Part shown: one piece after another, positions 1 to 60,530 of the stretch
Layout: each line of letters opens with the position of its first letter
Numbering within the stretch: the stretch's first letter is position 1
NCBI GenBank assembly: GCA_021786385.1
Contig: JAJYNJ010000007.1
Coordinates: 1-60,530, forward strand
Length of the DNA: 60,530 bases
Direction: 5' to 3'
Source of the DNA: Chloroflexota bacterium
Lineage (GTDB): Bacteria; Chloroflexota; Limnocylindria; Limnocylindrales; CSP1-4
Made by a program: the position numbers and the translations under genes
The notes under the pieces: model-generated
Databases searched by the model: none
Told to the model about the DNA's origin: nothing
What the model saw: only the letters and a program-made list of their open reading frames with translations

Positions 1-11
1 GGGCTCGCGCG

Positions 12-323
12 ACCACGGCCCGGACCGCAGCTCAACCACGGCAGGGTCGCAGGCGGACCATGGCACAGCCACCGCACCGCCGCAGGCGAGGCCGCCGCCG
101 CACGGCCGCAGGCGGACCACGGCCCGGACCGCAGCTCAACCACGGCAGGGTCGCAGGCGGACCATGGCACAGCCACCGCACCGCCGCAGGCGAGGCCGTC
201 GCCGCACGGCCGCAGGCGGACCACGGCCCGGACCGCAGCTCAACCACGGCAGGGTCGCAGGCGGACCATGGCACAGCCACCGCACCGCCGCAGGCGAGGC
301 CGTCGCCGCACGGCCGCAGGCCA
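12..323. repeat. 104-bp tandem repeat array, 3 copies
   Basis: Three near-identical 104-bp units follow each other (equivalent positions 60, 164 and 268), followed at about 329-359 by a short 15-bp repeat built from the same GCAGGCGAGGCC core. All six frames give low-complexity Arg/Pro/Ala/Gly peptides, so no gene is called in the first 600 bases. The array may extend beyond the left edge. The units have no repeat/unique-spacer structure, so this is a minisatellite rather than CRISPR. Confidence 0.85.
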
Positions 324-373
324 GACCGGCGCAGGCGAGGCCGGCGCAGGCGAGGCCGGCGCCCCACGGCGAT

Positions 374-573
374 GTTGCGTAACTTTCACCCCTGGAACGG
401 TATGCGGGCGTCATCGACGCGCCACAGACCCGTGGCGAGGTAATCGCACGCAGCGGGCTCAACTCCTGCGAACTGCGCGCACAAGGACGGCTCTTCTACG
501 CTCAGTTCGCACGTGACGACCGGCGGCACGGCGATGACGCTGGATAACGTTCCCCGCATGAACGTTACGCAAG
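374..573. mobile_element. inverted-end element, copy 1 (MITE-like, unclassified)
   Basis: The left end (374-414) and the reverse complement of the right end (534-573) share TTGCGTAAC, then TTCA, then GGAACG and TAT, then GCGTCAT, giving roughly 40-bp imperfect inverted ends. An inner inverted repeat (CTGCGAACTG with CAGTTCGCA) lies near 468-511. No transposase and no clear target-site duplication is seen. A related copy with the same end sequences lies at 13948-14127. It could be a non-autonomous mobile element, a structured RNA or a paired protein-binding site; the sequence alone does not decide. Confidence 0.55.
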
Positions 574-618
574 AACGGGAACGACTGCCGGGTGACGAGC
601 GGGCGGCGCGGCGAGAAA

Positions 619-654
619 GCGCGGAGACCGCCGGTGTGCCGGCGGTCTCCGCGC
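619..654 (-). terminator. perfect 16-bp stem hairpin (terminator-like)
   Basis: Two perfectly complementary 16-nt arms (619-634 and 639-654) enclose a TGTG loop. The hairpin lies 37 bp past the stop of the 692-790 micro-ORF on the minus strand. There is no U-tract, so intrinsic termination is probable but not certain; it would end the riboswitch-controlled transcript. Confidence 0.65.
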
Positions 655-691
655 GAGCGTCGTGTGGCGGGTCAGGCCATCTGCGCGCCCG

Positions 692-790
692 TTACCAGCG
701 GCGGCCCGCCTCGAGCACGATAGCGGAGCTGCCGATCGCCGCGAGCGCGACGAGGATGCGGAACGTTGCCAGTCGGAGATTGCGCTTCAT
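692..790 (-). CDS. 32-residue single-span membrane micro-protein
   Basis: The product starts MKRNLRLATF and has a hydrophobic stretch (about residues 11-27) with a basic N-terminus and a GRRW end, so it resembles a tiny N-in membrane peptide. A weak GGTGGTG ribosome site precedes the ATG. It is the second small ORF behind the GEMM-I riboswitch, starting 22 bp after the stop of the 813-878 ORF, and a strong hairpin follows. Not recognised as a named family. The case for its being real rests on context (riboswitch, tandem ORF, terminator), since length alone is not evidence. Role unknown; a c-di-GMP-controlled membrane peptide is inference. Confidence 0.5.
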   Translation of the reverse strand: MKRNLRLATFRILVALAAIGSSAIVLEAGRRW

Positions 791-812
791 GATCACCACC
801 GCACCCCGGCGC

Positions 813-878
813 TCAGGACCATTTCGCGGCGACAGGTGCCGCCGCGACGAACATGAAGCGCGCCAGGATCGGCTCCAT
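813..878 (-). CDS. 21-residue micro-ORF directly after riboswitch
   Basis: ATG at 878 is preceded by a purine-rich AAGGGAAGGGAAC ribosome site, the strongest in this region, placed about 20 nt after the 3' end of the riboswitch aptamer. The peptide begins MEPILARFMFVAAAPVAAKW and ends one residue later. It could be a regulatory leader peptide or the first cistron of a two-micro-ORF operon with 692-790. No homolog is recognised and the function is unknown. Confidence 0.4.
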   Translation of the reverse strand: MEPILARFMFVAAAPVAAKWS

Positions 879-899
879 GTTCCCTTCCCTTCGATGCCC

Positions 900-990
900 C
901 GCGCTCCCGGCAACCGGGCGTTCTCCCGCGGACGGAAGATCCCTGGCTTTGCGTCCCCGCCTCGCGGCGGGTTTGCCCTGGACGAGAGCC
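900..990 (-). promoter_or_regulatory. c-di-GMP-I (GEMM-I) riboswitch
   Basis: Reading the minus strand, CAGGGCAAACC (about 981-971) is followed by a CCGCC-GCGA-GGCGG hairpin with a GNRA tetraloop, then GGGACGCAAAGCC (about 957-945), a second helix, and GCCCGGTTGCCGGG near 920-905. These are the hallmark conserved blocks and order of the GEMM-I c-di-GMP aptamer, including the CAAA tetraloop-receptor strand. The ribosome site of the 813-878 ORF follows within about 20 nt, so the platform probably controls translation or readthrough into the micro-ORFs. The exact 5' boundary is approximate. A separate promoter between 990 and 1084 is possible; readthrough from the DUF5317 gene is the alternative. 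Confidence 0.85.
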
Positions 991-1084
991 GGACCGGGCA
1001 GCGACCTTCACTGCCGGCTCGGACGCTACCCAGCACACGGGGGCGCAACAATGGGAGATAAGTACCAGTCGGGCAGGGTCCCGT

Positions 1085-1813
1085 TCAGACGGTAGTACTG
1101 GGACCCCCGGGTCCGCGCGGGCGCGCGGGACCGTCCGCGGGCGGCCGAACCGGGGCGATCGATCGGGCCGACGTCGGATCGGCGCGCACGGGAGGCGGCC
1201 CAGCATCCGCCGGCACCGGAGGCGGCCCGAGATCGGCGCGCACGGGAGGCGGCCCAGCATCCACCGGCACGGGAGGCGGCCCGAGATCCGCCGGCACCGG
1301 ACGCATCCCGGCAACCACCAGCACGAGGACGCCGACCCCGATCAGCAGATCGCCCACACTGAAGACGTTCGCGAACGGCAACCAGGTGGGCAACGCGAAG
1401 ACGTCGCCGAGCGGTGCCAACGCGGGTGCCGCGAGCTCCCGGCTGTTGATGTAGCCGACCGTCCCACCTGCCCCGATCGCCTCGAGCGCGGCCCGGCTCG
1501 CCGGCATCGTGCCGCCGTTGACCGCGATCGCCAGCAGGTTCAGCCCCGCGCCCAGCGCCACGATCGGCATCCCCGAGACGCGCAGGTTGGCGAGCACGAA
1601 CCCAAACACCGCGGCGGTCGATGCGACGTAGAGCGGGGCGCCGGCCTGCCCGACGGCGCTGTTCACCGGCGGGCTGAAAAGCGCAACCTGCGCGGCGAGG
1701 CCGGCGATCGCCACCCAGGTCCAGCGGAACGAGAGTGCACCAAGGTTTGCCAGCCGGCCGCCAAGCAGTCGGCCCATCAAGAGTCCCGCCACAAGCGCGT
1801 ACAGGATGAACAT
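1085..1813 (-). CDS. DUF5317 family membrane protein
   Basis: The product is 242 residues. The start at 1813 (MFILYALVAGLL) is preferred over an upstream in-frame codon at 1855 because it begins directly with a transmembrane segment. About five hydrophobic spans fill residues 1-185. The central block (NGGTMPASRAAL, GYINSRELAAPALAPLGDVF, LPFANVFSVGDLLI) matches my memory of DUF5317 proteins, common in Actinobacteria and Chloroflexota; biochemical role unknown. The last roughly 60 residues are a proline-rich tail of about 9-residue repeats (PVPADLGPP, PVPVDAGPP, PVRADLGPP) encoded by 27-bp DNA repeats. It is divergent from trpS, and the riboswitch lies 95 bp beyond its 3' end. Confidence 0.75.
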   Translation of the reverse strand: MFILYALVAGLLMGRLLGGRLANLGALSFRWTWVAIAGLAAQVALFSPPVNSAVGQAGAPLYVASTAAVFGFVLANLRVSGMPIVALGAGLNLLAIAVNGGTMPASRAALEAIGAGGTVGYINSRELAAPALAPLGDVFALPTWLPFANVFSVGDLLIGVGVLVLVVAGMRPVPADLGPPPVPVDAGPPPVRADLGPPPVPADAGPPPVRADPTSARSIAPVRPPADGPARPRGPGGPSTTV

Positions 1814-2009
1814 CAGGGCCCTATTACAGCAGCCGACGAAAGGCCAACCCAACACGCGGGGCGCCGCAGCGCGCGATCATCTTGCGCCAGCCGCGGCGGA
1901 TCTGGCTGCCGGGCCGAGCCTGCCGCCGAGCCTGCCGCCGAGCCTGCCGCCCGCGCCACCGCACCGACGTTGCCGAGCAGACTGCCCGGTCTGGCCCCGC
2001 CGGCTCCGC

Positions 2010-2015
2010 TACACT
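2010..2015 (+). promoter_or_regulatory. -10 box of trpS (leaderless)
   Basis: TACACT ends 8 nt before the ATG at 2024, so the transcript probably begins at or next to the start codon. No SD and no -35 match is visible. The rest of the 1814-2009 gap holds a CCGAGCCTGCCG direct repeat near 1920-1955 and nothing else recognisable. Confidence 0.6.
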
Positions 2016-2023
2016 CGCCGCCA

Positions 2024-3064
2024 ATGACCAGCACGCCTGACCTGCCCACCAGCGCCCCCGTCGATCCCGCAGCACTGCCCCGTAGCCGGGTCTTCAGTGG
2101 CGTCCAGCCCTCCGGCCTGCCGCACGTCGGCAACTACCTGGGCGCCTTCCGCAGCTACATCGCGATGCAGGAGCACCATGACGCGATCTACTGCATCGTG
2201 GATTACCATGCGCTGACCAGCACCCACGATGGCGAGCTGATCCGGCGCAACACACATGAGATGGCGCTCGGGCTGCTCGCCCTCGGGCTGGACCCCGAGC
2301 GGGCCGTCCTCTTTCGCCAGTCGGACCGACCCGAACACACCGAGCTCGCCTGGCTCCTCAGCACGGTCGTGCCCGTCGCCTGGGTCGAGCGCACGCCCTC
2401 CTTCAAAGAGAAGCGCCGCAACCAGCCCCAGGACATCAACCACGGCCTGCTCACCTATCCGGTCCTCCAGGCCGCGGACATCGCCATCTACCACGCGAAA
2501 TACGTGCCGGTCGGCAAGGACCAGGCCGCGCACCTGGAGCTCGCCCGGGAGATCGTGCGGGCGTGGAACGCCAGGTACGGCGACTATTTCGTGGAACCGG
2601 CCGCGGTCTTCAGCGACGCGCCGATCGTGAAGGGCACCGATGGCGTCAACAAGATGTCGAAGTCGCTGGGGAACGTGATCGACATCTTCGCCGAGCCGGA
2701 GATGATCCGGCGGCAGGTGATGAGCATGGTGACCGACACCCAGCGGATCCTGCGCACCGATCCCGGCCGACCTGAGGTGTGCAACGTCTGTCAGCTCCAC
2801 CGCTTCTTCAGTCCGACCGAGTACGAGTCGATCTGGGAGGGCGAGCGCTCCGCGCGGACCGGCTGCGTGGACACCAAGCGGCTGCTCGCGGACCGCATCA
2901 TCGCGTACTTCGCCGAGGCGCGCGAACGGCGCCGCGAGCTCGCTGCGCGGCCCGGATTTGTCGAAGAGGTGCTGCAGGCGGGCGCGGCGCGCCTGGCACC
3001 GCTCGCGCGGGAGACGATGGCGGTCTGCCACGACCGGATGGGCCTGGGTCCGGTCCCGCGGTGA
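2024..3064 (+). CDS. trpS: tryptophan--tRNA ligase
   Basis: Cytoplasmic class Ic aminoacyl-tRNA synthetase that charges tRNA-Trp with tryptophan using ATP. The 346-residue product has the usual length. The HIGH-type signature PSGLPHVGNY is at residues 29-38 and KMSKS at 210-214, with QPQDINHGLLTYPVLQAADI and PVGKDQAAHLELAREI in the Rossmann core as expected. The start at 2024 is chosen over 1970 because family proteins begin shortly before the RVFSGVQPSG strand and because a TACACT box lies just upstream. It appears to be a single-gene unit; the next gene has its own -10 box. Confidence 0.97.
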   Translation: MTSTPDLPTSAPVDPAALPRSRVFSGVQPSGLPHVGNYLGAFRSYIAMQEHHDAIYCIVDYHALTSTHDGELIRRNTHEMALGLLALGLDPERAVLFRQSDRPEHTELAWLLSTVVPVAWVERTPSFKEKRRNQPQDINHGLLTYPVLQAADIAIYHAKYVPVGKDQAAHLELAREIVRAWNARYGDYFVEPAAVFSDAPIVKGTDGVNKMSKSLGNVIDIFAEPEMIRRQVMSMVTDTQRILRTDPGRPEVCNVCQLHRFFSPTEYESIWEGERSARTGCVDTKRLLADRIIAYFAEARERRRELAARPGFVEEVLQAGAARLAPLARETMAVCHDRMGLGPVPR

Positions 3065-3113
3065 ACGCGGGCGTGTCCTCGCGGGGAGTTCCGCGCGCAC
3101 GCGCTGCACGTCG

Positions 3114-3119
3114 TAGACT
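3114..3119 (+). promoter_or_regulatory. -10 box of AI-2E transporter gene (leaderless)
   Basis: TAGACT lies 6 nt before the ATG at 3126, with no SD sequence between them. Same architecture as the trpS promoter. Confidence 0.55.
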
Positions 3120-3125
3120 CATCCC

Positions 3126-4355
3126 ATGGTGCCCGAGTCGCCCGGGGCGGGAACGCGGCTCACCGAGCGGGAGCGACGCTGGCTCGACGCGCTGTTGGTC
3201 CTGGGCACGCTCGCGGTCTCGCTGGTCCTGATCGGCCTGCTCGCCAACATCCTGCTCTTCTTTGGCGACATCCTCCTGGTCTTCTTCCTGGCGTGGCTGC
3301 TCGCCTTCGTGCTCTCTCCGGTCGCCACGGCCCTGGAACGCGTCACCCCCGGGCTGCCGCGCGGGCTGGCGGTCCTGCTGACGTACGGGCTACTGCTCGT
3401 GGCGCTGTCGCTGCTCACGATCTACGCCGCACAGGTGTTCGCTGGCTCGATCTCCGGGCTGATCGCGAGCGCGCCGACGCTGCAGAGTCGTCTGATCGAG
3501 CTCGTACAGGCCAACCAGGGACGCCTGGCGGCGCTCGGGATCAAGGTCGACATCGCCGCAGAGGTCGAGACGTTCCTGCACAACCTGCCGTCGGCGGCAG
3601 CGCCGGTCTCGGGGTTCGCACTGGCCGGGCTGGGCCTGCTGGGTAATCTGCTGATCATCCTGTTCCTGTCGCTCTACATGGTGCTCGACCGCGACCGCAT
3701 CTTGGCCTTCGGCGTGCGGTTGGTGCCGCCCCAGTACGCCGAGGAATTCCGGCTCTTCGAGCGCAGCGTCTCCCGGTCGTTCGGCGGCTTCCTGCGGGGA
3801 CAGGCGATCATGGGGCTGCTGTACGGCGCGCTGGCGGCGCTGCTGGGGGCCGCGCTGGGGCTGCCGTACACGCCGGTCGTGGCGGCCAGCGCCGGGATCC
3901 TGCAGGCGATCCCATTCTTCGGACCGTTCGTGTCGTGGTCGCCGCCGGTGATCGATGCGATCCTCACGCAGCCCAGCGCGGTGGTGCCCGCCCTGATCGT
4001 CATGGCGGTCGGCTGGCTGATCGTGATGAACGTCGTGCAGCCGCGCCTGATGGCGGGCGCCGTGGGGATCCACCCGCTGGTGGTGCTCGGGTCCGTGATC
4101 GTCGGTGGCAAGCTGGCGGGCGTCGCCGGTGCGATCTTCGGGATTCCCGTGGCGGCGGTCGTCTCGAGCTTCTTCTTCTACTACCTGAACCGCGCGGCGG
4201 CGGACCCGCGCACGGTGGCCGCCCGCGCGGCCCGGCGGGTGGCGCAGCGGGAAGGGCACAGTGTGCGGGTGCCGGTTCCGCCTCCGCTGACCGATTCACT
4301 CACCGAGGTGCATGCCCGCGCCGACTTCGACGGCGAGCCGGACGATCGGGCGTAG
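3126..4355 (+). CDS. AI-2E family transporter
   Basis: A 409-residue polytopic membrane protein of the AI-2E/YdiK/PerM exporter family. Hydrophobic segments lie near residues 20-45, 50-65, 75-100 and 165-190, then a pair around 220-260 containing FLRGQAIMGLLYG and GLPYTPVVAASAGILQAIPF, and a C-terminal set with NVVQPRLMAGAVGIHPLVVL, the family's best conserved block. The charged, soluble central stretch between spans 3 and 4 is typical. Family members export varied substrates (autoinducer-2, ions, organic compounds), so the substrate cannot be assigned. The tail (residues 355-409) is hydrophilic. The gene lies 61 bp after trpS and is convergent with the lipoprotein gene, 7 bp away. Confidence 0.9.
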   Translation: MVPESPGAGTRLTERERRWLDALLVLGTLAVSLVLIGLLANILLFFGDILLVFFLAWLLAFVLSPVATALERVTPGLPRGLAVLLTYGLLLVALSLLTIYAAQVFAGSISGLIASAPTLQSRLIELVQANQGRLAALGIKVDIAAEVETFLHNLPSAAAPVSGFALAGLGLLGNLLIILFLSLYMVLDRDRILAFGVRLVPPQYAEEFRLFERSVSRSFGGFLRGQAIMGLLYGALAALLGAALGLPYTPVVAASAGILQAIPFFGPFVSWSPPVIDAILTQPSAVVPALIVMAVGWLIVMNVVQPRLMAGAVGIHPLVVLGSVIVGGKLAGVAGAIFGIPVAAVVSSFFFYYLNRAAADPRTVAARAARRVAQREGHSVRVPVPPPLTDSLTEVHARADFDGEPDDRA

Positions 4356-4362
4356 CGGCTCG

Positions 4363-5055
4363 TCAGGGCTGCACGCGCAGCAACGCCGCCGCGAACCCGG
4401 CGAAGGTCGCCTGGTCGAGCCCCGTCCCCACCGCCGACCAGGACGGCGACGCGCCTGGATCCACGTAAATCGCGTACCCCCCGCTTGCGGTAAGCGCGAC
4501 GAGTGTTCCCGTCCGGTCGCCGAACGCCGTCGTCCCCAGCGGCTGGCCCTGCGGCACGCAGGCGCTGGCGCCCTGCGTGCAGATGTTCCCCTCGTGCAGA
4601 GAGAGCAGCGCGCCGTTGGGCCCCCGGTAGGTGATCTCCATCTGTCCGCCACCCCGCAGCGAGAACGAACCGGTCTGGACGAACCAGCCCTGCGGGAGGA
4701 CCGCGCAGTAGACGCTCCAGGCGACCTGCCCCGCGATCGCCTCGAAGAAGATGCGGTTGTCGTGGTTGCCGCTGCACCCTGCGGCAGCATCGGCGGAGAG
4801 CGACGCGAGCGGTGTCGGAAGAGCCGGTGACGAGGTCGGCTGTCCACTCGACCCCGGCGCGACAGACGACCCGGCGTTGCCGGATGCCGATCCGCCCGGC
4901 GCGCCGCTCGCCACGGCCGTGCCGACGGCCGCGCCCGACGGGGACGCGGGCTGGCTGCCGGCGGGCGCCTGGGTGGGGGCCGGGGTCCCGCCGCACGCCG
5001 CCGCGACGGCAGCCGCCAGCGCCCAGACACAGATGGGTCGGGCGAGTCGAAGCAT
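4363..5055 (-). CDS. lipoprotein of unknown function
   Basis: A 230-residue exported lipoprotein: a short basic N-terminus, hydrophobic core, and lipobox ending in AAAC with Cys21 as the modified residue. A Pro/Ser/Ala/Gly-rich linker covers about residues 22-90. The C-terminal domain begins near the GCSGNHDNRIFFEAIAG block and contains four or more Cys residues that could form disulfides outside the membrane. No family is recognised. On the minus strand a TAGGCT box (5063-5068) lies 7 nt before the ATG, so the message is probably leaderless. Confidence 0.75.
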   Translation of the reverse strand: MLRLARPICVWALAAAVAAACGGTPAPTQAPAGSQPASPSGAAVGTAVASGAPGGSASGNAGSSVAPGSSGQPTSSPALPTPLASLSADAAAGCSGNHDNRIFFEAIAGQVAWSVYCAVLPQGWFVQTGSFSLRGGGQMEITYRGPNGALLSLHEGNICTQGASACVPQGQPLGTTAFGDRTGTLVALTASGGYAIYVDPGASPSWSAVGTGLDQATFAGFAAALLRVQP

Positions 5056-5062
5056 CCGTGCG

Positions 5063-5068
5063 AGCCTA
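5063..5068 (-). promoter_or_regulatory. -10 box of lipoprotein gene (leaderless)
   Basis: On the minus strand TAGGCT is followed after 7 nt by the ATG at 5055. No SD sequence fits between. Confidence 0.5.
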
Positions 5069-5088
5069 GCGCCCGCGAGCGGTCGCGG

Positions 5089-7029
5089 TCAACTCGGGCG
5101 CCGGCCGACGCGAACGTCGCCCGTCGAAGGGTCGGCCGGGCGGGTCACATCGGCCGCTCGGGCATCGTCGGCCGGGCGGGTCTCGTCGGCCGGGCGGGTC
5201 TCGTCAGCCGCTCGGGCATCGTCGGCCGGGCGGGTCTCGTCGGCCGGGCGGGTCTCGTCAGCCGCTCGGGCATCGTCAGCCGCCGAAGTGCCGGCCAACG
5301 TGCCGTCGGGCGCCGGAGCGTCCGTCACCGGCACCTCGGCGCCCGCCCCGCCCCCGCTGCCTGCCCGCCGCAGCTCGCGGCGCAGCACCTTGCCAACCCC
5401 GCTGCGCGGCAGCTCCGTGACGAACTCCACCTGGCGCGGCACCTTGTGGCCGGCGAGGTTGGCGCGGCAGTGCTCGACCACCATCTCGACGGTCAGGAAC
5501 GCGCCCGGCCGCGGCACTACGAACGCTTTCGGCACCTCTCCCAGCCGCTCGTGCGGGACGCCGACCACCGCCGCGTCGGCGACCAGCGGGTGTTCGTGCA
5601 GCACCTCCTCGACCTCACGCGGCCAGACATTGATGCCGCCCACGATGATGAGGTCTTTCTTCCGGTCGACGATGCGGAAGAAGCCGTCCTCGTCGCGGAC
5701 CGCGATGTCGCCGGTACGCAGCCAGCCGTCCGCGCTCAACACCAGCGCGGTCTCCTCCGGGTTCTCGTAATACCCCTTCATGACCTGAGGCCCGCGCACG
5801 AGCAGCTCGCCCTCCTCGCCCGGTCCCAGCTCGTGGCCGTCCTCAAGCGAGACCACCATCGCGTCGGTCGAGGGAAACGGCACGCCGACCGTGCCGTTGC
5901 GCCGATCGCCGTACAACGGGTTCGAGTGTGTCACCGGGCTCGCCTCGGACAGTCCATAGCCCTCCACGACGCGCCCCTTGGTGACCTCCTCGAAGCGGCG
6001 CTGCACCTCGGCGGCGAGCGGCGCTGCCCCGCTGATGCAGCCGTCGATCGAGGTCAGATCGAGCTTCGCCGCGCGCGGGTGCACCGAGATCGCCTGGTAC
6101 ATCGCGGGTACACCGGGGAACATGCGCGGGCGCTCGCGGTGGATCGCCTCGAGCATCTCGCTGGTCTCGGGGCGGGGCAGCAGCACCTGGCGCTGGCCCA
6201 GCAGGATCGCCATATTCATCGCGACGGTCATACCGTAGATATGGAAGTACGGCAGGGCGCCCAGGACCGCCTCGCCGGGGCGCGCCTTGGGGAACCAGGC
6301 GCCGACCTGGACGGCGTTGGCCACCAGGTTCCGATGCGTCAGCATGGCTGCCTTCGGGATGCCGGTCGTCCCGCCGGTCGGCTGCAGCAGCGCCACGTCC
6401 TGCGCTGCCGCAACAGAGGGGAAGGGATCGCCGGAGGCCGCGCCGAGCAGCCGCATCAGCCGCGGGGTCTCGGGCGTGTCCGCGACCGGGTGCCAGCGCC
6501 CCTCACGCCGCGCCTTCAGCGGATAGAGGAGCCCCTTGAGCCACGGAAGCTGCTCGGCGATCCCGACCGTCACGACGGGACCTGGGACGCCAGCTTCGGC
6601 GCGGGCGGCTCGCACACGCGGTACCACGAGATCCAGCGCGATCGAAACGCGGGGCCGCCCCAACTTGACGAGCTCGCCGATCTCGCGCGGGGTGTAGAGC
6701 GGGTTCATGGGCAAGCCCATGGCGCCCGCCCGCAGGAGTCCGTAAAAGGCGATGACGAACGCCGGGCTGGTCGGCAGGTGCAGGCTGACCACGTCGCCGG
6801 GTTGGACGCCCAGCCCGCGCAGCGCGTGCGCCACCCGGTCGACCTGGCGGTCCAACACCGCGAAGGTCGTGTGCCGCCCGTAGAAGGTCAGGGCCACTGC
6901 CGAGGGCCAGCGCCGCGCGGCCTGCCGGAGCAGGTCATCGAGCGGCACGTCCGGGATCTCGACCTCACCCGGGACCCCCTCGTCGTAGTGTGCGACCCAC
7001 GGCCTGGGCCGCGCCGCCAGCGTCGCCAT
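5089..7029 (-). CDS. fadD: long-chain acyl-CoA ligase with repeat tail
   Basis: AMP-forming ligase that activates fatty acids to acyl-CoA, the first step of the beta-oxidation pathway encoded upstream. The 646-residue product has the ANL-superfamily P-loop TGGTTGIPKAAMLTH, the GYGLSEASP motif, the DGWLRTGDIA motif, the hinge DRKKDLIIVGGINVWPREVE and the catalytic lysine region PRSGVGKVLRRELR. The final roughly 60 residues are an in-frame 6-residue repeat (ADDARA, ADETRP, ADETRP and so on, an 18-bp DNA unit with 54-bp higher order). This tail lies outside the fold and is probably expendable. Last gene of the tetR-fad operon, 42 bp after the acyl-CoA dehydrogenase. Chain-length preference cannot be read from sequence. 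Confidence 0.92.
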   Translation of the reverse strand: MATLAARPRPWVAHYDEGVPGEVEIPDVPLDDLLRQAARRWPSAVALTFYGRHTTFAVLDRQVDRVAHALRGLGVQPGDVVSLHLPTSPAFVIAFYGLLRAGAMGLPMNPLYTPREIGELVKLGRPRVSIALDLVVPRVRAARAEAGVPGPVVTVGIAEQLPWLKGLLYPLKARREGRWHPVADTPETPRLMRLLGAASGDPFPSVAAAQDVALLQPTGGTTGIPKAAMLTHRNLVANAVQVGAWFPKARPGEAVLGALPYFHIYGMTVAMNMAILLGQRQVLLPRPETSEMLEAIHRERPRMFPGVPAMYQAISVHPRAAKLDLTSIDGCISGAAPLAAEVQRRFEEVTKGRVVEGYGLSEASPVTHSNPLYGDRRNGTVGVPFPSTDAMVVSLEDGHELGPGEEGELLVRGPQVMKGYYENPEETALVLSADGWLRTGDIAVRDEDGFFRIVDRKKDLIIVGGINVWPREVEEVLHEHPLVADAAVVGVPHERLGEVPKAFVVPRPGAFLTVEMVVEHCRANLAGHKVPRQVEFVTELPRSGVGKVLRRELRRAGSGGGAGAEVPVTDAPAPDGTLAGTSAADDARAADETRPADETRPADDARAADETRPADETRPADDARAADVTRPADPSTGDVRVGRRPS

Positions 7030-7071
7030 CTCTGATCCCCTCGCTCGGCCGTGGTGCGTAGCACGCGGCCG

Positions 7072-8844
7072 CTACACGCGATAGCCTCCTCGCTCTACGA
7101 GTGCCGCGGCCACCGAGCGCCGCAGCGCCACGAAGTCGACCGGTTCCCGCCGCAGCAGCCGCCGCAGGCCGGCGAGCGCCATGCGTCGGTCGTCGCCTTC
7201 CTGTACCCGGGTGGCGACCTCCGCCGTGGCGTGCTCCACGGCAGCGATCGAACGTGCCGTGACCAGCCGGGCGAGGCCGGCCTGCAGCGCGTCGGCTGAC
7301 GCCCGCGCGCGGAGCACGGCGGACTCCGCGGCGAAGAGCGCGATCGCGGCGTCTGCGACGCGGTACAGCACCTCCTGCTCCTCGTCGAGCCGCTCGCCGT
7401 AGCGCTGGACCGCGGCCCCGGCCGCGATCAGCAGCGCCGTCCGCATCGCACGGACCTGGCGCAGCTCTTCGTCGAGCGGGGCGCCACCCTCCACCGGTGC
7501 TTCAGGCGCCAGCAGCGCATCGGCCGCCCGCTTGGCTGGCCCGAGCAGGTCGAGCCGCCCGCGCATCGCCCGGCGGAGCAGCATGCCGGGGACCAGGAGC
7601 CGGTTGACTTCGTTGGTCCCTTCCCAGATTTGGTGGATCCGCGCGTCGCGGTAGAGGCCGGCCACGCCAAAGTCCTCGATGTAGCCGTACCCGCCCATCA
7701 GCTGCAGCAGGTCGTCGATCACCGCGTTCAACCCGTCGGAGGCAAGCACCTTCGCAATCGAGCACTCGATCGCGTACTCCTCGAGGGCGCCGCGGGCCCG
7801 GTCGGGGTCGCCGTGGGCGCCCGCGAGCAGGGCGTCGATCAGCCCCGCGTTGCGGTACGTGACCGACTCCACGGCGAACGTCCGCTCGGCCATGGTGGCG
7901 AGCCGCTCGCGCGTGAGCGGCAGGTCGAGGAGGCGCTGGCCGAAGAGACGCCGGTCGGTCGCGTAGGCGATCGCCCGGTCGATCGCGGGGCGCATGCCGC
8001 CGAGGCAGCCCGCGGCGAGCTTGAAGCGGCCGACGTTGAGTACGCTGTAGGCGACGATGTGTCCTCGGCCGACCTCGCCGAGGACGTTCTCGGCCGGCAC
8101 GCGCGCGTCCGCGAGCGTCAGCGCGCAGGTCGACGAGCCCCGCACGCCGAGCTTGTGCTCCTCGGCCTCGACCGTCAGCCCGGCGGTATCGCGGGGGACC
8201 AGGAATGCCGTGAAGCGTTCGCCGTCGACCTTGGCGTAGACGGTGAAGAGGTCGGCGAAGCCCGCGTTCGTGATGAACTGCTTGGTGCCATTCAGCAGGT
8301 AGTGCGACCCATCCGCGGAGCGGTCGGCGCGGGTGCGGATCCCCTGGACGTCCGAACCGGCGCCCGGTTCCGTGAGCGCGTAGGCGGCGACGAGCGAACC
8401 ATCGGCGAGCCCCGGCAGCCAGCGCCGCCGCTGGTCGTCGGTGCCGAAGAAGACGAGCGGCAGCGTCCCAATCCCGACGTGGGCGCCGTACGTCACGGCG
8501 AGGCTGCCCGCCTCGGCGAGCCCCTCGCTGACGAGCAGCGAGGTCACCTTGTCGAGCCCGGCACCGCCGTACGCCTCCGGCACGTCCACCCCGAGGTAAC
8601 CCTGTGCACCGAGCTCCGCGACGAGCGCCCGGTGGGTCGCGTAGTCGCGCGCCTCGATCGCCTCGCGCCGCGGCGCCACCGACCGCTCGACGAACTCACG
8701 CACGGCGTCCCGGATCGCGCGCTGGGTCTCGTCGAGCCGCTCGGGCGTGAAGACTTCGTCCTGCTCCGCGGCCCGGACGACGAAGGCGCCGCCCGGCACC
8801 GCCGGACGTCCCGTCTGTGCCGTCTGTTCCTGCACCTCGGTCAT
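7072..8844 (-). CDS. acyl-CoA dehydrogenase
   Basis: FAD-dependent enzyme for the first oxidation of beta-oxidation (acyl-CoA to trans-2-enoyl-CoA). The 590-residue product has the N-terminal helical domain, the signature [20 protein letters not shown], the middle beta domain with [15 protein letters not shown] and [12 protein letters not shown], and the C-terminal [20 protein letters not shown] plus [20 protein letters not shown], whose Glu is the usual catalytic base of this group. An extra C-terminal helical domain of about 150 residues gives a length like Bacillus FadE-type enzymes. The start at 8844 follows a GGGGAGG ribosome site and overlaps the thiolase stop (ATGA), which implies translational coupling. 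Electrons presumably go to ETF, which is not in this window. Confidence 0.93.
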
Positions 8845-10130
8845 GCCGCTGCCTCCCCTTGCGCCATCTCGTCGCCGCGTCCGGTCGACCGGGCTGCGGA
8901 TTGCGGCGCGGCCCACCGGTCGCGCGCGCGGGCGGCTTGCTCGAACGGGTCGCCGTCGAGCCGCTCGATGATGCCGGCCGCGCCCTGGCCGCCGCCCACG
9001 CACATCGTCACCAGCCCGTACCGCGCACCCCGCCGGGCCAGTTCGTGGATCACCTGGGTCGAGAGCTTCGCGCCGGTCGCGCCAAGCGGATGCCCAAGCG
9101 CGATCGCCCCGCCGTTCACGTTGGTCCGCTCCTCGTCCAAGCCGAGCGCCCGCACCACCGCGACCACCTGGGCGGCGAACGCCTCATTGAGCTCGACGAG
9201 GTCCATCTGGGCAAGCGAGAGGCCGGCCTGCCGGAGCGCCTTCGGCACGGCCTCGACCGGGCCGATCCCCATGATCTCGGGCGACACGCCGACGGTCGCG
9301 AACGCCACGAGTCGGGCGAGCGGCCGGAGTCCGAGCGCGGCGGCTCGTTCGCCGCTCATCACGACGAGGGCCGCGGCGCCGTCGCTCATCTGCGAGCTGT
9401 TGCCGGCGGTGACAGAGCCCGCACGGGCGAAGGCGGGACGGAGCGCCGCCAGGGCAGCCTCGTCGGTATCCCGCCGGATCCCTTCGTCGGCGGCGAACGG
9501 CAGCGTCTCGACCGTGGGGCGGCCATCGACCACGGCGGTGCGGCGGGCTGGGACCGGGACCACCTCGTCGACGAAGCGCCCCGCGTCCTGGGCGGCGGCG
9601 GCCCGCCGGTGCGAGCGCAGCGCCCACGCATCCTGGTCCTCGCGTGAGACGCCGTACCGGCGCGCGACCTCCTCGGCGGTGAGCCCCATCGAGAGGTAGA
9701 CGTCGGGCCACGCGGCGGAGAGGGCGGGGTTGGGGGAGAAATGGTGACCCGTCATCGGGACGGCGCTCATCGACTCCATCCCACCGGCGACCACGACCTC
9801 GGCCTGCCCGGACGCCACGGCCTGTGTCGCGATCGCCAGTGCCTGGAGCCCCGAGGCGCAGAAGCGGTTCACGACCATCGCCGAGACATGCACCGGGAGT
9901 CCCGCCGCGAGCGCGACCGGCCGCGCGGCGTTGAGCCCTTGTTCGCCCTCTGGCATCGCGCAGCCAAGGACGACGTCCTCGACCGCGGCGGGGTCGAGGC
10001 CCGGGACACGGGCGATCGCCTCGCGCACTGCGGTCGCGGCGAGCTCGTCGGCACGGGTCTCACGAAGTGCACCGCGGGGGGCCCGCCCCACCGCGGTCCG
10101 CACGGCACTGACGATCACAGCATCGCGCAT
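8841..10130 (-). CDS. fadA: acetyl-CoA C-acyltransferase (thiolase)
   Basis: Last step of beta-oxidation: cleaves 3-ketoacyl-CoA with CoA to acetyl-CoA and a shortened acyl-CoA. The 429-residue product has the acylated cysteine in [16 protein letters not shown] (about residue 88), [18 protein letters not shown], the His motif [17 protein letters not shown], and the second catalytic Cys in [16 protein letters not shown]. It begins with [20 protein letters not shown]. The start at 10130 is chosen over a TTG at 10145 from family alignment. It starts 11 bp after the dehydrogenase gene's stop and ends overlapping the acyl-CoA dehydrogenase start. FadA and the upstream protein probably form the trifunctional complex. 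Confidence 0.95.
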
Positions 10131-10141
10131 CGCGGGATACC

Positions 10142-12625
<2,484 letters not shown>

Positions 12626-12626
12626 C

Positions 12627-13517
12627 TCAGGGCTCCCGGTGCAATGGGCCGTACACGTCGGCGATGGTCTGCTTGTCGGTCGCTGGCGGGGTGGGCGCGT
12701 CCTCGGTCGCCCGGGGAGCCGCGGGACTGGCCCGGAGCGCGTCGAGGAAGAGGTCGGTGAAGCGCGAGGCGAACTCTTCGACCCCGAGCGGGCCGGTCGG
12801 GCGGTACCACTGGCTGAACCAATTGCACGCGGCGAGGATCATGAAGCCCGCCGTCCGCTCGTCGGCACAATGGAACGCGCCGTCGCGCATGCCCTCGCGG
12901 ATGAAGGCGCGCCAGGCGTGCTCGTAGGCGTCGCGTTCGGCCACGATCTGTCCGCGGCGTTCGGGTGCGAGCGCCTTCAGCTCGACCTGCAGGAGCGTCA
13001 GCTCGTCGGGCTCCTCGGCGGCGATCCGCAGGTGGGCGCCGACCGCCCGCCGGAGACGATCCGGGGCTGGCCCTTCGCCCTCCAGTATCGGGCGCACCTC
13101 GTCGTGGAAGCGCGCCATCGCGGACTCGACGATCTCGAAGAGGAGGTCTTCTTTCGAGGCGATGTAGTGGTAGAGGCTGCCGCGGTGCATCCCGAGCGCC
13201 TCGGCCAGGTCCTGCATCGAGGTGCCGTCGTATCCGTGTTCGCGGAAGAGGCGCACGGCGGCGCGCCGCAGCTGTTGCTCGCGCGGCCGAGCGGGGGCGG
13301 CGGTCCGCGTGCGGTGTCCAGCGCGGGACGGGGCGGGCGCGACGTTTGGGGCGGAGGCGGGATCGGCGGCGGCGGGCCCGGCGGCGGGCGCGACGTTTGG
13401 GGCGGAGGCAGGCGCCTCAGCGTCGGGCCCAACAGGAGCGCCGGGCCCACCGGGAGCCCTCGAGGCGGCTAACCCCGCGCGGGGCCTAGATGCCCGTTCG
13501 GGAGGCGACGCTGACAC
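12627..13517 (-). CDS. TetR-family regulator, probable FadR of the beta-oxidation operon
   Basis: A one-component repressor candidate of 296 residues. The TetR HTH lies at about residues 80-130 (REQQLRRAAVRLFREHGYDG, GTSMQDLAEALGMHRGSLYH), followed by an all-helical ligand-binding domain. Being first in the fad operon suggests an acyl-CoA-responsive regulator. The GTG start at 13517 is chosen because a GGGAGGATCCG ribosome site precedes it. This leaves an odd Ala/Pro-rich, roughly 75-residue N-terminal extension with a doubled SAPNVAPA repeat, so a start nearer the HTH is possible. An imperfect palindrome 49 bp upstream is a candidate operator. Confidence 0.85.
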   Translation of the reverse strand: MSASPPERASRPRAGLAASRAPGGPGAPVGPDAEAPASAPNVAPAAGPAAADPASAPNVAPAPSRAGHRTRTAAPARPREQQLRRAAVRLFREHGYDGTSMQDLAEALGMHRGSLYHYIASKEDLLFEIVESAMARFHDEVRPILEGEGPAPDRLRRAVGAHLRIAAEEPDELTLLQVELKALAPERRGQIVAERDAYEHAWRAFIREGMRDGAFHCADERTAGFMILAACNWFSQWYRPTGPLGVEEFASRFTDLFLDALRASPAAPRATEDAPTPPATDKQTIADVYGPLHREP

Positions 13518-13565
13518 CGGATCCTCCCAGCACCATCCGTCGCGCCGCGCCGATTGGCGGCGCCG

Positions 13566-13579
13566 AACGAACGTTTGGT
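13566..13579. promoter_or_regulatory. candidate TetR operator
   Basis: AACGAACGTTTGGT is an imperfect 14-bp palindrome (10 of 14 positions symmetric) upstream of the tetR gene, just downstream of a TGCTAT -10-like box (minus strand, 13590-13595). Position fits autorepression and operon control; no second copy was found in the operon. Confidence 0.35.
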
Positions 13580-13875
13580 AGGCGGAAGGATAGCACCGTC
13601 TGATGTCGTCTGGCCCCCCAGTTCTGGGCTGAATGGCGACATCGGGGCTCGGGCGGTCGGGGGCGCGGCCGGGGTCGCCGCGGATGCCGCTGGGCCGATC
13701 AGGGTCGAGCTGGCGATGACGCCGGGCCAACGGTCCAGACGATGCCAACGGCGGGCGACGCGGGGCCCGCGCGGCTCTGGCGTTGGGCGAGGATGACGTT
13801 GCTGGAGGCTTGGGCGCTGTGCGTCCTTGGCCTTGCGGTGATGCGCCGGGGATGACGGTGCCGCGCCGGCCCCAG

Positions 13876-13944
13876 CGTCGCTCAAGCCCCAACGCCGCTC
13901 AGGCCCCGGCGCCGCTCAGGCCCCGGCTCCGCTCAGGCCCCGGA
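13876..13944. repeat. 17-18-bp tandem repeat, about 4 copies
   Basis: Units of the form GCCGCTCAGGCCCCGGC follow one another, the first copy degenerate. The array directly abuts the second inverted-end element. The 13600-13875 stretch before it shows no supportable gene in either strand. Confidence 0.75.
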
Positions 13945-13947
13945 GTT

Positions 13948-14127
13948 GTTGCGCAACGTACATGGGAGGAACGTTATCCAACGCACAACAGGTCGCCCCG
14001 CCGCGGATGCTGCGCGTTTCGTGCCGAACAGCGGACGGCCGCACGAATTTCGTGACGCTAAGCGTCTTCTGGTGCGGCACCGCCACTCAGACCGTGCATA
14101 CGGTTCCCCGGGTGGTAGTTACGCAAG
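13948..14127. mobile_element. inverted-end element, copy 2 (MITE-like, unclassified)
   Basis: The left end GTTGCGCAAC...GGAACGTTATCC (13948-13980) and the reverse complement of the right end (14094-14127: CTTGCGTAAC...GGGGAACCGTATGCAC) match each other and both ends of the 374-573 element. Inside is a GTGCCG...CGGCAC stem and a GACGCT/AGCGTC hairpin near 14053-14066. No transposase. The two copies share end motifs and overall size (200 and 180 bp) but have diverged inside, which suggests selection on the ends or on RNA structure. Confidence 0.55.
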
Positions 14128-14622
14128 AACTGGCGAGGCCCCCCTTGGCGGCGTCCCTTGGCGGGCTCCGCTGGCGGTGGCCACGCGCTGCCACGGACGC
14201 TGACACCACCACGGTCGCTCACACCACCGCCACCACGGACGCTGGCAGAGCCAAGGCCGCTGCCACCACCACGGCCGCTGGGCGGCGGCCTCGCGCACGA
14301 ACCTGGGGCCCGGGACCCCTCGGCCGCGGAGCCATGCCGCCGGACGCGCCGACCAGTGGGGCCCGCCACGGCCGGGTGCGCCGTCAGGCGGCCGGTGCGC
14401 CATCAGCCCAGCGGGCCGCCGGGGACCCCTCGGCTGCGGGACCATGCCGCCGACCGTGCCGACCATGCCGAGCATGCCGACCGCGTCGTCCAGTGGTGCG
14501 CGCGACACGGCCGGGTGCGCCACGCCCGGGTGCGCCACGCCCCAGTGCACCGCCAGGCCGCCGGTAGCGAAGTCCGCGATAAGCGGCCGGTGAGCGGCCC
14601 AGCGCAGATTCTCTCCTGCCCG
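14128..14622. other. repeat-rich intergenic stretch, no gene supported
   Basis: This roughly 500-bp stretch holds degenerate direct repeats: CCACCACGGACGCTG-like units near 14195-14290, two copies of GGGACCCCTCGGC about 110 bp apart (about 14314 and 14424), and ACGCCCGGGTGCGCC-like units near 14520-14550. Long open frames cross it only because of the GC content; their products are low-complexity Arg/Pro/Ala. Nothing else recognisable. Confidence 0.6.
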
Positions 14623-14653
14623 CCTCCTCCCGCCGACCAACCGCCGGAGGAGG
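14623..14653 (+). promoter_or_regulatory. SD-sequestering hairpin
   Basis: CCTCCTCC at 14623-14630 is perfectly complementary to GGAGGAGG at 14646-14653, which is the ribosome-binding site 5 nt before the ATG at 14659. An 8-bp stem with a 15-nt loop would hide the SD, so translation of the secreted-protein gene may be conditional (RNA thermometer, riboswitch platform or trans-acting control). Confidence 0.5.
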
Positions 14654-14658
14654 TACCG

Positions 14659-15426
14659 ATGCGACACGATGGAGGATTGCGGTGGCGGAGGCGCGTGCTC
14701 CTCTGCTTGACAGCGAACCTGGCCATCGCGGTGAGTACTGTCCCCACCGCCGCGGCCTACCAGGCCAGCGTCTACGACAACAAGACCGCCTTCACGACCT
14801 GCGCCGGGATCAACACGACGATCCCGCAGCAGTTGCGCGCGCTCGCTGTCGACGCGTTCAAGTTCATGGGGTACGCACCGTCGTCCTTCGAAGCCGCCAC
14901 GTTCACGGCTTCTCGCGTGCTCTCGCGCGTGCCCTCCGACCAGGGCTTCTACGTCCACAGCCACGGCGACCACTACTGGATCGGCTGGGGATTCCGCGAG
15001 GACAACGGCAGTTGCACCCAAGGGATCGTCACGTCGAGCCAGATCCGCTCGAAGCGGATCGACCCCGCCACCAACCAGCTCCGCCAGGCAAACGTCGTGG
15101 TGGCCTCGACGTGCCATCTCGGCGAGTCGACCTCGGACTTCCCCGATGCCTTCGGGATCGCCAAGCAACGCAGCACCTCGACCGGTGCGAACTACCAGGG
15201 GCCGCGCTTCTTCCTCGGGTACATCGGCACGGCGTGGACCAACGACATGCTCTCCTTCGAGGCCGCGTTCTGGAAGTACGTCAAGAGCGGGCGCGGTCTC
15301 GGCGAGGCGTTCGGACTCGCACTGCGCAACGCGCCCCTGTCCGGTCTCACCACGCCGAACTGGTGGGGCACCTACACCTATTCCGGCAGTCCGCTGCCGT
15401 CCCAGCCCTGCAGCCGCTGTCTGTGA
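14659..15426 (+). CDS. secreted protein of unknown function
   Basis: The 255-residue product has a signal peptide: a basic start (RHDGGLRWRRR), a hydrophobic core to about residue 30, then TVPTAAAYQ, consistent with signal peptidase I cleavage after AAA or AAY. The mature part has aromatic and polar motifs such as VHSHGDHYWIGWGFRED (about residues 99-115), SSQIRSKRIDPATN, and paired cysteines near the N- and C-termini. The HSHGDHYW and STCHLGES blocks hint at a metal or catalytic site, perhaps a caspase/gingipain-like fold, but this is speculation. Ten bp after the stop comes a lipoprotein gene, so the two are probably co-expressed. Confidence 0.75.
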   Translation: MRHDGGLRWRRRVLLCLTANLAIAVSTVPTAAAYQASVYDNKTAFTTCAGINTTIPQQLRALAVDAFKFMGYAPSSFEAATFTASRVLSRVPSDQGFYVHSHGDHYWIGWGFREDNGSCTQGIVTSSQIRSKRIDPATNQLRQANVVVASTCHLGESTSDFPDAFGIAKQRSTSTGANYQGPRFFLGYIGTAWTNDMLSFEAAFWKYVKSGRGLGEAFGLALRNAPLSGLTTPNWWGTYTYSGSPLPSQPCSRCL

Positions 15427-15436
15427 GGAGCCGGCC

Positions 15437-16357
15437 ATGAACGTCTCGATCAACGCCGGGGATGCGCGCCGCACCGTGGGGAGCCTGCTGACCCTGCTCG
15501 CCATCGTCTCACTCATCGGGTCGTGCCAGGGCAGCACGGCCAAGGACCGAGGGTGGAGCGTGCAGGACCCGCTGTGGAGCGCACTGCCCCAATCGAGCCC
15601 CCAGATTTCCGCCGCCCAGGCCCGTGCGGTGGCGATTGCCAAGGCGCTGGGGATCCCAGGCATTCCATCCGCCGCCCGCCGCGAGCGCGACATGCAGCGC
15701 GGCGTCGACTACGACCTGATCGAGTTCCTGTCCGCTGCCGGGGACAAGACCGTCGTGGAGCTCGACACGGAGACCCACGCACCGATCTCGATCGTGCGGC
15801 TCGGCCCGCCCGACCCGACCGAGACCGCCGTGCTCGACGCCGCGAGCGCACCAGGACGCGCCCGGGCGATCGCGGAACAGCTCGGCCTCGCGATCCCCGA
15901 TGCGGCGCCGGACGTGCGCTGGCAGCCGGGTCTCGAAGCGTGGGAGGTGCGATGGGGACGGGTCCTCGACGGTTACCCCGTCCTCGGTGACGGCGCCGTC
16001 GTGGACCTCACAGTGGGCGGCCGGTTCCAGGCACTCTCGGTCACGATGACGCGCGCGGCGCCGGCGCCGGCCAGCCCGATCCCACCAGCACGGGCCGCCG
16101 GGATCGCGTCCGCCTTCGCCGCTCAGCGACAGCTGACCCGGCGCCCAGGGTTCACCCAGTCCGACCCGGCCCTGGTCTGGGTCCGGCCCAACAACTTCCT
16201 CAATCCGTCGAAGTCCGACGCGCCGGAGCCGATCCTCCGCCTCGCCTACTCGGTGACGTTCACGTACGTGACCGTCCCGGGCGAGGAACCGAGCCAGGCG
16301 GTCATCTGGATCAGCGCGGCCGACGGCTCGCTGCTCGGCGGCAGCGAGACCGCGTAG
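15437..16357 (+). CDS. lipoprotein with PepSY-like repeats
   Basis: The 306-residue product starts at ATG 15437 (GAGGAG site 8 bp before). A hydrophobic segment ends in the lipobox IGSC with Cys30. Two similar regions follow: about residues 55-120 (AQARAVAIAKALGIPG, then TKTVVELDTETHAPI-like strands) and about 140-215 (RARAIAEQLGLAIPD, then WEVRWGRVLDGYPVLGDG), followed by a third unit ending VTFTYVTVPG. These helix-plus-strand units look like the PepSY/FTP fold often found in protease propeptides and their inhibitors. Partnership with the secreted protein upstream (propeptide-like inhibitor or chaperone) is inference. Confidence 0.7.
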   Translation: MNVSINAGDARRTVGSLLTLLAIVSLIGSCQGSTAKDRGWSVQDPLWSALPQSSPQISAAQARAVAIAKALGIPGIPSAARRERDMQRGVDYDLIEFLSAAGDKTVVELDTETHAPISIVRLGPPDPTETAVLDAASAPGRARAIAEQLGLAIPDAAPDVRWQPGLEAWEVRWGRVLDGYPVLGDGAVVDLTVGGRFQALSVTMTRAAPAPASPIPPARAAGIASAFAAQRQLTRRPGFTQSDPALVWVRPNNFLNPSKSDAPEPILRLAYSVTFTYVTVPGEEPSQAVIWISAADGSLLGGSETA

Positions 16358-16382
16358 GCGCCACCAAGCCGACCGAGCGCCG

Positions 16383-16430
16383 CAGCGGCAGCACCTCGGA
16401 GCGGCAGCGCCTCGCAGCGGCAGCGCGCTG
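16383..16430. repeat. 16-bp tandem repeat, 3 copies
   Basis: Units CAGCGGCAGCACCTCG, GAGCGGCAGCGCCTCG and CAGCGGCAGCGCGCTG lie 25 bp past the lipoprotein stop. One of several short arrays at gene ends in this window. Confidence 0.7.
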
Positions 16431-16444
16431 CCAGCCACCACAAC

Positions 16445-16475
16445 GTGAGCCGGCCCGGTGACCGGGCCGGCTCAC
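16445..16475. terminator. bidirectional terminator hairpin
   Basis: GTGAGCCGGCCCGG (left arm) and CCGGGCCGGCTCAC (right arm) form a perfect 14-bp stem with a 3-nt loop between the 3' ends of two convergent genes. There is no U-run on either strand. Confidence 0.7.
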
Positions 16476-16523
16476 CATGCGCCGATCGTGGCGCCCGCGA
16501 CGCCGCGGTTGTGCGGAGGGCGG

Positions 16524-16799
16524 TCAGACGGCCGCCGCCTCCACCGCGGCGAAGATCGACATCTGGGCGTCCTCGGGCAGCATGTTGCCGAGGACCTTCT
16601 GGAGCGTCAGCACGTGAACGCAACTCTTCCAGTTTTCGAAGAAGTGGCACGTGCAATGCCACCCCTCGGGATCGAGCGAAACGACGTGTGTGTCGTTGTC
16701 TCCACGGAACGTCAGAGAGAGGGTGCGGAACGTGATCCGATCCGTCTCGCGCGCGTACCGGTTCGCCTTCTCGATCTTGCCGATGAGGGTGGAATGCAT
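16524..16799 (-). CDS. small SWIM zinc-finger protein
   Basis: A 91-residue cytoplasmic protein. The metal-binding signature CTCHFFENWKSCVH (about residues 49-62) fits the SWIM pattern CxCx(n)CxH, a zinc module that binds DNA or proteins. It is a stand-alone SWIM domain with a beta-rich N-terminus (FRTLSLTFRGDNDTHVVSLD) and a helical C-terminus. A GGAGGT site 10 nt before the ATG supports the start, and a TAGTCT -10-like box at 16902-16907 with a GC-rich hairpin at about 16856-16889 lies in the leader. Partner and target unknown. Confidence 0.85.
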   Translation of the reverse strand: MHSTLIGKIEKANRYARETDRITFRTLSLTFRGDNDTHVVSLDPEGWHCTCHFFENWKSCVHVLTLQKVLGNMLPEDAQMSIFAAVEAAAV

Positions 16800-17032
16800 C
16801 TGGGCCGCACCTCCGGGGCACGCGGATGCGCTCCGCGAACCCGTCTCATCGGGCCGGTCGGCCGCTCGTCCGGGCGGCCGTCGCCGACCAGCTGTGCGAC
16901 CAGACTACACCCGGCCGCCAAGAGGCGACGGGCGACGGCGCATGTCCAGGACGACCATGCGGCGCTGGAGGGCGGGGAGCCGCCGGCGCCGCCCGAAGCG
17001 CGACCGAGGAAGAGCCCCGAGGCCGCCGTGCG

Positions 17033-18115
17033 TCACTCCCGGGCGTCCGGATCGGCCATCGCCAGCCGCTCCTTCACGTACGAGATGGCCGCCACGGGCG
17101 TCGGGTCCTGCCCATAGAGGATCGCCAGGTAGACGCTCGTGAAGTCCCCCAGCACGATCGCGGAAAACGCCTGTGCTAGCTTCCCATGCCCGCCGATCGC
17201 GACCACCTCATGGCCGATGCGCTGCTCGGCGAGCAGGTCGGCTGCGAGACTACGGCGCAGCGCGACGCGTGGATGGTCGTCCGGGCTCGCCAGGAACACG
17301 ACGAAGGTGTGCTCATGGAGCGTCTCCGGCTGCGCGTAGCCCACCACGGCGTTGTGCGTCGCCTCTGGCAGCTCCTCCCAGCACGCCATCGACTTGCCGT
17401 TCTCGTTCAGTTGCGTCTTCCAGCGCCGGGCGACCGGGGCGAGAAAGCCGCCGGCCTCCACCACCGGGAGCCGGTCGACGAGCGACCATGCGAGCTGCTT
17501 CGCGGGGTTCTGCGCGGTCGGCACGTCGGGCGCGCAGCGCGCGGTCATCTCGCGGATCGCATCACCCGCCGCGTCGAACTCCGCGGCGTCGATCGCCAGG
17601 CAGCCGGCCCGCTCCAGGAGCCCCGCGAGAAGCGCTACGCCCGACCCGACCGAGGCCCGCGGCTGGGACTCGCCGGCATACTCCAGGTACGGCAGGCCAC
17701 CCCTGCGGGCGGCGGCGAGCAGGGGACCGCCGGTGCCGATCGCGGCCACCGCGCAGCCTCGAGCGATGGCCTGGGCAAGCGCGCTCAGCGTCTCCTCGGT
17801 CGCGCCGCTGTGCGACGCGGCGACCACGAGCGTGCGAGGGCCCGCGAAGGCGGGCAGATCGTAGTCGCGCACCGTCACCAGCGGCACACGCAGGCGGTCG
17901 GCGAAGATCGCCCGGACCAGATCGGCGCCGATCGCGGAGCCGCCCATCCCGAGCACGACCACCGCCGCGGGATCACGGTGCGCGGCGGGCAAGTCGAGGA
18001 CACGGGAGCGCTCCCAGCCGTCGTGCAGCTGCGCGGCGAGCCGCGGGATCGCCGCCAGCATCCCGGCGCTGTCGTACCGCGCCACGGCCCCCACATCGTC
18101 GAGCGTGCCACTCAT
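17033..18115 (-). CDS. bifunctional phosphoglucose/phosphomannose isomerase
   Basis: Cytoplasmic isomerase that interconverts fructose-6-P with glucose-6-P and mannose-6-P, feeding the GDP-mannose genes upstream. The 360-residue product has two SIS sugar-phosphate domains: VVVLGMGGSAIGADLVRAIF (about residues 53-72) and VVAASHSGATEETLSALAQA for phosphate binding, then NENGKSMACWEELPEATHNA and LHEHTFVVFLASPDDHPR. The pattern and length match archaeal/Chloroflexota PGI/PMI-type enzymes rather than classical Pgi. Last gene of the cluster, 15 bp after the phosphohexomutase gene. Confidence 0.9.
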   Translation of the reverse strand: MSGTLDDVGAVARYDSAGMLAAIPRLAAQLHDGWERSRVLDLPAAHRDPAAVVVLGMGGSAIGADLVRAIFADRLRVPLVTVRDYDLPAFAGPRTLVVAASHSGATEETLSALAQAIARGCAVAAIGTGGPLLAAARRGGLPYLEYAGESQPRASVGSGVALLAGLLERAGCLAIDAAEFDAAGDAIREMTARCAPDVPTAQNPAKQLAWSLVDRLPVVEAGGFLAPVARRWKTQLNENGKSMACWEELPEATHNAVVGYAQPETLHEHTFVVFLASPDDHPRVALRRSLAADLLAEQRIGHEVVAIGGHGKLAQAFSAIVLGDFTSVYLAILYGQDPTPVAAISYVKERLAMADPDARE

Positions 18116-18130
18116 CTCGTCTTCGCCATC

Positions 18131-19609
18131 TCAGCGCGCAGCACGCACGAGTCGCTCGCCCGCCCGGAGCATCGCGTCGCGTCTCTCGGCCGAGGTCGCC
18201 TCCACGTAGACGCGCACGAGCGGCTCGGTGCCGCTGAAGCGGATCAGCAACCACGAGCCGTCCGAGGTCCACCACTTGAAGCCGTCGTTCGTGTGCAACG
18301 TGACGCTCCGCACGATCGGATCGCCGTCGAGGGTTGCGGGCGGTTGCCCCGAGAGTTCCTGCCAGAGCCGGTCTTTCACCTGCGGGTACGTCGCGCGGTC
18401 CAGGTGCACGTCGCTGCGCAGGTAGAACGATGGCCCGGCGAGCTCGTGCAGGTGTTCCACCACCCGGGAGACCGGCCAGCGCCCCTGCTCCCGCTCGCGG
18501 AGGAAGAGGTCGAGCAGCAACAGGTCCGCGTAGATCCCGTCGCGTTCCGGGAGGTGCATCCCGAAGCCGTAGCCGCCGGACTCCTCACCGCCCATCATCG
18601 CACCCGTCTCGATCATCTTCGGGCCCACGTACTTGAAGCCCACCGAGGTCTCGTAGACGGGCACCCCGTAGCGCGCCCCGAGCCGCTCGACCATCGAGGT
18701 CTCGTTGACCGTGTACACGACCGGCTCACGGAGCCCGCGGTGCTCGAGCAGGTAGTACATCAGCAGACCCATGACCTGGAGCTGGTGGATGAACGTGCCG
18801 CGCTCGTCGGCCGCACCCGCGCGGTCCGCGTCGCCGTCGAGCAGCAGCCCCAGGTCGTAGCCGCCGGCCGCCAGGGTCCCGAGCGCCTCGTCGATGTTCG
18901 GCCGGATCGGCTCCGGATTCACGCCGCCGAAGTACGGGTTGCGCTCGGAGTGGATCTCCCGGACCAGGATCCGGCCCCCCGCGAGCAGCCGTGGGATCCA
19001 GCCGGCCCCCGAACCGTAGAGGGGCTCGACGAGTACGCTGACGTCGGCGGCCCGGAGCCGGTCGAGGTCGAGGGTCCGGGCGAGGTACGCCCGGTAGCCC
19101 TCGAAGGGGTCGATCCGTTCGACCAGCCCCGCCGCCTCACCGTCAGCGAACGGCCGCCGCGGCGGCTCCTGACCGGCTCGCTCGGCGATCGTCCGCTCCA
19201 GCACTGCGAGGATCTCGGGGCCCGCGGCCGAGCCCGACGGAGACTTGACCTTGAAGCCGTTGTCGGTCCAGGGATTGTGCGACGCCGTGATCATGATCGC
19301 GGTCGCGGTGCCCCGGGCCACGACCTCGAAGGAGGTCATCTGCGTGGGGATCGGCGATGCGGCGAACAGGACGGGGATGTCGAAGGCGAGCAGCACCTCC
19401 GCCGCCGCCTCGGCGAAGTACTCGCTCGCAAAGCGCCGGTCGTACCCGACCATGACGCCCTTGGCAGCGGTCCCCTGCTGCACCACATAGCGCGCCACGC
19501 CCTCGGCGCAGCGCCGCACGTTGTCGAACGTGTACTCGTCCGCGATGCGCGCCCGCCAGCCGTCGGTGCCGAAGACGATCGGCGGCCGCGCGATCTGTTG
19601 TCCGCTCAC
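18131..19609 (-). CDS. phosphoglucomutase/phosphomannomutase
   Basis: Interconverts hexose-6-phosphate and hexose-1-phosphate, here probably mannose-6-P to mannose-1-P for GDP-mannose synthesis. The 492-residue product has the phosphoserine loop TASHNPWTDNGFKVK (active Ser near residue 103), the metal loop DGDADRAG, the sugar-specificity loop GGEESGGYGFG and the phosphate-binding RFSGTEPLVRVYVEA near the C-terminus. The GTG start at 19609 overlaps the stop of the guanylyltransferase gene and has a GGGAGACGGAG site. Glucose versus mannose preference cannot be told from sequence; GEESGG occurs in both. Confidence 0.93.
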   Translation of the reverse strand: MSGQQIARPPIVFGTDGWRARIADEYTFDNVRRCAEGVARYVVQQGTAAKGVMVGYDRRFASEYFAEAAAEVLLAFDIPVLFAASPIPTQMTSFEVVARGTATAIMITASHNPWTDNGFKVKSPSGSAAGPEILAVLERTIAERAGQEPPRRPFADGEAAGLVERIDPFEGYRAYLARTLDLDRLRAADVSVLVEPLYGSGAGWIPRLLAGGRILVREIHSERNPYFGGVNPEPIRPNIDEALGTLAAGGYDLGLLLDGDADRAGAADERGTFIHQLQVMGLLMYYLLEHRGLREPVVYTVNETSMVERLGARYGVPVYETSVGFKYVGPKMIETGAMMGGEESGGYGFGMHLPERDGIYADLLLLDLFLREREQGRWPVSRVVEHLHELAGPSFYLRSDVHLDRATYPQVKDRLWQELSGQPPATLDGDPIVRSVTLHTNDGFKWWTSDGSWLLIRFSGTEPLVRVYVEATSAERRDAMLRAGERLVRAAR

Positions 19610-20802
19610 AGGTGCTCCGTCTCCCCCGCCTCCCTGAGGCGCTCCACGATGGTCCTGACGTCCTGCGCGCGATCGGCGGCGCAGACGAGGAGGGCGTCTG
19701 GTGTATCGATGACGATGGTATCCGAGAGACCGATCGTCGCGACGAGCCGGCCGCCGGCCGCCCGGACGAACGTGTCGCGCGACCCGATGTCGAGCGTGTC
19801 GGTCGCCGTCCGATCCGGGGCCCTGGTCTGCGCCGTCGCCTCGGCCGCGATGGCCTGCCCGCCGACAGCGGCAGCACCCGCGGTGGTCTGCGCCGCCACG
19901 GCGAACGCCTGCTGCAGGTCGCGAACCGCCCGCCAGTTCCCGACGTCGCTCCAGCCGGCGTCGAGCCGGCCCATCAGCACCTGCCCGGCCCCGGCCGCCG
20001 CCTCCATCACCGCGTAGTCGATCGAGACCGCCCGCACCGCCGCGTAGCGCCGCGCGGCCTCGGGCCCGTCGAGCGCCCCTCCCGCATCGTGAGCCCCGCC
20101 TTCGAGCAGCGCCAGCCGCACGCCGTCGAGCACGTCGGGCGCAAACCGCTCGAGCGCGCTCAGGATCGCGCGCCGCCGCCAGGCGAACATGCCCGCGTTC
20201 CACGCGACACCCGGCAGCGCAAGGAGCTCCGCGGCACGTGCCGCAGCGGGCTTCTCCACGAACGCATCGAGCACGTACGCGCTCGGGTCGCCCGCCTCGA
20301 GCCCCGTCTCCAACCGCGGGAGGAGGTACCCGTACCCGGTCTCGGGCCGATCCGGGCGCACGCCGAGCGTCACCAGCGGCGTCTCGACGCCGAGTGCCCC
20401 CTCAGCTAGCCCATGCTGGCCCGCCACGTGCAGCAAGGCCGTGCGGAACGCCGCGTCGTCGCTGATCCACGCATCGGCCGGGAGGACGACCATCACCTCG
20501 CCGAGCGGCCGATCGATCGCCAGCGCGGCGAGCGCGATCGCCGGCGCCGTGTTGCGGCCGACCGGCTCGCCGAGCACATGGTCGGCCGCGAGGTCGGGCG
20601 CCTGGGCCAGCACGTGTGGCACGTGGCGCCGTTCCACCACGACGTAGATCCCCTCCGTCCCCACGAGCGGCCGGACGCGCGCGACCGTGCGCTGAAAGAG
20701 CGTCTGCTGGCCGACGAGGGGCAGGAAGGGCTTCGGGCGATCCTGCCGGGACAACGGCCAGAGCCGTGTCCCGCCGCCGCCCGCCAGGATCACGACATAC
20801 AC
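19606..20802 (-). CDS. manC: mannose-1-phosphate guanylyltransferase
   Basis: Makes GDP-mannose from mannose-1-P and GTP for glycan or polysaccharide synthesis. The 398-residue nucleotidyltransferase has the signature ILAGGGGTRLWPLSR at residues 5-19 with RPKPFLPLVG following, then EPVGRNTAPAIALAAL, VVLPADAWI, FVEKPAAARAAELL, and WNAGMFAWRRRAIL. It lacks the C-terminal isomerase domain of long ManC, consistent with the separate PGI/PMI gene downstream. A GTG start is used. An unusual Ala/Gln/Thr-rich insert sits near residue 310. Overlaps the mutase start. Confidence 0.92.
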   Translation of the reverse strand: MYVVILAGGGGTRLWPLSRQDRPKPFLPLVGQQTLFQRTVARVRPLVGTEGIYVVVERRHVPHVLAQAPDLAADHVLGEPVGRNTAPAIALAALAIDRPLGEVMVVLPADAWISDDAAFRTALLHVAGQHGLAEGALGVETPLVTLGVRPDRPETGYGYLLPRLETGLEAGDPSAYVLDAFVEKPAAARAAELLALPGVAWNAGMFAWRRRAILSALERFAPDVLDGVRLALLEGGAHDAGGALDGPEAARRYAAVRAVSIDYAVMEAAAGAGQVLMGRLDAGWSDVGNWRAVRDLQQAFAVAAQTTAGAAAVGGQAIAAEATAQTRAPDRTATDTLDIGSRDTFVRAAGGRLVATIGLSDTIVIDTPDALLVCAADRAQDVRTIVERLREAGETEHL

Positions 20803-20877
20803 GTCGTCCTCCCTTCCAGCGTGCCTCCGCCCGTCCGTCTCGCCCGATTGCGCACCGACGTCGCCACCGGCCTTGGC

Positions 20878-22137
20878 TCAGGGCGCCTCCGGCGGGTCGG
20901 GCAACTCCGCGGACAGCTGGGCGGTCGGATCGGGCAGCCCCGCATCCGCGGCCAGCGCCGCCGCCACGTCGGTGCGCTCCCACGACAGATCGAGGTCGGG
21001 CCGCCCGAAGTGCCCGTACGCCGCCGTCTGCCGGAAGATGGGCCGGCGCAGGTCCAGGCGCGCGATGATCGCCGCCGGCCGCAGGTCGAAGTGCGCACCG
21101 ATCAGCTCCAGGATCCGTTCGTCAGGGATGCGGCCAGTGCCGAACGTCTCGATCGAGACCGACACGGGCCGGGCAATGCCGATCGCGTAGCTGACCTCGA
21201 TCTCGAAGCGATCCGCGATCCCCGCGGCGACCACGTTCTTCGCCACCCAGCGCGCGGCGTAGGCGCCGGACCGGTCGACCTTGGACGGATCCTTGCCGCT
21301 GAACGCACCACCGCCGTGCCGGGCCATCCCGCCGTAGGTGTCCGCGATGATCTTGCGCCCGGTGAGCCCCGCGTCGCCCATCGGGCCGCCGATGACGAAC
21401 CGGCCGGTCGGGTTGACGTGGACGATCGGGTCGCGTTGGCGCAGCGCCTTCGGAATCACCTCGCAGACGATGCACTCCATGACGTCATCACGGAGCCGCT
21501 CGGTGGCGACCTCCTCGTCGTGCTGCGCGGCGATCACCACGGTGCGCACCGCCTTCGGCACGCCGTGGTCGTACTCGACCGTGACCTGCGTCTTGCCGTC
21601 CGGACGCAGGTACGGCAGCGTGCCGTCCTTGCGGACGTCGGCCAGCCGCTTGGCGAGCCTGTTCGCGAGCGCGATGGGGAGCGGCATCAGCTCGGGCGTC
21701 TCTCGGCAGGCGAAGCCGAACATCATCCCCTGGTCACCGGCGCCCTGTTCGTGCACCTCGCTGCCCGTGCCGCGCGTCTCGAGCGCGTCGTCGACACCGC
21801 GCTTGATGTCGGGCGACTGCTCGTGCACCGAGACCATCGTGCCGCAGGTCCGGTAGTCGAACCCGTAGCGCGCGTCGGTGTAGCCGATCTCCCGGATCGT
21901 GTCACGCACCACCGTCTGGAACTCGACGTAGGTGCGGGTCGTGATCTCGCCGAGGACGAAGACCACGCCGTTGGTGGTCGCGGTCTCGCAAGCCACACGC
22001 GCGTCCGGGTCGTCGTGCAGGATGGCGTCCAGGATCGCGTCGCTGACCTGATCGCAGAGCTTGTCGGGATGGCCCTCGGTCACCGATTCGGAGGTGAAGA
22101 GATACCCGGAATCTCGCAGGATGCTGAGCGCTGCCAT
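20878..22137 (-). CDS. metK: methionine adenosyltransferase (SAM synthetase)
   Basis: Makes S-adenosylmethionine from methionine and ATP. The 419-residue product has the methionine/ATP motif [16 protein letters not shown] (GHPDK at residues 22-26), [12 protein letters not shown], the phosphate loop [20 protein letters not shown], and a C-terminal [11 protein letters not shown] that matches the family end before a short extension. It lies 12 bp after ahcY, so synthesis and recycling of SAM are co-transcribed. No SAM or SAH riboswitch motif was seen in the short gaps around it. Confidence 0.97.
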
Positions 22138-22149
22138 CGTCGTGCCTGC

Positions 22150-23424
22150 CTACGTGCCGCTCTTCCATGACGAGAGGTACGCCCGTTGTTCGGGCGTCAG
22201 CTCGTCGATCCGCACGCCGAGCGCGTCGAGCTTCAAGCGCGCCACCTCACGGTCGATCGCGTCCGGCACGGGATAGACCTGCCGCCCCAGTTCGGCGTGA
22301 TGGCCGACCACGTACTCGACGCTCAGCGCCTGGTTCGCGAAGCTCATGTCCATGACCGCCGCCGGATGCCCCTCGGCCGCGCCCAGGTTCACCAGCCGCC
22401 CTTCGACGATCAGGCGCAGGCGGCGGTCGCCCAGGTCGTACTCGGCGACGTCATGGCGCACCTCGCGGACCCGTCCATCGGCGAGCCGGCGCAGCGCCGG
22501 CAGCTCGATCTCCGCGTCGAAATGGCCAGCGTTGGCGAGGATCGCACCGTCGCGCATGACCCGGAAGTGCTCCTCGCGGATCACGTTGCGGTCGCCGGTG
22601 GCGGTGATGAAGATCTCGCCCCACGGCGCGGCCTCCGCCATCGGCAGCACGAGGAAGCCGTCCATCAGCGCCTCGATCGCGGGGATCGGATCGACCTCGG
22701 TGATAGCCACCAGCGCGCCCATGCCGCGGAAGCGCGAGGCGATGCCGCGGCCGACCCAGCCGTACCCGGCGACCACCACGCGGCGCCCGGCGAGCAGCAC
22801 GTTGGTCGCGCGGAGGATGCCGTCGACGGTCGACTGACCGGTGCCGTAGCGGTTGTCGAAGAAGTGCTTGGTACGTGCCTCGTTCACGGCTACGACCGGA
22901 TACCCGAGGGCGCCGTCCGCGGCCATCGCACGCAGCCGGATCACGCCCGTGGTGGTCTCCTCGGTCCCGGCGATCACCTCGGGAACCTGCCCGGGCCGCT
23001 CGGTGTGGAGCAGCGTCACGAGGTCGCAGCCGTCGTCCATCGTGATGACCGGACGGGTATCGGCGACCGCGTTGAGGTGCGCGTAGTACCGGTCACGGTC
23101 CTCGCCCCGGCGGGCGAAGGTCGGGATGCCGTACTCGACCACCAGGGCAGCCGCCACGTCGTCCTTGGTCGAGAGCGGGTTCGAGGCGGCGAGCGCGATC
23201 TGCGCCCCGCCGGCCGCCAGCGTACGCATCAGGTTTGCGGTCTCGGTGGTGACGTGGAGGCACGCTGCGATGCGGATCCCCTCCAGGGGCCGCTCGCGTT
23301 CGAAACGCTCGCGGATCAGGCGCAGGACGGGCATCTCGCGCTCGGCCCACTCGATCCGGCGACGTCCGTCCGCGGCCAGGGCCGTGTCGGCGACGTCGTG
23401 GGCCGGCAAATGTGTGACGGGCAT
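22150..23424 (-). CDS. ahcY: adenosylhomocysteinase
   Basis: NAD-dependent hydrolysis of S-adenosylhomocysteine to adenosine and homocysteine, clearing the product of SAM-dependent methylation. The 424-residue product has [17 protein letters not shown], the N-terminal [18 protein letters not shown], substrate-binding [11 protein letters not shown], the [13 protein letters not shown] catalytic stretch, the NAD Rossmann motif [16 protein letters not shown] and the C-terminal [13 protein letters not shown]. The last Lys/Tyr pair is shifted relative to some homologs ([10 protein letters not shown] end). Same operon as metK and the genes upstream. Confidence 0.96.
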
Positions 23425-23475
23425 GTGTCTCTCGGGCTCCTTCGGGTTTGGACGCGGGTTCGGCTTCGACCGTGC

Positions 23476-24342
23476 TCAGGGCCCGTGGCGGGCGGGGAAC
23501 AGGCGTCGTATCGGCGCCATCATGCCATCCAGCGACGAGCTGCGCCGGTGGACCAGGCGCTCCGCGAAACGGCAGTGCTCGCGGTAGCCCAGGGTGCGAT
23601 AGGCCGCCACCGCCGGCGCGTTGTCGGCCCGCACGTTCAGCACGACATCGTCGCACGTGCGCAGCAGCTCCTGGGTGACGGCGCTGGTCGTGATCTTGGC
23701 GAAGCCGCGGCCGCGAAAGTCGCGATGCGTCAGCACGTTGCCGACCACCGCGAGCCGCGCCTCGCGGCTGATGACGTGGGTGCCCGCCGCGGCGACGAGA
23801 CGGCCGCGAACCCGCACGCCGTAGTAGACGCCTTCCACGATCGCCGCTGCGGGGAGCCAGGCGGTGAAGCCCAGGTCGTAGAGCCGGTTGAGATCGCCGA
23901 TCTCGCCCGGCACGAGCCGCATGGCGAGCCCCGGGTACGGCCGGAACGTGGCGCGGTCCACCGCCATCCGGATCATCTCGGGGCCGGGATCGACGCGGTA
24001 GACGCGCTCGACCGCGGGCACGACCTCATGACGCATCGCCATGTACGCGACGCGCGGCCGGACCAGGCCGCGCAGCACCGCCTCGACGCCATCGGGGTCC
24101 CCCATGGCGAAGACGGGCTGCGGAGCCACGCCGGCGTACTCGAGCACCACCGCGCGCGCCGTCTGCTCGTCGTAGGCCACGCCCCAGCGGGTCCGCGAGA
24201 ACTCCTGGTCGTCGAGATCGCACAGGGCGTACGCGGCAAAGAGGCGGTCGCGCTCGAGGAAGGACCGCAGGAGGGAGCGATCGGTCGTGAACCGAACCGC
24301 CAGGCCGGGGTCGCGCGCACGGGCCCGGGCGAGGGTCACCAC
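23476..24342 (-). CDS. GNAT-family N-acetyltransferase
   Basis: A 288-residue protein. The C-terminal half carries the acetyl-CoA-binding motif LTHRDFRGRGFAKITTSA (Q/RxxGxG/A type) followed by VVLNVRADNAPAVAAYRTLG, typical of GNAT enzymes. The N-terminal half (YALCDLDDQEFSRTRWGVAY) resembles the degenerate GNAT-like fold of the GCN5-related MshD-like or FR47-type double-domain proteins. Substrate unknown. The GTG start overlaps the stop of the MtnA/eIF2B-like gene, and ahcY begins 51 bp after its stop, so it may act on a product of the methionine cycle, but that is only context. Confidence 0.8.
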   Translation of the reverse strand: MVTLARARARDPGLAVRFTTDRSLLRSFLERDRLFAAYALCDLDDQEFSRTRWGVAYDEQTARAVVLEYAGVAPQPVFAMGDPDGVEAVLRGLVRPRVAYMAMRHEVVPAVERVYRVDPGPEMIRMAVDRATFRPYPGLAMRLVPGEIGDLNRLYDLGFTAWLPAAAIVEGVYYGVRVRGRLVAAAGTHVISREARLAVVGNVLTHRDFRGRGFAKITTSAVTQELLRTCDDVVLNVRADNAPAVAAYRTLGYREHCRFAERLVHRRSSSLDGMMAPIRRLFPARHGP

Positions 24343-25889
24343 GGCGACGCGGGCGCTGGGTCGCCCGCAGCCGATGCGTCGACGGAGGCCGGTGCGTCGG
24401 CAGCCGGGTCGGAGAGAGACACGCCCGACGCGGGGGGTGGACCGGACGGCGGGTCGGGAGCGTCGTCGAGCGATGTCTCAGGCACACGTGGTGGGACGGG
24501 TCCCGACCGGCGGCGCTCCAGCGCATCCGCCAGAGCAGCCTCGAACGGCGGCCCGACGACCCCCAGCTCGGTCACGAAGCCACGGACCAGGGCCCCCGGC
24601 GTCACATCGAGGACCGGGTTGAACAACTGGCTCTCGGCGGGAGGCACGCGCCGGCCGTTCACGTCGGCGAGTTCGTCGACGGGGCGCTCCTCCGCCATGA
24701 AGCCCCACTCGTCGCTCACCAATGGGTCGACCGTGGCCAGCGGGGCGCAGACGTAGACCGGCACGCCGTGGCGCGCCGCGACCGCCGCGAGCGGATACGT
24801 GCCGACCGCGGCTGACAGGTCGCCGTTGCGGGCGATGCGCTCCGCACCGATGAGCACCGCATCGACGCTCCCGCGCGCGATGATGCCGGCGGCCGCCGTG
24901 TCCGCGATCACTGTGTGCCGGATGTCGAGACGCGCCAGCTCGAAGGCGGTGAGACGCGCACCCTGGAACGCCGGACGTCCCTCGGGCACCCAGACGTGGA
25001 CGGGCCGTCCGCCCACCTGCACCTCCTGGATCACCGCCACCGCGGTCCCCAGCGCACCACCGGCGAGCGCCCCCACGGGCCCGTGCACGAGCAGCTCGAG
25101 GTGCCGTTCGAATGGCGTCGGCAGGACGGCGGCTCCGGCCCGCCCGATGGCCGCGTGGTCGAGCATCGCCTCCTCGGCGACCGCTTCTGCCTCTGCCCGC
25201 AGCACGTTCGCGATCAGGTCCCCCGCCGCGTGCTCGCCGACAGCCTGCCACGCCGCCAGCATGCGATCCAGCGCGGTCTCGATCGCGCGGGAGCTCGGGC
25301 GCGAGGAGCGCAGCGCGTTGATCGTCCCGTGCAGGGTCGCGGCACGGACGAACTGGCTGGAGGTGCGCGTCCGCTCGGCGGCCACGAGCACGCCGTAGGC
25401 GGCCACTTGGCCGAGCACCGGGCCGCCACGCACGAGCCGGTCCCGGATGCAGGCCGCTACCTCGGCTCCCGTGTGGCAAGTCACCTCGACGAGCTCGTCG
25501 GGGAGCCGGCGCTGGTCGATCAGGATCAGCTCGCCGTCCCGATACCGGTATGGGTTCCGGAACGGGACGACCGGCGGCGCGGGCGCGGGGTCCTGCAGGC
25601 CGAAGAGTTGCCCGAGCGGGTCGGCAGGGGCGGCCGGGCCGGTGCCGAGCAGCTGGTTGGTGGCCGCCAGTGACCCGCGTTGGAGGGCGGCGGCTGCCCC
25701 GACGAGTTGCGCCGCGGCCTGGATCGCCTCGCGGCTGAAGGATCGGAAGAAGTCACGCCGTCCGAGGTCGACGGGCGGCTGCGCCGCGGTGGGCGGGGGA
25801 GCCGCGGTAGAAGGCTGGCCCGGGTTGGGCGCCGCCTGCGCGCCCGGATCGCGCTCGTCCGGAGCTGCGCCCGGTGTCCGATCGCTCAC
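24336..25889 (-). CDS. eIF2B/MtnA-like isomerase-fold protein lacking catalytic Cys
   Basis: A 517-residue protein. Residues about 115-430 match the MtnA (methylthioribose-1-P isomerase) / ribose-1,5-bisphosphate isomerase / eIF2B alpha-beta-delta fold: RGGPVLGQVAAYG, ELLVHGPVGALAGGALGTAV, GRPAFQGARLTAFELARL, TVIADTAAAGII, LIGAERIARNGDLSAAVGTY, VYVCAPLATVDP. In MtnA the catalytic Cys is in the THCNxG motif; here this reads VHGPVG, so the Cys is Gly. The catalytic Asp (IADT) is kept. The N-terminus (about 110 residues) has a Tat-like RRDFFR block followed by an Ala-rich helix, and the C-terminus is a low-complexity Pro/Ser tail. With apt 15 bp upstream and ahcY-metK downstream, a link to methylthioadenosine or nucleoside salvage is plausible, but catalysis is doubtful. 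Confidence 0.75.
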   Translation of the reverse strand: MSDRTPGAAPDERDPGAQAAPNPGQPSTAAPPPTAAQPPVDLGRRDFFRSFSREAIQAAAQLVGAAAALQRGSLAATNQLLGTGPAAPADPLGQLFGLQDPAPAPPVVPFRNPYRYRDGELILIDQRRLPDELVEVTCHTGAEVAACIRDRLVRGGPVLGQVAAYGVLVAAERTRTSSQFVRAATLHGTINALRSSRPSSRAIETALDRMLAAWQAVGEHAAGDLIANVLRAEAEAVAEEAMLDHAAIGRAGAAVLPTPFERHLELLVHGPVGALAGGALGTAVAVIQEVQVGGRPVHVWVPEGRPAFQGARLTAFELARLDIRHTVIADTAAAGIIARGSVDAVLIGAERIARNGDLSAAVGTYPLAAVAARHGVPVYVCAPLATVDPLVSDEWGFMAEERPVDELADVNGRRVPPAESQLFNPVLDVTPGALVRGFVTELGVVGPPFEAALADALERRRSGPVPPRVPETSLDDAPDPPSGPPPASGVSLSDPAADAPASVDASAAGDPAPASPW

Positions 25890-25904
25890 CCCGGCGCCTC
25901 GCCG

Positions 25905-26426
25905 TCAGTACTGGATGATGCTGTGGATGTCGTAGCCGCGGAGGCGCTCGCGGCCCTTCAGGAACCGCAGCTCGACCAGAAAAGCGAGCGAGGCGACTTC
26001 ACCGCCCAACCGCCGCACCAGCTCGATCGTCCCGCTGACGGTCCCGCCGGTCGCGAGCAGGTCGTCGACGATCAGCACGCGCTGGCCGGGCATGATCGCA
26101 TCGCGATGGATCTCGAGGGTGTTGGTCCCGTACTCCAGCGCGTACTCCACGCTGACGGTCTCGGCCGGGAGCTTGCCCAACTTGCGCACCGGGACGAACC
26201 CGACACCCAGGGTATACGCCATAGGAGCGCTGAAGATGAAGCCGCGCGACTCCATCCCCACGACGACGTCGACGCGCCGGTCGCGGTAGGGAGCGACGAG
26301 GAGGTCGATCGCGTCGCGGAACGCGCCGGGGTCCTTGAGGAGCGTTGTGATGTCGTAGAAGAGGATGCCGGGCTTCGGGAAGTCGGGGACCTCGCGAATC
26401 TTGGCGCGCAGGTCATCGGCGGACAC
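25905..26426 (-). CDS. apt: adenine phosphoribosyltransferase
   Basis: Converts adenine and PRPP to AMP, salvaging adenine from methylthioadenosine and related products; first gene of the methionine-cycle operon. The PRPP motif VLIVDDLLATGGT and the loop GMESRGFIFSAPMAY are intact, with PDFPKPGILFYDITTLL near the N-terminus. The start at GTG 26426 is preferred because a GAGGGAG site lies 9-10 nt upstream and about 16 residues then precede FPKPGI as in the family. An in-frame GTG at 26462 lies 6 nt past a TAGACT box and is a leaderless alternative adding 12 residues. Confidence 0.92.
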   Translation of the reverse strand: MSADDLRAKIREVPDFPKPGILFYDITTLLKDPGAFRDAIDLLVAPYRDRRVDVVVGMESRGFIFSAPMAYTLGVGFVPVRKLGKLPAETVSVEYALEYGTNTLEIHRDAIMPGQRVLIVDDLLATGGTVSGTIELVRRLGGEVASLAFLVELRFLKGRERLRGYDIHSIIQY

Positions 26427-26468
26427 AGATGCTTGCTCCCTCACCACACGGCTCGTCGTCACCGCGCA

Positions 26469-26474
26469 AGTCTA
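26469..26474 (-). promoter_or_regulatory. -10 box of apt-metK operon
   Basis: On the minus strand TAGACT lies 6 nt before the GTG at 26462. It would give either a leaderless apt message or a leader of about 36 nt to the GTG at 26426, which has its own SD. Confidence 0.55.
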
Positions 26475-26671
26475 CCGCACGCCGGAGCCGCCTCTCGGCG
26501 GGGACCGCCGCGTTGCCCGCGAGGATCGGCGCGCCGGGCTACCGCCCTGGAAGTGAGCTCCGAACGCCCGGGCGGGCCGATACGCCCGTCCTCGCCGACG
26601 CCCCTCCTCGCCGACGGCCCCGCGAGCTGGTGGGCGGCTTACCCGTCGAGACAGCAGCCCGACCCACGCGG

Positions 26672-26677
26672 TACGCT
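26672..26677 (+). promoter_or_regulatory. -10 box of HPr gene (leaderless)
   Basis: TACGCT ends 7 nt before the ATG at 26685; no SD is present. Confidence 0.5.
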
Positions 26678-26684
26678 GACGGAC

Positions 26685-26987
26685 ATGCAGAGCGTCCAGA
26701 TCGTCGTGCGCAACAAGAGCGGCCTCCACGCGCGACCGGCCGCGCTCTTCGTCCAGACCGCGGCCCGCTTCGCGTCACGGGTGACCCTGGAGAACCTCTC
26801 CCGCAACGGGCACCCCGTCGACGCGAAGTCGATCCTGATGGTCCTGACCACCGGGGTGGCCCAGGGACATCGCATCCGGATCGCCGCCGACGGTCCCGAC
26901 GAGGAGGCGGCCATCGTGGAGCTCGAATCGGCCGTCTCCTCCGGATTGGGCGAGCCGGTCGAGGAGACGCCGAGCGCGGCATCGTAG
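26685..26987 (+). CDS. ptsH: phosphocarrier protein HPr
   Basis: Small cytoplasmic phosphoryl carrier of 100 residues that takes phosphate from enzyme I and passes it to EIIA domains. The active His15 sits in NKSGLHARPAALFV; DAKSILMVLTTGVAQG contains the region where Ser46 is found in regulated HPr. A charged tail of about 12 residues extends past the usual end. No sugar permease is in the window, so the likely clients are the two DhaM EIIA proteins at 30.7 and 39.3 kb. Convergent with ptsI across a small tandem repeat. Confidence 0.95.
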   Translation: MQSVQIVVRNKSGLHARPAALFVQTAARFASRVTLENLSRNGHPVDAKSILMVLTTGVAQGHRIRIAADGPDEEAAIVELESAVSSGLGEPVEETPSAAS

Positions 26988-27006
26988 CGGCGCCGCCCGA
27001 CCCACC

Positions 27007-27074
27007 TTACCCGTCGGCCGACGTCACCCGTCGGCCGACCTCACCCGGCGGCCGACCTCACCCGGCGGCCGCGG
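27007..27074. repeat. 17-bp tandem repeat, 4 copies, covering ptsI stop
   Basis: Units such as TCACCCGTCGGCCGACC and TCACCCGGCGGCCGACC repeat four times between the 3' ends of ptsH and ptsI. The last unit contains the ptsI stop codon (27058-27060). Confidence 0.8.
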
Positions 27075-28782
27075 CTCCCGGGATCGCGCGGAAACGGGCG
27101 CGCACGTGCGCCGCCGACGCGTCGTCGAGCGCCGCCAGCGCCGCTGCCCGGAGCGTCGCCTCGTCGGTGCCACGGATCGCCCGCCGCACCGGGGCGAGGC
27201 TGCTCGCCGCCATGCTCAGCTTGCGGATGCCGAGCCCGACGAGGGCGAGTGCGGCGACCGGGTCGCCGGCCATCTCCCCGCAGACCGACAGCTCGATGCC
27301 AGCCCGTTCGGCGCGCTCGACCGCCTCCCGCACCAGCCGCAGCAGCGCCGGATGGAGCGAGTCCTGGTAGCGCGCCAGCGCCGGGTTCCCGCGGTCAACC
27401 GCCAGCGTGTACTGCAAGAGATCGTTGGTGCCGAGACTCGCAAAGGCGAGCTGCGAAAAGTACGTATGGCCGACCAGGATCGCGCCCGGGATCTCCAGCA
27501 TCACCCCGAGTTCGATCGGCGCGAACGGCTCACCCCGCGCCTCCAGCTCCGCACGCGCCTGCGCGGCGAGCGAGAGGAGCGTCGCCGCGTCGCCCGCGTC
27601 CGCGACCATCGGGGCCATCACCTTGACCGGGCCGGCCAACGCAGCACGCATCGCCGCGCGAAGCTGCCGTAGGAAGATGCCCGGCTGGGTCGCCGCGAGC
27701 CGCAGCGCGCGCACACCCAGGAACGGGTTCGCCTCGGGGGCCAGCGGCAGATACGGGATCGGCTTGTCGCCGCCGATGTCGAGCAGCCGGATCGTCACCG
27801 CATGCGGGGCGAACGCCTCGACCGCGGCCCGGTAGGCCGCGACCTGTTCGTCCTCGGTCGGCTCCGTGAGCCGTTCGAGGAAGAGGAACTCCGTCCGGAA
27901 GAGCCCAACCCCGTGCGCCCCGAGCTCGACCGCGCGCGGTGCCTCCTCCGGCGTGCCGATGTTGGCCAGCAGCGTCACCGCGACCCCGTCGCGCGTCACG
28001 GCGGGCAGGGAGGCCTCGTCGCGGGCCTCGGCATCTGCCTGGCGGGCCTGCACGGCGCGCCGCTCGATCTCGGCGCTGGCCACGGCGTCCGGGTCGATGA
28101 AGACCTCCCCGCTGCTGCCGTCGATGGCGATCTCGCCGGGGGCCAGGGCAGCGAGGAGTCCGGCCACGCCCACGACGGCGGGGATCCCGTAGGCGCGGGC
28201 CAGGATCGCGGCATGCGCGGTCGCCGACCCCGACTCCAGCGCGAACCCGAGCAGCCGCTCCCGCGGCAGCGTCGCGGTCACCGAGGGCGGCAGGTCCTCC
28301 GCGACCACGATGCTCGAGGCGTCGAGGTGCGGCGGGCCGGCGTCGGGGACGCCCGCGGCGCGGCGGGCGATCCGCAGCGCCACGTCGCGCACGTCGGCGG
28401 CTCGGGCCGAGAGCAGCTCGTCGCCCAGCCCACGCAGCTGGTCGGCCAACTCCCGACCGGCCTCGAGGACCGCACCGACGGCGTCGAGGTGGCGCTCCTC
28501 GATGGCCTGCTCGGCGAGCGACGCCAACGCCGGGTCGCGGGCCATCTGCGCCTGCGCGCCAAAGATCGCGCCCTCGTCGGGATGCCCATCGGCGGTCACG
28601 CGCTCCGCGATGGCCTCGAGTTCGGTCGCGGCGAGCGCGGCCGCGGCGGCGAGACGGGCCCGCTCGGTCTCGACCTCCGCCGGCCCGATCGTGCGGGCCT
28701 CGGGTTCGCGGATCGGTTCGATTCGGACCCAGGGTCCCCTGGCCACGCCGCCCGAGGCCGGCGTACCGGACAAGACGCGCAT
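27058..28782 (-). CDS. ptsI: phosphoenolpyruvate--protein phosphotransferase (enzyme I)
   Basis: Autophosphorylates with PEP and transfers phosphate to HPr. The 574-residue product has the active His190 in GSATAHAAILARAYGIPAVV, the PEP/Mg-binding barrel (GLFRTEFLFLERLTEPTEDE; RLLDIGGDKPIPYLPLAPEA; MLEIPGAILVGHTYFSQLAF; LGTNDLLQYTLAVDRGNPAL) and the catalytic Cys in ELSVCGEMAGDP. The usual GGxTSH reads GSATAH, a mild change. The start at 28782 is chosen over 28809 because a CAGAAT box lies 6 nt upstream and MRVLSGTPAS begins the family fold. Together with HPr it serves the DHA kinase genes. Confidence 0.95.
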   Translation of the reverse strand: MRVLSGTPASGGVARGPWVRIEPIREPEARTIGPAEVETERARLAAAAALAATELEAIAERVTADGHPDEGAIFGAQAQMARDPALASLAEQAIEERHLDAVGAVLEAGRELADQLRGLGDELLSARAADVRDVALRIARRAAGVPDAGPPHLDASSIVVAEDLPPSVTATLPRERLLGFALESGSATAHAAILARAYGIPAVVGVAGLLAALAPGEIAIDGSSGEVFIDPDAVASAEIERRAVQARQADAEARDEASLPAVTRDGVAVTLLANIGTPEEAPRAVELGAHGVGLFRTEFLFLERLTEPTEDEQVAAYRAAVEAFAPHAVTIRLLDIGGDKPIPYLPLAPEANPFLGVRALRLAATQPGIFLRQLRAAMRAALAGPVKVMAPMVADAGDAATLLSLAAQARAELEARGEPFAPIELGVMLEIPGAILVGHTYFSQLAFASLGTNDLLQYTLAVDRGNPALARYQDSLHPALLRLVREAVERAERAGIELSVCGEMAGDPVAALALVGLGIRKLSMAASSLAPVRRAIRGTDEATLRAAALAALDDASAAHVRARFRAIPGAAAAG

Positions 28783-28788
28783 GGACGC

Positions 28789-28794
28789 ATTCTG
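28789..28794 (-). promoter_or_regulatory. -10-like box of ptsI
   Basis: On the minus strand CAGAAT lies 6 nt before the ATG at 28782. Weaker than the TANNNT boxes elsewhere in the window. Confidence 0.3.
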
Positions 28795-28884
28795 CCCCAT
28801 CGCCCGCATGCCGTGGGCGCCGCAACGGCACTGCGCGGCGCCGGAAGCTCGTGGCCGCCGGACTGGCGGCTCCCGATGGGCGCC

Positions 28885-29514
28885 TCAGCGGGCGTTCGGC
28901 GGGGATCCGAAGCGGCGCTCCTTGCCCGCCAGCAAGCGCGCGATGTTGTCGTGGTGGAAGAGCCAGATCAGGAGCGGTCCCGCAACCGCATAGCCGTAGT
29001 AGACGGGCGGCTGGTTCGTCAGCGCAGCGGCGATCACCAGCGCGACGCCCGCCGCGGCAGAGCCGGTCAGCGACGCGAGCGACGAGTACCGGCTGGCGAG
29101 CAAGACGATCCCGAAGATCGGCACGATCAGCAGGGCCACGATCGGCTGGATCACGAGCAGGCCGCCGAAGCCGGCCGAGACCCCGCGACCGCCCTGCAGG
29201 CCCAGGAACGGCGAGCGGCTGTGGCCGACGATCGCCGCGAGCGCCGCCAGGACCTCGACGACCGCGCCGGCCCCCACCAGCCGCGCGATCAACACCGCGA
29301 CGATCCCCTTGCAGATATCGAGGAAGCCCGAAAGCAGCGCGAAACGGAACCCGAGCGCGCGCGCGACATTCGCGCCGCCGGTATGTCCGCTGCCGACGGT
29401 GCGAGGATCCGGGCCGCCAGCGAGCCGAGCGACGATCACGCCCCACGGGATCCCACCGACCAGATAGGCCACCACCACGACGACCGCGTCACGGGTCAGC
29501 GTTCCAACGTCCAT
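28885..29514 (-). CDS. plsY: glycerol-3-phosphate acyltransferase PlsY
   Basis: Integral membrane acyltransferase that uses acyl-phosphate to acylate glycerol-3-phosphate at sn-1, the first step of phospholipid synthesis. The 209-residue product has several membrane spans and the three PlsY motifs: VGGIPWGVIVARLAGGPDPR and GSGHTGGANVARALG (motif 1), LGLQGGRGVSAGFGG (motif 2, normally GGKGVAT), and the ending FHHDNIARLLAGKERRFG (motif 3). G3P supply links it to the glycerol island next door. A TATACT box makes it a separate leaderless unit. Confidence 0.93.
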   Translation of the reverse strand: MDVGTLTRDAVVVVVAYLVGGIPWGVIVARLAGGPDPRTVGSGHTGGANVARALGFRFALLSGFLDICKGIVAVLIARLVGAGAVVEVLAALAAIVGHSRSPFLGLQGGRGVSAGFGGLLVIQPIVALLIVPIFGIVLLASRYSSLASLTGSAAAGVALVIAAALTNQPPVYYGYAVAGPLLIWLFHHDNIARLLAGKERRFGSPPNAR

Positions 29515-29522
29515 GATCGCCG

Positions 29523-29528
29523 AGTATA
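29523..29528 (-). promoter_or_regulatory. -10 box of plsY (leaderless)
   Basis: A TATACT box on the minus strand, 8 nt before the ATG at 29514. Confidence 0.6.
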
Positions 29529-29542
29529 CGGTGGCGCGGCCG

Positions 29543-29596
29543 CCCGTCAGGCAGCGGTCGCCCGTCAGGCAGGGGCCGCGCGTCAGGCAGCGGCAG
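29543..29596. repeat. 18-bp tandem repeat, 3 copies, past panE
   Basis: Units of the form CCCGTCAGGCAGCGGTCG repeat three times 21 bp beyond the panE stop. The CGTCAGGC core recurs in the array at 58147. Confidence 0.75.
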
Positions 29597-29617
29597 CCGC
29601 CGAACGGCGATCACCGG

Positions 29618-30652
29618 TCAGAGAGCGGTCGAGGCCACGAGCGCCGCCACCAGCCGCTCGGGCCGGCCGACGAACCACGCCCGCCGCGCAGGATCCTCCG
29701 CAGCGTCCTCGACGAGTCGCCACAACGCGGCGTTCACCGGGGCCGGGATGCCGGCCCGGGCCGCCGCGTCGGCCACGGCGCCGTTCAGCCACGCGACCTC
29801 GGTGGGACCCGGCCCCGCCCGCAGCGCGAGGCGGAGCGAGGGCATCTTCCCGCCACGGACCCCGCCCAGAACACGCGCCAGGATCGGGCGACCGAGCACG
29901 GGCGGCGCGCGCAGCACGCGCACGAGGAGGGGCACGTCGGCACCCGGGAGCGCCACGGGCCGCTGGCCGAGCGCCCCCATCACGGCCAGCGCCTCCAGCA
30001 GCTGGCGGCGCTCGATCTCGTACAGCTGCGGATCCGCGTAGATCGCACCGACATCGAGATCGAGGAGGGCGCTGGTCGCGTTGCCGACCAGGTTCGTGAG
30101 CAGCTTCGACCACTTCATCGAGGCCGCGTCCCGCATCCGCACGGCAGGCATCCCGCCCGCTCGAAACGCGTCGGCGAGGGCGACCGCCACCGCCTCGACG
30201 TCGCCGTCGACTGGGGCCAGACCGATCCCGCCCCGGCGCAGCCAGCGCGCCTCGCCGCCCGCACCCAGCTCGACCGCCGCGGTGAGCGAGGCGGCGATCA
30301 GGCCCGACCCGGGGCGGCGCGTGAGCAGCAGTTCCTCGGCCCCGATCCCGTTCTGCACCGTCACCGCGGGGAGACCGGGCAGATCGCGCAGCACGTCGAC
30401 GGCGCCGGGCAGGTCGAACCGCTTGACGGCGAGGATCGCGGCGTCGAGGTCCTGCGGGAGCCCGGCCGAGGACGCGACGCGCGTCACCGGCACGCTCCGC
30501 CGCCGGTTGCCCGGGCCCCACAACTCGAGCGTGCCGCCGATCGGTCGCTGCGGGCCGGTCCGGCCGACCAGCACGACACCGTGCCCCCCGGCGGCCAGGC
30601 AGCCCCCGAGCACCGAGCCGACGGCACCCGCCCCGACGACCGCGATCCGCAT
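29618..30652 (-). CDS. panE: ketopantoate reductase family protein
   Basis: A 344-residue NADPH-dependent reductase. The N-terminal Rossmann motif RIAVVGAGAVGSVLGGCLAA is at residues 2-21, with VQNGIGAEELLL in the middle and the catalytic region SMKWSKLLTNLVGNATSALL, where Lys and Asn are conserved in ketopantoate reductase. The family includes PanE (pantothenate synthesis) and relatives acting on other 2-ketoacids. Sitting last in the glycerol/DHA operon, 19 bp after dhaM, it could instead act on another small keto-substrate, so the pantothenate role is not certain. Confidence 0.8.
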   Translation of the reverse strand: MRIAVVGAGAVGSVLGGCLAAGGHGVVLVGRTGPQRPIGGTLELWGPGNRRRSVPVTRVASSAGLPQDLDAAILAVKRFDLPGAVDVLRDLPGLPAVTVQNGIGAEELLLTRRPGSGLIAASLTAAVELGAGGEARWLRRGGIGLAPVDGDVEAVAVALADAFRAGGMPAVRMRDAASMKWSKLLTNLVGNATSALLDLDVGAIYADPQLYEIERRQLLEALAVMGALGQRPVALPGADVPLLVRVLRAPPVLGRPILARVLGGVRGGKMPSLRLALRAGPGPTEVAWLNGAVADAAARAGIPAPVNAALWRLVEDAAEDPARRAWFVGRPERLVAALVASTAL

Positions 30653-30671
30653 CGGCCGAGCGGGCCCCGCT

Positions 30672-31142
30672 TCAGTCCGCGACGTGCTTGTCGTAGGAGG
30701 CCGCCGCCTCGGCGGTCGCGAGGACCGCCTCGAGGCTGTCGCCGACACTCGCCTGGACCGCGGCGAACACCGCACCCTCGACCAGCGGGCCCCCACTGAT
30801 GCGCACACGCGCCGCCAGCGCCGGATCGAGCAGGCTCTCCAGGGCGAAGCGCGCCGCGTGTACCGCGCCGTTGAAGTCGACCACCACCACCACGCCGGCC
30901 CCCGCGTCGGCCTCCTCGATCGCCGCCGCGATGCGCGTCGGATCCTCGCCGAGCGAGCCATCGGCGGCGCCCCCCGCCGCGACGACACGGACGTCGGGCG
31001 CCTGCTCGCGCGCCATCTGCAGCGCCATCTCGACGATCCCCTCCGCCACGCGCGCCGAGTGTGACGCCACGACCACCCCGACGAGCGGCCGGCGCTCCGC
31101 GCTCGCCCCGCCACTTGCCGCCCCGCCTGCGATGCTGCTCAC
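30672..31142 (-). CDS. dhaM: DHA kinase phosphotransferase subunit DhaM (EIIA domain)
   Basis: A 156-residue protein of the PTS EIIA-mannose fold that receives phosphate from HPr and gives it to DhaL-bound ADP for dihydroxyacetone phosphorylation. Phospho-His28 lies in VVVASHSARVAEGIVEMALQ; GGAADGSLGEDPTRIAAAIE and VVVVVDFNGAVHAARFALE follow as in DhaM, and SGGPLVEGAVFAAVQASVGD is the family block. It lacks the HPr-like and EI-like domains of E. coli DhaM, consistent with separate HPr and EI. GTG start overlapping the sdhD stop. Confidence 0.88.
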   Translation of the reverse strand: MSSIAGGAASGGASAERRPLVGVVVASHSARVAEGIVEMALQMAREQAPDVRVVAAGGAADGSLGEDPTRIAAAIEEADAGAGVVVVVDFNGAVHAARFALESLLDPALAARVRISGGPLVEGAVFAAVQASVGDSLEAVLATAEAAASYDKHVAD

Positions 31143-31561
31143 GGGTGCGTCACCAAGATGGCCAGGAGTGTCAGGCCGTAGAGGACCGTCACGACCCAGA
31201 CGCCCAGGAGGACGCGCGTCACGATCCGTTCGGCGCGCACGCTCAGCCCGAAGTCGAAGATGACGGCTCGCAGCCCGAGCAGCCCGTGCCAGCTGACCAC
31301 GACCAAGAAGAGCGTCTCGAGCGGCAAGATGACGGGGTTCGTGATGTAGGCGATCACCTCCTGGTAATCGCGCAGCCCACCCTTGACCACGAAGTGGTTG
31401 GCGATCATGTGGAGCGTCACGAGGACCAACACCAGCGCCCCGGTGACGGCCTGCCACCCCCAGCCCACGCCGGGCAGCGTGTCCCGCTCCTCGGGCGCCC
31501 ACCGCACGGGCCGTTCCCCGGGCGCCGACAGAGCCCCAGATTCGTCCGCTCGTCCGGCCAT
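31139..31561 (-). CDS. sdhD: succinate dehydrogenase-type membrane anchor (SdhD-like)
   Basis: About 140 residues with three membrane spans. LVTLHMIANHFVVKGG in the first span and SWHGLLGLRAVIFDFG in the second provide His residues that are likely heme b ligands, as in SdhC/SdhD anchors. The start overlaps the sdhC stop (TGATG), and the gene's own stop overlaps the dhaM start. There is no sdhA in the window; the catalytic partner encoded here is GlpA, so the anchor may deliver electrons from glycerol-3-phosphate to the quinone pool. Confidence 0.85.
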   Translation of the reverse strand: MAGRADESGALSAPGERPVRWAPEERDTLPGVGWGWQAVTGALVLVLVTLHMIANHFVVKGGLRDYQEVIAYITNPVILPLETLFLVVVSWHGLLGLRAVIFDFGLSVRAERIVTRVLLGVWVVTVLYGLTLLAILVTHP

Positions 31562-31989
31562 CACTTCGCCCCCACGTCACTCAGGAACCGCAACGCGCCG
31601 ATCAGCAGCACGATCACGCCGACCGTGCCGAACGCCAAGAGGAGCGCCTTCTGGCGGCTGACGACCAACCCGAACTCCACGAGGGTCAGGCGGATGCCGT
31701 TCAGCCCATGGATCAGCAACCCTGCAAGGAGCACGACATCTAGGACCAGGAAGATCGGGTTCAGGAACCAGTTCAGCAAGGCGTTCCATGAGCTCGGGCC
31801 AGCCGCGAGCTGCGAGAGCACGATCAGGTGCAGGTACAGGTAGAAGAGGACGCCCAGCCCGGTGACGCGGTTGAGGATGAAGGCCCAGCCACCCAGGCGG
31901 CGCCCACGGACGTCGAGCCAGCCGAGGACGCCACGGCGGCGGCCACGAGGAGGGGCCTGCCGCGCGGGGGTGACGGCGCGCTCGCTCAT
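31561..31989 (-). CDS. sdhC: succinate dehydrogenase-type cytochrome b subunit (SdhC-like)
   Basis: A 142-residue protein with three hydrophobic spans after a basic N-terminus. FILNRVTGLGVLFYLYLHLI carries the conserved SGxxL-like start and a heme-binding His, and LLIHGLNGIRLTLVEFG is the HGxxGxR block of succinate dehydrogenase cytochrome b556. With SdhD it would form a quinone-reactive, heme-containing anchor. It starts 10 bp after the SdhB stop. Confidence 0.88.
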   Translation of the reverse strand: MSERAVTPARQAPPRGRRRGVLGWLDVRGRRLGGWAFILNRVTGLGVLFYLYLHLIVLSQLAAGPSSWNALLNWFLNPIFLVLDVVLLAGLLIHGLNGIRLTLVEFGLVVSRQKALLLAFGTVGVIVLLIGALRFLSDVGAK

Positions 31990-31999
31990 TGGAGCACCC

Positions 32000-32734
32000 T
32001 CATCGCCCGACCTCCGCCCGCGGCGCGAAGAGGCGCCGCAGCCGACCTCCGATCAGCGCGCGGCGCAGCTGCATGATGTGCCCGGCCGGATCCACGTTCG
32101 AGGGGCACGCTTCTGTGCATTCGAACGCGGCATGGCAGCGCCACACGCCATGCGGGTCGTCTGCCAGGCTGAGCACGAACGGCAGATCGCGGCCACGCGG
32201 CTCCTCACGCACCCGGTCGGCCGCGGCGAGCGCCGCCGGACCCAGGTAGTCGGGATCGGTGCCCGCGATGGGGCAGACCGAGACGCAGATGCCGCACTCG
32301 ATGCAGTCCTCGTATCGCAGGGCCCGCTCCACGCCCGGCGCACGCTGTGCCCCGGGCACGAGCTCGCTCTCGCGGACCAGTGGACGGTCGATTGCGTTGT
32401 ACCGCGCGAAGAAGGGCGCCATCTCCACGACCAGGTCGCTGACGAGCGGCGCGTTCTCCAACGGTTCGACCACCACCTCGGCGGTGCCGAGCTCGCGGAC
32501 ATTCGTCACGCACGCCAGCACCTCCCGGCCGTTCACCTTCATCGCGCAGGTCCCGCACGACGCGTGGAAGCACGAGTGGCGGAGCGTGAGGCTGGGGTCC
32601 TGGGTGCGCCGGATGGCCGTCAACGCGTCGAGCACCGTGGTGCGCGGCTCGGTCTCGACCTGGAACGTGTCTTGGTGGGGTGCCGCGTCGCCCTGCTTGT
32701 AGCGGTGGACGCGGAACGTGACGGTCTCGCCCAT
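32000..32734 (-). CDS. sdhB: SdhB/FrdB-type iron-sulfur subunit
   Basis: A 244-residue electron-transfer subunit. Cys55, 60, 63 and 75 (HSCFHASCGTC...C) bind a plant-type [2Fe-2S] cluster; Cys144, 147, 150 and 154 (CIECGICVSVCP), with Cys200, 206 and 210 (CHAAFECTEACP), ligate the [4Fe-4S] and [3Fe-4S] clusters. The set of ligands is complete for a succinate dehydrogenase iron-sulfur protein. The upstream gene, 3 bp away, is a GlpA-type flavoprotein rather than SdhA, so this subunit probably takes electrons from GlpA and passes them to SdhC/D. Confidence 0.95.
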   Translation of the reverse strand: MGETVTFRVHRYKQGDAAPHQDTFQVETEPRTTVLDALTAIRRTQDPSLTLRHSCFHASCGTCAMKVNGREVLACVTNVRELGTAEVVVEPLENAPLVSDLVVEMAPFFARYNAIDRPLVRESELVPGAQRAPGVERALRYEDCIECGICVSVCPIAGTDPDYLGPAALAAADRVREEPRGRDLPFVLSLADDPHGVWRCHAAFECTEACPSNVDPAGHIMQLRRALIGGRLRRLFAPRAEVGR

Positions 32735-32737
32735 CGG

Positions 32738-33922
32738 CTACGCGGTGTAGTAGGCCGTGTGTGGCAGCAGCACGGTGTCGCGCGTCCGGCAGGGCGCATC
32801 GACCCCCAGCTTGCGGCAGACGACGTCCGCCGTCGTCTCCGCCATCGCCCGCGCCGTCGTCCCCTTGCCGCCGGAAATGGTGACGAAGCCCTCCACGCCG
32901 TCGCGCTCCATGTGGTCGAAGCACTTGAACGTGCGGCTCAGCTCCCGTCCGGTCGCCGCGCCGCGCGATCCGATCAGCGGGCGGGCCGCCGACCACGCCT
33001 GGCGGAACGGCGCCGAGCGGACCGCCGGGATCAGCTTGGCCCCTTCTTCGTACATCTTCTGCACGTGGTCCTCCGGGACGCCCAGGTCGTCCGGGTCGTC
33101 GACGATCCACGAGCTCGTGCCGACGATCGAGAGCGCGCGTTGCGGCACGACGATGTCACCGTCGCCGGATTTGTGCATGCGGTTGATGACCATGTTGCAG
33201 AAGCGGCCACGCAGCGCGAGCAAGACGCCCGGCGAGGGCTGGATCGGGACGTCCACCCCGGCCATCGCGGCCACCTTCTCGGCCCACGGCCCGCTGGCGT
33301 TCACGACGATATCCGCACTGATCTCGAAATCGCGTTCCGTGCGATGGTCCCGCCCCCGCACGCCGGTCACGCACTTGTCATGCACGATCAGGCTCGTCAC
33401 CTCGCAGAACGGCTGGATCAGCGCGCCGTGTGCCTTGGCGGTGGCGAACCAGCGCAACGGCAGGCGCATCGCATCGAACGTCGCGTCCGGGACCTGGATG
33501 GCGCCCTTCAGCGCGGGGTTCAGGTTCGGTTCGAGGCGCAGCGCCTCGGCCGCCGACAGCCAGCGGGCGGGGATCCCGGTCTCGCCGCAGGCCGCGAAGA
33601 GTTTCTCGCCGTAGGCCATGTCCTCCTCGTCGAGACCGACGAAGAGCCCGTCGTTCTCCTCGAACGAGCCGGGCGCCACACGACGCAGCAGCTGGTTCTC
33701 CTGGATGCATTCGGCCGCGGACTCGGGGTCGTTCACAGCATAGCGGGCGCCGCTGTGGAGCAGGCCATGGTGCCGGCCCGTGGTCCCGGACGTGATCTCG
33801 CCGCGTTCGACGAGCGTGACCCGGAGCCCCCGGAGGGCCAGATCGAGGGCCAGCGCCCCGCCCGTGCCGCCCCCGCCGACGATGACGACGTGCGGCGCGG
33901 GCGAGCGATGGACGACGGTCAT
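32738..33922 (-). CDS. glpA: glycerol-3-phosphate dehydrogenase, GlpA-type FAD subunit
   Basis: FAD-dependent oxidoreductase of 394 residues that would oxidise glycerol-3-phosphate to DHAP. The dinucleotide-binding motif VVIVGGGGTGGALALDLALR is at residues 12-31, then GEITSGTTGRHHGLLHSGAR (the GlpA/GlpD substrate region), ADIVVNASGPWAEKVAAMAG and TISGGKGTTARAMAETTADV. It is closer to anaerobic GlpA than to GlpD, but lacks the C-terminal BFD-type [2Fe-2S] domain of E. coli GlpA (about 540 residues). It lies 3 bp upstream of sdhB, strong evidence for a GlpA-SdhBCD complex; GlpB and GlpC are absent. Confidence 0.9.
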   Translation of the reverse strand: MTVVHRSPAPHVVIVGGGGTGGALALDLALRGLRVTLVERGEITSGTTGRHHGLLHSGARYAVNDPESAAECIQENQLLRRVAPGSFEENDGLFVGLDEEDMAYGEKLFAACGETGIPARWLSAAEALRLEPNLNPALKGAIQVPDATFDAMRLPLRWFATAKAHGALIQPFCEVTSLIVHDKCVTGVRGRDHRTERDFEISADIVVNASGPWAEKVAAMAGVDVPIQPSPGVLLALRGRFCNMVINRMHKSGDGDIVVPQRALSIVGTSSWIVDDPDDLGVPEDHVQKMYEEGAKLIPAVRSAPFRQAWSAARPLIGSRGAATGRELSRTFKCFDHMERDGVEGFVTISGGKGTTARAMAETTADVVCRKLGVDAPCRTRDTVLLPHTAYYTA

Positions 33923-33971
33923 AGCTGGTCTCCAACCCGGCCCTCTCGAGAGCCCGGATCCGTTCAGTGGC

Positions 33972-35474
33972 TCAGTGGTTCTCGACCCAGTCGAAGGTCC
34001 GCGTCACGGCCTTCTTCCAGAACTTGTACTCCTTCTCGCGGGTGGCCGCATCGAGCTGCGGGTGCCACTCCTTGTCCTTGGCCCAGTTGGCGCGCAGATC
34101 CTCGACCGCCTTCCAGAAGCCGACCGCCAGGCCGGCTGCGTAGGCAGCGCCGAGCGCCGTCGTCTCGGCCACCTTCGGGCGGATGACCGGGACGGCAAGG
34201 ACGTCGGACTGGAACTGCATCAGCAGCTCGTTGTAGACCATGCCGCCGTCGACCTTGAGGGCCGTCAGCGCGACGCCGGAGTCGGCGTTCATCGCGTCGA
34301 GCACCTCACGGGTCTGCCAAGCCGTCGCCTCGAGGACGGCACGCGCGATGTGACCCTTGTTCACGTAGCGGGTGAGGCCGGCGATGACGCCGCGGGCGTC
34401 GTTCTTCCAGTACGGCGCGAACAGCCCGGAGAACGCCGGGACGAAGTAGACGCCGCCGTTGTCGTCGACGGTGCGGGCCAGATCCTCGATCTCCGGTGAG
34501 GTCTTGATCATGCCCAGGTTGTCGCGCAGCCACTGCACGAGCGCACCAGTGATCGCGATCGAGCCCTCGAGCGCGTAGACCGCGGGCTGGTCGCCGATCT
34601 TGTAGCCGAGCGTGGTGAGCAGGCCGCTCTTGGACGGCACCGGCTTGGTGCCGGTGTTGAGGAGCATGAAGCAGCCCGTGCCGTACGTGTTCTTCGCCTC
34701 GCCGGCGGAGAAGCACGTCTGGCCGAAGAGCGCCGCCTGCTGGTCGCCGAGGTCGCCGGCGACCGGGACGCCGGCGAGGTCGCCGGTGGCCTTGCCGTAG
34801 ACCTCGCTGGAGGCCTTGATGGCCGGCAGCATCGCGCGCGGGATGCCCATCAGCTTCAGGATCTCGGGATCCCAGTCGAGGGTCGCGAGGTTCATCAGCA
34901 TGGTGCGGCTGGCGTTCGTGACATCCGTCACGTGGACGCCGCCCGACGGGCCGCCGGTCAGGTTCCAGATGCACCAGGTGTCGATGTTGCCGAAGAGCAA
35001 TTCCCCGGCCTCGGCCTTGGCACGCGCACCCTCGACGTTGTCGAGGATCCACTTGATCTTCGGACCGGAGAAGTAGGTCGCCAGCGGCAGGCCGACCTTG
35101 GGCCGGAGCCGATCCTGGCCACCGTCCTTCGCCAGCTCGTTGCAGATGTCGGCCGTCCGGGTGTCCTGCCAGACGATCGCGTTGTGGATCGGCTTGCCCG
35201 TGCGGCGATCCCAGACCACCGTGGTCTCGCGCTGGTTGGTGACGCCCACGGCGGCCAGATCGGCCGCGCTGACGCCGGCCTTGGCCAGGGCACCGCGGAT
35301 GACCTCGACGCTGCGGTTCCAGATCTCGAGCGGATCGTGCTCCACCCAGCCGGGCTTCGGGTAGATCTGCTCGTGTTCCTTCTGATCGATCGCGACGACG
35401 GCGCCGGCGTGATCGAAGATCATGAAGCGGGTGCTGGTCGTGCCCTGATCGAGGGCGCCGACGTATCTCGCCAT
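33972..35474 (-). CDS. glpK: glycerol kinase
   Basis: FGGY-family kinase phosphorylating glycerol to sn-glycerol-3-phosphate for GlpA or phospholipid synthesis. The 500-residue product begins [17 protein letters not shown] (ATP phosphate loop), has [20 protein letters not shown] and [17 protein letters not shown] for glycerol binding, [13 protein letters not shown], and the FGGY signatures [14 protein letters not shown] and [20 protein letters not shown]. It lies between dhaL and glpA in one operon, with 43- and 49-bp gaps. Confidence 0.97.
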
Positions 35475-35517
35475 AGATGCCTCCCAGCTCGTTCAAGCGT
35501 GCCGGCCCAGGCGCCGG

Positions 35518-36183
35518 CTAGTTGGCCGTTCCTCCGGCCGCACCCGACCAGGCGTCGGCGGCGGCCTTCAGCAGCAGGTACGAAGAGGTCGCGCCCGGGT
35601 CCTGGTGCCCGGCGCTTCGCTCTCCGAGGTAGCTCGCCCGACCTTTGCGGGCGACGAGCGGGATGGTCGCGAGCATCCCCTGCTCGGCCGCAGCGACCGC
35701 ACGGGCCAATGCGTCCTGCAGGGAGGCCCCCGATGCGGCGGCCTCCCGCAGGGCGTCCCGGGCCGGCAGCAGCGTGTCGAGCATGGTCTTGTCGCCCGGC
35801 TCCGCCTTGCCGATCCGCTGAACCCCAGCGACTCCGGCGTCGAGCGCCGCGATGAGATCGTCGAGGCCGATGGCCTCGCGGCCGGCCGTGGCGGTGCCGA
35901 GCTGCAGAAAGAACGTGCCGTAGAGCGGGCCGCTCGCCCCGCCGACCGTCGAGACCAGCGTCATCCCCACCGTCTTGAACGCCGCGCCGATGTCGCGGTT
36001 GGGCAGGCCCGGGAGTTTCCCGATCACGGCCTGGAAGCCCCGGTCCATGTTGATGCCGTGGTCGGCATCGCCGATCGCGGAGTCGAGCTCGGTGAGGTAC
36101 TCCTTCTGGTCCCTGACGGATGCGGCGAACGTGTTGATCCAAGCGATCACGTCGTCATACGTGATCGGCGTCGACCCGCTCAT
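35518..36183 (-). CDS. dhaL: dihydroxyacetone kinase ADP-binding subunit DhaL
   Basis: Holds ADP that is rephosphorylated by DhaM and transfers the phosphate to dihydroxyacetone bound by DhaK. The 221-residue product has the Mg/ADP motif SAIGDADHGINMDRGF, GGASGPLYGTFF, PGDKTMLDTLLPA and RKGRASYLGERSAGHQDPGA, all intact. It is 52 bp after dhaK and pairs with it. Two other DhaL proteins are encoded at 38.5 and 39.8 kb. Confidence 0.95.
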   Translation of the reverse strand: MSGSTPITYDDVIAWINTFAASVRDQKEYLTELDSAIGDADHGINMDRGFQAVIGKLPGLPNRDIGAAFKTVGMTLVSTVGGASGPLYGTFFLQLGTATAGREAIGLDDLIAALDAGVAGVQRIGKAEPGDKTMLDTLLPARDALREAAASGASLQDALARAVAAAEQGMLATIPLVARKGRASYLGERSAGHQDPGATSSYLLLKAAADAWSGAAGGTAN

Positions 36184-36235
36184 CCGCCCGTCACACCTTC
36201 CCTTTCATGTCGCATGGTCACGTCCGACCGCGCGG

Positions 36236-37234
<999 letters not shown>

Positions 37235-37346
37235 CGGTTCTCCTGCGCTAACGCCTGCTGGTGCTCCTGCCGCCGCCCGGCAGCGGCCGAACCGGCGGCA
37301 GGACGCGTGACACGGGTGCCGGCGTCAGTCGGCGCGCCGACCGTGT

Positions 37347-38096
37347 TCAGTGCGCGATCGCCTTCAGGATGTAGTCAGTGAACACCCACTGGTACACCAC
37401 GGCGGCGAGGGCGCCGCCGATGAGCGGGCCGACCACCGGTACCCACGAGTAGGCCCAGTCCGAATCACGCTTGCCCGGGATGGGCAGGATGAAGTGGGCG
37501 ATGCGCGGACCGAGGTCGCGGGCGGGGTTGATGGCGTACCCGGTCGTACCGCCGAGCGAGAGGCCGATCACCCAGACCAACAGTGCGACGGGCAGCGCGC
37601 CCAATGACGCCAGTCCAGAGCCACTGCCGTTGTGGCCGAACGAGAAGATCACGAACAGCAGCACGAAGGTGCCGATGATCTCCGAGATCAGGTTCAGGGG
37701 GTAGTTGCGGATGTTCGGGGCGGTGCTGAAGACCGCCAGCTTGAGGTTGGCGTCCTCAGTGGCCTTGAAGTGATCCCAGTAATGGAGCGCCACCAGGCAG
37801 GCGCCGATGAACGCGCCGATCATCTGCCCGAGCCAGTAGCCGGGCACGGCGCTCCACGGAATGCCACCGTTGATCGCGACCGCGAGCGTCACCGCGGGGT
37901 TGATATGGGCACCGCTGATCGGTCCGGCGACGACGACGCCGGCGAAGACGGCCAAGGCCCATGCCGTGGTGATCACGATCCAGCCGGAGTTCTGGGCCTT
38001 GGACTTGGTGAGCAGGACTGCGGCGACCACGCCGTCGCCGAGGAGGATCAGCATCCCTGTGCCAAAGATCTCGGCGAGGAACTTCTCAGCTGTCAT
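37347..38096 (-). CDS. glpF: glycerol uptake facilitator (aquaglyceroporin)
   Basis: MIP-family channel for glycerol and other small polyols across the cytoplasmic membrane. The 249-residue product has six spans and both half-helix motifs: SGAHINPAVTLAVAING (first NPA) and GYAINPARDLGPRI (second NPA with the Arg/Asp typical of glycerol channels). First gene of the ten-gene glycerol operon. The start at 38096 follows a GAGGGAG site. Confidence 0.96.
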   Translation of the reverse strand: MTAEKFLAEIFGTGMLILLGDGVVAAVLLTKSKAQNSGWIVITTAWALAVFAGVVVAGPISGAHINPAVTLAVAINGGIPWSAVPGYWLGQMIGAFIGACLVALHYWDHFKATEDANLKLAVFSTAPNIRNYPLNLISEIIGTFVLLFVIFSFGHNGSGSGLASLGALPVALLVWVIGLSLGGTTGYAINPARDLGPRIAHFILPIPGKRDSDWAYSWVPVVGPLIGGALAAVVYQWVFTDYILKAIAH

Positions 38097-38337
38097 CCTG
38101 TATGTACTCCCTCAGAGATGGGATAGTTCCTGCGGTGCCACGACCGGGGATGTGGGCTGCGCGAATGGGGCCGCACCGCCCTCGGACGGACCCGGAAACC
38201 CCGGCCGGCATAGCATGAAGCGACTGCCCTTCCTGATACCCTCCTTTCCAGCCGCCGTGTCGCGGCGCGCCCCCCCCAGCGCACAGCCGAACAGAGACGG
38301 CGACGTCCGTTCCTGACGGGCGACAATCTACGGCGGG
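38097..38337 (-). promoter_or_regulatory. long leader region of the glpF operon
   Basis: A TAGATT box (minus strand, 38325-38330) would give a leader of about 220 nt. Inside is an AAAGGAGG tract (about 38240-38250) and a possible 34-codon upstream ORF (ATG 38216, TGA 38112-38114) whose stop overlaps the glpF SD. No known riboswitch consensus was recognised. Induction by glycerol or DHA is expected for such operons, but no operator can be pointed to. Confidence 0.35.
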
Positions 38338-38476
38338 ATGGGCGGCCAGAATCTCAAGACATCGTCGAAATCGCGCGCCGGCGGGAGCCCGAACCGGCGG
38401 GAGCCAGAAGCGCTCCGCGTGGCGGGTTTCGCGCGGAGCGCGGCTGCCACGCCGCAGGCTGACCGCACGGCGCTCG

Positions 38477-38533
38477 GCCGGCGGAGACGCGCTGAGCCGG
38501 CGGAGACGCGTTCAGCCGGCGGAGACGCGTTCA
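38477..38533. repeat. 19-bp tandem repeat, 3 copies, covering a dhaL stop
   Basis: Units of the form GCCGGCGGAGACGCGTTCA; the middle unit holds the stop codon of the dhaL gene at 38512. The 38338-38476 stretch next to it shows GC-rich inverted bits (CGCTCCGCG/CGCGGAGCG) and no gene. Confidence 0.75.
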
Positions 38534-39180
38534 GCCGCCGGGCACGTCTCGGCGAGCGCGCGGACGAGCAGGGCGCTCGACGCGGCGCCGGGGTCGAGGT
38601 GGCCGGCCGATCGCTCGCCCAGGTAGCTCGCGCGTCCTCGCCGTGCGACGAGCGGCCGCGTCGCCTCCAGCCCGGCCTCGGCGGCCTGTGCGGCGCGCGC
38701 CAGGGCCTCGCCCAGGTTGGTTCCGGTGCCGGCCGACGCACGCAGGGCCCCCAGCGCCGGGACGAGCGCATCGAGCATCGTCTTGTCGCCAGGCCCCGAG
38801 CGCCCGAGCGCGGCGATCGCCTCGACGGCCGCCTCGAACGCACGGACGATGACCTCCAGCGGCGGGACCTCCCCGGCCCCCGCTTCCGGCTCCGGGATGG
38901 CGGCTCCAGCCCTGGCCAGCGCCCGGCCGTAGAGCGCCCCACTCGCGCCGCCGACCGAACCGAGCATCACGCGCCCGGCCTCGGCCAGCACGACGCCCGC
39001 GGGCAGGAGCTGCGCCTCCTGGGCGTCGAGCCGCGCCACCACCAGCCCGAAGCCCCGGTCGAGGTTGATGCCGTGGTCGCCGTCGCCGATCGCGGCGTCG
39101 AGCTCCGTGAGCCAGGTGCTTCGGTCGTGGACCACGGCGGCGCTCGCCCGCAGCCACGCCTGCGCCCACTGCGCGCTCAT
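38512..39180 (-). CDS. dhaL: second DhaL subunit
   Basis: A 222-residue DHA kinase ADP-binding protein. DAAIGDGDHGINLDRGF, GGASGALYGRALARAG, GPGDKTMLDALVPA and RRGRASYLGERSAGHLDPGA match the first DhaL closely, so the active site looks complete. It carries a unique Glu/Pro-rich insertion near residue 100. The start at 39180 is chosen because MSAQWAQAWLRA aligns with the first helix; no SD is visible, but it lies 67 bp after dhaM2's stop, so it probably shares its message. It may form a second transferase unit with the DhaM encoded just upstream. Confidence 0.9.
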   Translation of the reverse strand: MSAQWAQAWLRASAAVVHDRSTWLTELDAAIGDGDHGINLDRGFGLVVARLDAQEAQLLPAGVVLAEAGRVMLGSVGGASGALYGRALARAGAAIPEPEAGAGEVPPLEVIVRAFEAAVEAIAALGRSGPGDKTMLDALVPALGALRASAGTGTNLGEALARAAQAAEAGLEATRPLVARRGRASYLGERSAGHLDPGAASSALLVRALAETCPAAERVSAG

Positions 39181-39247
39181 GCGTTGCGGCCGGTTGCCCG
39201 TCTGGCGGGCGGCGGGATCAGCGCGACGGTCGGGCCCGGGGGCGCCG

Positions 39248-39703
39248 TCATGCCGCGTCGCCCTGCGGGAGTTTCGGGACACCCGCCGCGCCATCGGCGG
39301 CGCGCGCCACGTCATCCAATGGCGCGCCGGAGGCGGCCTCCACGGCCGCCAGCACGGCACCTTCCACGATCGGACCTCCGCTCAGCCGCGTCAGCCGCCG
39401 CTCCTCGGCGGTCGCCTCCTCGAGCGCGATCTCCACCGCGAGCGCGGCGCTACCGAGATCGATGAGGATGACGGCGCCGTCCCCAGCGCTTGCCGCGAGC
39501 ACCTCGCGCAGCACGTCCAGCACTTTCGGCGCACTGGTCCCGAGCGCGCCGACCGCCGTGCCGCCAGCCTCGCCGACCGGCACCGCCGGGGCCGCCTGCG
39601 CGACCATGGCGCGGAGGCCTGCTAGGAGCACGGGGCTGTGAGCGACGAGGACCAGTCCGACCACGACTCCTCCGAACGCGGCGGCGCGCCCCAAGCCGCC
39701 CAT
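39248..39703 (-). CDS. dhaM: second DhaM-type EIIA protein
   Basis: A 151-residue PTS EIIA-mannose-fold protein. Phospho-His22 is in GLVLVAHSPVLLAGLRAMVA; GGTAVGALGTSAPKVLDVLR, ILIDLGSAALAVEIALEEA and SGGPIVEGAVLAAVEAASG match DhaM. The DLGSA motif is nearer to canonical DhaM than the first copy. The start at 39703 sits 5 nt past a GACACT box on the minus strand, so a leaderless start is possible; a GTG closer to the VGLVLVAHS strand with a GGAGGA site is the alternative. Divergent from the dhaL-kinase-regulator operon. Confidence 0.85.
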   Translation of the reverse strand: MGGLGRAAAFGGVVVGLVLVAHSPVLLAGLRAMVAQAAPAVPVGEAGGTAVGALGTSAPKVLDVLREVLAASAGDGAVILIDLGSAALAVEIALEEATAEERRLTRLSGGPIVEGAVLAAVEAASGAPLDDVARAADGAAGVPKLPQGDAA

Positions 39704-39749
39704 AGACGAGTGTCGCCGGGGCGGGACGGGCTCGTACACTACGTACGAG
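39704..39749. promoter_or_regulatory. divergent promoter between dhaM2 and dhaL3
   Basis: TACACT (39735-39740, plus strand) lies 9 nt before the dhaL3 ATG at 39750, and GACACT (39709-39714, minus strand) lies 5 nt before the dhaM2 ATG at 39703. The two starts are only 46 bp apart, so regulation of both units is likely linked. The sequence TACACTACGTACGA around the plus box holds the small palindrome TACGTA. Confidence 0.5.
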
Positions 39750-40541
39750 ATGAGCATAGACCGCGTCTCGGACCCAGTGCAGGCGCGCGAGCGGAGCACG
39801 GCACCGGCCGCGCGGCGGCGGCTTGCCACGACGCCAGGCGCCGCCCACGAGACACGCGTGCGGCCCGCGCTCGACCGGGGTGCCGTCACCGCGTACCTGG
39901 CGCGGGCGGCCCGCTCGTTGCGCCGCCACCGCGGGCTGCTCGACCGGCTCGACGCGTCGCTCGGCGACGGCGACCATGGCGAGAACATGGCCACCGGGTT
40001 CGACGCGGTGCTGCAGGCGCTGGCGGAGGAGCCTGCCAGCGACCTGGGCGCGCTGCTGCGCAACGTGGGGCATGTCCTGGTCGCGCGGGTCGGCGGCGCC
40101 AGCGGTCCGCTCTACGGCACCGCCTTCATCGAGGCCGGGTTCACGGTCGGGAGCGTCGCCCATCTCGACCCGGCGGCGATCGCCGACGCCTTCGATGCCG
40201 CCGTGCGCGGTCTTTCCCGGCGGGGGCGCTGCGCCGTCGGCGACAAGACGATCCTCGACGCGCTGGCGCCCGCCGCGGGCGCCTTCCGCGCCGCCGTCGA
40301 AGCCGGCGAGTCCTTGGAGACCTCGCTGCGGCGCGCCGCGTGGGCGGCCCACTCGGGGATGCGCGCCACCACGCCGCTCGTCGCGCGGCGCGGGCTCGCG
40401 TTGCGGCTCGGAGAACGCTCCCGCGGGCACCAAGACCCCGGCGCGACGTCCTGTTTCCTGCTGGTGCGCACGATGCTGGCCGCGCCGCGCGACCACGCGC
40501 GCCCGGCGGCACTGCACGCTGCCGCGGGGGGCTGCGCATGA
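39750..40541 (+). CDS. third DhaL-like protein, coupled to histidine kinase
   Basis: A 263-residue DhaL-fold protein. DASLGDGDHGENMATGF, RVGGASGPLYGTAFIEAG, VGDKTILDALAPAAGAF and RRGLALRLGERSRGHQDPGA keep the ADP/Mg ligands, though NMATGF and LALRLGERSRGH differ from the other two copies (NMDRGF and ASYLGERSAGH). An extra N-terminal tail of about 45 residues is present. Its TGA overlaps the ATG of the histidine kinase (ATGA). In E. coli DhaL binds and activates the regulator DhaR; a sensing role here is inference from the coupling. Confidence 0.85.
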   Translation: MSIDRVSDPVQARERSTAPAARRRLATTPGAAHETRVRPALDRGAVTAYLARAARSLRRHRGLLDRLDASLGDGDHGENMATGFDAVLQALAEEPASDLGALLRNVGHVLVARVGGASGPLYGTAFIEAGFTVGSVAHLDPAAIADAFDAAVRGLSRRGRCAVGDKTILDALAPAAGAFRAAVEAGESLETSLRRAAWAAHSGMRATTPLVARRGLALRLGERSRGHQDPGATSCFLLVRTMLAAPRDHARPAALHAAAGGCA

Positions 40542-42445
40542 CGGGCCACGGATCCGCTTCCGACAGAGCCACGGCCGCGCACGAGGCCACGGCCGCACGC
40601 GGCGCCATCCTGCGGAACCCCGGCGATGCCGCCCCCGGCAGGACCGCGCCGGTCTGCCGGGGGCCCACGTCGCGGGCCGTGCCGGGCCTCGGCGAACCGC
40701 CGCCCGCGCTCGCCCCCGCACCCCACAGCGGCGAGGAGCGCCGCCGCATCCCGGACCGCCGGCGCGACGGAGCGCGACTGGCGGCGCTGGAAGCCGATCG
40801 GTGGCGGTCGTTCGAGGACGCCCAGCGCGAGGCGGACACGATGTTCGCCCAGTACCAGTTGAGTCAGCTGCTCGCCTCCGGGGGCAGCGTGGCCGAGTTG
40901 TCCGCGGCGGTGCTCGACGAATTGCTGCGCCACGACGAGGCGCGGGGCGGTGCCCTCTGGCTGACACCGCCAGGCGGCGGTCTGCTGACGCTGGTGGCGG
41001 CCGTCCCGGGAGTCGGGACGAGCGGCCCGGGACTTGGGGCGAGCGACCCGGGAACGCCAGCGGTCGGCGCCCGCGAGGCCGCCGAGGAGGAGGTGCCGCC
41101 GCAACTGGAGGACGTCGCGGCCGCGACGTCCTGGTGCCGGGGAGCCGGATGGGCGGGCGTGCCGCTCGAGGAGAGCCGCGACACCGGCGACGGCTTCGAG
41201 CAGCGCACGGTGGGCTTCGTGGCCCTGCAGCGCGGTGCGGCGGACGACGGGGGCGTGCCGCTGCGGTTCCTCCCCCGCGTGCGCCACGAGCTCGCGATCG
41301 CGTTCCGGGCCGCGCAGCTGCGGGAGACGCTGGCCCACGAGCGCTCGCTGCTCGCGGCGATCCTGGACGGCGCGACCGACGCCATCGTCGCCGTCGACGA
41401 GGATCGGCGGGTGGTGCGGCTCAACCGGGCGGCCCTCGCGCTCCTCGACGCGTCGCCCGAAACGGCGCCCACGCCGTGCCACGAGCTGTTCGGGTGCGAC
41501 CGGCCGCGCCCGAATGGCGCCGACCCGCAGCTGCGGTGCGGGACCCGCTGCCCATTCGAGGAGGTGCTCGCCGGTGCCCCACCGATCGTCGGCCGCGAAC
41601 AGACGGTGATGGGCCGGGGCGGCGAGGAGATCCCCGTCGTTGCGTCGTACGCGCCGATGTCCGGCCCTGATGCCGGCGCGGTCGCGGTCCTGCACGATCT
41701 GCGCGGTGCTCGCGCGCTGGACGAGCTCCGTTCGAGCTTCGTGGCGGCCGTCTCGCACGACCTGCGCACGCCGCTGGCGCTCATCACCGCCTACGTGGAC
41801 ACGCTCCTGGGGCTCGAGCTCGACGCCCCGGAGCGGCGACGCGCGATCGAAGGGATCGGCAAGGCCGCCGCGCGCCTGGCGGCGCTCGTGGACGAGATCC
41901 TCGACGTCGCGCACCTCGAGAGCAGCCGCATCGCCCTGCGCCGCCAGCCCGCCTCGCTGGCCGCGATCGTCTCGCGCGTGACGGCCGAGTTCGCGGATGC
42001 GCCCGGGATCCCCCCGATCGAGGTGGCGCTCCCCGGCGACCTGCCGCCCGTCGACGTCGACGCGGACCGCATCGCGCAGGTGCTCGACAACCTGGTGACG
42101 AATGCGGCAAAGTACGGCCGCACCAGCGCACCGATCACGATCCGGGCCGCCCAGCAGGAGCGCAGTGTGGTGGTCAGCGTCGAAGACGAGGGGGTCGGCA
42201 TCGCGCCGGCCGAACGCGATCAGGTGTTCGAGCGTTTCTACCGCGGGCGCGGGGCTCGGGACGCTGGCGTACCGGGGAGCGGGCTTGGCCTCTACGTGTG
42301 CCGGCGCCTCGTCGAGGCGCACGGCGGCGAGATCTGGGTGGACGACCGGCCGCGCGGCACGGCGATTGCGTTCACGCTGCCGGTGGCGGTCTCGTCCCGG
42401 GGTCGCCGGTCGCGCGGCACCGTCTGGACGGTGGGGACCCCGTGA
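40538..42445 (+). CDS. soluble GAF-PAS sensor histidine kinase
   Basis: A 635-residue two-component kinase with no membrane span. Order: Pro/Ala-rich N-terminus, GAF (about residues 105-262), PAS (270-390, ILDGATDAIVAVDEDRRVVR), HisKA with phospho-His407 in FVAAVSHDLRTPLALITAY, then the ATPase domain with N-box VLDNLVTNAAKYG, VEDEGVGIAP (G1), FERFYRGRG (F) and GSGLGLYVCRRLVEAHGGEI (G2). The PAS carries four Cys (314, 320, 334, 338; CHELFGC...CGTRC), which could bind a metal or sense redox. Start overlaps the dhaL3 stop; end overlaps the regulator GTG. Confidence 0.92.
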   Translation: MTGHGSASDRATAAHEATAARGAILRNPGDAAPGRTAPVCRGPTSRAVPGLGEPPPALAPAPHSGEERRRIPDRRRDGARLAALEADRWRSFEDAQREADTMFAQYQLSQLLASGGSVAELSAAVLDELLRHDEARGGALWLTPPGGGLLTLVAAVPGVGTSGPGLGASDPGTPAVGAREAAEEEVPPQLEDVAAATSWCRGAGWAGVPLEESRDTGDGFEQRTVGFVALQRGAADDGGVPLRFLPRVRHELAIAFRAAQLRETLAHERSLLAAILDGATDAIVAVDEDRRVVRLNRAALALLDASPETAPTPCHELFGCDRPRPNGADPQLRCGTRCPFEEVLAGAPPIVGREQTVMGRGGEEIPVVASYAPMSGPDAGAVAVLHDLRGARALDELRSSFVAAVSHDLRTPLALITAYVDTLLGLELDAPERRRAIEGIGKAAARLAALVDEILDVAHLESSRIALRRQPASLAAIVSRVTAEFADAPGIPPIEVALPGDLPPVDVDADRIAQVLDNLVTNAAKYGRTSAPITIRAAQQERSVVVSVEDEGVGIAPAERDQVFERFYRGRGARDAGVPGSGLGLYVCRRLVEAHGGEIWVDDRPRGTAIAFTLPVAVSSRGRRSRGTVWTVGTP

Positions 42446-43146
42446 GTGAGCCGGGGCGCGAGCGCATCCTCATCGTCGAGGACGAGCCAGAGTTCGCGGA
42501 GCTGATCCGGCTCTGGCTCGACCGTCACGGGTGGCAGACCCTGCTGGCCCGTGACGGATGGGAGGCGCTGCAGCAGTTCGAGCGGGACCGCCCCGATCTC
42601 GTGCTGCTCGACATCGGGCTGCCCGGGCCGGACGGCTGGGAGCTGATCGGCCGGATTCGCGCGCACAGCCAGGTGCCGGTCCTGATGGTGACGGCACTGG
42701 GCGCGGAGGCCGACAAGGTGCGCGGGCTCGGGGCCGGCGCGGACGACTACATGAACAAGCCGGTCAGCTTCCCCGAGCTCGTCGCCCGGGTGCAGGCCGC
42801 GCTGCGCCGGGCACACCCGCGCACGCCGTCCGCGGAGGACTCCGGCATCCTGATGCGCGGGGCCGTGCACATCTACCCGCGCAGCCACCGGGTGCTGGTC
42901 GGCGGGGTCGAGATCCACCTGACGCCGACCGAGTTCCGCCTGCTGCGCTACCTCGCGGAGCACCCCGGTGAGCTGGTGGGGCATCGCGAACTGCTGCAGG
43001 CAGTCTGGGGACCGACCTACGGCGACGACACCCAGCTGCTGCGCGTCACCATGCGCAACCTGCGCGCCAAGCTTGCCTCCGCGGCACCGGAGCGGCGCTT
43101 CATCACCACCGAGTACGGGCTGGGATACCGCTTCGTCGAGAGCTGA
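42442..43146 (+). CDS. OmpR/PhoB-family response regulator
   Basis: Transcription factor partner of the upstream kinase, 234 residues. The receiver domain begins ILIVEDEPEFAELI, with phospho-Asp57 in LVLLDIGLPGPDG, Thr84 and Lys106 (YMNKPVSFPEL). The winged-helix output domain (about residues 135-234) has HLTPTEFRLLRYLAEHPGEL and LRVTMRNLRAKL, ending FITTEYGLGYRF. GTG start 42442 overlaps the kinase stop (GTGA). Likely targets are the adjacent DHA genes, but no repeated operator was found. Confidence 0.94.
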   Translation: MSEPGRERILIVEDEPEFAELIRLWLDRHGWQTLLARDGWEALQQFERDRPDLVLLDIGLPGPDGWELIGRIRAHSQVPVLMVTALGAEADKVRGLGAGADDYMNKPVSFPELVARVQAALRRAHPRTPSAEDSGILMRGAVHIYPRSHRVLVGGVEIHLTPTEFRLLRYLAEHPGELVGHRELLQAVWGPTYGDDTQLLRVTMRNLRAKLASAAPERRFITTEYGLGYRFVES

Positions 43147-43187
43147 GCCGACGGTCGGATCCGCCGGCCGTCGCGACCCCACGAAGG

Positions 43188-46100
43188 TCAGGTCGGGACG
43201 CCGACCGCCGTCCCGTCTGCCCCCGCCAGCTGCACCACGATCGCGCGCGCCACCTCCCAGAAGAGCGCCGGCCGCCCCACCCGCACCCGGATCTGGTTCG
43301 ACGCGATACGCAGCGAGCCGGGCGTGAGCCCGGCCGGTCGCCAGCCGGGCGCCTGCAGCGCGCGCACCACCGCCGCCCGTGGCCAGTCGGTCGGGAAGCG
43401 GAAGACCAGGTCGGCGTCCTCCCGCGAAACCGACGCGATCCCGGCGCGCTCGCCGAGCAGCCGCAGGTGCACCACCTCGAGCAGCCGCTCCGCGGGTACC
43501 GGCAGTGGGCCGAAGCGGTCCAGCAGGTCGAGGCGCGCCGCGGCGAGCTCCTCCTCCGTGCGCACGCGCGCGAGGCGCCGGTAGAACTCGAGCTTCTGCG
43601 GCTCGCCGGCCACGTACTCGTCGGGCAGGTACGCGTCGACCGGCAGGTCGACGATCGCCGCGGGACGCGGGAGGAGCGGCTCGCGTTCCTCCATCGCGGC
43701 CCTCTGCTCCTCGACAGCCTCCGCCAGCAGCCGCGTATAGAGGTCGAAGCCGACCGCCGCGATGTGGCCGTGCTGCTCCGCGCCCAGGATGTTGCCGGCG
43801 CCGCGGATCTCGAGGTCGGCGAGCGCGATCTGGAAGCCCGCCCCGAGCTCGGACGCATTGAAGATCGCCTGGAGCCGCTTGCGCGCCACATCGCTCAGGC
43901 GGTCGCGCCGCCGATAGAGCAGGTACGCGTACGCGCGCCGGGCGCTCCGTCCGATCCGCCCGCGCAGCTGGTACAGCTGGGCCAGGCCGAGCGCGTCCGC
44001 GCGGTCGATCACGATCGTGTTCGCGTTCGGGATGTCGAGCCCGGATTCGATGATCGTGGTGCAGACGAGCACGTCGTACCCGCCGCCGGCGAAGGTAAGC
44101 ATCACTCGCTCGAGCTGCCTCTCCGGCATCTGTCCGTGGGCGACGGCGATCCGCGCCTGCGGCAGCAAGCGGCGCAGCTGCTCGGCCTGCGCCTCGATCG
44201 TCTCGACCCGGTTGTGCACGAAGAACGCCTGGCCGCCGCGGTCGAGCTCCCGCAGGATGGCGTCGCGCACGAGTCCCGCGGAGGCCTCCGCCACGCGGGT
44301 CTGGATCGGGAGCCGGTCCTCCGGCGGCGTCTCGATCACGCTCATGTCGCGCACCCCCGAGAGCGCGAGGTTGAGCGTGCGCGGGATCGGCGTGGCGGAG
44401 AGCGTCAGCACGTCGACACTCCGTTTGAGCTGCTTGAGGCGCTCCTTGTGCGCCACCCCGAAGCGCTGCTCTTCGTCGACGATGACGAGCCCGAGGTTGC
44501 GAAAGTGGACGTCGCGCGAGAGCAGCCGGTGCGTGCCGATCACGAGGTCCACCGTCCCGCGGGCGAGCCCCTCGACGGTGGCCTGCTGCTCGGCCGGCGG
44601 GACGAAGCGGCTGAGGAGCCGCAGCACGATCGGGTACGCGGCGAAACGCTGCGTGAACGTCGCGTAGTGCTGCTGGGCGAGGACGGTGGTGGGCACCAGC
44701 ACCGCGACCTGCATGCCATCCTGGATCGCCTTGAAGGCCGCCCGCAGCGCCACCTCGGTCTTGCCGTACCCGACGTCGCCAACCACGAGTCGATCCATCG
44801 GCCGGGGCCGTTCCATGTCGGCCTTGGTCTCCAGTACGGCGCGCAGCTGATCGGCCGTTTCTTCGTACGGGAAGGCCGCCTCCATCTCGCCCTGCCAAGG
44901 GGTGTCGGGGGCGAAGGCATGCCCCTGTGAACGCTCGCGCGCGGAATAGAGCTCGAGCAGCTCCTTCGCCAGGTCCGAGACCGCGCGCCGCACGCGGGCC
45001 CGCGTGCGCTGCCACTCGCCGCCGCCGAGCTTCGACAGCGGCGGGTTCTCGCCGCCCGAGTAGCGGGAGATGCGGTCGATCTGCTCGACCGGCAGGTAGA
45101 TCCGGTCGCCGCCCGCGAAGTGCAGCTCCAGGTAGTCACGTTCCTCGCCCGAGCTCCCGACGCGCCGGCGCACCATCCCGCCATAACGGGCGATCCCGTG
45201 GTCGATGTGGACCACGATGTCCCCTGCGGTCAGCCGCTCGAGGAGATCGCGCGGAACGACGCGCCGCAGCGCGCGCGGACGCCGGACACGGACGTTCCCG
45301 AAGAGCTCGCGGTCGGTGAGGAGGACGAGCCCGTCGGGGCCGTCCTCGAACCCGCTGTTGAGGCTGCGCTCGACCAGCGCCACGCCGCCCGGCGCAGGCG
45401 GTTCGGCGAGACGGCGGGCCGGGACCACGAAGATGCCGGCGTCATCGAGGAGTTCGGCCAGGCGGGCCGACTGATCCGATGTGACGACCACGCGCCGGCC
45501 TTCGGCCCGCCACCGCGCCAGCGCTTCCCCGAGCCCGGCGACTCGCTGCGGCGGCAGGGCCGGCTCGCGCCAGCCGAACGGGTTGCCGCCCGGCGGCGCC
45601 CCCTCGGCCTCGCTCTCCCAGGTCAACTCGAGGGTCCGCGCCTCCTGCTGCGCGCGCCGCCAGGCCCGCGGATCGAGGTACGCGTCGGGCCAGCCAGCGG
45701 GCACCTCGCCAGCCTCTTCGAGTTCGCGGCGCCGCTCGGCGGCCTGTTCCCAGAGCAACTCGGCGGCCTGCGCCACGTCGCCCGGTTCATCGACCAGCCA
45801 GATGGCGTCGCCGAGGTGGTCCAGGCCGGTGGCCGGGGCGAGGAGACCGGCCCACACCTCGGCCGCATCACCCAGTTCGCGCGTCGCCGTGATCCGTTCC
45901 AGGTCCGCCTCGAGCAGGGGCGGGAGCCGCCCGGCCAGCCGACCGAGGCGCGCCCGCAGCCACGCGGCTGCGTCGGGCGGCACCAGGAACTCGCCGGCGG
46001 GCAAGACGGCCGCGGCGGCCACGGCGCCGGTCGAGCGCTGATCGGCGGGATCGAACGCCCGCAGCGAGTCGATCTCGTCACCGAAGAACTCGACGCGCAC

Positions 46101-46889
46101 CGGCAAAGGCTGACCCGGCGGGAAGAGATCCACGATCCCGCCACGCCGGGCGAACTCGCCGCGGCCACCGACCTCGGCGACCGCGTCGTACCCGAGGTCG
46201 ATCAGCTCGCGCAGGAGCCGTTCCTGAGGCAGGTGGGCGCCGGGCCGCAGCACGAGCGGCGCCGCCGGCAGCCCATCGGGGGGCAGGGTGCGCTGCAGGA
46301 GCGCCTGGGGGCTGGTCACCAGGATCGCGGGGGTCCCGCCGGAGCGACCGCTGCCCGTCTGCGACGGCACCGGCGGCGCGCCACCACGCCACGCGGCGAG
46401 GGCCGCGACCCGGGCCGCCGTCTCGTCGCGCACGAGCTCGCCACGCTCGTACGCCAGCGCGGTGCGCGGCTCGAGGAGGACGACCGCCGACGGATCGCCG
46501 AACCAGGCCACGAGCTCCTCCGCCACGCGATCCGCGATCTCCGCGTCGCGGGCGATCCAGACGAGGCGCTCCCGCGTGGCGAACGCGAGCGCGGCCGCCA
46601 GGTACGTCTTGGCCCCATGCGGCATGGCGGCGTAGACCAGATGGCGGAGATCTCGGCCGACGCGCCCCCCGCGAGCCCGCGCGTATCGCTCCGCCAGGGC
46701 ACGCAGCTCGGCCGTCGCGGCCAGCAGCGGGGGCAGCACCGCAAGGTCCGCGGCCCGGATGCGCGCGCTGCCGGGAGCCGGCGACGTCCCCGACTCTCCG
46801 CGCTGGGATGCGCGCCCGGCGAGCGCGGCCGAGGCTTCCGCGATGTGCCGATCGCGGCCTCGACGGCCGCGCAGACGCTGTTCGGTCAT
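43188..46889 (-). CDS. mfd: transcription-repair coupling factor
   Basis: Translocase of 1,233 residues that removes stalled RNA polymerase at DNA lesions and recruits UvrA. The N-terminal UvrB-like module (residues about 60-450), the RNAP-interacting domain (VVHIDHGIARYGGMVRR; YLELHFAGGDRIYLPVEQID), and the RecG-like helicase with Walker A GDVGYGKTEVA, Walker B VIVDEEQRFG, motif III LTLSATPIPRTLNLAL and motif VI QLRGRIGRSARRAYAYLL are all present. Start at 46889 is chosen over 47189 because the extra N-terminus is Arg-rich and overlaps pth. It is 7 bp after the pth stop. Confidence 0.97.
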   Translation of the reverse strand: MTEQRLRGRRGRDRHIAEASAALAGRASQRGESGTSPAPGSARIRAADLAVLPPLLAATAELRALAERYARARGGRVGRDLRHLVYAAMPHGAKTYLAAALAFATRERLVWIARDAEIADRVAEELVAWFGDPSAVVLLEPRTALAYERGELVRDETAARVAALAAWRGGAPPVPSQTGSGRSGGTPAILVTSPQALLQRTLPPDGLPAAPLVLRPGAHLPQERLLRELIDLGYDAVAEVGGRGEFARRGGIVDLFPPGQPLPVRVEFFGDEIDSLRAFDPADQRSTGAVAAAAVLPAGEFLVPPDAAAWLRARLGRLAGRLPPLLEADLERITATRELGDAAEVWAGLLAPATGLDHLGDAIWLVDEPGDVAQAAELLWEQAAERRRELEEAGEVPAGWPDAYLDPRAWRRAQQEARTLELTWESEAEGAPPGGNPFGWREPALPPQRVAGLGEALARWRAEGRRVVVTSDQSARLAELLDDAGIFVVPARRLAEPPAPGGVALVERSLNSGFEDGPDGLVLLTDRELFGNVRVRRPRALRRVVPRDLLERLTAGDIVVHIDHGIARYGGMVRRRVGSSGEERDYLELHFAGGDRIYLPVEQIDRISRYSGGENPPLSKLGGGEWQRTRARVRRAVSDLAKELLELYSARERSQGHAFAPDTPWQGEMEAAFPYEETADQLRAVLETKADMERPRPMDRLVVGDVGYGKTEVALRAAFKAIQDGMQVAVLVPTTVLAQQHYATFTQRFAAYPIVLRLLSRFVPPAEQQATVEGLARGTVDLVIGTHRLLSRDVHFRNLGLVIVDEEQRFGVAHKERLKQLKRSVDVLTLSATPIPRTLNLALSGVRDMSVIETPPEDRLPIQTRVAEASAGLVRDAILRELDRGGQAFFVHNRVETIEAQAEQLRRLLPQARIAVAHGQMPERQLERVMLTFAGGGYDVLVCTTIIESGLDIPNANTIVIDRADALGLAQLYQLRGRIGRSARRAYAYLLYRRRDRLSDVARKRLQAIFNASELGAGFQIALADLEIRGAGNILGAEQHGHIAAVGFDLYTRLLAEAVEEQRAAMEEREPLLPRPAAIVDLPVDAYLPDEYVAGEPQKLEFYRRLARVRTEEELAAARLDLLDRFGPLPVPAERLLEVVHLRLLGERAGIASVSREDADLVFRFPTDWPRAAVVRALQAPGWRPAGLTPGSLRIASNQIRVRVGRPALFWEVARAIVVQLAGADGTAVGVPT

Positions 46890-46896
46890 GCGCGGG

Positions 46897-47682
46897 TCAG
46901 GCGCGTCGGTCGTCGTCCGCGGTGCGGGCGAGGATCCGACGCCAGCCCGTGCCGGTGCGTCGGATGCCGTCGGGGCCAACCGGCCCGCCTGCCTCTCCCG
47001 GACCGGGCGTGCGAGCGGGCCGCTCACCCTCGTCGCCGCCCGCGGACGCGCCGGGAAGCGCCGCACCAGGCGCGGCGTCGCCGCCCGCGGACGCGCCGGG
47101 GAGCGCCGGCAAGACCCAGCCGTTCCAGCGGTTCGCGGCGCCCGTCGCGCCCTCGCGGGCCCACGTCTGGACCGCGTCCGCGGCGGCATCGAGGAGCTCC
47201 GGCAGGAGCTGCCGCTCGCGGTCCGAGAACCGGCTCAGCACGTGGTCGATCGCGTCGCGGCGCGGTTCGCCGATCCCGACCCGCAGCCGCGCGAAGCGCT
47301 GTGTGCCGAGCTCGGTGACGATCGAGCGGAGCCCGTTGTGACCGCCGTGGGTCCCGTCCGGGCGGATCCGCAGCCGGCCGAACGGCAGCGCGAAATCGTC
47401 CACGACGACGAGCATCTGCTCGAGCGGCACGTGCTCCCGGGCGAGGAGCTTGCGGACGGCGATGCCAGAGTCGTTCATGAAGGTCAGCGGCTTGACCAGC
47501 ACGATCTCCAGATCGCCCAGCCGGCCACGGATCGCGATCGCCGCGTCGCGCTCTTTCCCCCGACCCCCCAGGCCCGCGCGGTCCGCGAGCCGGTCGAGCA
47601 CCATCCAGCCGACGTTGTGGCGGGTCTCGGCGTACTTCGAACCGGGGTTGCCGAGGCCTACGATGAGGCGCGGATCGCTCAT
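46897..47682 (-). CDS. pth: peptidyl-tRNA hydrolase with extended tail
   Basis: Frees tRNA from peptidyl-tRNA dropped by ribosomes. The catalytic fold covers residues about 1-190: LIVGLGNPGSKYAETRHNVG (catalytic His22 in RHNVG), LVKPLTFMNDSG, VVDDFALPFGRLRIRPDGTH, GGHNGLRSIVTELG and RLRVGIGEP. The last roughly 70 residues form a low-complexity tail with a doubled LPGASAGGD repeat and an Arg-rich end, unlike the usual 190-residue enzyme. Its start overlaps the ybeY stop. Confidence 0.95.
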   Translation of the reverse strand: MSDPRLIVGLGNPGSKYAETRHNVGWMVLDRLADRAGLGGRGKERDAAIAIRGRLGDLEIVLVKPLTFMNDSGIAVRKLLAREHVPLEQMLVVVDDFALPFGRLRIRPDGTHGGHNGLRSIVTELGTQRFARLRVGIGEPRRDAIDHVLSRFSDRERQLLPELLDAAADAVQTWAREGATGAANRWNGWVLPALPGASAGGDAAPGAALPGASAGGDEGERPARTPGPGEAGGPVGPDGIRRTGTGWRRILARTADDDRRA

Positions 47683-48419
47683 CGGGTGCGCCTCCGCCGC
47701 GGCCCGGCAGCTGCCCGCATGGCGGGGGCATGCGCGGCCGGGCCATGTGCGGCCAGGATCCGCCGCTCGAGCGCGCGCATCGCCGCCTCGTCGGCGGCCG
47801 AGGCGTGATCCCGGCCGCAGACGTGCAGCACGCCGTGGACGAGCAGCAGGGCCAGCTCTTCCGCCGGATCACAGGCCACGTCCCCGGTCTGCCCGCCGCG
47901 GCCTTCGCGCGCCTGCTCTACCGCGCGCTCCACGGACACGACGATGTCGCCAAGGTGCGGGCGGACTCCCGGTGGCAGGGCGAACGCCGCGGGGATCCGC
48001 GCGACGCGTCTCGCGTCCGCCGGGAACGCGTCAGGCGGCAACAGCGGGAACGAGAGCACGTCGGTCGGTCCCGACTTCCCCATCGCCCGGAGGTTCAGTG
48101 CGGCCAGCTCCCGATCGTCCGCAAGGATGACGCCGAGCGACGCAGGAGACGGTGCTCCGGCCGAGTCGAGCGCCGCCGCGGCCAACCGCGCGAGCGCGTC
48201 GAGGGAGAGCAGCCGCGGCACCCCAGGCCTCACGGTCAGCTCGATCCGCCAGGGCGGCAGGTAGCGCACGACCGTGCGGCCCGCGTCTGCGTCGGCGATC
48301 GCCTCCACGGCAGCGGCGCGTGCGGGGGGCATCGGGATGCGAGCCTGCGCGCGTCCCGCCAGGGACCCCAGGCCCGCCCGGTCGCCGCCTTCCTCCAGCC
48401 CGCGCACGGGCCCGGTCAC
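47679..48419 (-). CDS. ybeY: rRNA maturation endoribonuclease YbeY
   Basis: Metal-dependent RNase for 16S rRNA maturation and ribosome quality control. The signature LLLVHGVLHVCGRDH gives the three His of the metal site; SGPTDVLSFPLL and HLGDIVVSVERAVEQA are the other conserved blocks. With the GTG at 48419 (overlapping the pgpH stop) the product is 246 residues, longer than usual because of an N-terminal extension of about 50 residues; a later start is possible. Part of a tight rpsU-yqeY-pgpH-ybeY-pth-mfd operon. Confidence 0.93.
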   Translation of the reverse strand: MTGPVRGLEEGGDRAGLGSLAGRAQARIPMPPARAAAVEAIADADAGRTVVRYLPPWRIELTVRPGVPRLLSLDALARLAAAALDSAGAPSPASLGVILADDRELAALNLRAMGKSGPTDVLSFPLLPPDAFPADARRVARIPAAFALPPGVRPHLGDIVVSVERAVEQAREGRGGQTGDVACDPAEELALLLVHGVLHVCGRDHASAADEAAMRALERRILAAHGPAAHAPAMRAAAGPRRRRTR

Positions 48420-50569
48420 GTCCGACCGGCGCCGGCGATGCGGCGCGACTCGAGCTCGACGATCTTGTTCTGTGGATACTCGATCCGCTGGTGGTACATC
48501 CCGAGCAGCTGAGAGACGAACGCCTCACGGATCCGGTCGAGGTCGCGCAGCGTCAGGTCGCACTCGTCGAACTGTCCATCCTCCAGCCGCTCGCGGATGA
48601 TCGTGCTCACCATCGCGCGGATCGCCGGCTCGTCGTGCCCGGTCAGCGAGCGCACGGAGGCCTCGACGCCGTCCGAGAGCATCAGGATGGCGGCCTCGCG
48701 GCTCTGCGGCTTGGGACCCGCATGGCGGAAACGGGCCTGGTCGACCGACGCGGCGGCTGCAGCGGCCTCGGGCGTTCCCGGGATGGCGCCGGCCGCGAAG
48801 ATCGCCTGCTCCTGCGCTTTTGCGTAGAAGTAGCTCATGAGCGCCGTCCCGTGGTGCTGCGGGATGAACGCGATGATGGCCTTCGGCAGCCCGTACTGGT
48901 AGGCCAGATCGATCCCGTTGGCGACATGCTCCTTGAGCACGGCCGCAGACTCCTCGGGCGTCAACAAGTCGTGCACGTTGCCCATGCCACCCTGATTCTC
49001 GATGAAGGCTGCCGGGTTCGCGAGCTTGCCGATGTCGTGGTAGTACGCCGCCACCCGCACCAGCAGCGGGTTCGCGCCGATCGCTTCGGCGGCCCGTTCG
49101 GCGAGATTGCCGACCATCAACGAGTGGTGGTACGTGCCGGGCGTCTCCAACAGCAGCCGGCGCAGGAGCGGCTGGGAGGGGTTCGCGAGCTCGAGCAGCT
49201 GGAAGCTCGTGGTGATCCCGAACAGATTGCCGAGCACCGCGAACGAGCCGACCGCGACGATGGCCGATCCCCCCGCGGACGCGGCCGACGCGCCCCACAG
49301 CTGGAGCAGCCCGGTCAGATCCCGCTCGCCGAGCAGCGTGAAGATCGCGACGACCGCCGCGTTGACGATCGCCATGGCCACGCCCGCCTGGACGAAGTGG
49401 TGGAAGCGATCGCCCCGATGGAGCACCACGATCCCCACGAGTCCGCCCAGAAAGACGTACGTCGCGAGCTCGACCGTCCCGGAGACCGCGCCGGCCAGCA
49501 CCGAGAGCGTCCCGAGCACCACGATCGCCGCGCCGCTGTCGAGCAGCACCGTCAGCAGGAGCACGACCGTCGCCACCGGGATGAAGAACGGCAGCAGCGA
49601 CCGCCCGGCGGTCAGCTTCAGCCCCAACACGGCCCCGGTCAGGAGCAGCCCGACCAGCAGCAGCGCGTTGTCGCGATGCCAGAGCTCGGGCCGATAGCGC
49701 CACACCCAGCCGAGCAGCAGCGCCACCACGAGCACCGCGAGCAGGAACCAGCCGGCGAGCTTGGCGACGTCGGGCTGGGCGTTCTCCAAGCCGAGCGCCT
49801 GGATCTTCTCGAGGTCGGTCGGGGAGATCGTGTGTCCCTGGTCGACGATCACCTCGTCCTGCTTGACGGTGACGGTGACCGGGGGGGTTCCCTGCAGGGC
49901 CTGGGCGCGAGCGGCCTGGGTGGCGGCCGCATCGTACGAGGAGTTGGCCACCAGCAGCGGCTCGATGATCTCGCCGGCGAGCTCCCGCTCATCGGCGGGG
50001 ATGTTCGCGGGCAGCGCCTGGGGAAGTGCCTGACGCATCGCGTCCAGCTCGGAGTCGCGCACCTCGCCCTGTTCCGTCGTGTCGAGCACGGTGCGCATGG
50101 CGCTGCGCAGCGTGGTCCACGAGGCCGCATCCATCCCCTGGAGCGTGGCGAGCGCCGTCTTCGAGAGGCCGGGCAGGGCACCGGCCAGGGCGGCGCGGCG
50201 GCCCTGCTCGGAGAGCACGGCGCCGAATGCGGCATCGACCGGCGCGACGAGGCTGTCGAACGCCGCGGTCTGTCTCGCGGCCACCAAGTCGCCCTTCGCC
50301 GGCGTGTAGTCGTACTGCGGCGGCACCGCCTGCACGGCGGCGTCCTGAGCCTGCTTGGTGAGGATCGTGCTCACGAAGTCGACGGTGCGCGGGGCCCGGA
50401 TGGTGGACGGTGCAATGTCGCCAACCGATACGTGGTAGGCGGCCGGGATGATGTCGATCGAAAGGATCGCGGTCAGCGCAGCGACCAAGATCGTCGCGGC
50501 GACGGCGAGACGCACAGCGTCCCGGCGCGTGAAGGCGGCGAACGGGGCGCGGACCTGCTGGGCGAGCAT
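48416..50569 (-). CDS. pgpH: 7TM-HD phosphohydrolase (PgpH-type c-di-AMP phosphodiesterase)
   Basis: A 717-residue membrane protein. After an N-terminal span (about residues 18-40) comes an extracytoplasmic 7TMR-HDED domain (to about 265), then seven spans (about 270-460), then a cytoplasmic HD domain with ETPGTYHHSLMVGNLAERAA (HH), YYHDIGKL (HD) and IIAFIPQHHGT. In Listeria this architecture hydrolyses c-di-AMP, so the role is inferred by architecture. The start overlaps the yqeY stop (TGATG). Confidence 0.92.
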   Translation of the reverse strand: MLAQQVRAPFAAFTRRDAVRLAVAATILVAALTAILSIDIIPAAYHVSVGDIAPSTIRAPRTVDFVSTILTKQAQDAAVQAVPPQYDYTPAKGDLVAARQTAAFDSLVAPVDAAFGAVLSEQGRRAALAGALPGLSKTALATLQGMDAASWTTLRSAMRTVLDTTEQGEVRDSELDAMRQALPQALPANIPADERELAGEIIEPLLVANSSYDAAATQAARAQALQGTPPVTVTVKQDEVIVDQGHTISPTDLEKIQALGLENAQPDVAKLAGWFLLAVLVVALLLGWVWRYRPELWHRDNALLLVGLLLTGAVLGLKLTAGRSLLPFFIPVATVVLLLTVLLDSGAAIVVLGTLSVLAGAVSGTVELATYVFLGGLVGIVVLHRGDRFHHFVQAGVAMAIVNAAVVAIFTLLGERDLTGLLQLWGASAASAGGSAIVAVGSFAVLGNLFGITTSFQLLELANPSQPLLRRLLLETPGTYHHSLMVGNLAERAAEAIGANPLLVRVAAYYHDIGKLANPAAFIENQGGMGNVHDLLTPEESAAVLKEHVANGIDLAYQYGLPKAIIAFIPQHHGTALMSYFYAKAQEQAIFAAGAIPGTPEAAAAAASVDQARFRHAGPKPQSREAAILMLSDGVEASVRSLTGHDEPAIRAMVSTIIRERLEDGQFDECDLTLRDLDRIREAFVSQLLGMYHQRIEYPQNKIVELESRRIAGAGRT

Positions 50570-51036
50570 CAGCCGGTGCCCGCACCGGCGCGCCGCGCGA
50601 GCTCACGGCTGACGCGCTCGTGGACGGATCGCCCGTCCGCGCGGCCACGGACCCGTGGTGCAAGCACCTTCATGACGCGACCGAGATCGCGGGGCGTGAC
50701 CGCGCCGGTCTCGTCGATCGCCGCGCGCACGAGCGCGTCGAGTTCCGCATCGCTGAGCTGCGCCGGCATGTAGCCGGCCAGCACCTCGAGTTTGCGGCGC
50801 TCCGCCGCGACGAGGTCGGGGCGCGCGCCCTGGACGAACGCGTCCAGCGACTCGCGACGCGTGCGGATCTCGCGCGTCAGCACCGCGACCTCCTCGTCGG
50901 GGGTGAGGGAGCGGCGGGCATCCTTCTCGGCACGCTGCAGCGCGGCCAGCGCCATGCGCAAGGCGTCCCGACGCATCTCGTCGCGCGCGCGCATGGCGCC
51001 GGTCATGTCGGCCTGTAGTCGCTCTGCGAGTGTCAC
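50569..51036 (-). CDS. yqeY: GatB/YqeY domain protein
   Basis: A 155-residue all-helical protein with the fold of the GatB tail domain, thought to act on tRNA. ADMTGAMRARDEMRRDALRM at the start and YMPAQLSDAELDALVRAAI, MKVLAPRVRGRADGRSVHE near the end are typical. GTG start 51036 with no strong SD. It sits 115 bp after rpsU and overlaps pgpH, in the same operon. Confidence 0.93.
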   Translation of the reverse strand: MTLAERLQADMTGAMRARDEMRRDALRMALAALQRAEKDARRSLTPDEEVAVLTREIRTRRESLDAFVQGARPDLVAAERRKLEVLAGYMPAQLSDAELDALVRAAIDETGAVTPRDLGRVMKVLAPRVRGRADGRSVHERVSRELARRAGAGTG

Positions 51037-51151
51037 GTGCTGGTAGCTCCCGGGCTGCGCCGTCGGGCGCCCCGGAGTGGCCGGGAGGCCGGGCCGCGAT
51101 CCACAGACGAGGCGTCTGTCCCCCGCACCCGCGGCGGCGGCCCCGGACGAC

Positions 51152-51331
51152 CTAGCCCTGGCGGGCGGCCTTCTTGCGCTTCGCTTCCTTGCGCTTGCGC
51201 TTCACGCTCGGCTTCTCGTAGTGCTCGCGGCGTCGAGCTTCTGCGAGGATGCCACTCTGCTGGATCTTCTTGTTGAAGCGGCGGAGCGCGCTCTCGAAGG
51301 TCTCGTTCTCCCCGACGCGGACTTCAGCCAA
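51152..51331 (-). CDS. rpsU: 30S ribosomal protein S21
   Basis: Small basic ribosomal protein, 59 residues: [20 protein letters not shown] and [20 protein letters not shown] match the family. The TTG start at 51331 is chosen because an AGGAGGTGA ribosome site lies about 10 nt upstream and AEVRVGENE is the family N-terminus; longer frames into the leader are not supported. It heads the operon leading to yqeY-pgpH-ybeY-pth-mfd. Confidence 0.96.
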
Positions 51332-51437
51332 TCCGGTTTCACCTCCTCTGGCCGGGACTTGCCTCGACACGCCGTCCGATGCCAGCGGACACACGCGTGC
51401 GCGCGGCAATCGACACGTGCCGCGCGAGGGCCGGCCG

Positions 51438-51466
51438 AGCATAGCGGAGGCGGGGTGCGTGGTCAA
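51438..51466 (-). promoter_or_regulatory. sigma70-type promoter of rpsU operon
   Basis: Minus strand TTGACC (51461-51466), a 17-bp spacer and TATGCT (51438-51443) form the best consensus promoter in the window, giving a leader of about 100 nt with a good SD. This contrasts with the -10-only leaderless promoters of other genes here. Confidence 0.75.
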
Positions 51467-51581
51467 CCTGCCCGCAGCAGCGTGTGGACGGCCCGCAGCG
51501 GCGGTCGCGCCGGTGTACTCCACGTGCGATGACGCATGTTCTGGCCTGACGGCGTGCTGCCAACCCGAAGAGAGCCCCCGC

Positions 51582-51587
51582 TACACT
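51582..51587 (+). promoter_or_regulatory. -10 box of acyl-CoA ligase gene (leaderless)
   Basis: TACACT lies 6 nt before the GTG at 51594; no SD is present. Confidence 0.5.
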
Positions 51588-51593
51588 CCGTCC

Positions 51594-53321
51594 GTGCCGC
51601 CCTCGCACTCCGACGTGGCGACGTTCACGTCCCTGCTCAACATCCTCGACGACGCCCTGGCGCGCCGCCCCGACCGGCCGGCCCTCGGCCTGCGTGGCGA
51701 CGACGGAGTGGCCTGGCACTGGACCTACCGCGAGCTCGATCGACGCTCGAAGCTCGCCGCGTTCCGCCTCCGAGCACATGGCCTCGAGCCGGGCGACCGG
51801 CTCATCACCTGGAGCCCGTCGAGCCCCGAGCTCCCGGCCGTCTACTTCGGCGCGATGCGGGCGCGCGTGCCGGTCGTCCCGCTCGACCTCCACATGGCGC
51901 CGGACACCGTCAGCCGCATCGTGTCACGCGTGGAGGCGCGCCTCGCCGCGCTCGGCACGGGCCGCGACGCGCCGGATCCGGACGGCTCCGGCCTGGGCGA
52001 TCTGCCGCGCACGACGACCACGGCGCTGACGGCCGAGCCAGCAGCCGACCCGACCGACCCGGCCTGGCTCCCGCTCGACTGGGAAGCGCAGGTCGACGCC
52101 TGGGAGCGGCCCACGCGCGAGGAACTCTTCGAGGTCGTCTTCACGTCCGGGACCACCGGCGTGCCGAAGGGCGTGATGCTCACGCACGGCGCGATCCTCT
52201 CCTCGATCGACGCGTTCGGCCTCGTGATCCCGCCGCTGGAACATCGCGTGGTGTCACTGCTGCCGCTCTCCCATCTGCTGGAGCAGGCCGCTGCGCTCTT
52301 CTACGCCACGCTCGTCGGCGCCGACATCCTCTACGTCCGCTCGCGCAACCCGCGGGTGATCTTCGAGGCGATCCGCGACCACCGCGTCACGACGCTGCTG
52401 GTCGTGCCGCAGGTGCTGGAGCTCTTCTGGACGGCGTTGCGGCGAGAGGTGGAGCGCCGGGGCCGATGGAAGCAATTCGACCGTGCTCGGCGGCTCGCGC
52501 GCCGGCTCCCCTACCCTCTCCGCCGCCTGCTCTTTCGCAGCGTCCACCGCCAGTTCGGCGGTCGGCTGCGGCTCGCCGTGACCGCCGGGGCGTACCTCCC
52601 GCCACCCCTGCAAGAGGCGTGGGAGGACCTGGGGGTGACCGTGCTGCAGGGCTATGGCGCGACCGAGTGCGGCATCATCGCGTGCTCGACGCTGCGCGAC
52701 CACACGCCGGGCACCGTGGGCAAGGTTCCAGCGCCATCGCCGATCCAGGTCCGGCTCGCCGACGATGGCGAGATCCTGGTGGCCGGACCGACGCTCTTCT
52801 CCGGGTACTGGCGCGATCCAGTCGCCACCGCGGAGGTGCTCGACCGCGACGGCTGGTACCACACGGGGGACGTGGCGCGCTTCGACGATCGCGGGAACCT
52901 GGTCCTGTTGGGCCGGACGAAGAACATCATCGTGCTGCCCAACGGGTTGAATGTCTATCCCGAGGACATCGAAAACGCCCTGCACGACGCAGGCTTGCCG
53001 GAGACGGTGGTGCTCGAGACAGCGCCCGGACAGATCGAGGCGATCGTGCTGCCGCCGGACCGGCCGGCGATCCCGATCGGCACCGACGCGCCCGCGCCTG
53101 AGCTGACGGCGGAGGAAACGGTCGCGCTGCGCGCGCGGATCGACGCGGCCGTGCGTGAGGCAAACAGCCGCCTGGCGGTGCAGCAGCGGGTCTCAGCCTG
53201 GCGGCTCTGGCCCGCTGGCGACTTTCCGCGCACGCACACATTCAAAGTGCGCCGCGACCTCGTGCAGGCCTGGGCCACCACCGAGACGCCGCTGCCCATG
53301 CTCTACGTCGAGCGACGGTAG
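51594..53321 (+). CDS. AMP-dependent acyl-CoA synthetase/ligase
   Basis: ANL-superfamily ligase of 575 residues, probably for long-chain or other fatty acids. P-loop FTSGTTGVPKGVMLTHGAIL, PLSHLLEQAAALFYATLVG, the QGYGATECGIIACSTL motif, DGWYHTGDVARFDDRG, and the hinge LGRTKNIIVLPNGLNVYPED; the GRTKN form is like FadD15-type ligases. The C-terminal lysine region reads FPRTHTFKVRRDLV. GTG 51594 is chosen because of a TACACT box and because residues before it do not fit the fold. It stands on the opposite strand inside the rpsU-HIT-prmA-dnaJ region, so it is probably a later insertion. Confidence 0.9.
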   Translation: MPPSHSDVATFTSLLNILDDALARRPDRPALGLRGDDGVAWHWTYRELDRRSKLAAFRLRAHGLEPGDRLITWSPSSPELPAVYFGAMRARVPVVPLDLHMAPDTVSRIVSRVEARLAALGTGRDAPDPDGSGLGDLPRTTTTALTAEPAADPTDPAWLPLDWEAQVDAWERPTREELFEVVFTSGTTGVPKGVMLTHGAILSSIDAFGLVIPPLEHRVVSLLPLSHLLEQAAALFYATLVGADILYVRSRNPRVIFEAIRDHRVTTLLVVPQVLELFWTALRREVERRGRWKQFDRARRLARRLPYPLRRLLFRSVHRQFGGRLRLAVTAGAYLPPPLQEAWEDLGVTVLQGYGATECGIIACSTLRDHTPGTVGKVPAPSPIQVRLADDGEILVAGPTLFSGYWRDPVATAEVLDRDGWYHTGDVARFDDRGNLVLLGRTKNIIVLPNGLNVYPEDIENALHDAGLPETVVLETAPGQIEAIVLPPDRPAIPIGTDAPAPELTAEETVALRARIDAAVREANSRLAVQQRVSAWRLWPAGDFPRTHTFKVRRDLVQAWATTETPLPMLYVERR

Positions 53322-53365
53322 CGACGGTACAGCGACGAGCGCTGGCCGGCTCGCGTTGCGGCGGT

Positions 53366-53938
53366 TCAGCGGACGACCGGAAACGGCTCTCCGAACGACC
53401 GCAGCACGCGCAGCGCGGCCGCGGCGGTCGCAGGATCGGCGCTGGCGCCCGGCGAGTACCAGCCGAAGACTGCCGTCGCGTCATAGGCCTGCACCGCAAA
53501 CCGTGCGTCAGTGGGGAAGTTCGTCTCCCCGAAGCCGCTCTCGAGGTAGCGCTGCATCGCCGTGGCCAACGACTGCGCCGCGGCGGGATCCGCCGCTTGG
53601 TAGATCACAACGTACCCCGACCCAGGATCATTCGGCAGCACCACCTGGTAGACGCTCCGCGGGACCGGGATCAGCGCGGGCGGCTCCGACGGGCGATATG
53701 GCCGCCTGGCTGGGATGAGCCCGAAGCCCGCCTGCCGATAGGCGGCTTCGAGCGCTGCCGCGGCCCGGGCCACGACGGAGGAAATCGGCGGCTGCGACAC
53801 CACCACCGGCGGCGGCGACGCCGGCGACGACGCGGCGCTCGGGGCGAGCGGCATGCAGCCCGCAAGCGCCGCTGTCAGGGCCGCAAGCGCGGCGAGAGAG
53901 AGCGCGGCCCACAGGTGCCGCCGTCCGATGCTCCTCAA
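53366..53938 (-). CDS. lipoprotein of unknown function
   Basis: A 190-residue exported lipoprotein: basic N-terminus, Ala/Leu core and lipobox LAGC with Cys28, followed by a Pro/Ser linker. The folded part (about residues 55-190) includes FGLIPARRPYRPSEPPALIP, VYQVVLPNDPGSGYVVIYQA and AQSLATAMQRYLESGFGETN; no family is recognised. It lies 13 bp after the HIT gene and is likely co-transcribed. Confidence 0.72.
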   Translation of the reverse strand: MRSIGRRHLWAALSLAALAALTAALAGCMPLAPSAASSPASPPPVVVSQPPISSVVARAAAALEAAYRQAGFGLIPARRPYRPSEPPALIPVPRSVYQVVLPNDPGSGYVVIYQAADPAAAQSLATAMQRYLESGFGETNFPTDARFAVQAYDATAVFGWYSPGASADPATAAAALRVLRSFGEPFPVVR

Positions 53939-53951
53939 GGTTGGCCCGCCC

Positions 53952-54302
53952 TCACCCCGGCGGCCAGGTCATGAATCGGCCGCCAAAGACGTGGAAGTGA
54001 AGGTGGTCGACGGTCTGCCCGCCGTCGCGGCCGGCGTTCGAGACGACCCGGAACCCGGACTGCGCGATGCTCTCCTGCCTCGCCACCTCGCGGATCACGG
54101 CGAAGATCCGTCCAAGGAGCGGCGTGTCCTCGTCGCGCAGGTCCATCACGGAGACGAGGTGACGACGCGGGATGACCAGCACATGGATCGGCGCGCGGGG
54201 TGCGACGTCCCGGAACGCCATCACCTCATCGTCCGAGTAGACAACCTTGGCCGGCAGCTCGCCCGCTGCGATCCGGCAAAAGAGGCAGTCGCCATCCGCC
54301 AT
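53952..54302 (-). CDS. HIT-family (histidine triad) protein
   Basis: A 116-residue nucleotide-binding hydrolase, HINT-like. CLFCRIAAGELPAKVVYSDD at the N-terminus keeps the CxxC pair, HVLVIPRRHLVSVMDL follows, and the histidine triad is VDHLHFHVFGG near the C-terminus. Likely acts on adenosine phosphoramidates. Between it and prmA is a 112-bp gap with a possible TTGGTC -35 but no clear -10. Confidence 0.92.
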   Translation of the reverse strand: MADGDCLFCRIAAGELPAKVVYSDDEVMAFRDVAPRAPIHVLVIPRRHLVSVMDLRDEDTPLLGRIFAVIREVARQESIAQSGFRVVSNAGRDGGQTVDHLHFHVFGGRFMTWPPG

Positions 54303-54414
54303 CCTGTTCCCCTCCGCGCGTATCGGTCGTGCCGCCTATGGTGCCACTGGCGCGGACGAGCTACCGGCGCGACGGCCGGGTACGGACACGTGTTGACCAA
54401 CGCTCGCCCGGCCG

Positions 54415-55404
54415 TCAGTCGACCCGTTCGGCCTCCAGGGCGACCCAGTCCCCCTCTTCCCACCGACGCAGCAGGTGGAACCCCGCCGCGGCGAACGCCC
54501 GCCGGACCTCCGGCTCGCGCTCGGCGATGATCCCGCTCGCGAGCAGCCGTCCACCCGAGCCGCCAGACCCGGTGCCGCGCCGCACCTCCCCGCAGAGTGC
54601 GGCGGCCAGCGTGACGAGGATCGACGCGACCAGGTTTGCGAGCACCAGGTCGAAGGGCGGCAGCCCGCTGGGGATCGAGCCCTGCTGGGCCGCGATGCGC
54701 CGCACCAACCTGTTGCGACGGGCGTTCGCCGCGGTCGCCTCGACCGCCAGCGGGTCGGTGTCGACTGCCAGCACCGACGCGGCCCCCAGGCGCGCGGCGC
54801 CCAGCGACAGGATCCCGGAGCCGGACCCGACGTCGAGCACGCGAGCACCCGCCACCCTCCCTTCGTCCCCCCAGGCCTCGAGCCCGAGCAGACAGAGTCT
54901 GGTCGTGGGGTGCAGCCCGGTCCCAAAGGCCACTCCCGGGTCGAGCGCCAGCACCAGATCGCCCGGGCGATGCCGATACCGACGCCACGTGGGACACACC
55001 ACGAACCGTCGACCGACTCGTAGCACCGGGAAGTGCGCCCGCCCCTCCGCCGCCCAGTCGGTCGCGTCCACCACCGCCGTCCGCAGCTCGCCGATCGGGC
55101 GCAGGCCGAACGCCTGCAGGTGGCCGAGCGCCGTCCGCACCCGCTCGAGCGCGTCGGCTGTCGCACGCTCGTCGGCACCCGGCAGCCACGCGCGCACCAA
55201 CGCGGGCCGCGTTGTGTCGAGATCGGCCGCCAATCCCTCGTCGAGCAGGCGAACGGCGGGCTCGACGCTCACGCCGCCGGGCGCCTCGCGGGCGAGGATC
55301 TCGCTGACGGCCTCCACCGCCTCGTGATCCGCGACGACGGAGAGCTCCAACCATCCAGTCGACGGCGGCGCGCCCGGTCCCTGGACGCCCCTGGCGCCGC
55401 TCAC
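54415..55404 (-). CDS. prmA: ribosomal protein L11 methyltransferase
   Basis: SAM-dependent trimethylation of ribosomal protein L11. The 329-residue product has an N-terminal targeting domain (residues about 17-100, GWLELSVVADHEAVEAVSEI) and a Rossmann methyltransferase domain: GVAFGTGLHPTTRLCLLGLE, RVLDVGSGSGILSLGAARLG (motif I), LAVDTDPLAVEATAANARRN and DLVLANLVASILVTLAAALC (NLxxxxL-type motif IV). GTG start at 55404, 19 bp after the dnaJ stop. Confidence 0.94.
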   Translation of the reverse strand: MSGARGVQGPGAPPSTGWLELSVVADHEAVEAVSEILAREAPGGVSVEPAVRLLDEGLAADLDTTRPALVRAWLPGADERATADALERVRTALGHLQAFGLRPIGELRTAVVDATDWAAEGRAHFPVLRVGRRFVVCPTWRRYRHRPGDLVLALDPGVAFGTGLHPTTRLCLLGLEAWGDEGRVAGARVLDVGSGSGILSLGAARLGAASVLAVDTDPLAVEATAANARRNRLVRRIAAQQGSIPSGLPPFDLVLANLVASILVTLAAALCGEVRRGTGSGGSGGRLLASGIIAEREPEVRRAFAAAGFHLLRRWEEGDWVALEAERVD

Positions 55405-55423
55405 CGCACCACGTCGGGGGCGC

Positions 55424-56554
55424 TCAACTGATCGCGTCCTTCACCTTGTCGAAGAGCCCGCCGGACTTCGCCGCAGGCCGCTCGCCGGATTCCGCGGCGA
55501 GCGCCTCCAATAGCTCGCGCTGGCGCTTCGAAAGGCGGGTGGGAACACGCACGTCGACCAACACGTGAAGGTCGCCCCGCACGCCCGGACGCCGCAGATG
55601 CGGCACCCCGCGCCCGCGCAGCCGGATCTCGGTCCCCGGCTGCGTCCCCGGCTTGATCTCGATCTCCTCGTCGCCCTCGGCTGTCGGGACGGTGACCCGC
55701 GCTCCGAGGGCCGCCTGAGTGATCGATACCGGCAGCTCGTAGAAGAGCTCGGTCTCCTCGCGCCGGAGCGCCGGATGCTGATCCACATGCACCGCTACGT
55801 ACAGGTTGCCCGCCGGACCGCCGCGCGGGCCCGCCTCGCCCTCGCCGGTGAGCCGCATCTGGTGCCCCTCGTCGATCCCCGGTGGGATCACCACGCGAAG
55901 CTTGCGGCGGCGCTGGACGCGCCCCTCGCCGTGACACTCATGGCAGGGCGTCTCGACGACGTGCCCCTCGCCGTGGCAGCGCGGGCAGACGGTCACGCTG
56001 ACCATCTGGCCGAGCATCGTGCTACGGACCTGGCGGATCTCACCGCGGCCGTTGCACTGCGGACAGCGCACGGTGGCCGAGCCCGGTTCCGCGCCCGTCC
56101 CCGCACAGGTCGGGCAGCGGTCCAGTGCCGAGAACTCGATCTCTTTCTCGGCGCCACGGATCGATTCTTCGAAGGTGATCCGCAGGTCGTAGCGCAGGTC
56201 GGATCCGGTGGGCGGCCGCGCCCGCCGCGCCCCGGCCCCAGCACCAGTCGCGCCGCCGAAGAACGCGTCGAACAGATCCCCGAACCCCTGGAACCCCGCG
56301 AACGGGCCGTAGCCCTCGGAGCCGCCGGTGCCGACGCCGGCCCGCCCGAACATGTCGTAGGCGCGGCGCTGCTGTGGGTCAGACAGCACCTGGTACGCCT
56401 CGTTGATCTCCTTGAAGCGTTCCGCCGCGGAGGGGTCGGTGTTGACGTCCGGGTGCCACTGCTGGGCGAGCTTGCGGAACGCGCGTTTGATCTCGGCGTC
56501 CGTCGCGCCGCGCGGGACGCCGAGGACGTCGTAGTAGTCGCGACTGGTGGCCAT
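55424..56554 (-). CDS. dnaJ: chaperone protein DnaJ
   Basis: Hsp40 co-chaperone of DnaK, 376 residues. J domain at residues 1-70 (DYYDVLGVPRGATDAEIKRA; HPD in QWHPDVN), Gly/Phe-rich linker, four zinc-finger repeats (CPTCAGTG, CPQCNGRG, CPRCHGEG, CHECHGEG) and the C-terminal substrate domain. Start at 56554 from the J domain. No dnaK, grpE or hrcA lies upstream in the window; an unrelated MFS operon faces away instead. Confidence 0.97.
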   Translation of the reverse strand: MATSRDYYDVLGVPRGATDAEIKRAFRKLAQQWHPDVNTDPSAAERFKEINEAYQVLSDPQQRRAYDMFGRAGVGTGGSEGYGPFAGFQGFGDLFDAFFGGATGAGAGARRARPPTGSDLRYDLRITFEESIRGAEKEIEFSALDRCPTCAGTGAEPGSATVRCPQCNGRGEIRQVRSTMLGQMVSVTVCPRCHGEGHVVETPCHECHGEGRVQRRRKLRVVIPPGIDEGHQMRLTGEGEAGPRGGPAGNLYVAVHVDQHPALRREETELFYELPVSITQAALGARVTVPTAEGDEEIEIKPGTQPGTEIRLRGRGVPHLRRPGVRGDLHVLVDVRVPTRLSKRQRELLEALAAESGERPAAKSGGLFDKVKDAIS

Positions 56555-56563
56555 GCGCACGCA

Positions 56564-56569
56564 AGTATA
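56564..56569 (-). promoter_or_regulatory. -10 box of dnaJ (leaderless)
   Basis: TATACT on the minus strand, 9 nt before the ATG at 56554. No CIRCE-type inverted repeat was seen around it. Confidence 0.6.
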
Positions 56570-56656
56570 GGGAAGGGGGCCGACGGGCCCGGCGGGCACG
56601 CGCGACTCGAGGCGGCCGGTGCCCGGATGACGGCGACCCCTGCCACGTCCCGGCGT

Positions 56657-56662
56657 TACTAT
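56657..56662 (+). promoter_or_regulatory. -10 box of leader ORF / MFS operon
   Basis: TACTAT lies 7 nt before the GTG at 56670, the same spacing as the other leaderless starts. Confidence 0.5.
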
Positions 56663-56669
56663 CGGCGGC

Positions 56670-56768
56670 GTGCCCGACCCTCGCACGGTGGCGGCGCCCG
56701 TCGCGCGCCGCTTCCTCGTCCTGCGCCACTTCCTCACGCCCCCGCCGTCGCTGCTCGCCGCCGCATGA
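56670..56768 (+). CDS. 32-codon leader ORF coupled to MFS gene
   Basis: GTG at 56670 opens a frame of 32 residues (MPDPRTVAAPVARRFLVLRH, then FLTPPPSLLAAA) whose TGA overlaps the MFS ATG (ATGA). A TACTAT box lies 7 nt before the GTG. The ARRFLVLRHFLTPP stretch resembles, from memory, the N-terminus of winged-helix YcaQ/AlkZ-type proteins, so it may be a relic of such a gene now serving as a leader cistron that brings ribosomes to the MFS start. Function otherwise unknown. Confidence 0.5.
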   Translation: MPDPRTVAAPVARRFLVLRHFLTPPPSLLAAA

Positions 56769-58138
56769 GTAGCGCGCCGTCCGCCGCGCCGTCCGCGCTG
56801 CGCCCCGACCGCGCGCGCCGCTGGCTGCCGGTCTTGGCCGCGTTCGTCGTCGGTGCCATCGCCTACGCCGGCCTCTACTGCTTCCCGCCGATCTCCGTGG
56901 CCTACGCCACCGAGTTCGGCATCGGTCGAACCGTCGCGGTCGCGCCATGGACCCTCTTCCTCCTCGTGACCGGCCTCTCGAGCCCGCTGCTCGGCCGCGC
57001 CTACGACCTGATCGCGGACCGCTGGCTGCTTGCGGCCGGCCTGCTCCTGATGGCGATCGGCTGGGGCGTGGCGGCGCTCGCCACGGACGTGCGCCTGCTC
57101 GTGGTGGCCTACGGGCTTCTGCTCGCGGTCGGCCTCGAGCTCGTGTTCGTGGGCACCACGACGGCGATCTCGCGCCGCTACGCCGGCGTGACCGGGCTGG
57201 CGCTCGGGATCGCGTACGCCGGCCCCGGCGCGGGCGTGGCCGTCGCGCTGCCGCTGGTGACGCCGGCGATCCCACTGCTCGGTTGGCGTGAGATCGTCGC
57301 GATCTTCGGAGTCCTCGCGCTGGCCGGCCTGCCATTCGTCTGGCTGATGACGAGCGGCCCGGCGATCCTGATCCCGGCCCGTGCTCCGCGGCGCCCCGCT
57401 GCGACACCCACGGCCGCGACGACCCTGAGCGCCGGCGCGCTGCATGAGACATCCGCCCCGGGGGCAGTCGGTGCGGCTCAGGAGGTCGCTCCAGCCGGTG
57501 ACCTGGGCCGGCCCGACACGCTCCGCCGGACGCTCCGCACCGCCCGTTTCTGGATGCTGTTCCTGGGGGCAGTCGCGATCGGCGTGATGGACGAGGGCGT
57601 CTTCCAGACGTTCTTGCCGCACGCTACTCGGCAGGGCGTGCCCGAGGCGCTGGCGGCCCAAGGACTCGCCGTCGAATCGGTCTCGTACATCGTCGGGCAG
57701 CTCGTCGGCGGGGCGCTCTCCGATCGGCTCGGGAGACGCGCGGTCGGGCTCGCCGCGCTCGTCGTCGTCGCGCTCGGCTCGACCGCCGCGTTCGGCGCGA
57801 CCGGCGCGACCGCGGAGGTCGCCGTGGCCGGCGTGGTCCTGCACGGCTTCGGCATGGGGGCCACCATCGCGGTCCGCTCGGCCGCCTTCAGCGATGTCTT
57901 CGGCGGCCCCAACTTCGGGTCGATCTTCGGCGTGCTCGCGGTGGCCTACCCGCTCGGCGGCATCCTGCCGGTCGAGCTCGGTGGGATCAGCGTGGACCGA
58001 CTGGGCACTTACTGGCCGGTGTACGGACTGGTGATGGCCGCCGTGCTAGTGTGGGGCATCGCCCTCCTGGTCGCGGGACCGCGGTGGCACGGCCGGGCCG
58101 GGCGCTCGCGCCTGCGGCGCGCGGTCGGGCGCGCCTGA
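56765..58138 (+). CDS. MFS transporter (OFA-like)
   Basis: A 457-residue major facilitator with about 12 spans and a central cytoplasmic loop (about residues 200-255). AYAGLYCFPPISVAYATEFG begins the first half; ISRRYAGVTGLALGIAYAGP and GRAYDLIADRWLL (loop 2-3 motif) are family features. The second half has LVGGALSDRLGRRAVGLAAL. The layout resembles oxalate:formate antiporter-type MFS, but the substrate is unknown. The start ATGA-overlaps the leader ORF. Confidence 0.88.
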   Translation: MSSAPSAAPSALRPDRARRWLPVLAAFVVGAIAYAGLYCFPPISVAYATEFGIGRTVAVAPWTLFLLVTGLSSPLLGRAYDLIADRWLLAAGLLLMAIGWGVAALATDVRLLVVAYGLLLAVGLELVFVGTTTAISRRYAGVTGLALGIAYAGPGAGVAVALPLVTPAIPLLGWREIVAIFGVLALAGLPFVWLMTSGPAILIPARAPRRPAATPTAATTLSAGALHETSAPGAVGAAQEVAPAGDLGRPDTLRRTLRTARFWMLFLGAVAIGVMDEGVFQTFLPHATRQGVPEALAAQGLAVESVSYIVGQLVGGALSDRLGRRAVGLAALVVVALGSTAAFGATGATAEVAVAGVVLHGFGMGATIAVRSAAFSDVFGGPNFGSIFGVLAVAYPLGGILPVELGGISVDRLGTYWPVYGLVMAAVLVWGIALLVAGPRWHGRAGRSRLRRAVGRA

Positions 58139-58146
58139 CGCCAGGG

Positions 58147-58200
58147 TGCGTCAGGCCATCGCGCGTCAGGCCATCGCGCGTCAGGCCATCGCGCGTTCAG
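58147..58200. repeat. 15-bp tandem repeat at the ABC permease stop
   Basis: GCGTCAGGCCATCGC repeats three times, followed by a fourth partial copy that contains the stop codon of the permease gene (58197-58199). It separates two convergent genes. Confidence 0.8.
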
Positions 58201-59384
58201 GCCACCTCGCGGCGGATGGTGGCCGCCGCGAGCACGACGAAGAACCCGGCCACCGCGACCAGCACGACCACGTCGAGCTGTACCCCTGACGCCGTCAGGT
58301 CCCGCCCCTGGATCATGATCTCGCGCAGCCCGTCCGCCGCGTAGGTGAGCGGCAGCACCCGCGCGACCGGCTGCAGCAGCGCCGGCAGCGTCTCGATCCG
58401 CCAGAAGATCCCCGACAGCAAACCCTGCGGGACGATCACGAGCGGGATGAACTGCAGGATCTGGAACTCCGTCCGGGCGAACGTCGAGATGAAGATGCCC
58501 AGGCTCACCGCACCGATCGCCAGCAGGAGGGCAACGGCGAACGCCAGCAGCGGGCTTCCCACGCTCGGCACCGCGAGCCCCACCGTGAACGGGCCGAGCG
58601 GGCCGATGGCGGGGACGTCGACCTTCAGCAGCGTGAACGCCAGCAGGACGATCACCTGGAGTGTCGCGAAGATACCGAACCCGAGCGTGTACCCGAGCAC
58701 GATCTCACCCTTCGTGATCGGCGTGGCCAGCAGTCGCTCGAGCGTCCCACCGATGCGCTCCCGCAGGAAGCTGACGCCTGTCAGCACGAACACCAGGAAA
58801 TAGACGATGAACGCGATGAAGAACGGAGAAAGGGCATCGAAGCTGTCCGCGTCGGGCGCACCGAAGATCGTGCGGTGCTCGATCCGTGGGGGCGGCGCCG
58901 CGCCCGGCACAGCCGTCGCCACCGCGGTCGCCAGGAGCTGCTCGACCTGGGCCACCTGACCGCTCTCCGTCGGAGCGTTGGCGCCGGGCGTCAGGACGAT
59001 CAGCTGGAGTCCCTCTCCGGCCGTCAGGCGGGCGGTGGCGTCCGGTGGGATCACCAGGGCCACGTCGAGCTCGCCGTCCGCCAGCGCCGCCCGGGCGGTC
59101 GCCTCGTCCACGGTCGACGACGGGACGGCGACGAGATTCCCGGACGCGAAGCGGCGGAACTGGCCGCGCGTGGCGATCAACACGTCGGCGATCCGCTGAC
59201 CGACCGAACCGTCCCGGTTCACGATGGCGAGCCGCACCGGGACGCTCTGCTGGTCCCGCAGCACCCACCCGAGCAGCGCCGAGAGCACGAGCGGCACCAC
59301 GAAGATCAGCGCGAGCGTGCGCCGGTCGCGACGGAACTGGGCGACGATGCGGCGCACGACGGCCGAGAGGCGGCGCGGGTTCAC
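58197..59384 (-). CDS. ABC-2 type transporter permease
   Basis: Membrane half of an ABC exporter, 395 residues. An N-terminal span (about residues 25-42) is followed by a large extracytoplasmic domain (about 43-185) and then five spans (about 190-390), the YhgE/YadH-like layout of drug or polymer exporters. VFVLTGVSFLRERIGGTLER and LLATPITKGEIVLGYTLGFG carry the typical motif before the second block of spans. GTG start 59384 overlaps the stop of the ATPase gene. Confidence 0.9.
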   Translation of the reverse strand: MNPRRLSAVVRRIVAQFRRDRRTLALIFVVPLVLSALLGWVLRDQQSVPVRLAIVNRDGSVGQRIADVLIATRGQFRRFASGNLVAVPSSTVDEATARAALADGELDVALVIPPDATARLTAGEGLQLIVLTPGANAPTESGQVAQVEQLLATAVATAVPGAAPPPRIEHRTIFGAPDADSFDALSPFFIAFIVYFLVFVLTGVSFLRERIGGTLERLLATPITKGEIVLGYTLGFGIFATLQVIVLLAFTLLKVDVPAIGPLGPFTVGLAVPSVGSPLLAFAVALLLAIGAVSLGIFISTFARTEFQILQFIPLVIVPQGLLSGIFWRIETLPALLQPVARVLPLTYAADGLREIMIQGRDLTASGVQLDVVVLVAVAGFFVVLAAATIRREVA

Positions 59385-60160
59385 GCCGGCGCCTCCTCTC
59401 CCGCGAACCGCAGGAACGCCTCCTCCAGGTCCGCCGTCCCGGCGCGCCGTCGCAGCTCCATGCCGCTCCCGCGGGCGATGACGCGCCCGGCGCGGATGAA
59501 GAGCAGCTCGTCGCAGCGGTCCGCTTCGTCCATCACGTGGCTCGTGACCAGCAGCGTCGCCCCAGCCGCCGCCAGCGACCGAAAGTGCCGCCAGAACTGC
59601 ACGCGCAGCGCCGGATCGATCCCGACCGTCGGCTCGTCGAGGACCACGATCGGCGGTCGGTGCACCAGCGCGCAGGCCAGCGAGAGTCGCCGACGCATCC
59701 CGCCCGACAGTTGGATCGCGGGCGTGTCGCGCCAGTCGGCCAGCTCCACCACCTGCAGCGCGTCGACGAGCCGCGAGCGCTCGAACGACCCGTAGAGTCC
59801 GGCGAAGAACCGGAGGTTTTCCCAGACCGAGAGCTCCGCGTAGATCCCGTCGGCCTGGGTCATGTAGCCGACGCGCGCGAGCATCTCCCGCGACGGCACG
59901 CGCCGCCCGAGCAGGTACGCCTCGCCTGCCGTTGGCCGCGCGAGACCCATGAGCAACCGGATCAGCGTGGTCTTTCCGGAGCCGTTGGGGCCGAGCAACC
60001 CGTAGATCCGGCCGGCCTCGAGGGCGAGATCCACGCCATCGACTGCCCGCAGCGGACCGAAGGTCTTGACCAGGCCGCGCGCCTCGATCGCGGGCTGCGC
60101 AGAAAAGGCAGGGCCCGGGAGACCATCCCCGCCGCGTCCCGCCGCCCGCTCGGCCGTCAT
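59381..60160 (-). CDS. ABC transporter ATP-binding protein
   Basis: A 259-residue ATPase partner of the permease. Walker A GLLGPNGSGKTTLIRLLMGL, Q-loop VGYMTQADGIYAELSV, signature LSGGMRRRLSLACALVHRP, Walker B IVVLDEPTVGIDP and switch His in LLVTSHVMDEADRC are all intact. DRA-like exporter group; substrate unknown. A GAGGGAGG site precedes the ATG. Expressed from the promoter overlapping the tetR operator. Confidence 0.95.
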   Translation of the reverse strand: MTAERAAGRGGDGLPGPAFSAQPAIEARGLVKTFGPLRAVDGVDLALEAGRIYGLLGPNGSGKTTLIRLLMGLARPTAGEAYLLGRRVPSREMLARVGYMTQADGIYAELSVWENLRFFAGLYGSFERSRLVDALQVVELADWRDTPAIQLSGGMRRRLSLACALVHRPPIVVLDEPTVGIDPALRVQFWRHFRSLAAAGATLLVTSHVMDEADRCDELLFIRAGRVIARGSGMELRRRAGTADLEEAFLRFAGEEAPA

Positions 60161-60214
60161 CGGCCCTCCCTCGTCAGCTCCGCCCCTGCCGCTCGCATGC
60201 CCAACCCACGCTTG

Positions 60215-60244
60215 ACGTTACGTACATACTCGTACGTATGTCAA
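60215..60244 (-). promoter_or_regulatory. divergent promoter and TetR-type operator
   Basis: On the minus strand TTGACA (60239-60244) and TAACGT (60215-60220), 18 bp apart, form a promoter for the ABC genes. Between and over them lie TACGTAC/GTACGTA arms (60219-60225 and 60232-60238) and ACATAC/GTATGT arms (60224-60229 and 60236-60241), as expected for a TetR dimer site. The palindrome reaches the ATG of the divergent tetR gene, so it probably represses both. Confidence 0.6.
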
Positions 60245-60530
60245 GTCCAATCGGGCGTGTGCCGGGCAGGCTCAACAGTCACGGGCAACGGCCTGACGTG
60301 GCGGACACAGGGGGCCGGAGGCAGCCCAGTGCCCATGACCCGACTCGCGCGGAAGACCTGAGGCGGACCGCTGTCCGAACCGGCACGCGGAGCCGCGCGA
60401 CCCGCGAGCGGATCCTGCAGGCCGCCAGGGACGAGCTCGCCGGATCGGATCGGCTGACGGTCCGCGCGGTCGCCGCTCGCGCCGGCGTGTCCCGGCAGAC
60501 GATCTACTACCACGTTCGAGGGCTCGCCGG
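60238..60530 (+). CDS. TetR-family regulator, partial at window end
   Basis: Only the first 97 residues are in the window. After a polar N-terminus of about 50 residues comes a TetR HTH: TRERILQAARDELAGSDRLT, then VRAVAARAGVSRQTIYYHVR. The frame runs off the end. The start at 60238 is the first ATG; later GTG codons (60259, 60298) are possible given the long tail. Divergent from the ABC exporter it most likely controls. Confidence 0.85.
   Translation, partial: MSSPIGRVPGRLNSHGQRPDVADTGGRRQPSAHDPTRAEDLRRTAVRTGTRSRATRERILQAARDELAGSDRLTVRAVAARAGVSRQTIYYHVRGLA

Follow-up and report, generated by a model that had tools for sequence, protein, structure and literature searches.

A glycerol operon that carries genes for three succinate dehydrogenase subunits but no sdhA raises the question of which enzyme those subunits serve. 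In the 60,530-nucleotide stretch of DNA analysed here (the window), first-pass annotation had read glpA, sdhB, sdhC and sdhD as one glycerol-3-phosphate (G3P) dehydrogenase that passes electrons from flavin through iron-sulfur clusters and heme b to quinone, and had taken such an enzyme to be undescribed in standard models.

The glycerol operon and its subunits

The operon lies on the minus strand in the order glpF-dhaK-dhaL-glpK-glpA-sdhB-sdhC-sdhD-dhaM. It opens with a gene for a GlpF-like aquaglyceroporin of the MIP family (37347..38096; PF00230, E 1.7e-47), followed by dhaK (Dak1, 36236..37234; PF02733, E 7.9e-136), dhaL (Dak2, 35518..36183; PF02734, E 1.3e-57) and the glycerol kinase gene glpK (33972..35474; TIGR01311, 753 bits, above the cut-off), which is the upstream neighbour of glpA (32738..33922). 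From glpA to dhaM the genes are tightly packed in the sequence, with either 3 or 10 nt between neighbours or an overlap of 1–4 nt. The TAG stop codon of glpA ends at 32738 and the ATG of sdhB (32000..32734) starts at 32734, with 3 bp separating the two genes, as first-pass annotation had it. The gap between sdhB and sdhC (31561..31989) is 10 nt, and the short overlaps are those of sdhC with sdhD (31139..31564) and of sdhD with the gene for a DhaM-like EIIA-man protein (30672..31142; PF03610, E 6.5e-20), which has a GTG start and a 4-nt overlap with the sdhD stop codon. The listed sdhD open reading frame starts with GTG at 31564, and an alternative ATG at 31561 overlaps the stop codon of sdhC. 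The closest named relatives are Chloroflexi MAGs, with 89% GlpA identity.

Beyond dhaM, the window continues downstream with an apbA-like gene, plsY and a PTS enzyme I gene (27058-28809, minus strand). The sole HPr match of the genome is also in the window (26694-26939, plus strand), and both PTS genes lie near the dhaKLM-containing glycerol operon. Dihydroxyacetone kinase may be the only client of this PTS.

GlpA is predicted to be the FAD-dependent G3P dehydrogenase subunit. The protein is 394 aa long and matches TIGR03377 (E 2.7e-136, 455 bits), NF008313 (401 bits) and PF01266 (E 5e-52), which establishes homology to the core of GlpABC-type GlpA. The TIGR03377 match covers only positions 1-378 of 530, and the protein runs only 6-9 aa beyond its alignment to the GlpA models. 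The C-terminal extension that holds the BFD domain is therefore absent and only the DAO fold is present; a profile search of the window GlpA for the BFD domain (Fer2_BFD, PF04324) found no match, in agreement with the earlier claim that this domain is missing.

SdhB (244 aa; TIGR00384, E 5.1e-58; PF13085, E 6.8e-30) contains exactly 11 cysteines (55, 60, 63, 75, 144, 147, 150, 154, 200, 206 and 210), and their spacing is the SdhB/FrdB pattern of complex II, with three motifs for the ligands of the [2Fe-2S], [4Fe-4S] and [3Fe-4S] clusters. All 11 columns are cysteine in 55/55 aligned GlpA-linked rows, so that the first reading of sdhB as having all cluster ligands stands. The sdhC-like gene encodes a membrane cytochrome b subunit with hydrophobic segments (PF01127, E 1.8e-13; TIGR02970, at the cut-off) and the sdhD-like gene encodes a membrane anchor subunit (PF01127, E 1.5e-11), both above the PF01127 cut-off. 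SdhC H54 and H94 and SdhD H52, H57 and H93 are invariant among GlpA-linked homologues, as counted in the 34–37 GlpA-linked anchors that cover those positions. Retention of these five histidines would be compatible with one or two b hemes. The structural points of the first description, including sdhC and sdhD after sdhB and an operon without sdhA, are all accurate.

Short and long GlpA across bacteria

Within the class, 44/177 genomes had a GlpA match. A closer group of these GlpAs was followed by SdhB, and a distant group (~42% identity) was not. In a wider survey, in which GTDB genomes and 400 phylum members were scanned, short GlpA adjoined SdhB in ~60 non-identical loci from Chloroflexota, Actinomycetota, Desulfobacterota and Spirochaetota, the Desulfobacterota including cultured Desulfovibrionaceae. 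Because the linkage recurs in so many non-identical loci, it cannot be put down to chance. In total, 66 GlpA-linked SdhBs were gathered, a few of them near-copies.

GlpA scores were bimodal across 128 GlpA loci. The median number of residues after the core was 1 aa for short GlpA and 149 for long GlpA, and short GlpA is linked to SdhB whereas long GlpA is not. In one long GlpA (L039), PF04324 was found by Pfam within the C-terminal extension. A single branch of the GlpA tree (SH-aLRT 100) parts 71 short from 30 long proteins, with a warning from the tool that long branches meet at this split. At one further locus (L034:262-2337, minus strand), glpA similarity is divided between two frames, a pattern that points to a frameshift or an assembly error within glpA. 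Among the genomes with short GlpA that were surveyed, GlpB above the cut-off was confined to those that also have long GlpA. The glpK gene adjoins glpA in the window and in many relatives, and the predicted BFD/GlpB/GlpC relay and the predicted SdhB relay are alternatives next to the same glpK neighbour. Both arrangements occur within ~6 kb of each other in one genome (G008:C214:7225-12924, locus L188), where short GlpA with SdhB and long GlpA with GlpB are found.

The anchor is more variable than the GlpA-SdhB pair. In the flanks of the loci, sdhC and sdhD were not detected after sdhB at L062, L082 and L083 (Chloroflexota) or at L065-L076 and L078-L081 (Desulfobacterota and Spirochaetota), and at L062 the gene that follows sdhB looks apbA-like. 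The SdhCD anchor is thus not universal in the clade of GlpA-linked SdhBs, part of which has no sdhCD next door. These loci would suit a reading in which the GlpA-SdhB complex mainly feeds a soluble or other partner, SdhCD is not obligatory and the SdhCD-less loci represent the core unit. However, the window has sdhC and sdhD directly after sdhB, as do most Chloroflexota and Actinomycetota loci whose flanks are long enough, with all heme-type histidines kept, and SdhCD-less genomes could obtain SdhCD from elsewhere. We consider an optional SdhCD improbable for the window, and continue with GlpA on an SdhBCD membrane module as the preferred reading. At one SdhCD-less locus, a gene with a 4Fe-4S motif that resembles HdrC-type proteins lies just after the GlpA-SdhB pair (L074:8940-10058, minus strand), and a long GlpA is encoded upstream on the same contig (L074:2692-4326, plus strand).

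Two sets of SdhB in one genome

The family resemblance of the operon's sdhBCD to succinate dehydrogenase is clear, and it could supply the genome's single SdhA with a second iron-sulfur and anchor set that came to lie in a glycerol operon by chance, with GlpA acting alone or with another acceptor. The five heme-type histidines, which the SdhA-linked SdhC and SdhD of this genome carry too, fit this explanation as well. The host genome (2.68 Mb, 95.8% complete) has one match to the SdhA C-terminal domain (PF02910), on contig C36, and this SdhA belongs to a separate complete sdhC-D-A-B operon. First-pass annotation had suggested looking for just such an operon, and had held that an sdhA with no other sdhBCD would count against its reading; SdhA has its own SdhB, SdhC and SdhD, so this objection falls away. 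Because this operon is complete and holds the single SdhA, the sdhBCD of the glycerol operon is not needed for succinate oxidation, and we reject the idea that it serves the lone SdhA.

Only two strong SdhB matches are present in the whole genome. For 18 genomes that encode short GlpA, subtracting strong SdhA matches from strong SdhB matches gives the number of short GlpAs; one genome (G037) has a pair of short GlpAs and a surplus of two SdhBs. Of its two loci (L184 and L185), one set has sdhCD and the other is apparently without it.

The two kinds of SdhB also belong to different lineages. In a tree of 81 SdhBs (a quick tree made without bootstraps), 58 GlpA-linked SdhBs and two unlinked ones form one clade on a branch of 0.64 with SH-aLRT 100, and all SdhA-linked SdhBs from the same genomes fall outside it. 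The two unlinked members (L179:4799-5446 and L181:5176-5787, both on the minus strand) come from genomes G407 and G481, in which a short glpA has no neighbouring sdhB. The spare SdhBs of these genomes fall in the clade, so the prediction for a lone short glpA came out right, and they are likely to be the remotely encoded partners of the lone short GlpA. GlpA and SdhB distances are correlated (r 0.85, compared with a maximum of 0.31 in 1000 permutations), a correlation that can also stem from joint inheritance without contact. Sequence comparison indicates that the GlpA-SdhB pairing is old and strict.

At four actinobacterial loci (L049, L051, L055 and L059), GlpA and SdhB are encoded by one stop-free open reading frame with DAO, Fer2_3 and Fer4_8 domains. 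L049 is from Cellulomonas sp. 73-145, and has an Ala/Thr-rich linker between the two halves; L059 is from Actinotalea lenta, an isolate. A fused product is expected because translation of GlpA meets no stop codon before SdhB, and internal re-initiation could be an extra source of free SdhB at these loci. The AlphaFold2 model of the L049 fusion (97 rows) has a pLDDT of 88.4 and a pTM of 0.90, with a disordered linker (residues 404-443, mostly below 50). So high a pTM, with the linker disordered, implies that the model positions the two halves confidently relative to each other. A read-through of the window GlpA and SdhB was modelled with good local confidence and a pTM of 0.69, a value that gives no separate evidence of docking for the window pair. 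The linker of this construct is only two residues long and may forbid the docked pose. A Foldseek search of the fusion model against the PDB returned G3P dehydrogenases and oxidases (GlpD/GlpO) first, with only the GlpA half matched; among the matches listed, no PDB chain spanned both the GlpA and SdhB modules.

Taken with the recurrence of SdhB beside short GlpA in ~60 loci, the separate clade without a single SdhA-linked SdhB and the natural fusions argue against a second succinate dehydrogenase set, which we regard as very improbable. GlpA with a dedicated SdhB paralogue remains the preferred reading.

We also searched the whole genome for the usual partners and substitutes of GlpA. GlpB had no match above the cut-off. 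GlpC was likewise not found, and the best of the CCG-domain proteins, which are encoded at three loci, scored 79 bits where the cut-off is 278, consistent with the initial description of both subunits as absent. Neither GlpD nor GlpO was found among the other four strong DAO proteins of the genome, which resemble glycine/sarcosine-type oxidases, an aminophosphonate oxidoreductase and two L-2-hydroxyglutarate oxidases. None of these searches uncovered a concealed GlpB/GlpC or GlpD at another site in the genome. The evidence for the absence of GlpB, GlpC, GlpD and GlpO is strong but not absolute, as ~4% of the genome may be missing.

A predicted G3P:quinone oxidoreductase and its relatives

We consider it highly probable that the operon encodes a membrane-bound G3P:quinone oxidoreductase built on a succinate dehydrogenase chassis, with an activity predicted from sequence comparison and structure models. 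GlpF would let glycerol in, GlpK would produce G3P and GlpA would oxidise G3P to DHAP with reduction of its FAD. The electrons would then pass through the [2Fe-2S], [4Fe-4S] and [3Fe-4S] clusters of the dedicated SdhB paralogue, docked on the SdhC/SdhD heme-b anchor of a putative four-subunit assembly, where quinone would be reduced. SdhB would replace both the BFD domain and the GlpB/GlpC relay of canonical GlpABC. We infer the steps past FAD, including the electron path, the number of hemes and the quinone site, from homology to complex II. The placement of GlpA on SdhB on SdhCD, which is the core of the original flavin-to-quinone reading, is backed indirectly by several independent lines: the gene content (SdhA with its own sdhCDAB, and surplus SdhBs), the dedicated SdhB clade, the fusions and the confident modelled fold of one of them, and the conserved ligands and histidines.

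It is scarcely credible that the enzyme has some substrate besides G3P, or that it works backwards, with quinol reducing DHAP to give G3P for lipids, since the downstream plsY-like acyltransferase gene and the other substrates common among DAO-fold enzymes are outweighed by the scores of the GlpA-specific models (400-455 bits, with the next family, a G3P oxidase, at 87 bits) and by the glpK that adjoins glpA in the window as in many relatives. Because the G3P/DHAP couple lies at a more negative potential than menaquinone, oxidation would be favoured, which argues against the reverse direction. G3P oxidation at the expense of quinone is thus retained as the predicted reaction. We give roughly even weight to a broader proposal, that SdhA was swapped for a DAO-type GlpA in a bacterial complex-II-like enzyme which originated once in the sampled bacteria, moved as a unit from phylum to phylum, was fused in Cellulomonadaceae-like actinobacteria and lost SdhCD elsewhere for another acceptor.

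If the preferred reading holds, the SdhBCD module would serve as an interchangeable chassis for electron transfer, able to take a flavoprotein besides SdhA. Automated annotation may label such genes as a second succinate dehydrogenase. The window organism is an uncultured Chloroflexota bacterium, and dozens of relatives appear to share the GlpA-SdhBCD arrangement. With the natural fusions, one of them in cultured Actinotalea lenta, the proposed complex can be tested directly in culturable bacteria.

The suggestion that such an enzyme had not been described was too strong. In the accessible text of a recent study, GlpA-SdhBCD of Thermofilum pendens is listed among several forms of G3P dehydrogenase, as a synteny-based prediction in which SdhBCD is proposed to give membrane anchoring and electron transfer (Commun Biol 2025;8:539, PMC11962113). 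This was the only account of GlpA with SdhBCD found in a literature search mostly outside subscription journals, which likewise found no description of the bacterial clade, the fusions or the SdhCD-less variants. The same text states that bacterial glpA co-occurs consistently with glpB and glpC (PMC11962113), a statement that the loci described here contradict.

Compared with canonical GlpABC of the E. coli type, the window system shares the GlpA core, the glpK neighbour and, by prediction, membrane-linked G3P oxidation, but its GlpA is without the BFD extension and GlpB and GlpC were not detected in the genome. It shares with complex II a three-cluster SdhB and an SdhC/SdhD pair with heme-type histidines, seen in the window in the sequence alone, whereas its flavoprotein is a DAO-family GlpA in place of SdhA and its SdhB falls in a clade of its own. 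GlpA-CoxG of Sulfolobus acidocaldarius, as presented in the accessible text, also combines a short GlpA without BFD cysteines with a membrane partner other than GlpBC, but its anchor is a CoxG-like protein with no iron-sulfur or heme relay (PMC11962113). The Thermofilum type is closest, with the same gene order as in the window (glpA, then sdhB, sdhC and sdhD); it is archaeal, whereas the system described here is bacterial, and neither fusions nor SdhCD-less forms were found described for it in that text. Sequence evidence thus places in at least four bacterial phyla a form that had been predicted only in a few archaea, and the fusions and the variants without SdhCD are new features of the predicted enzyme.
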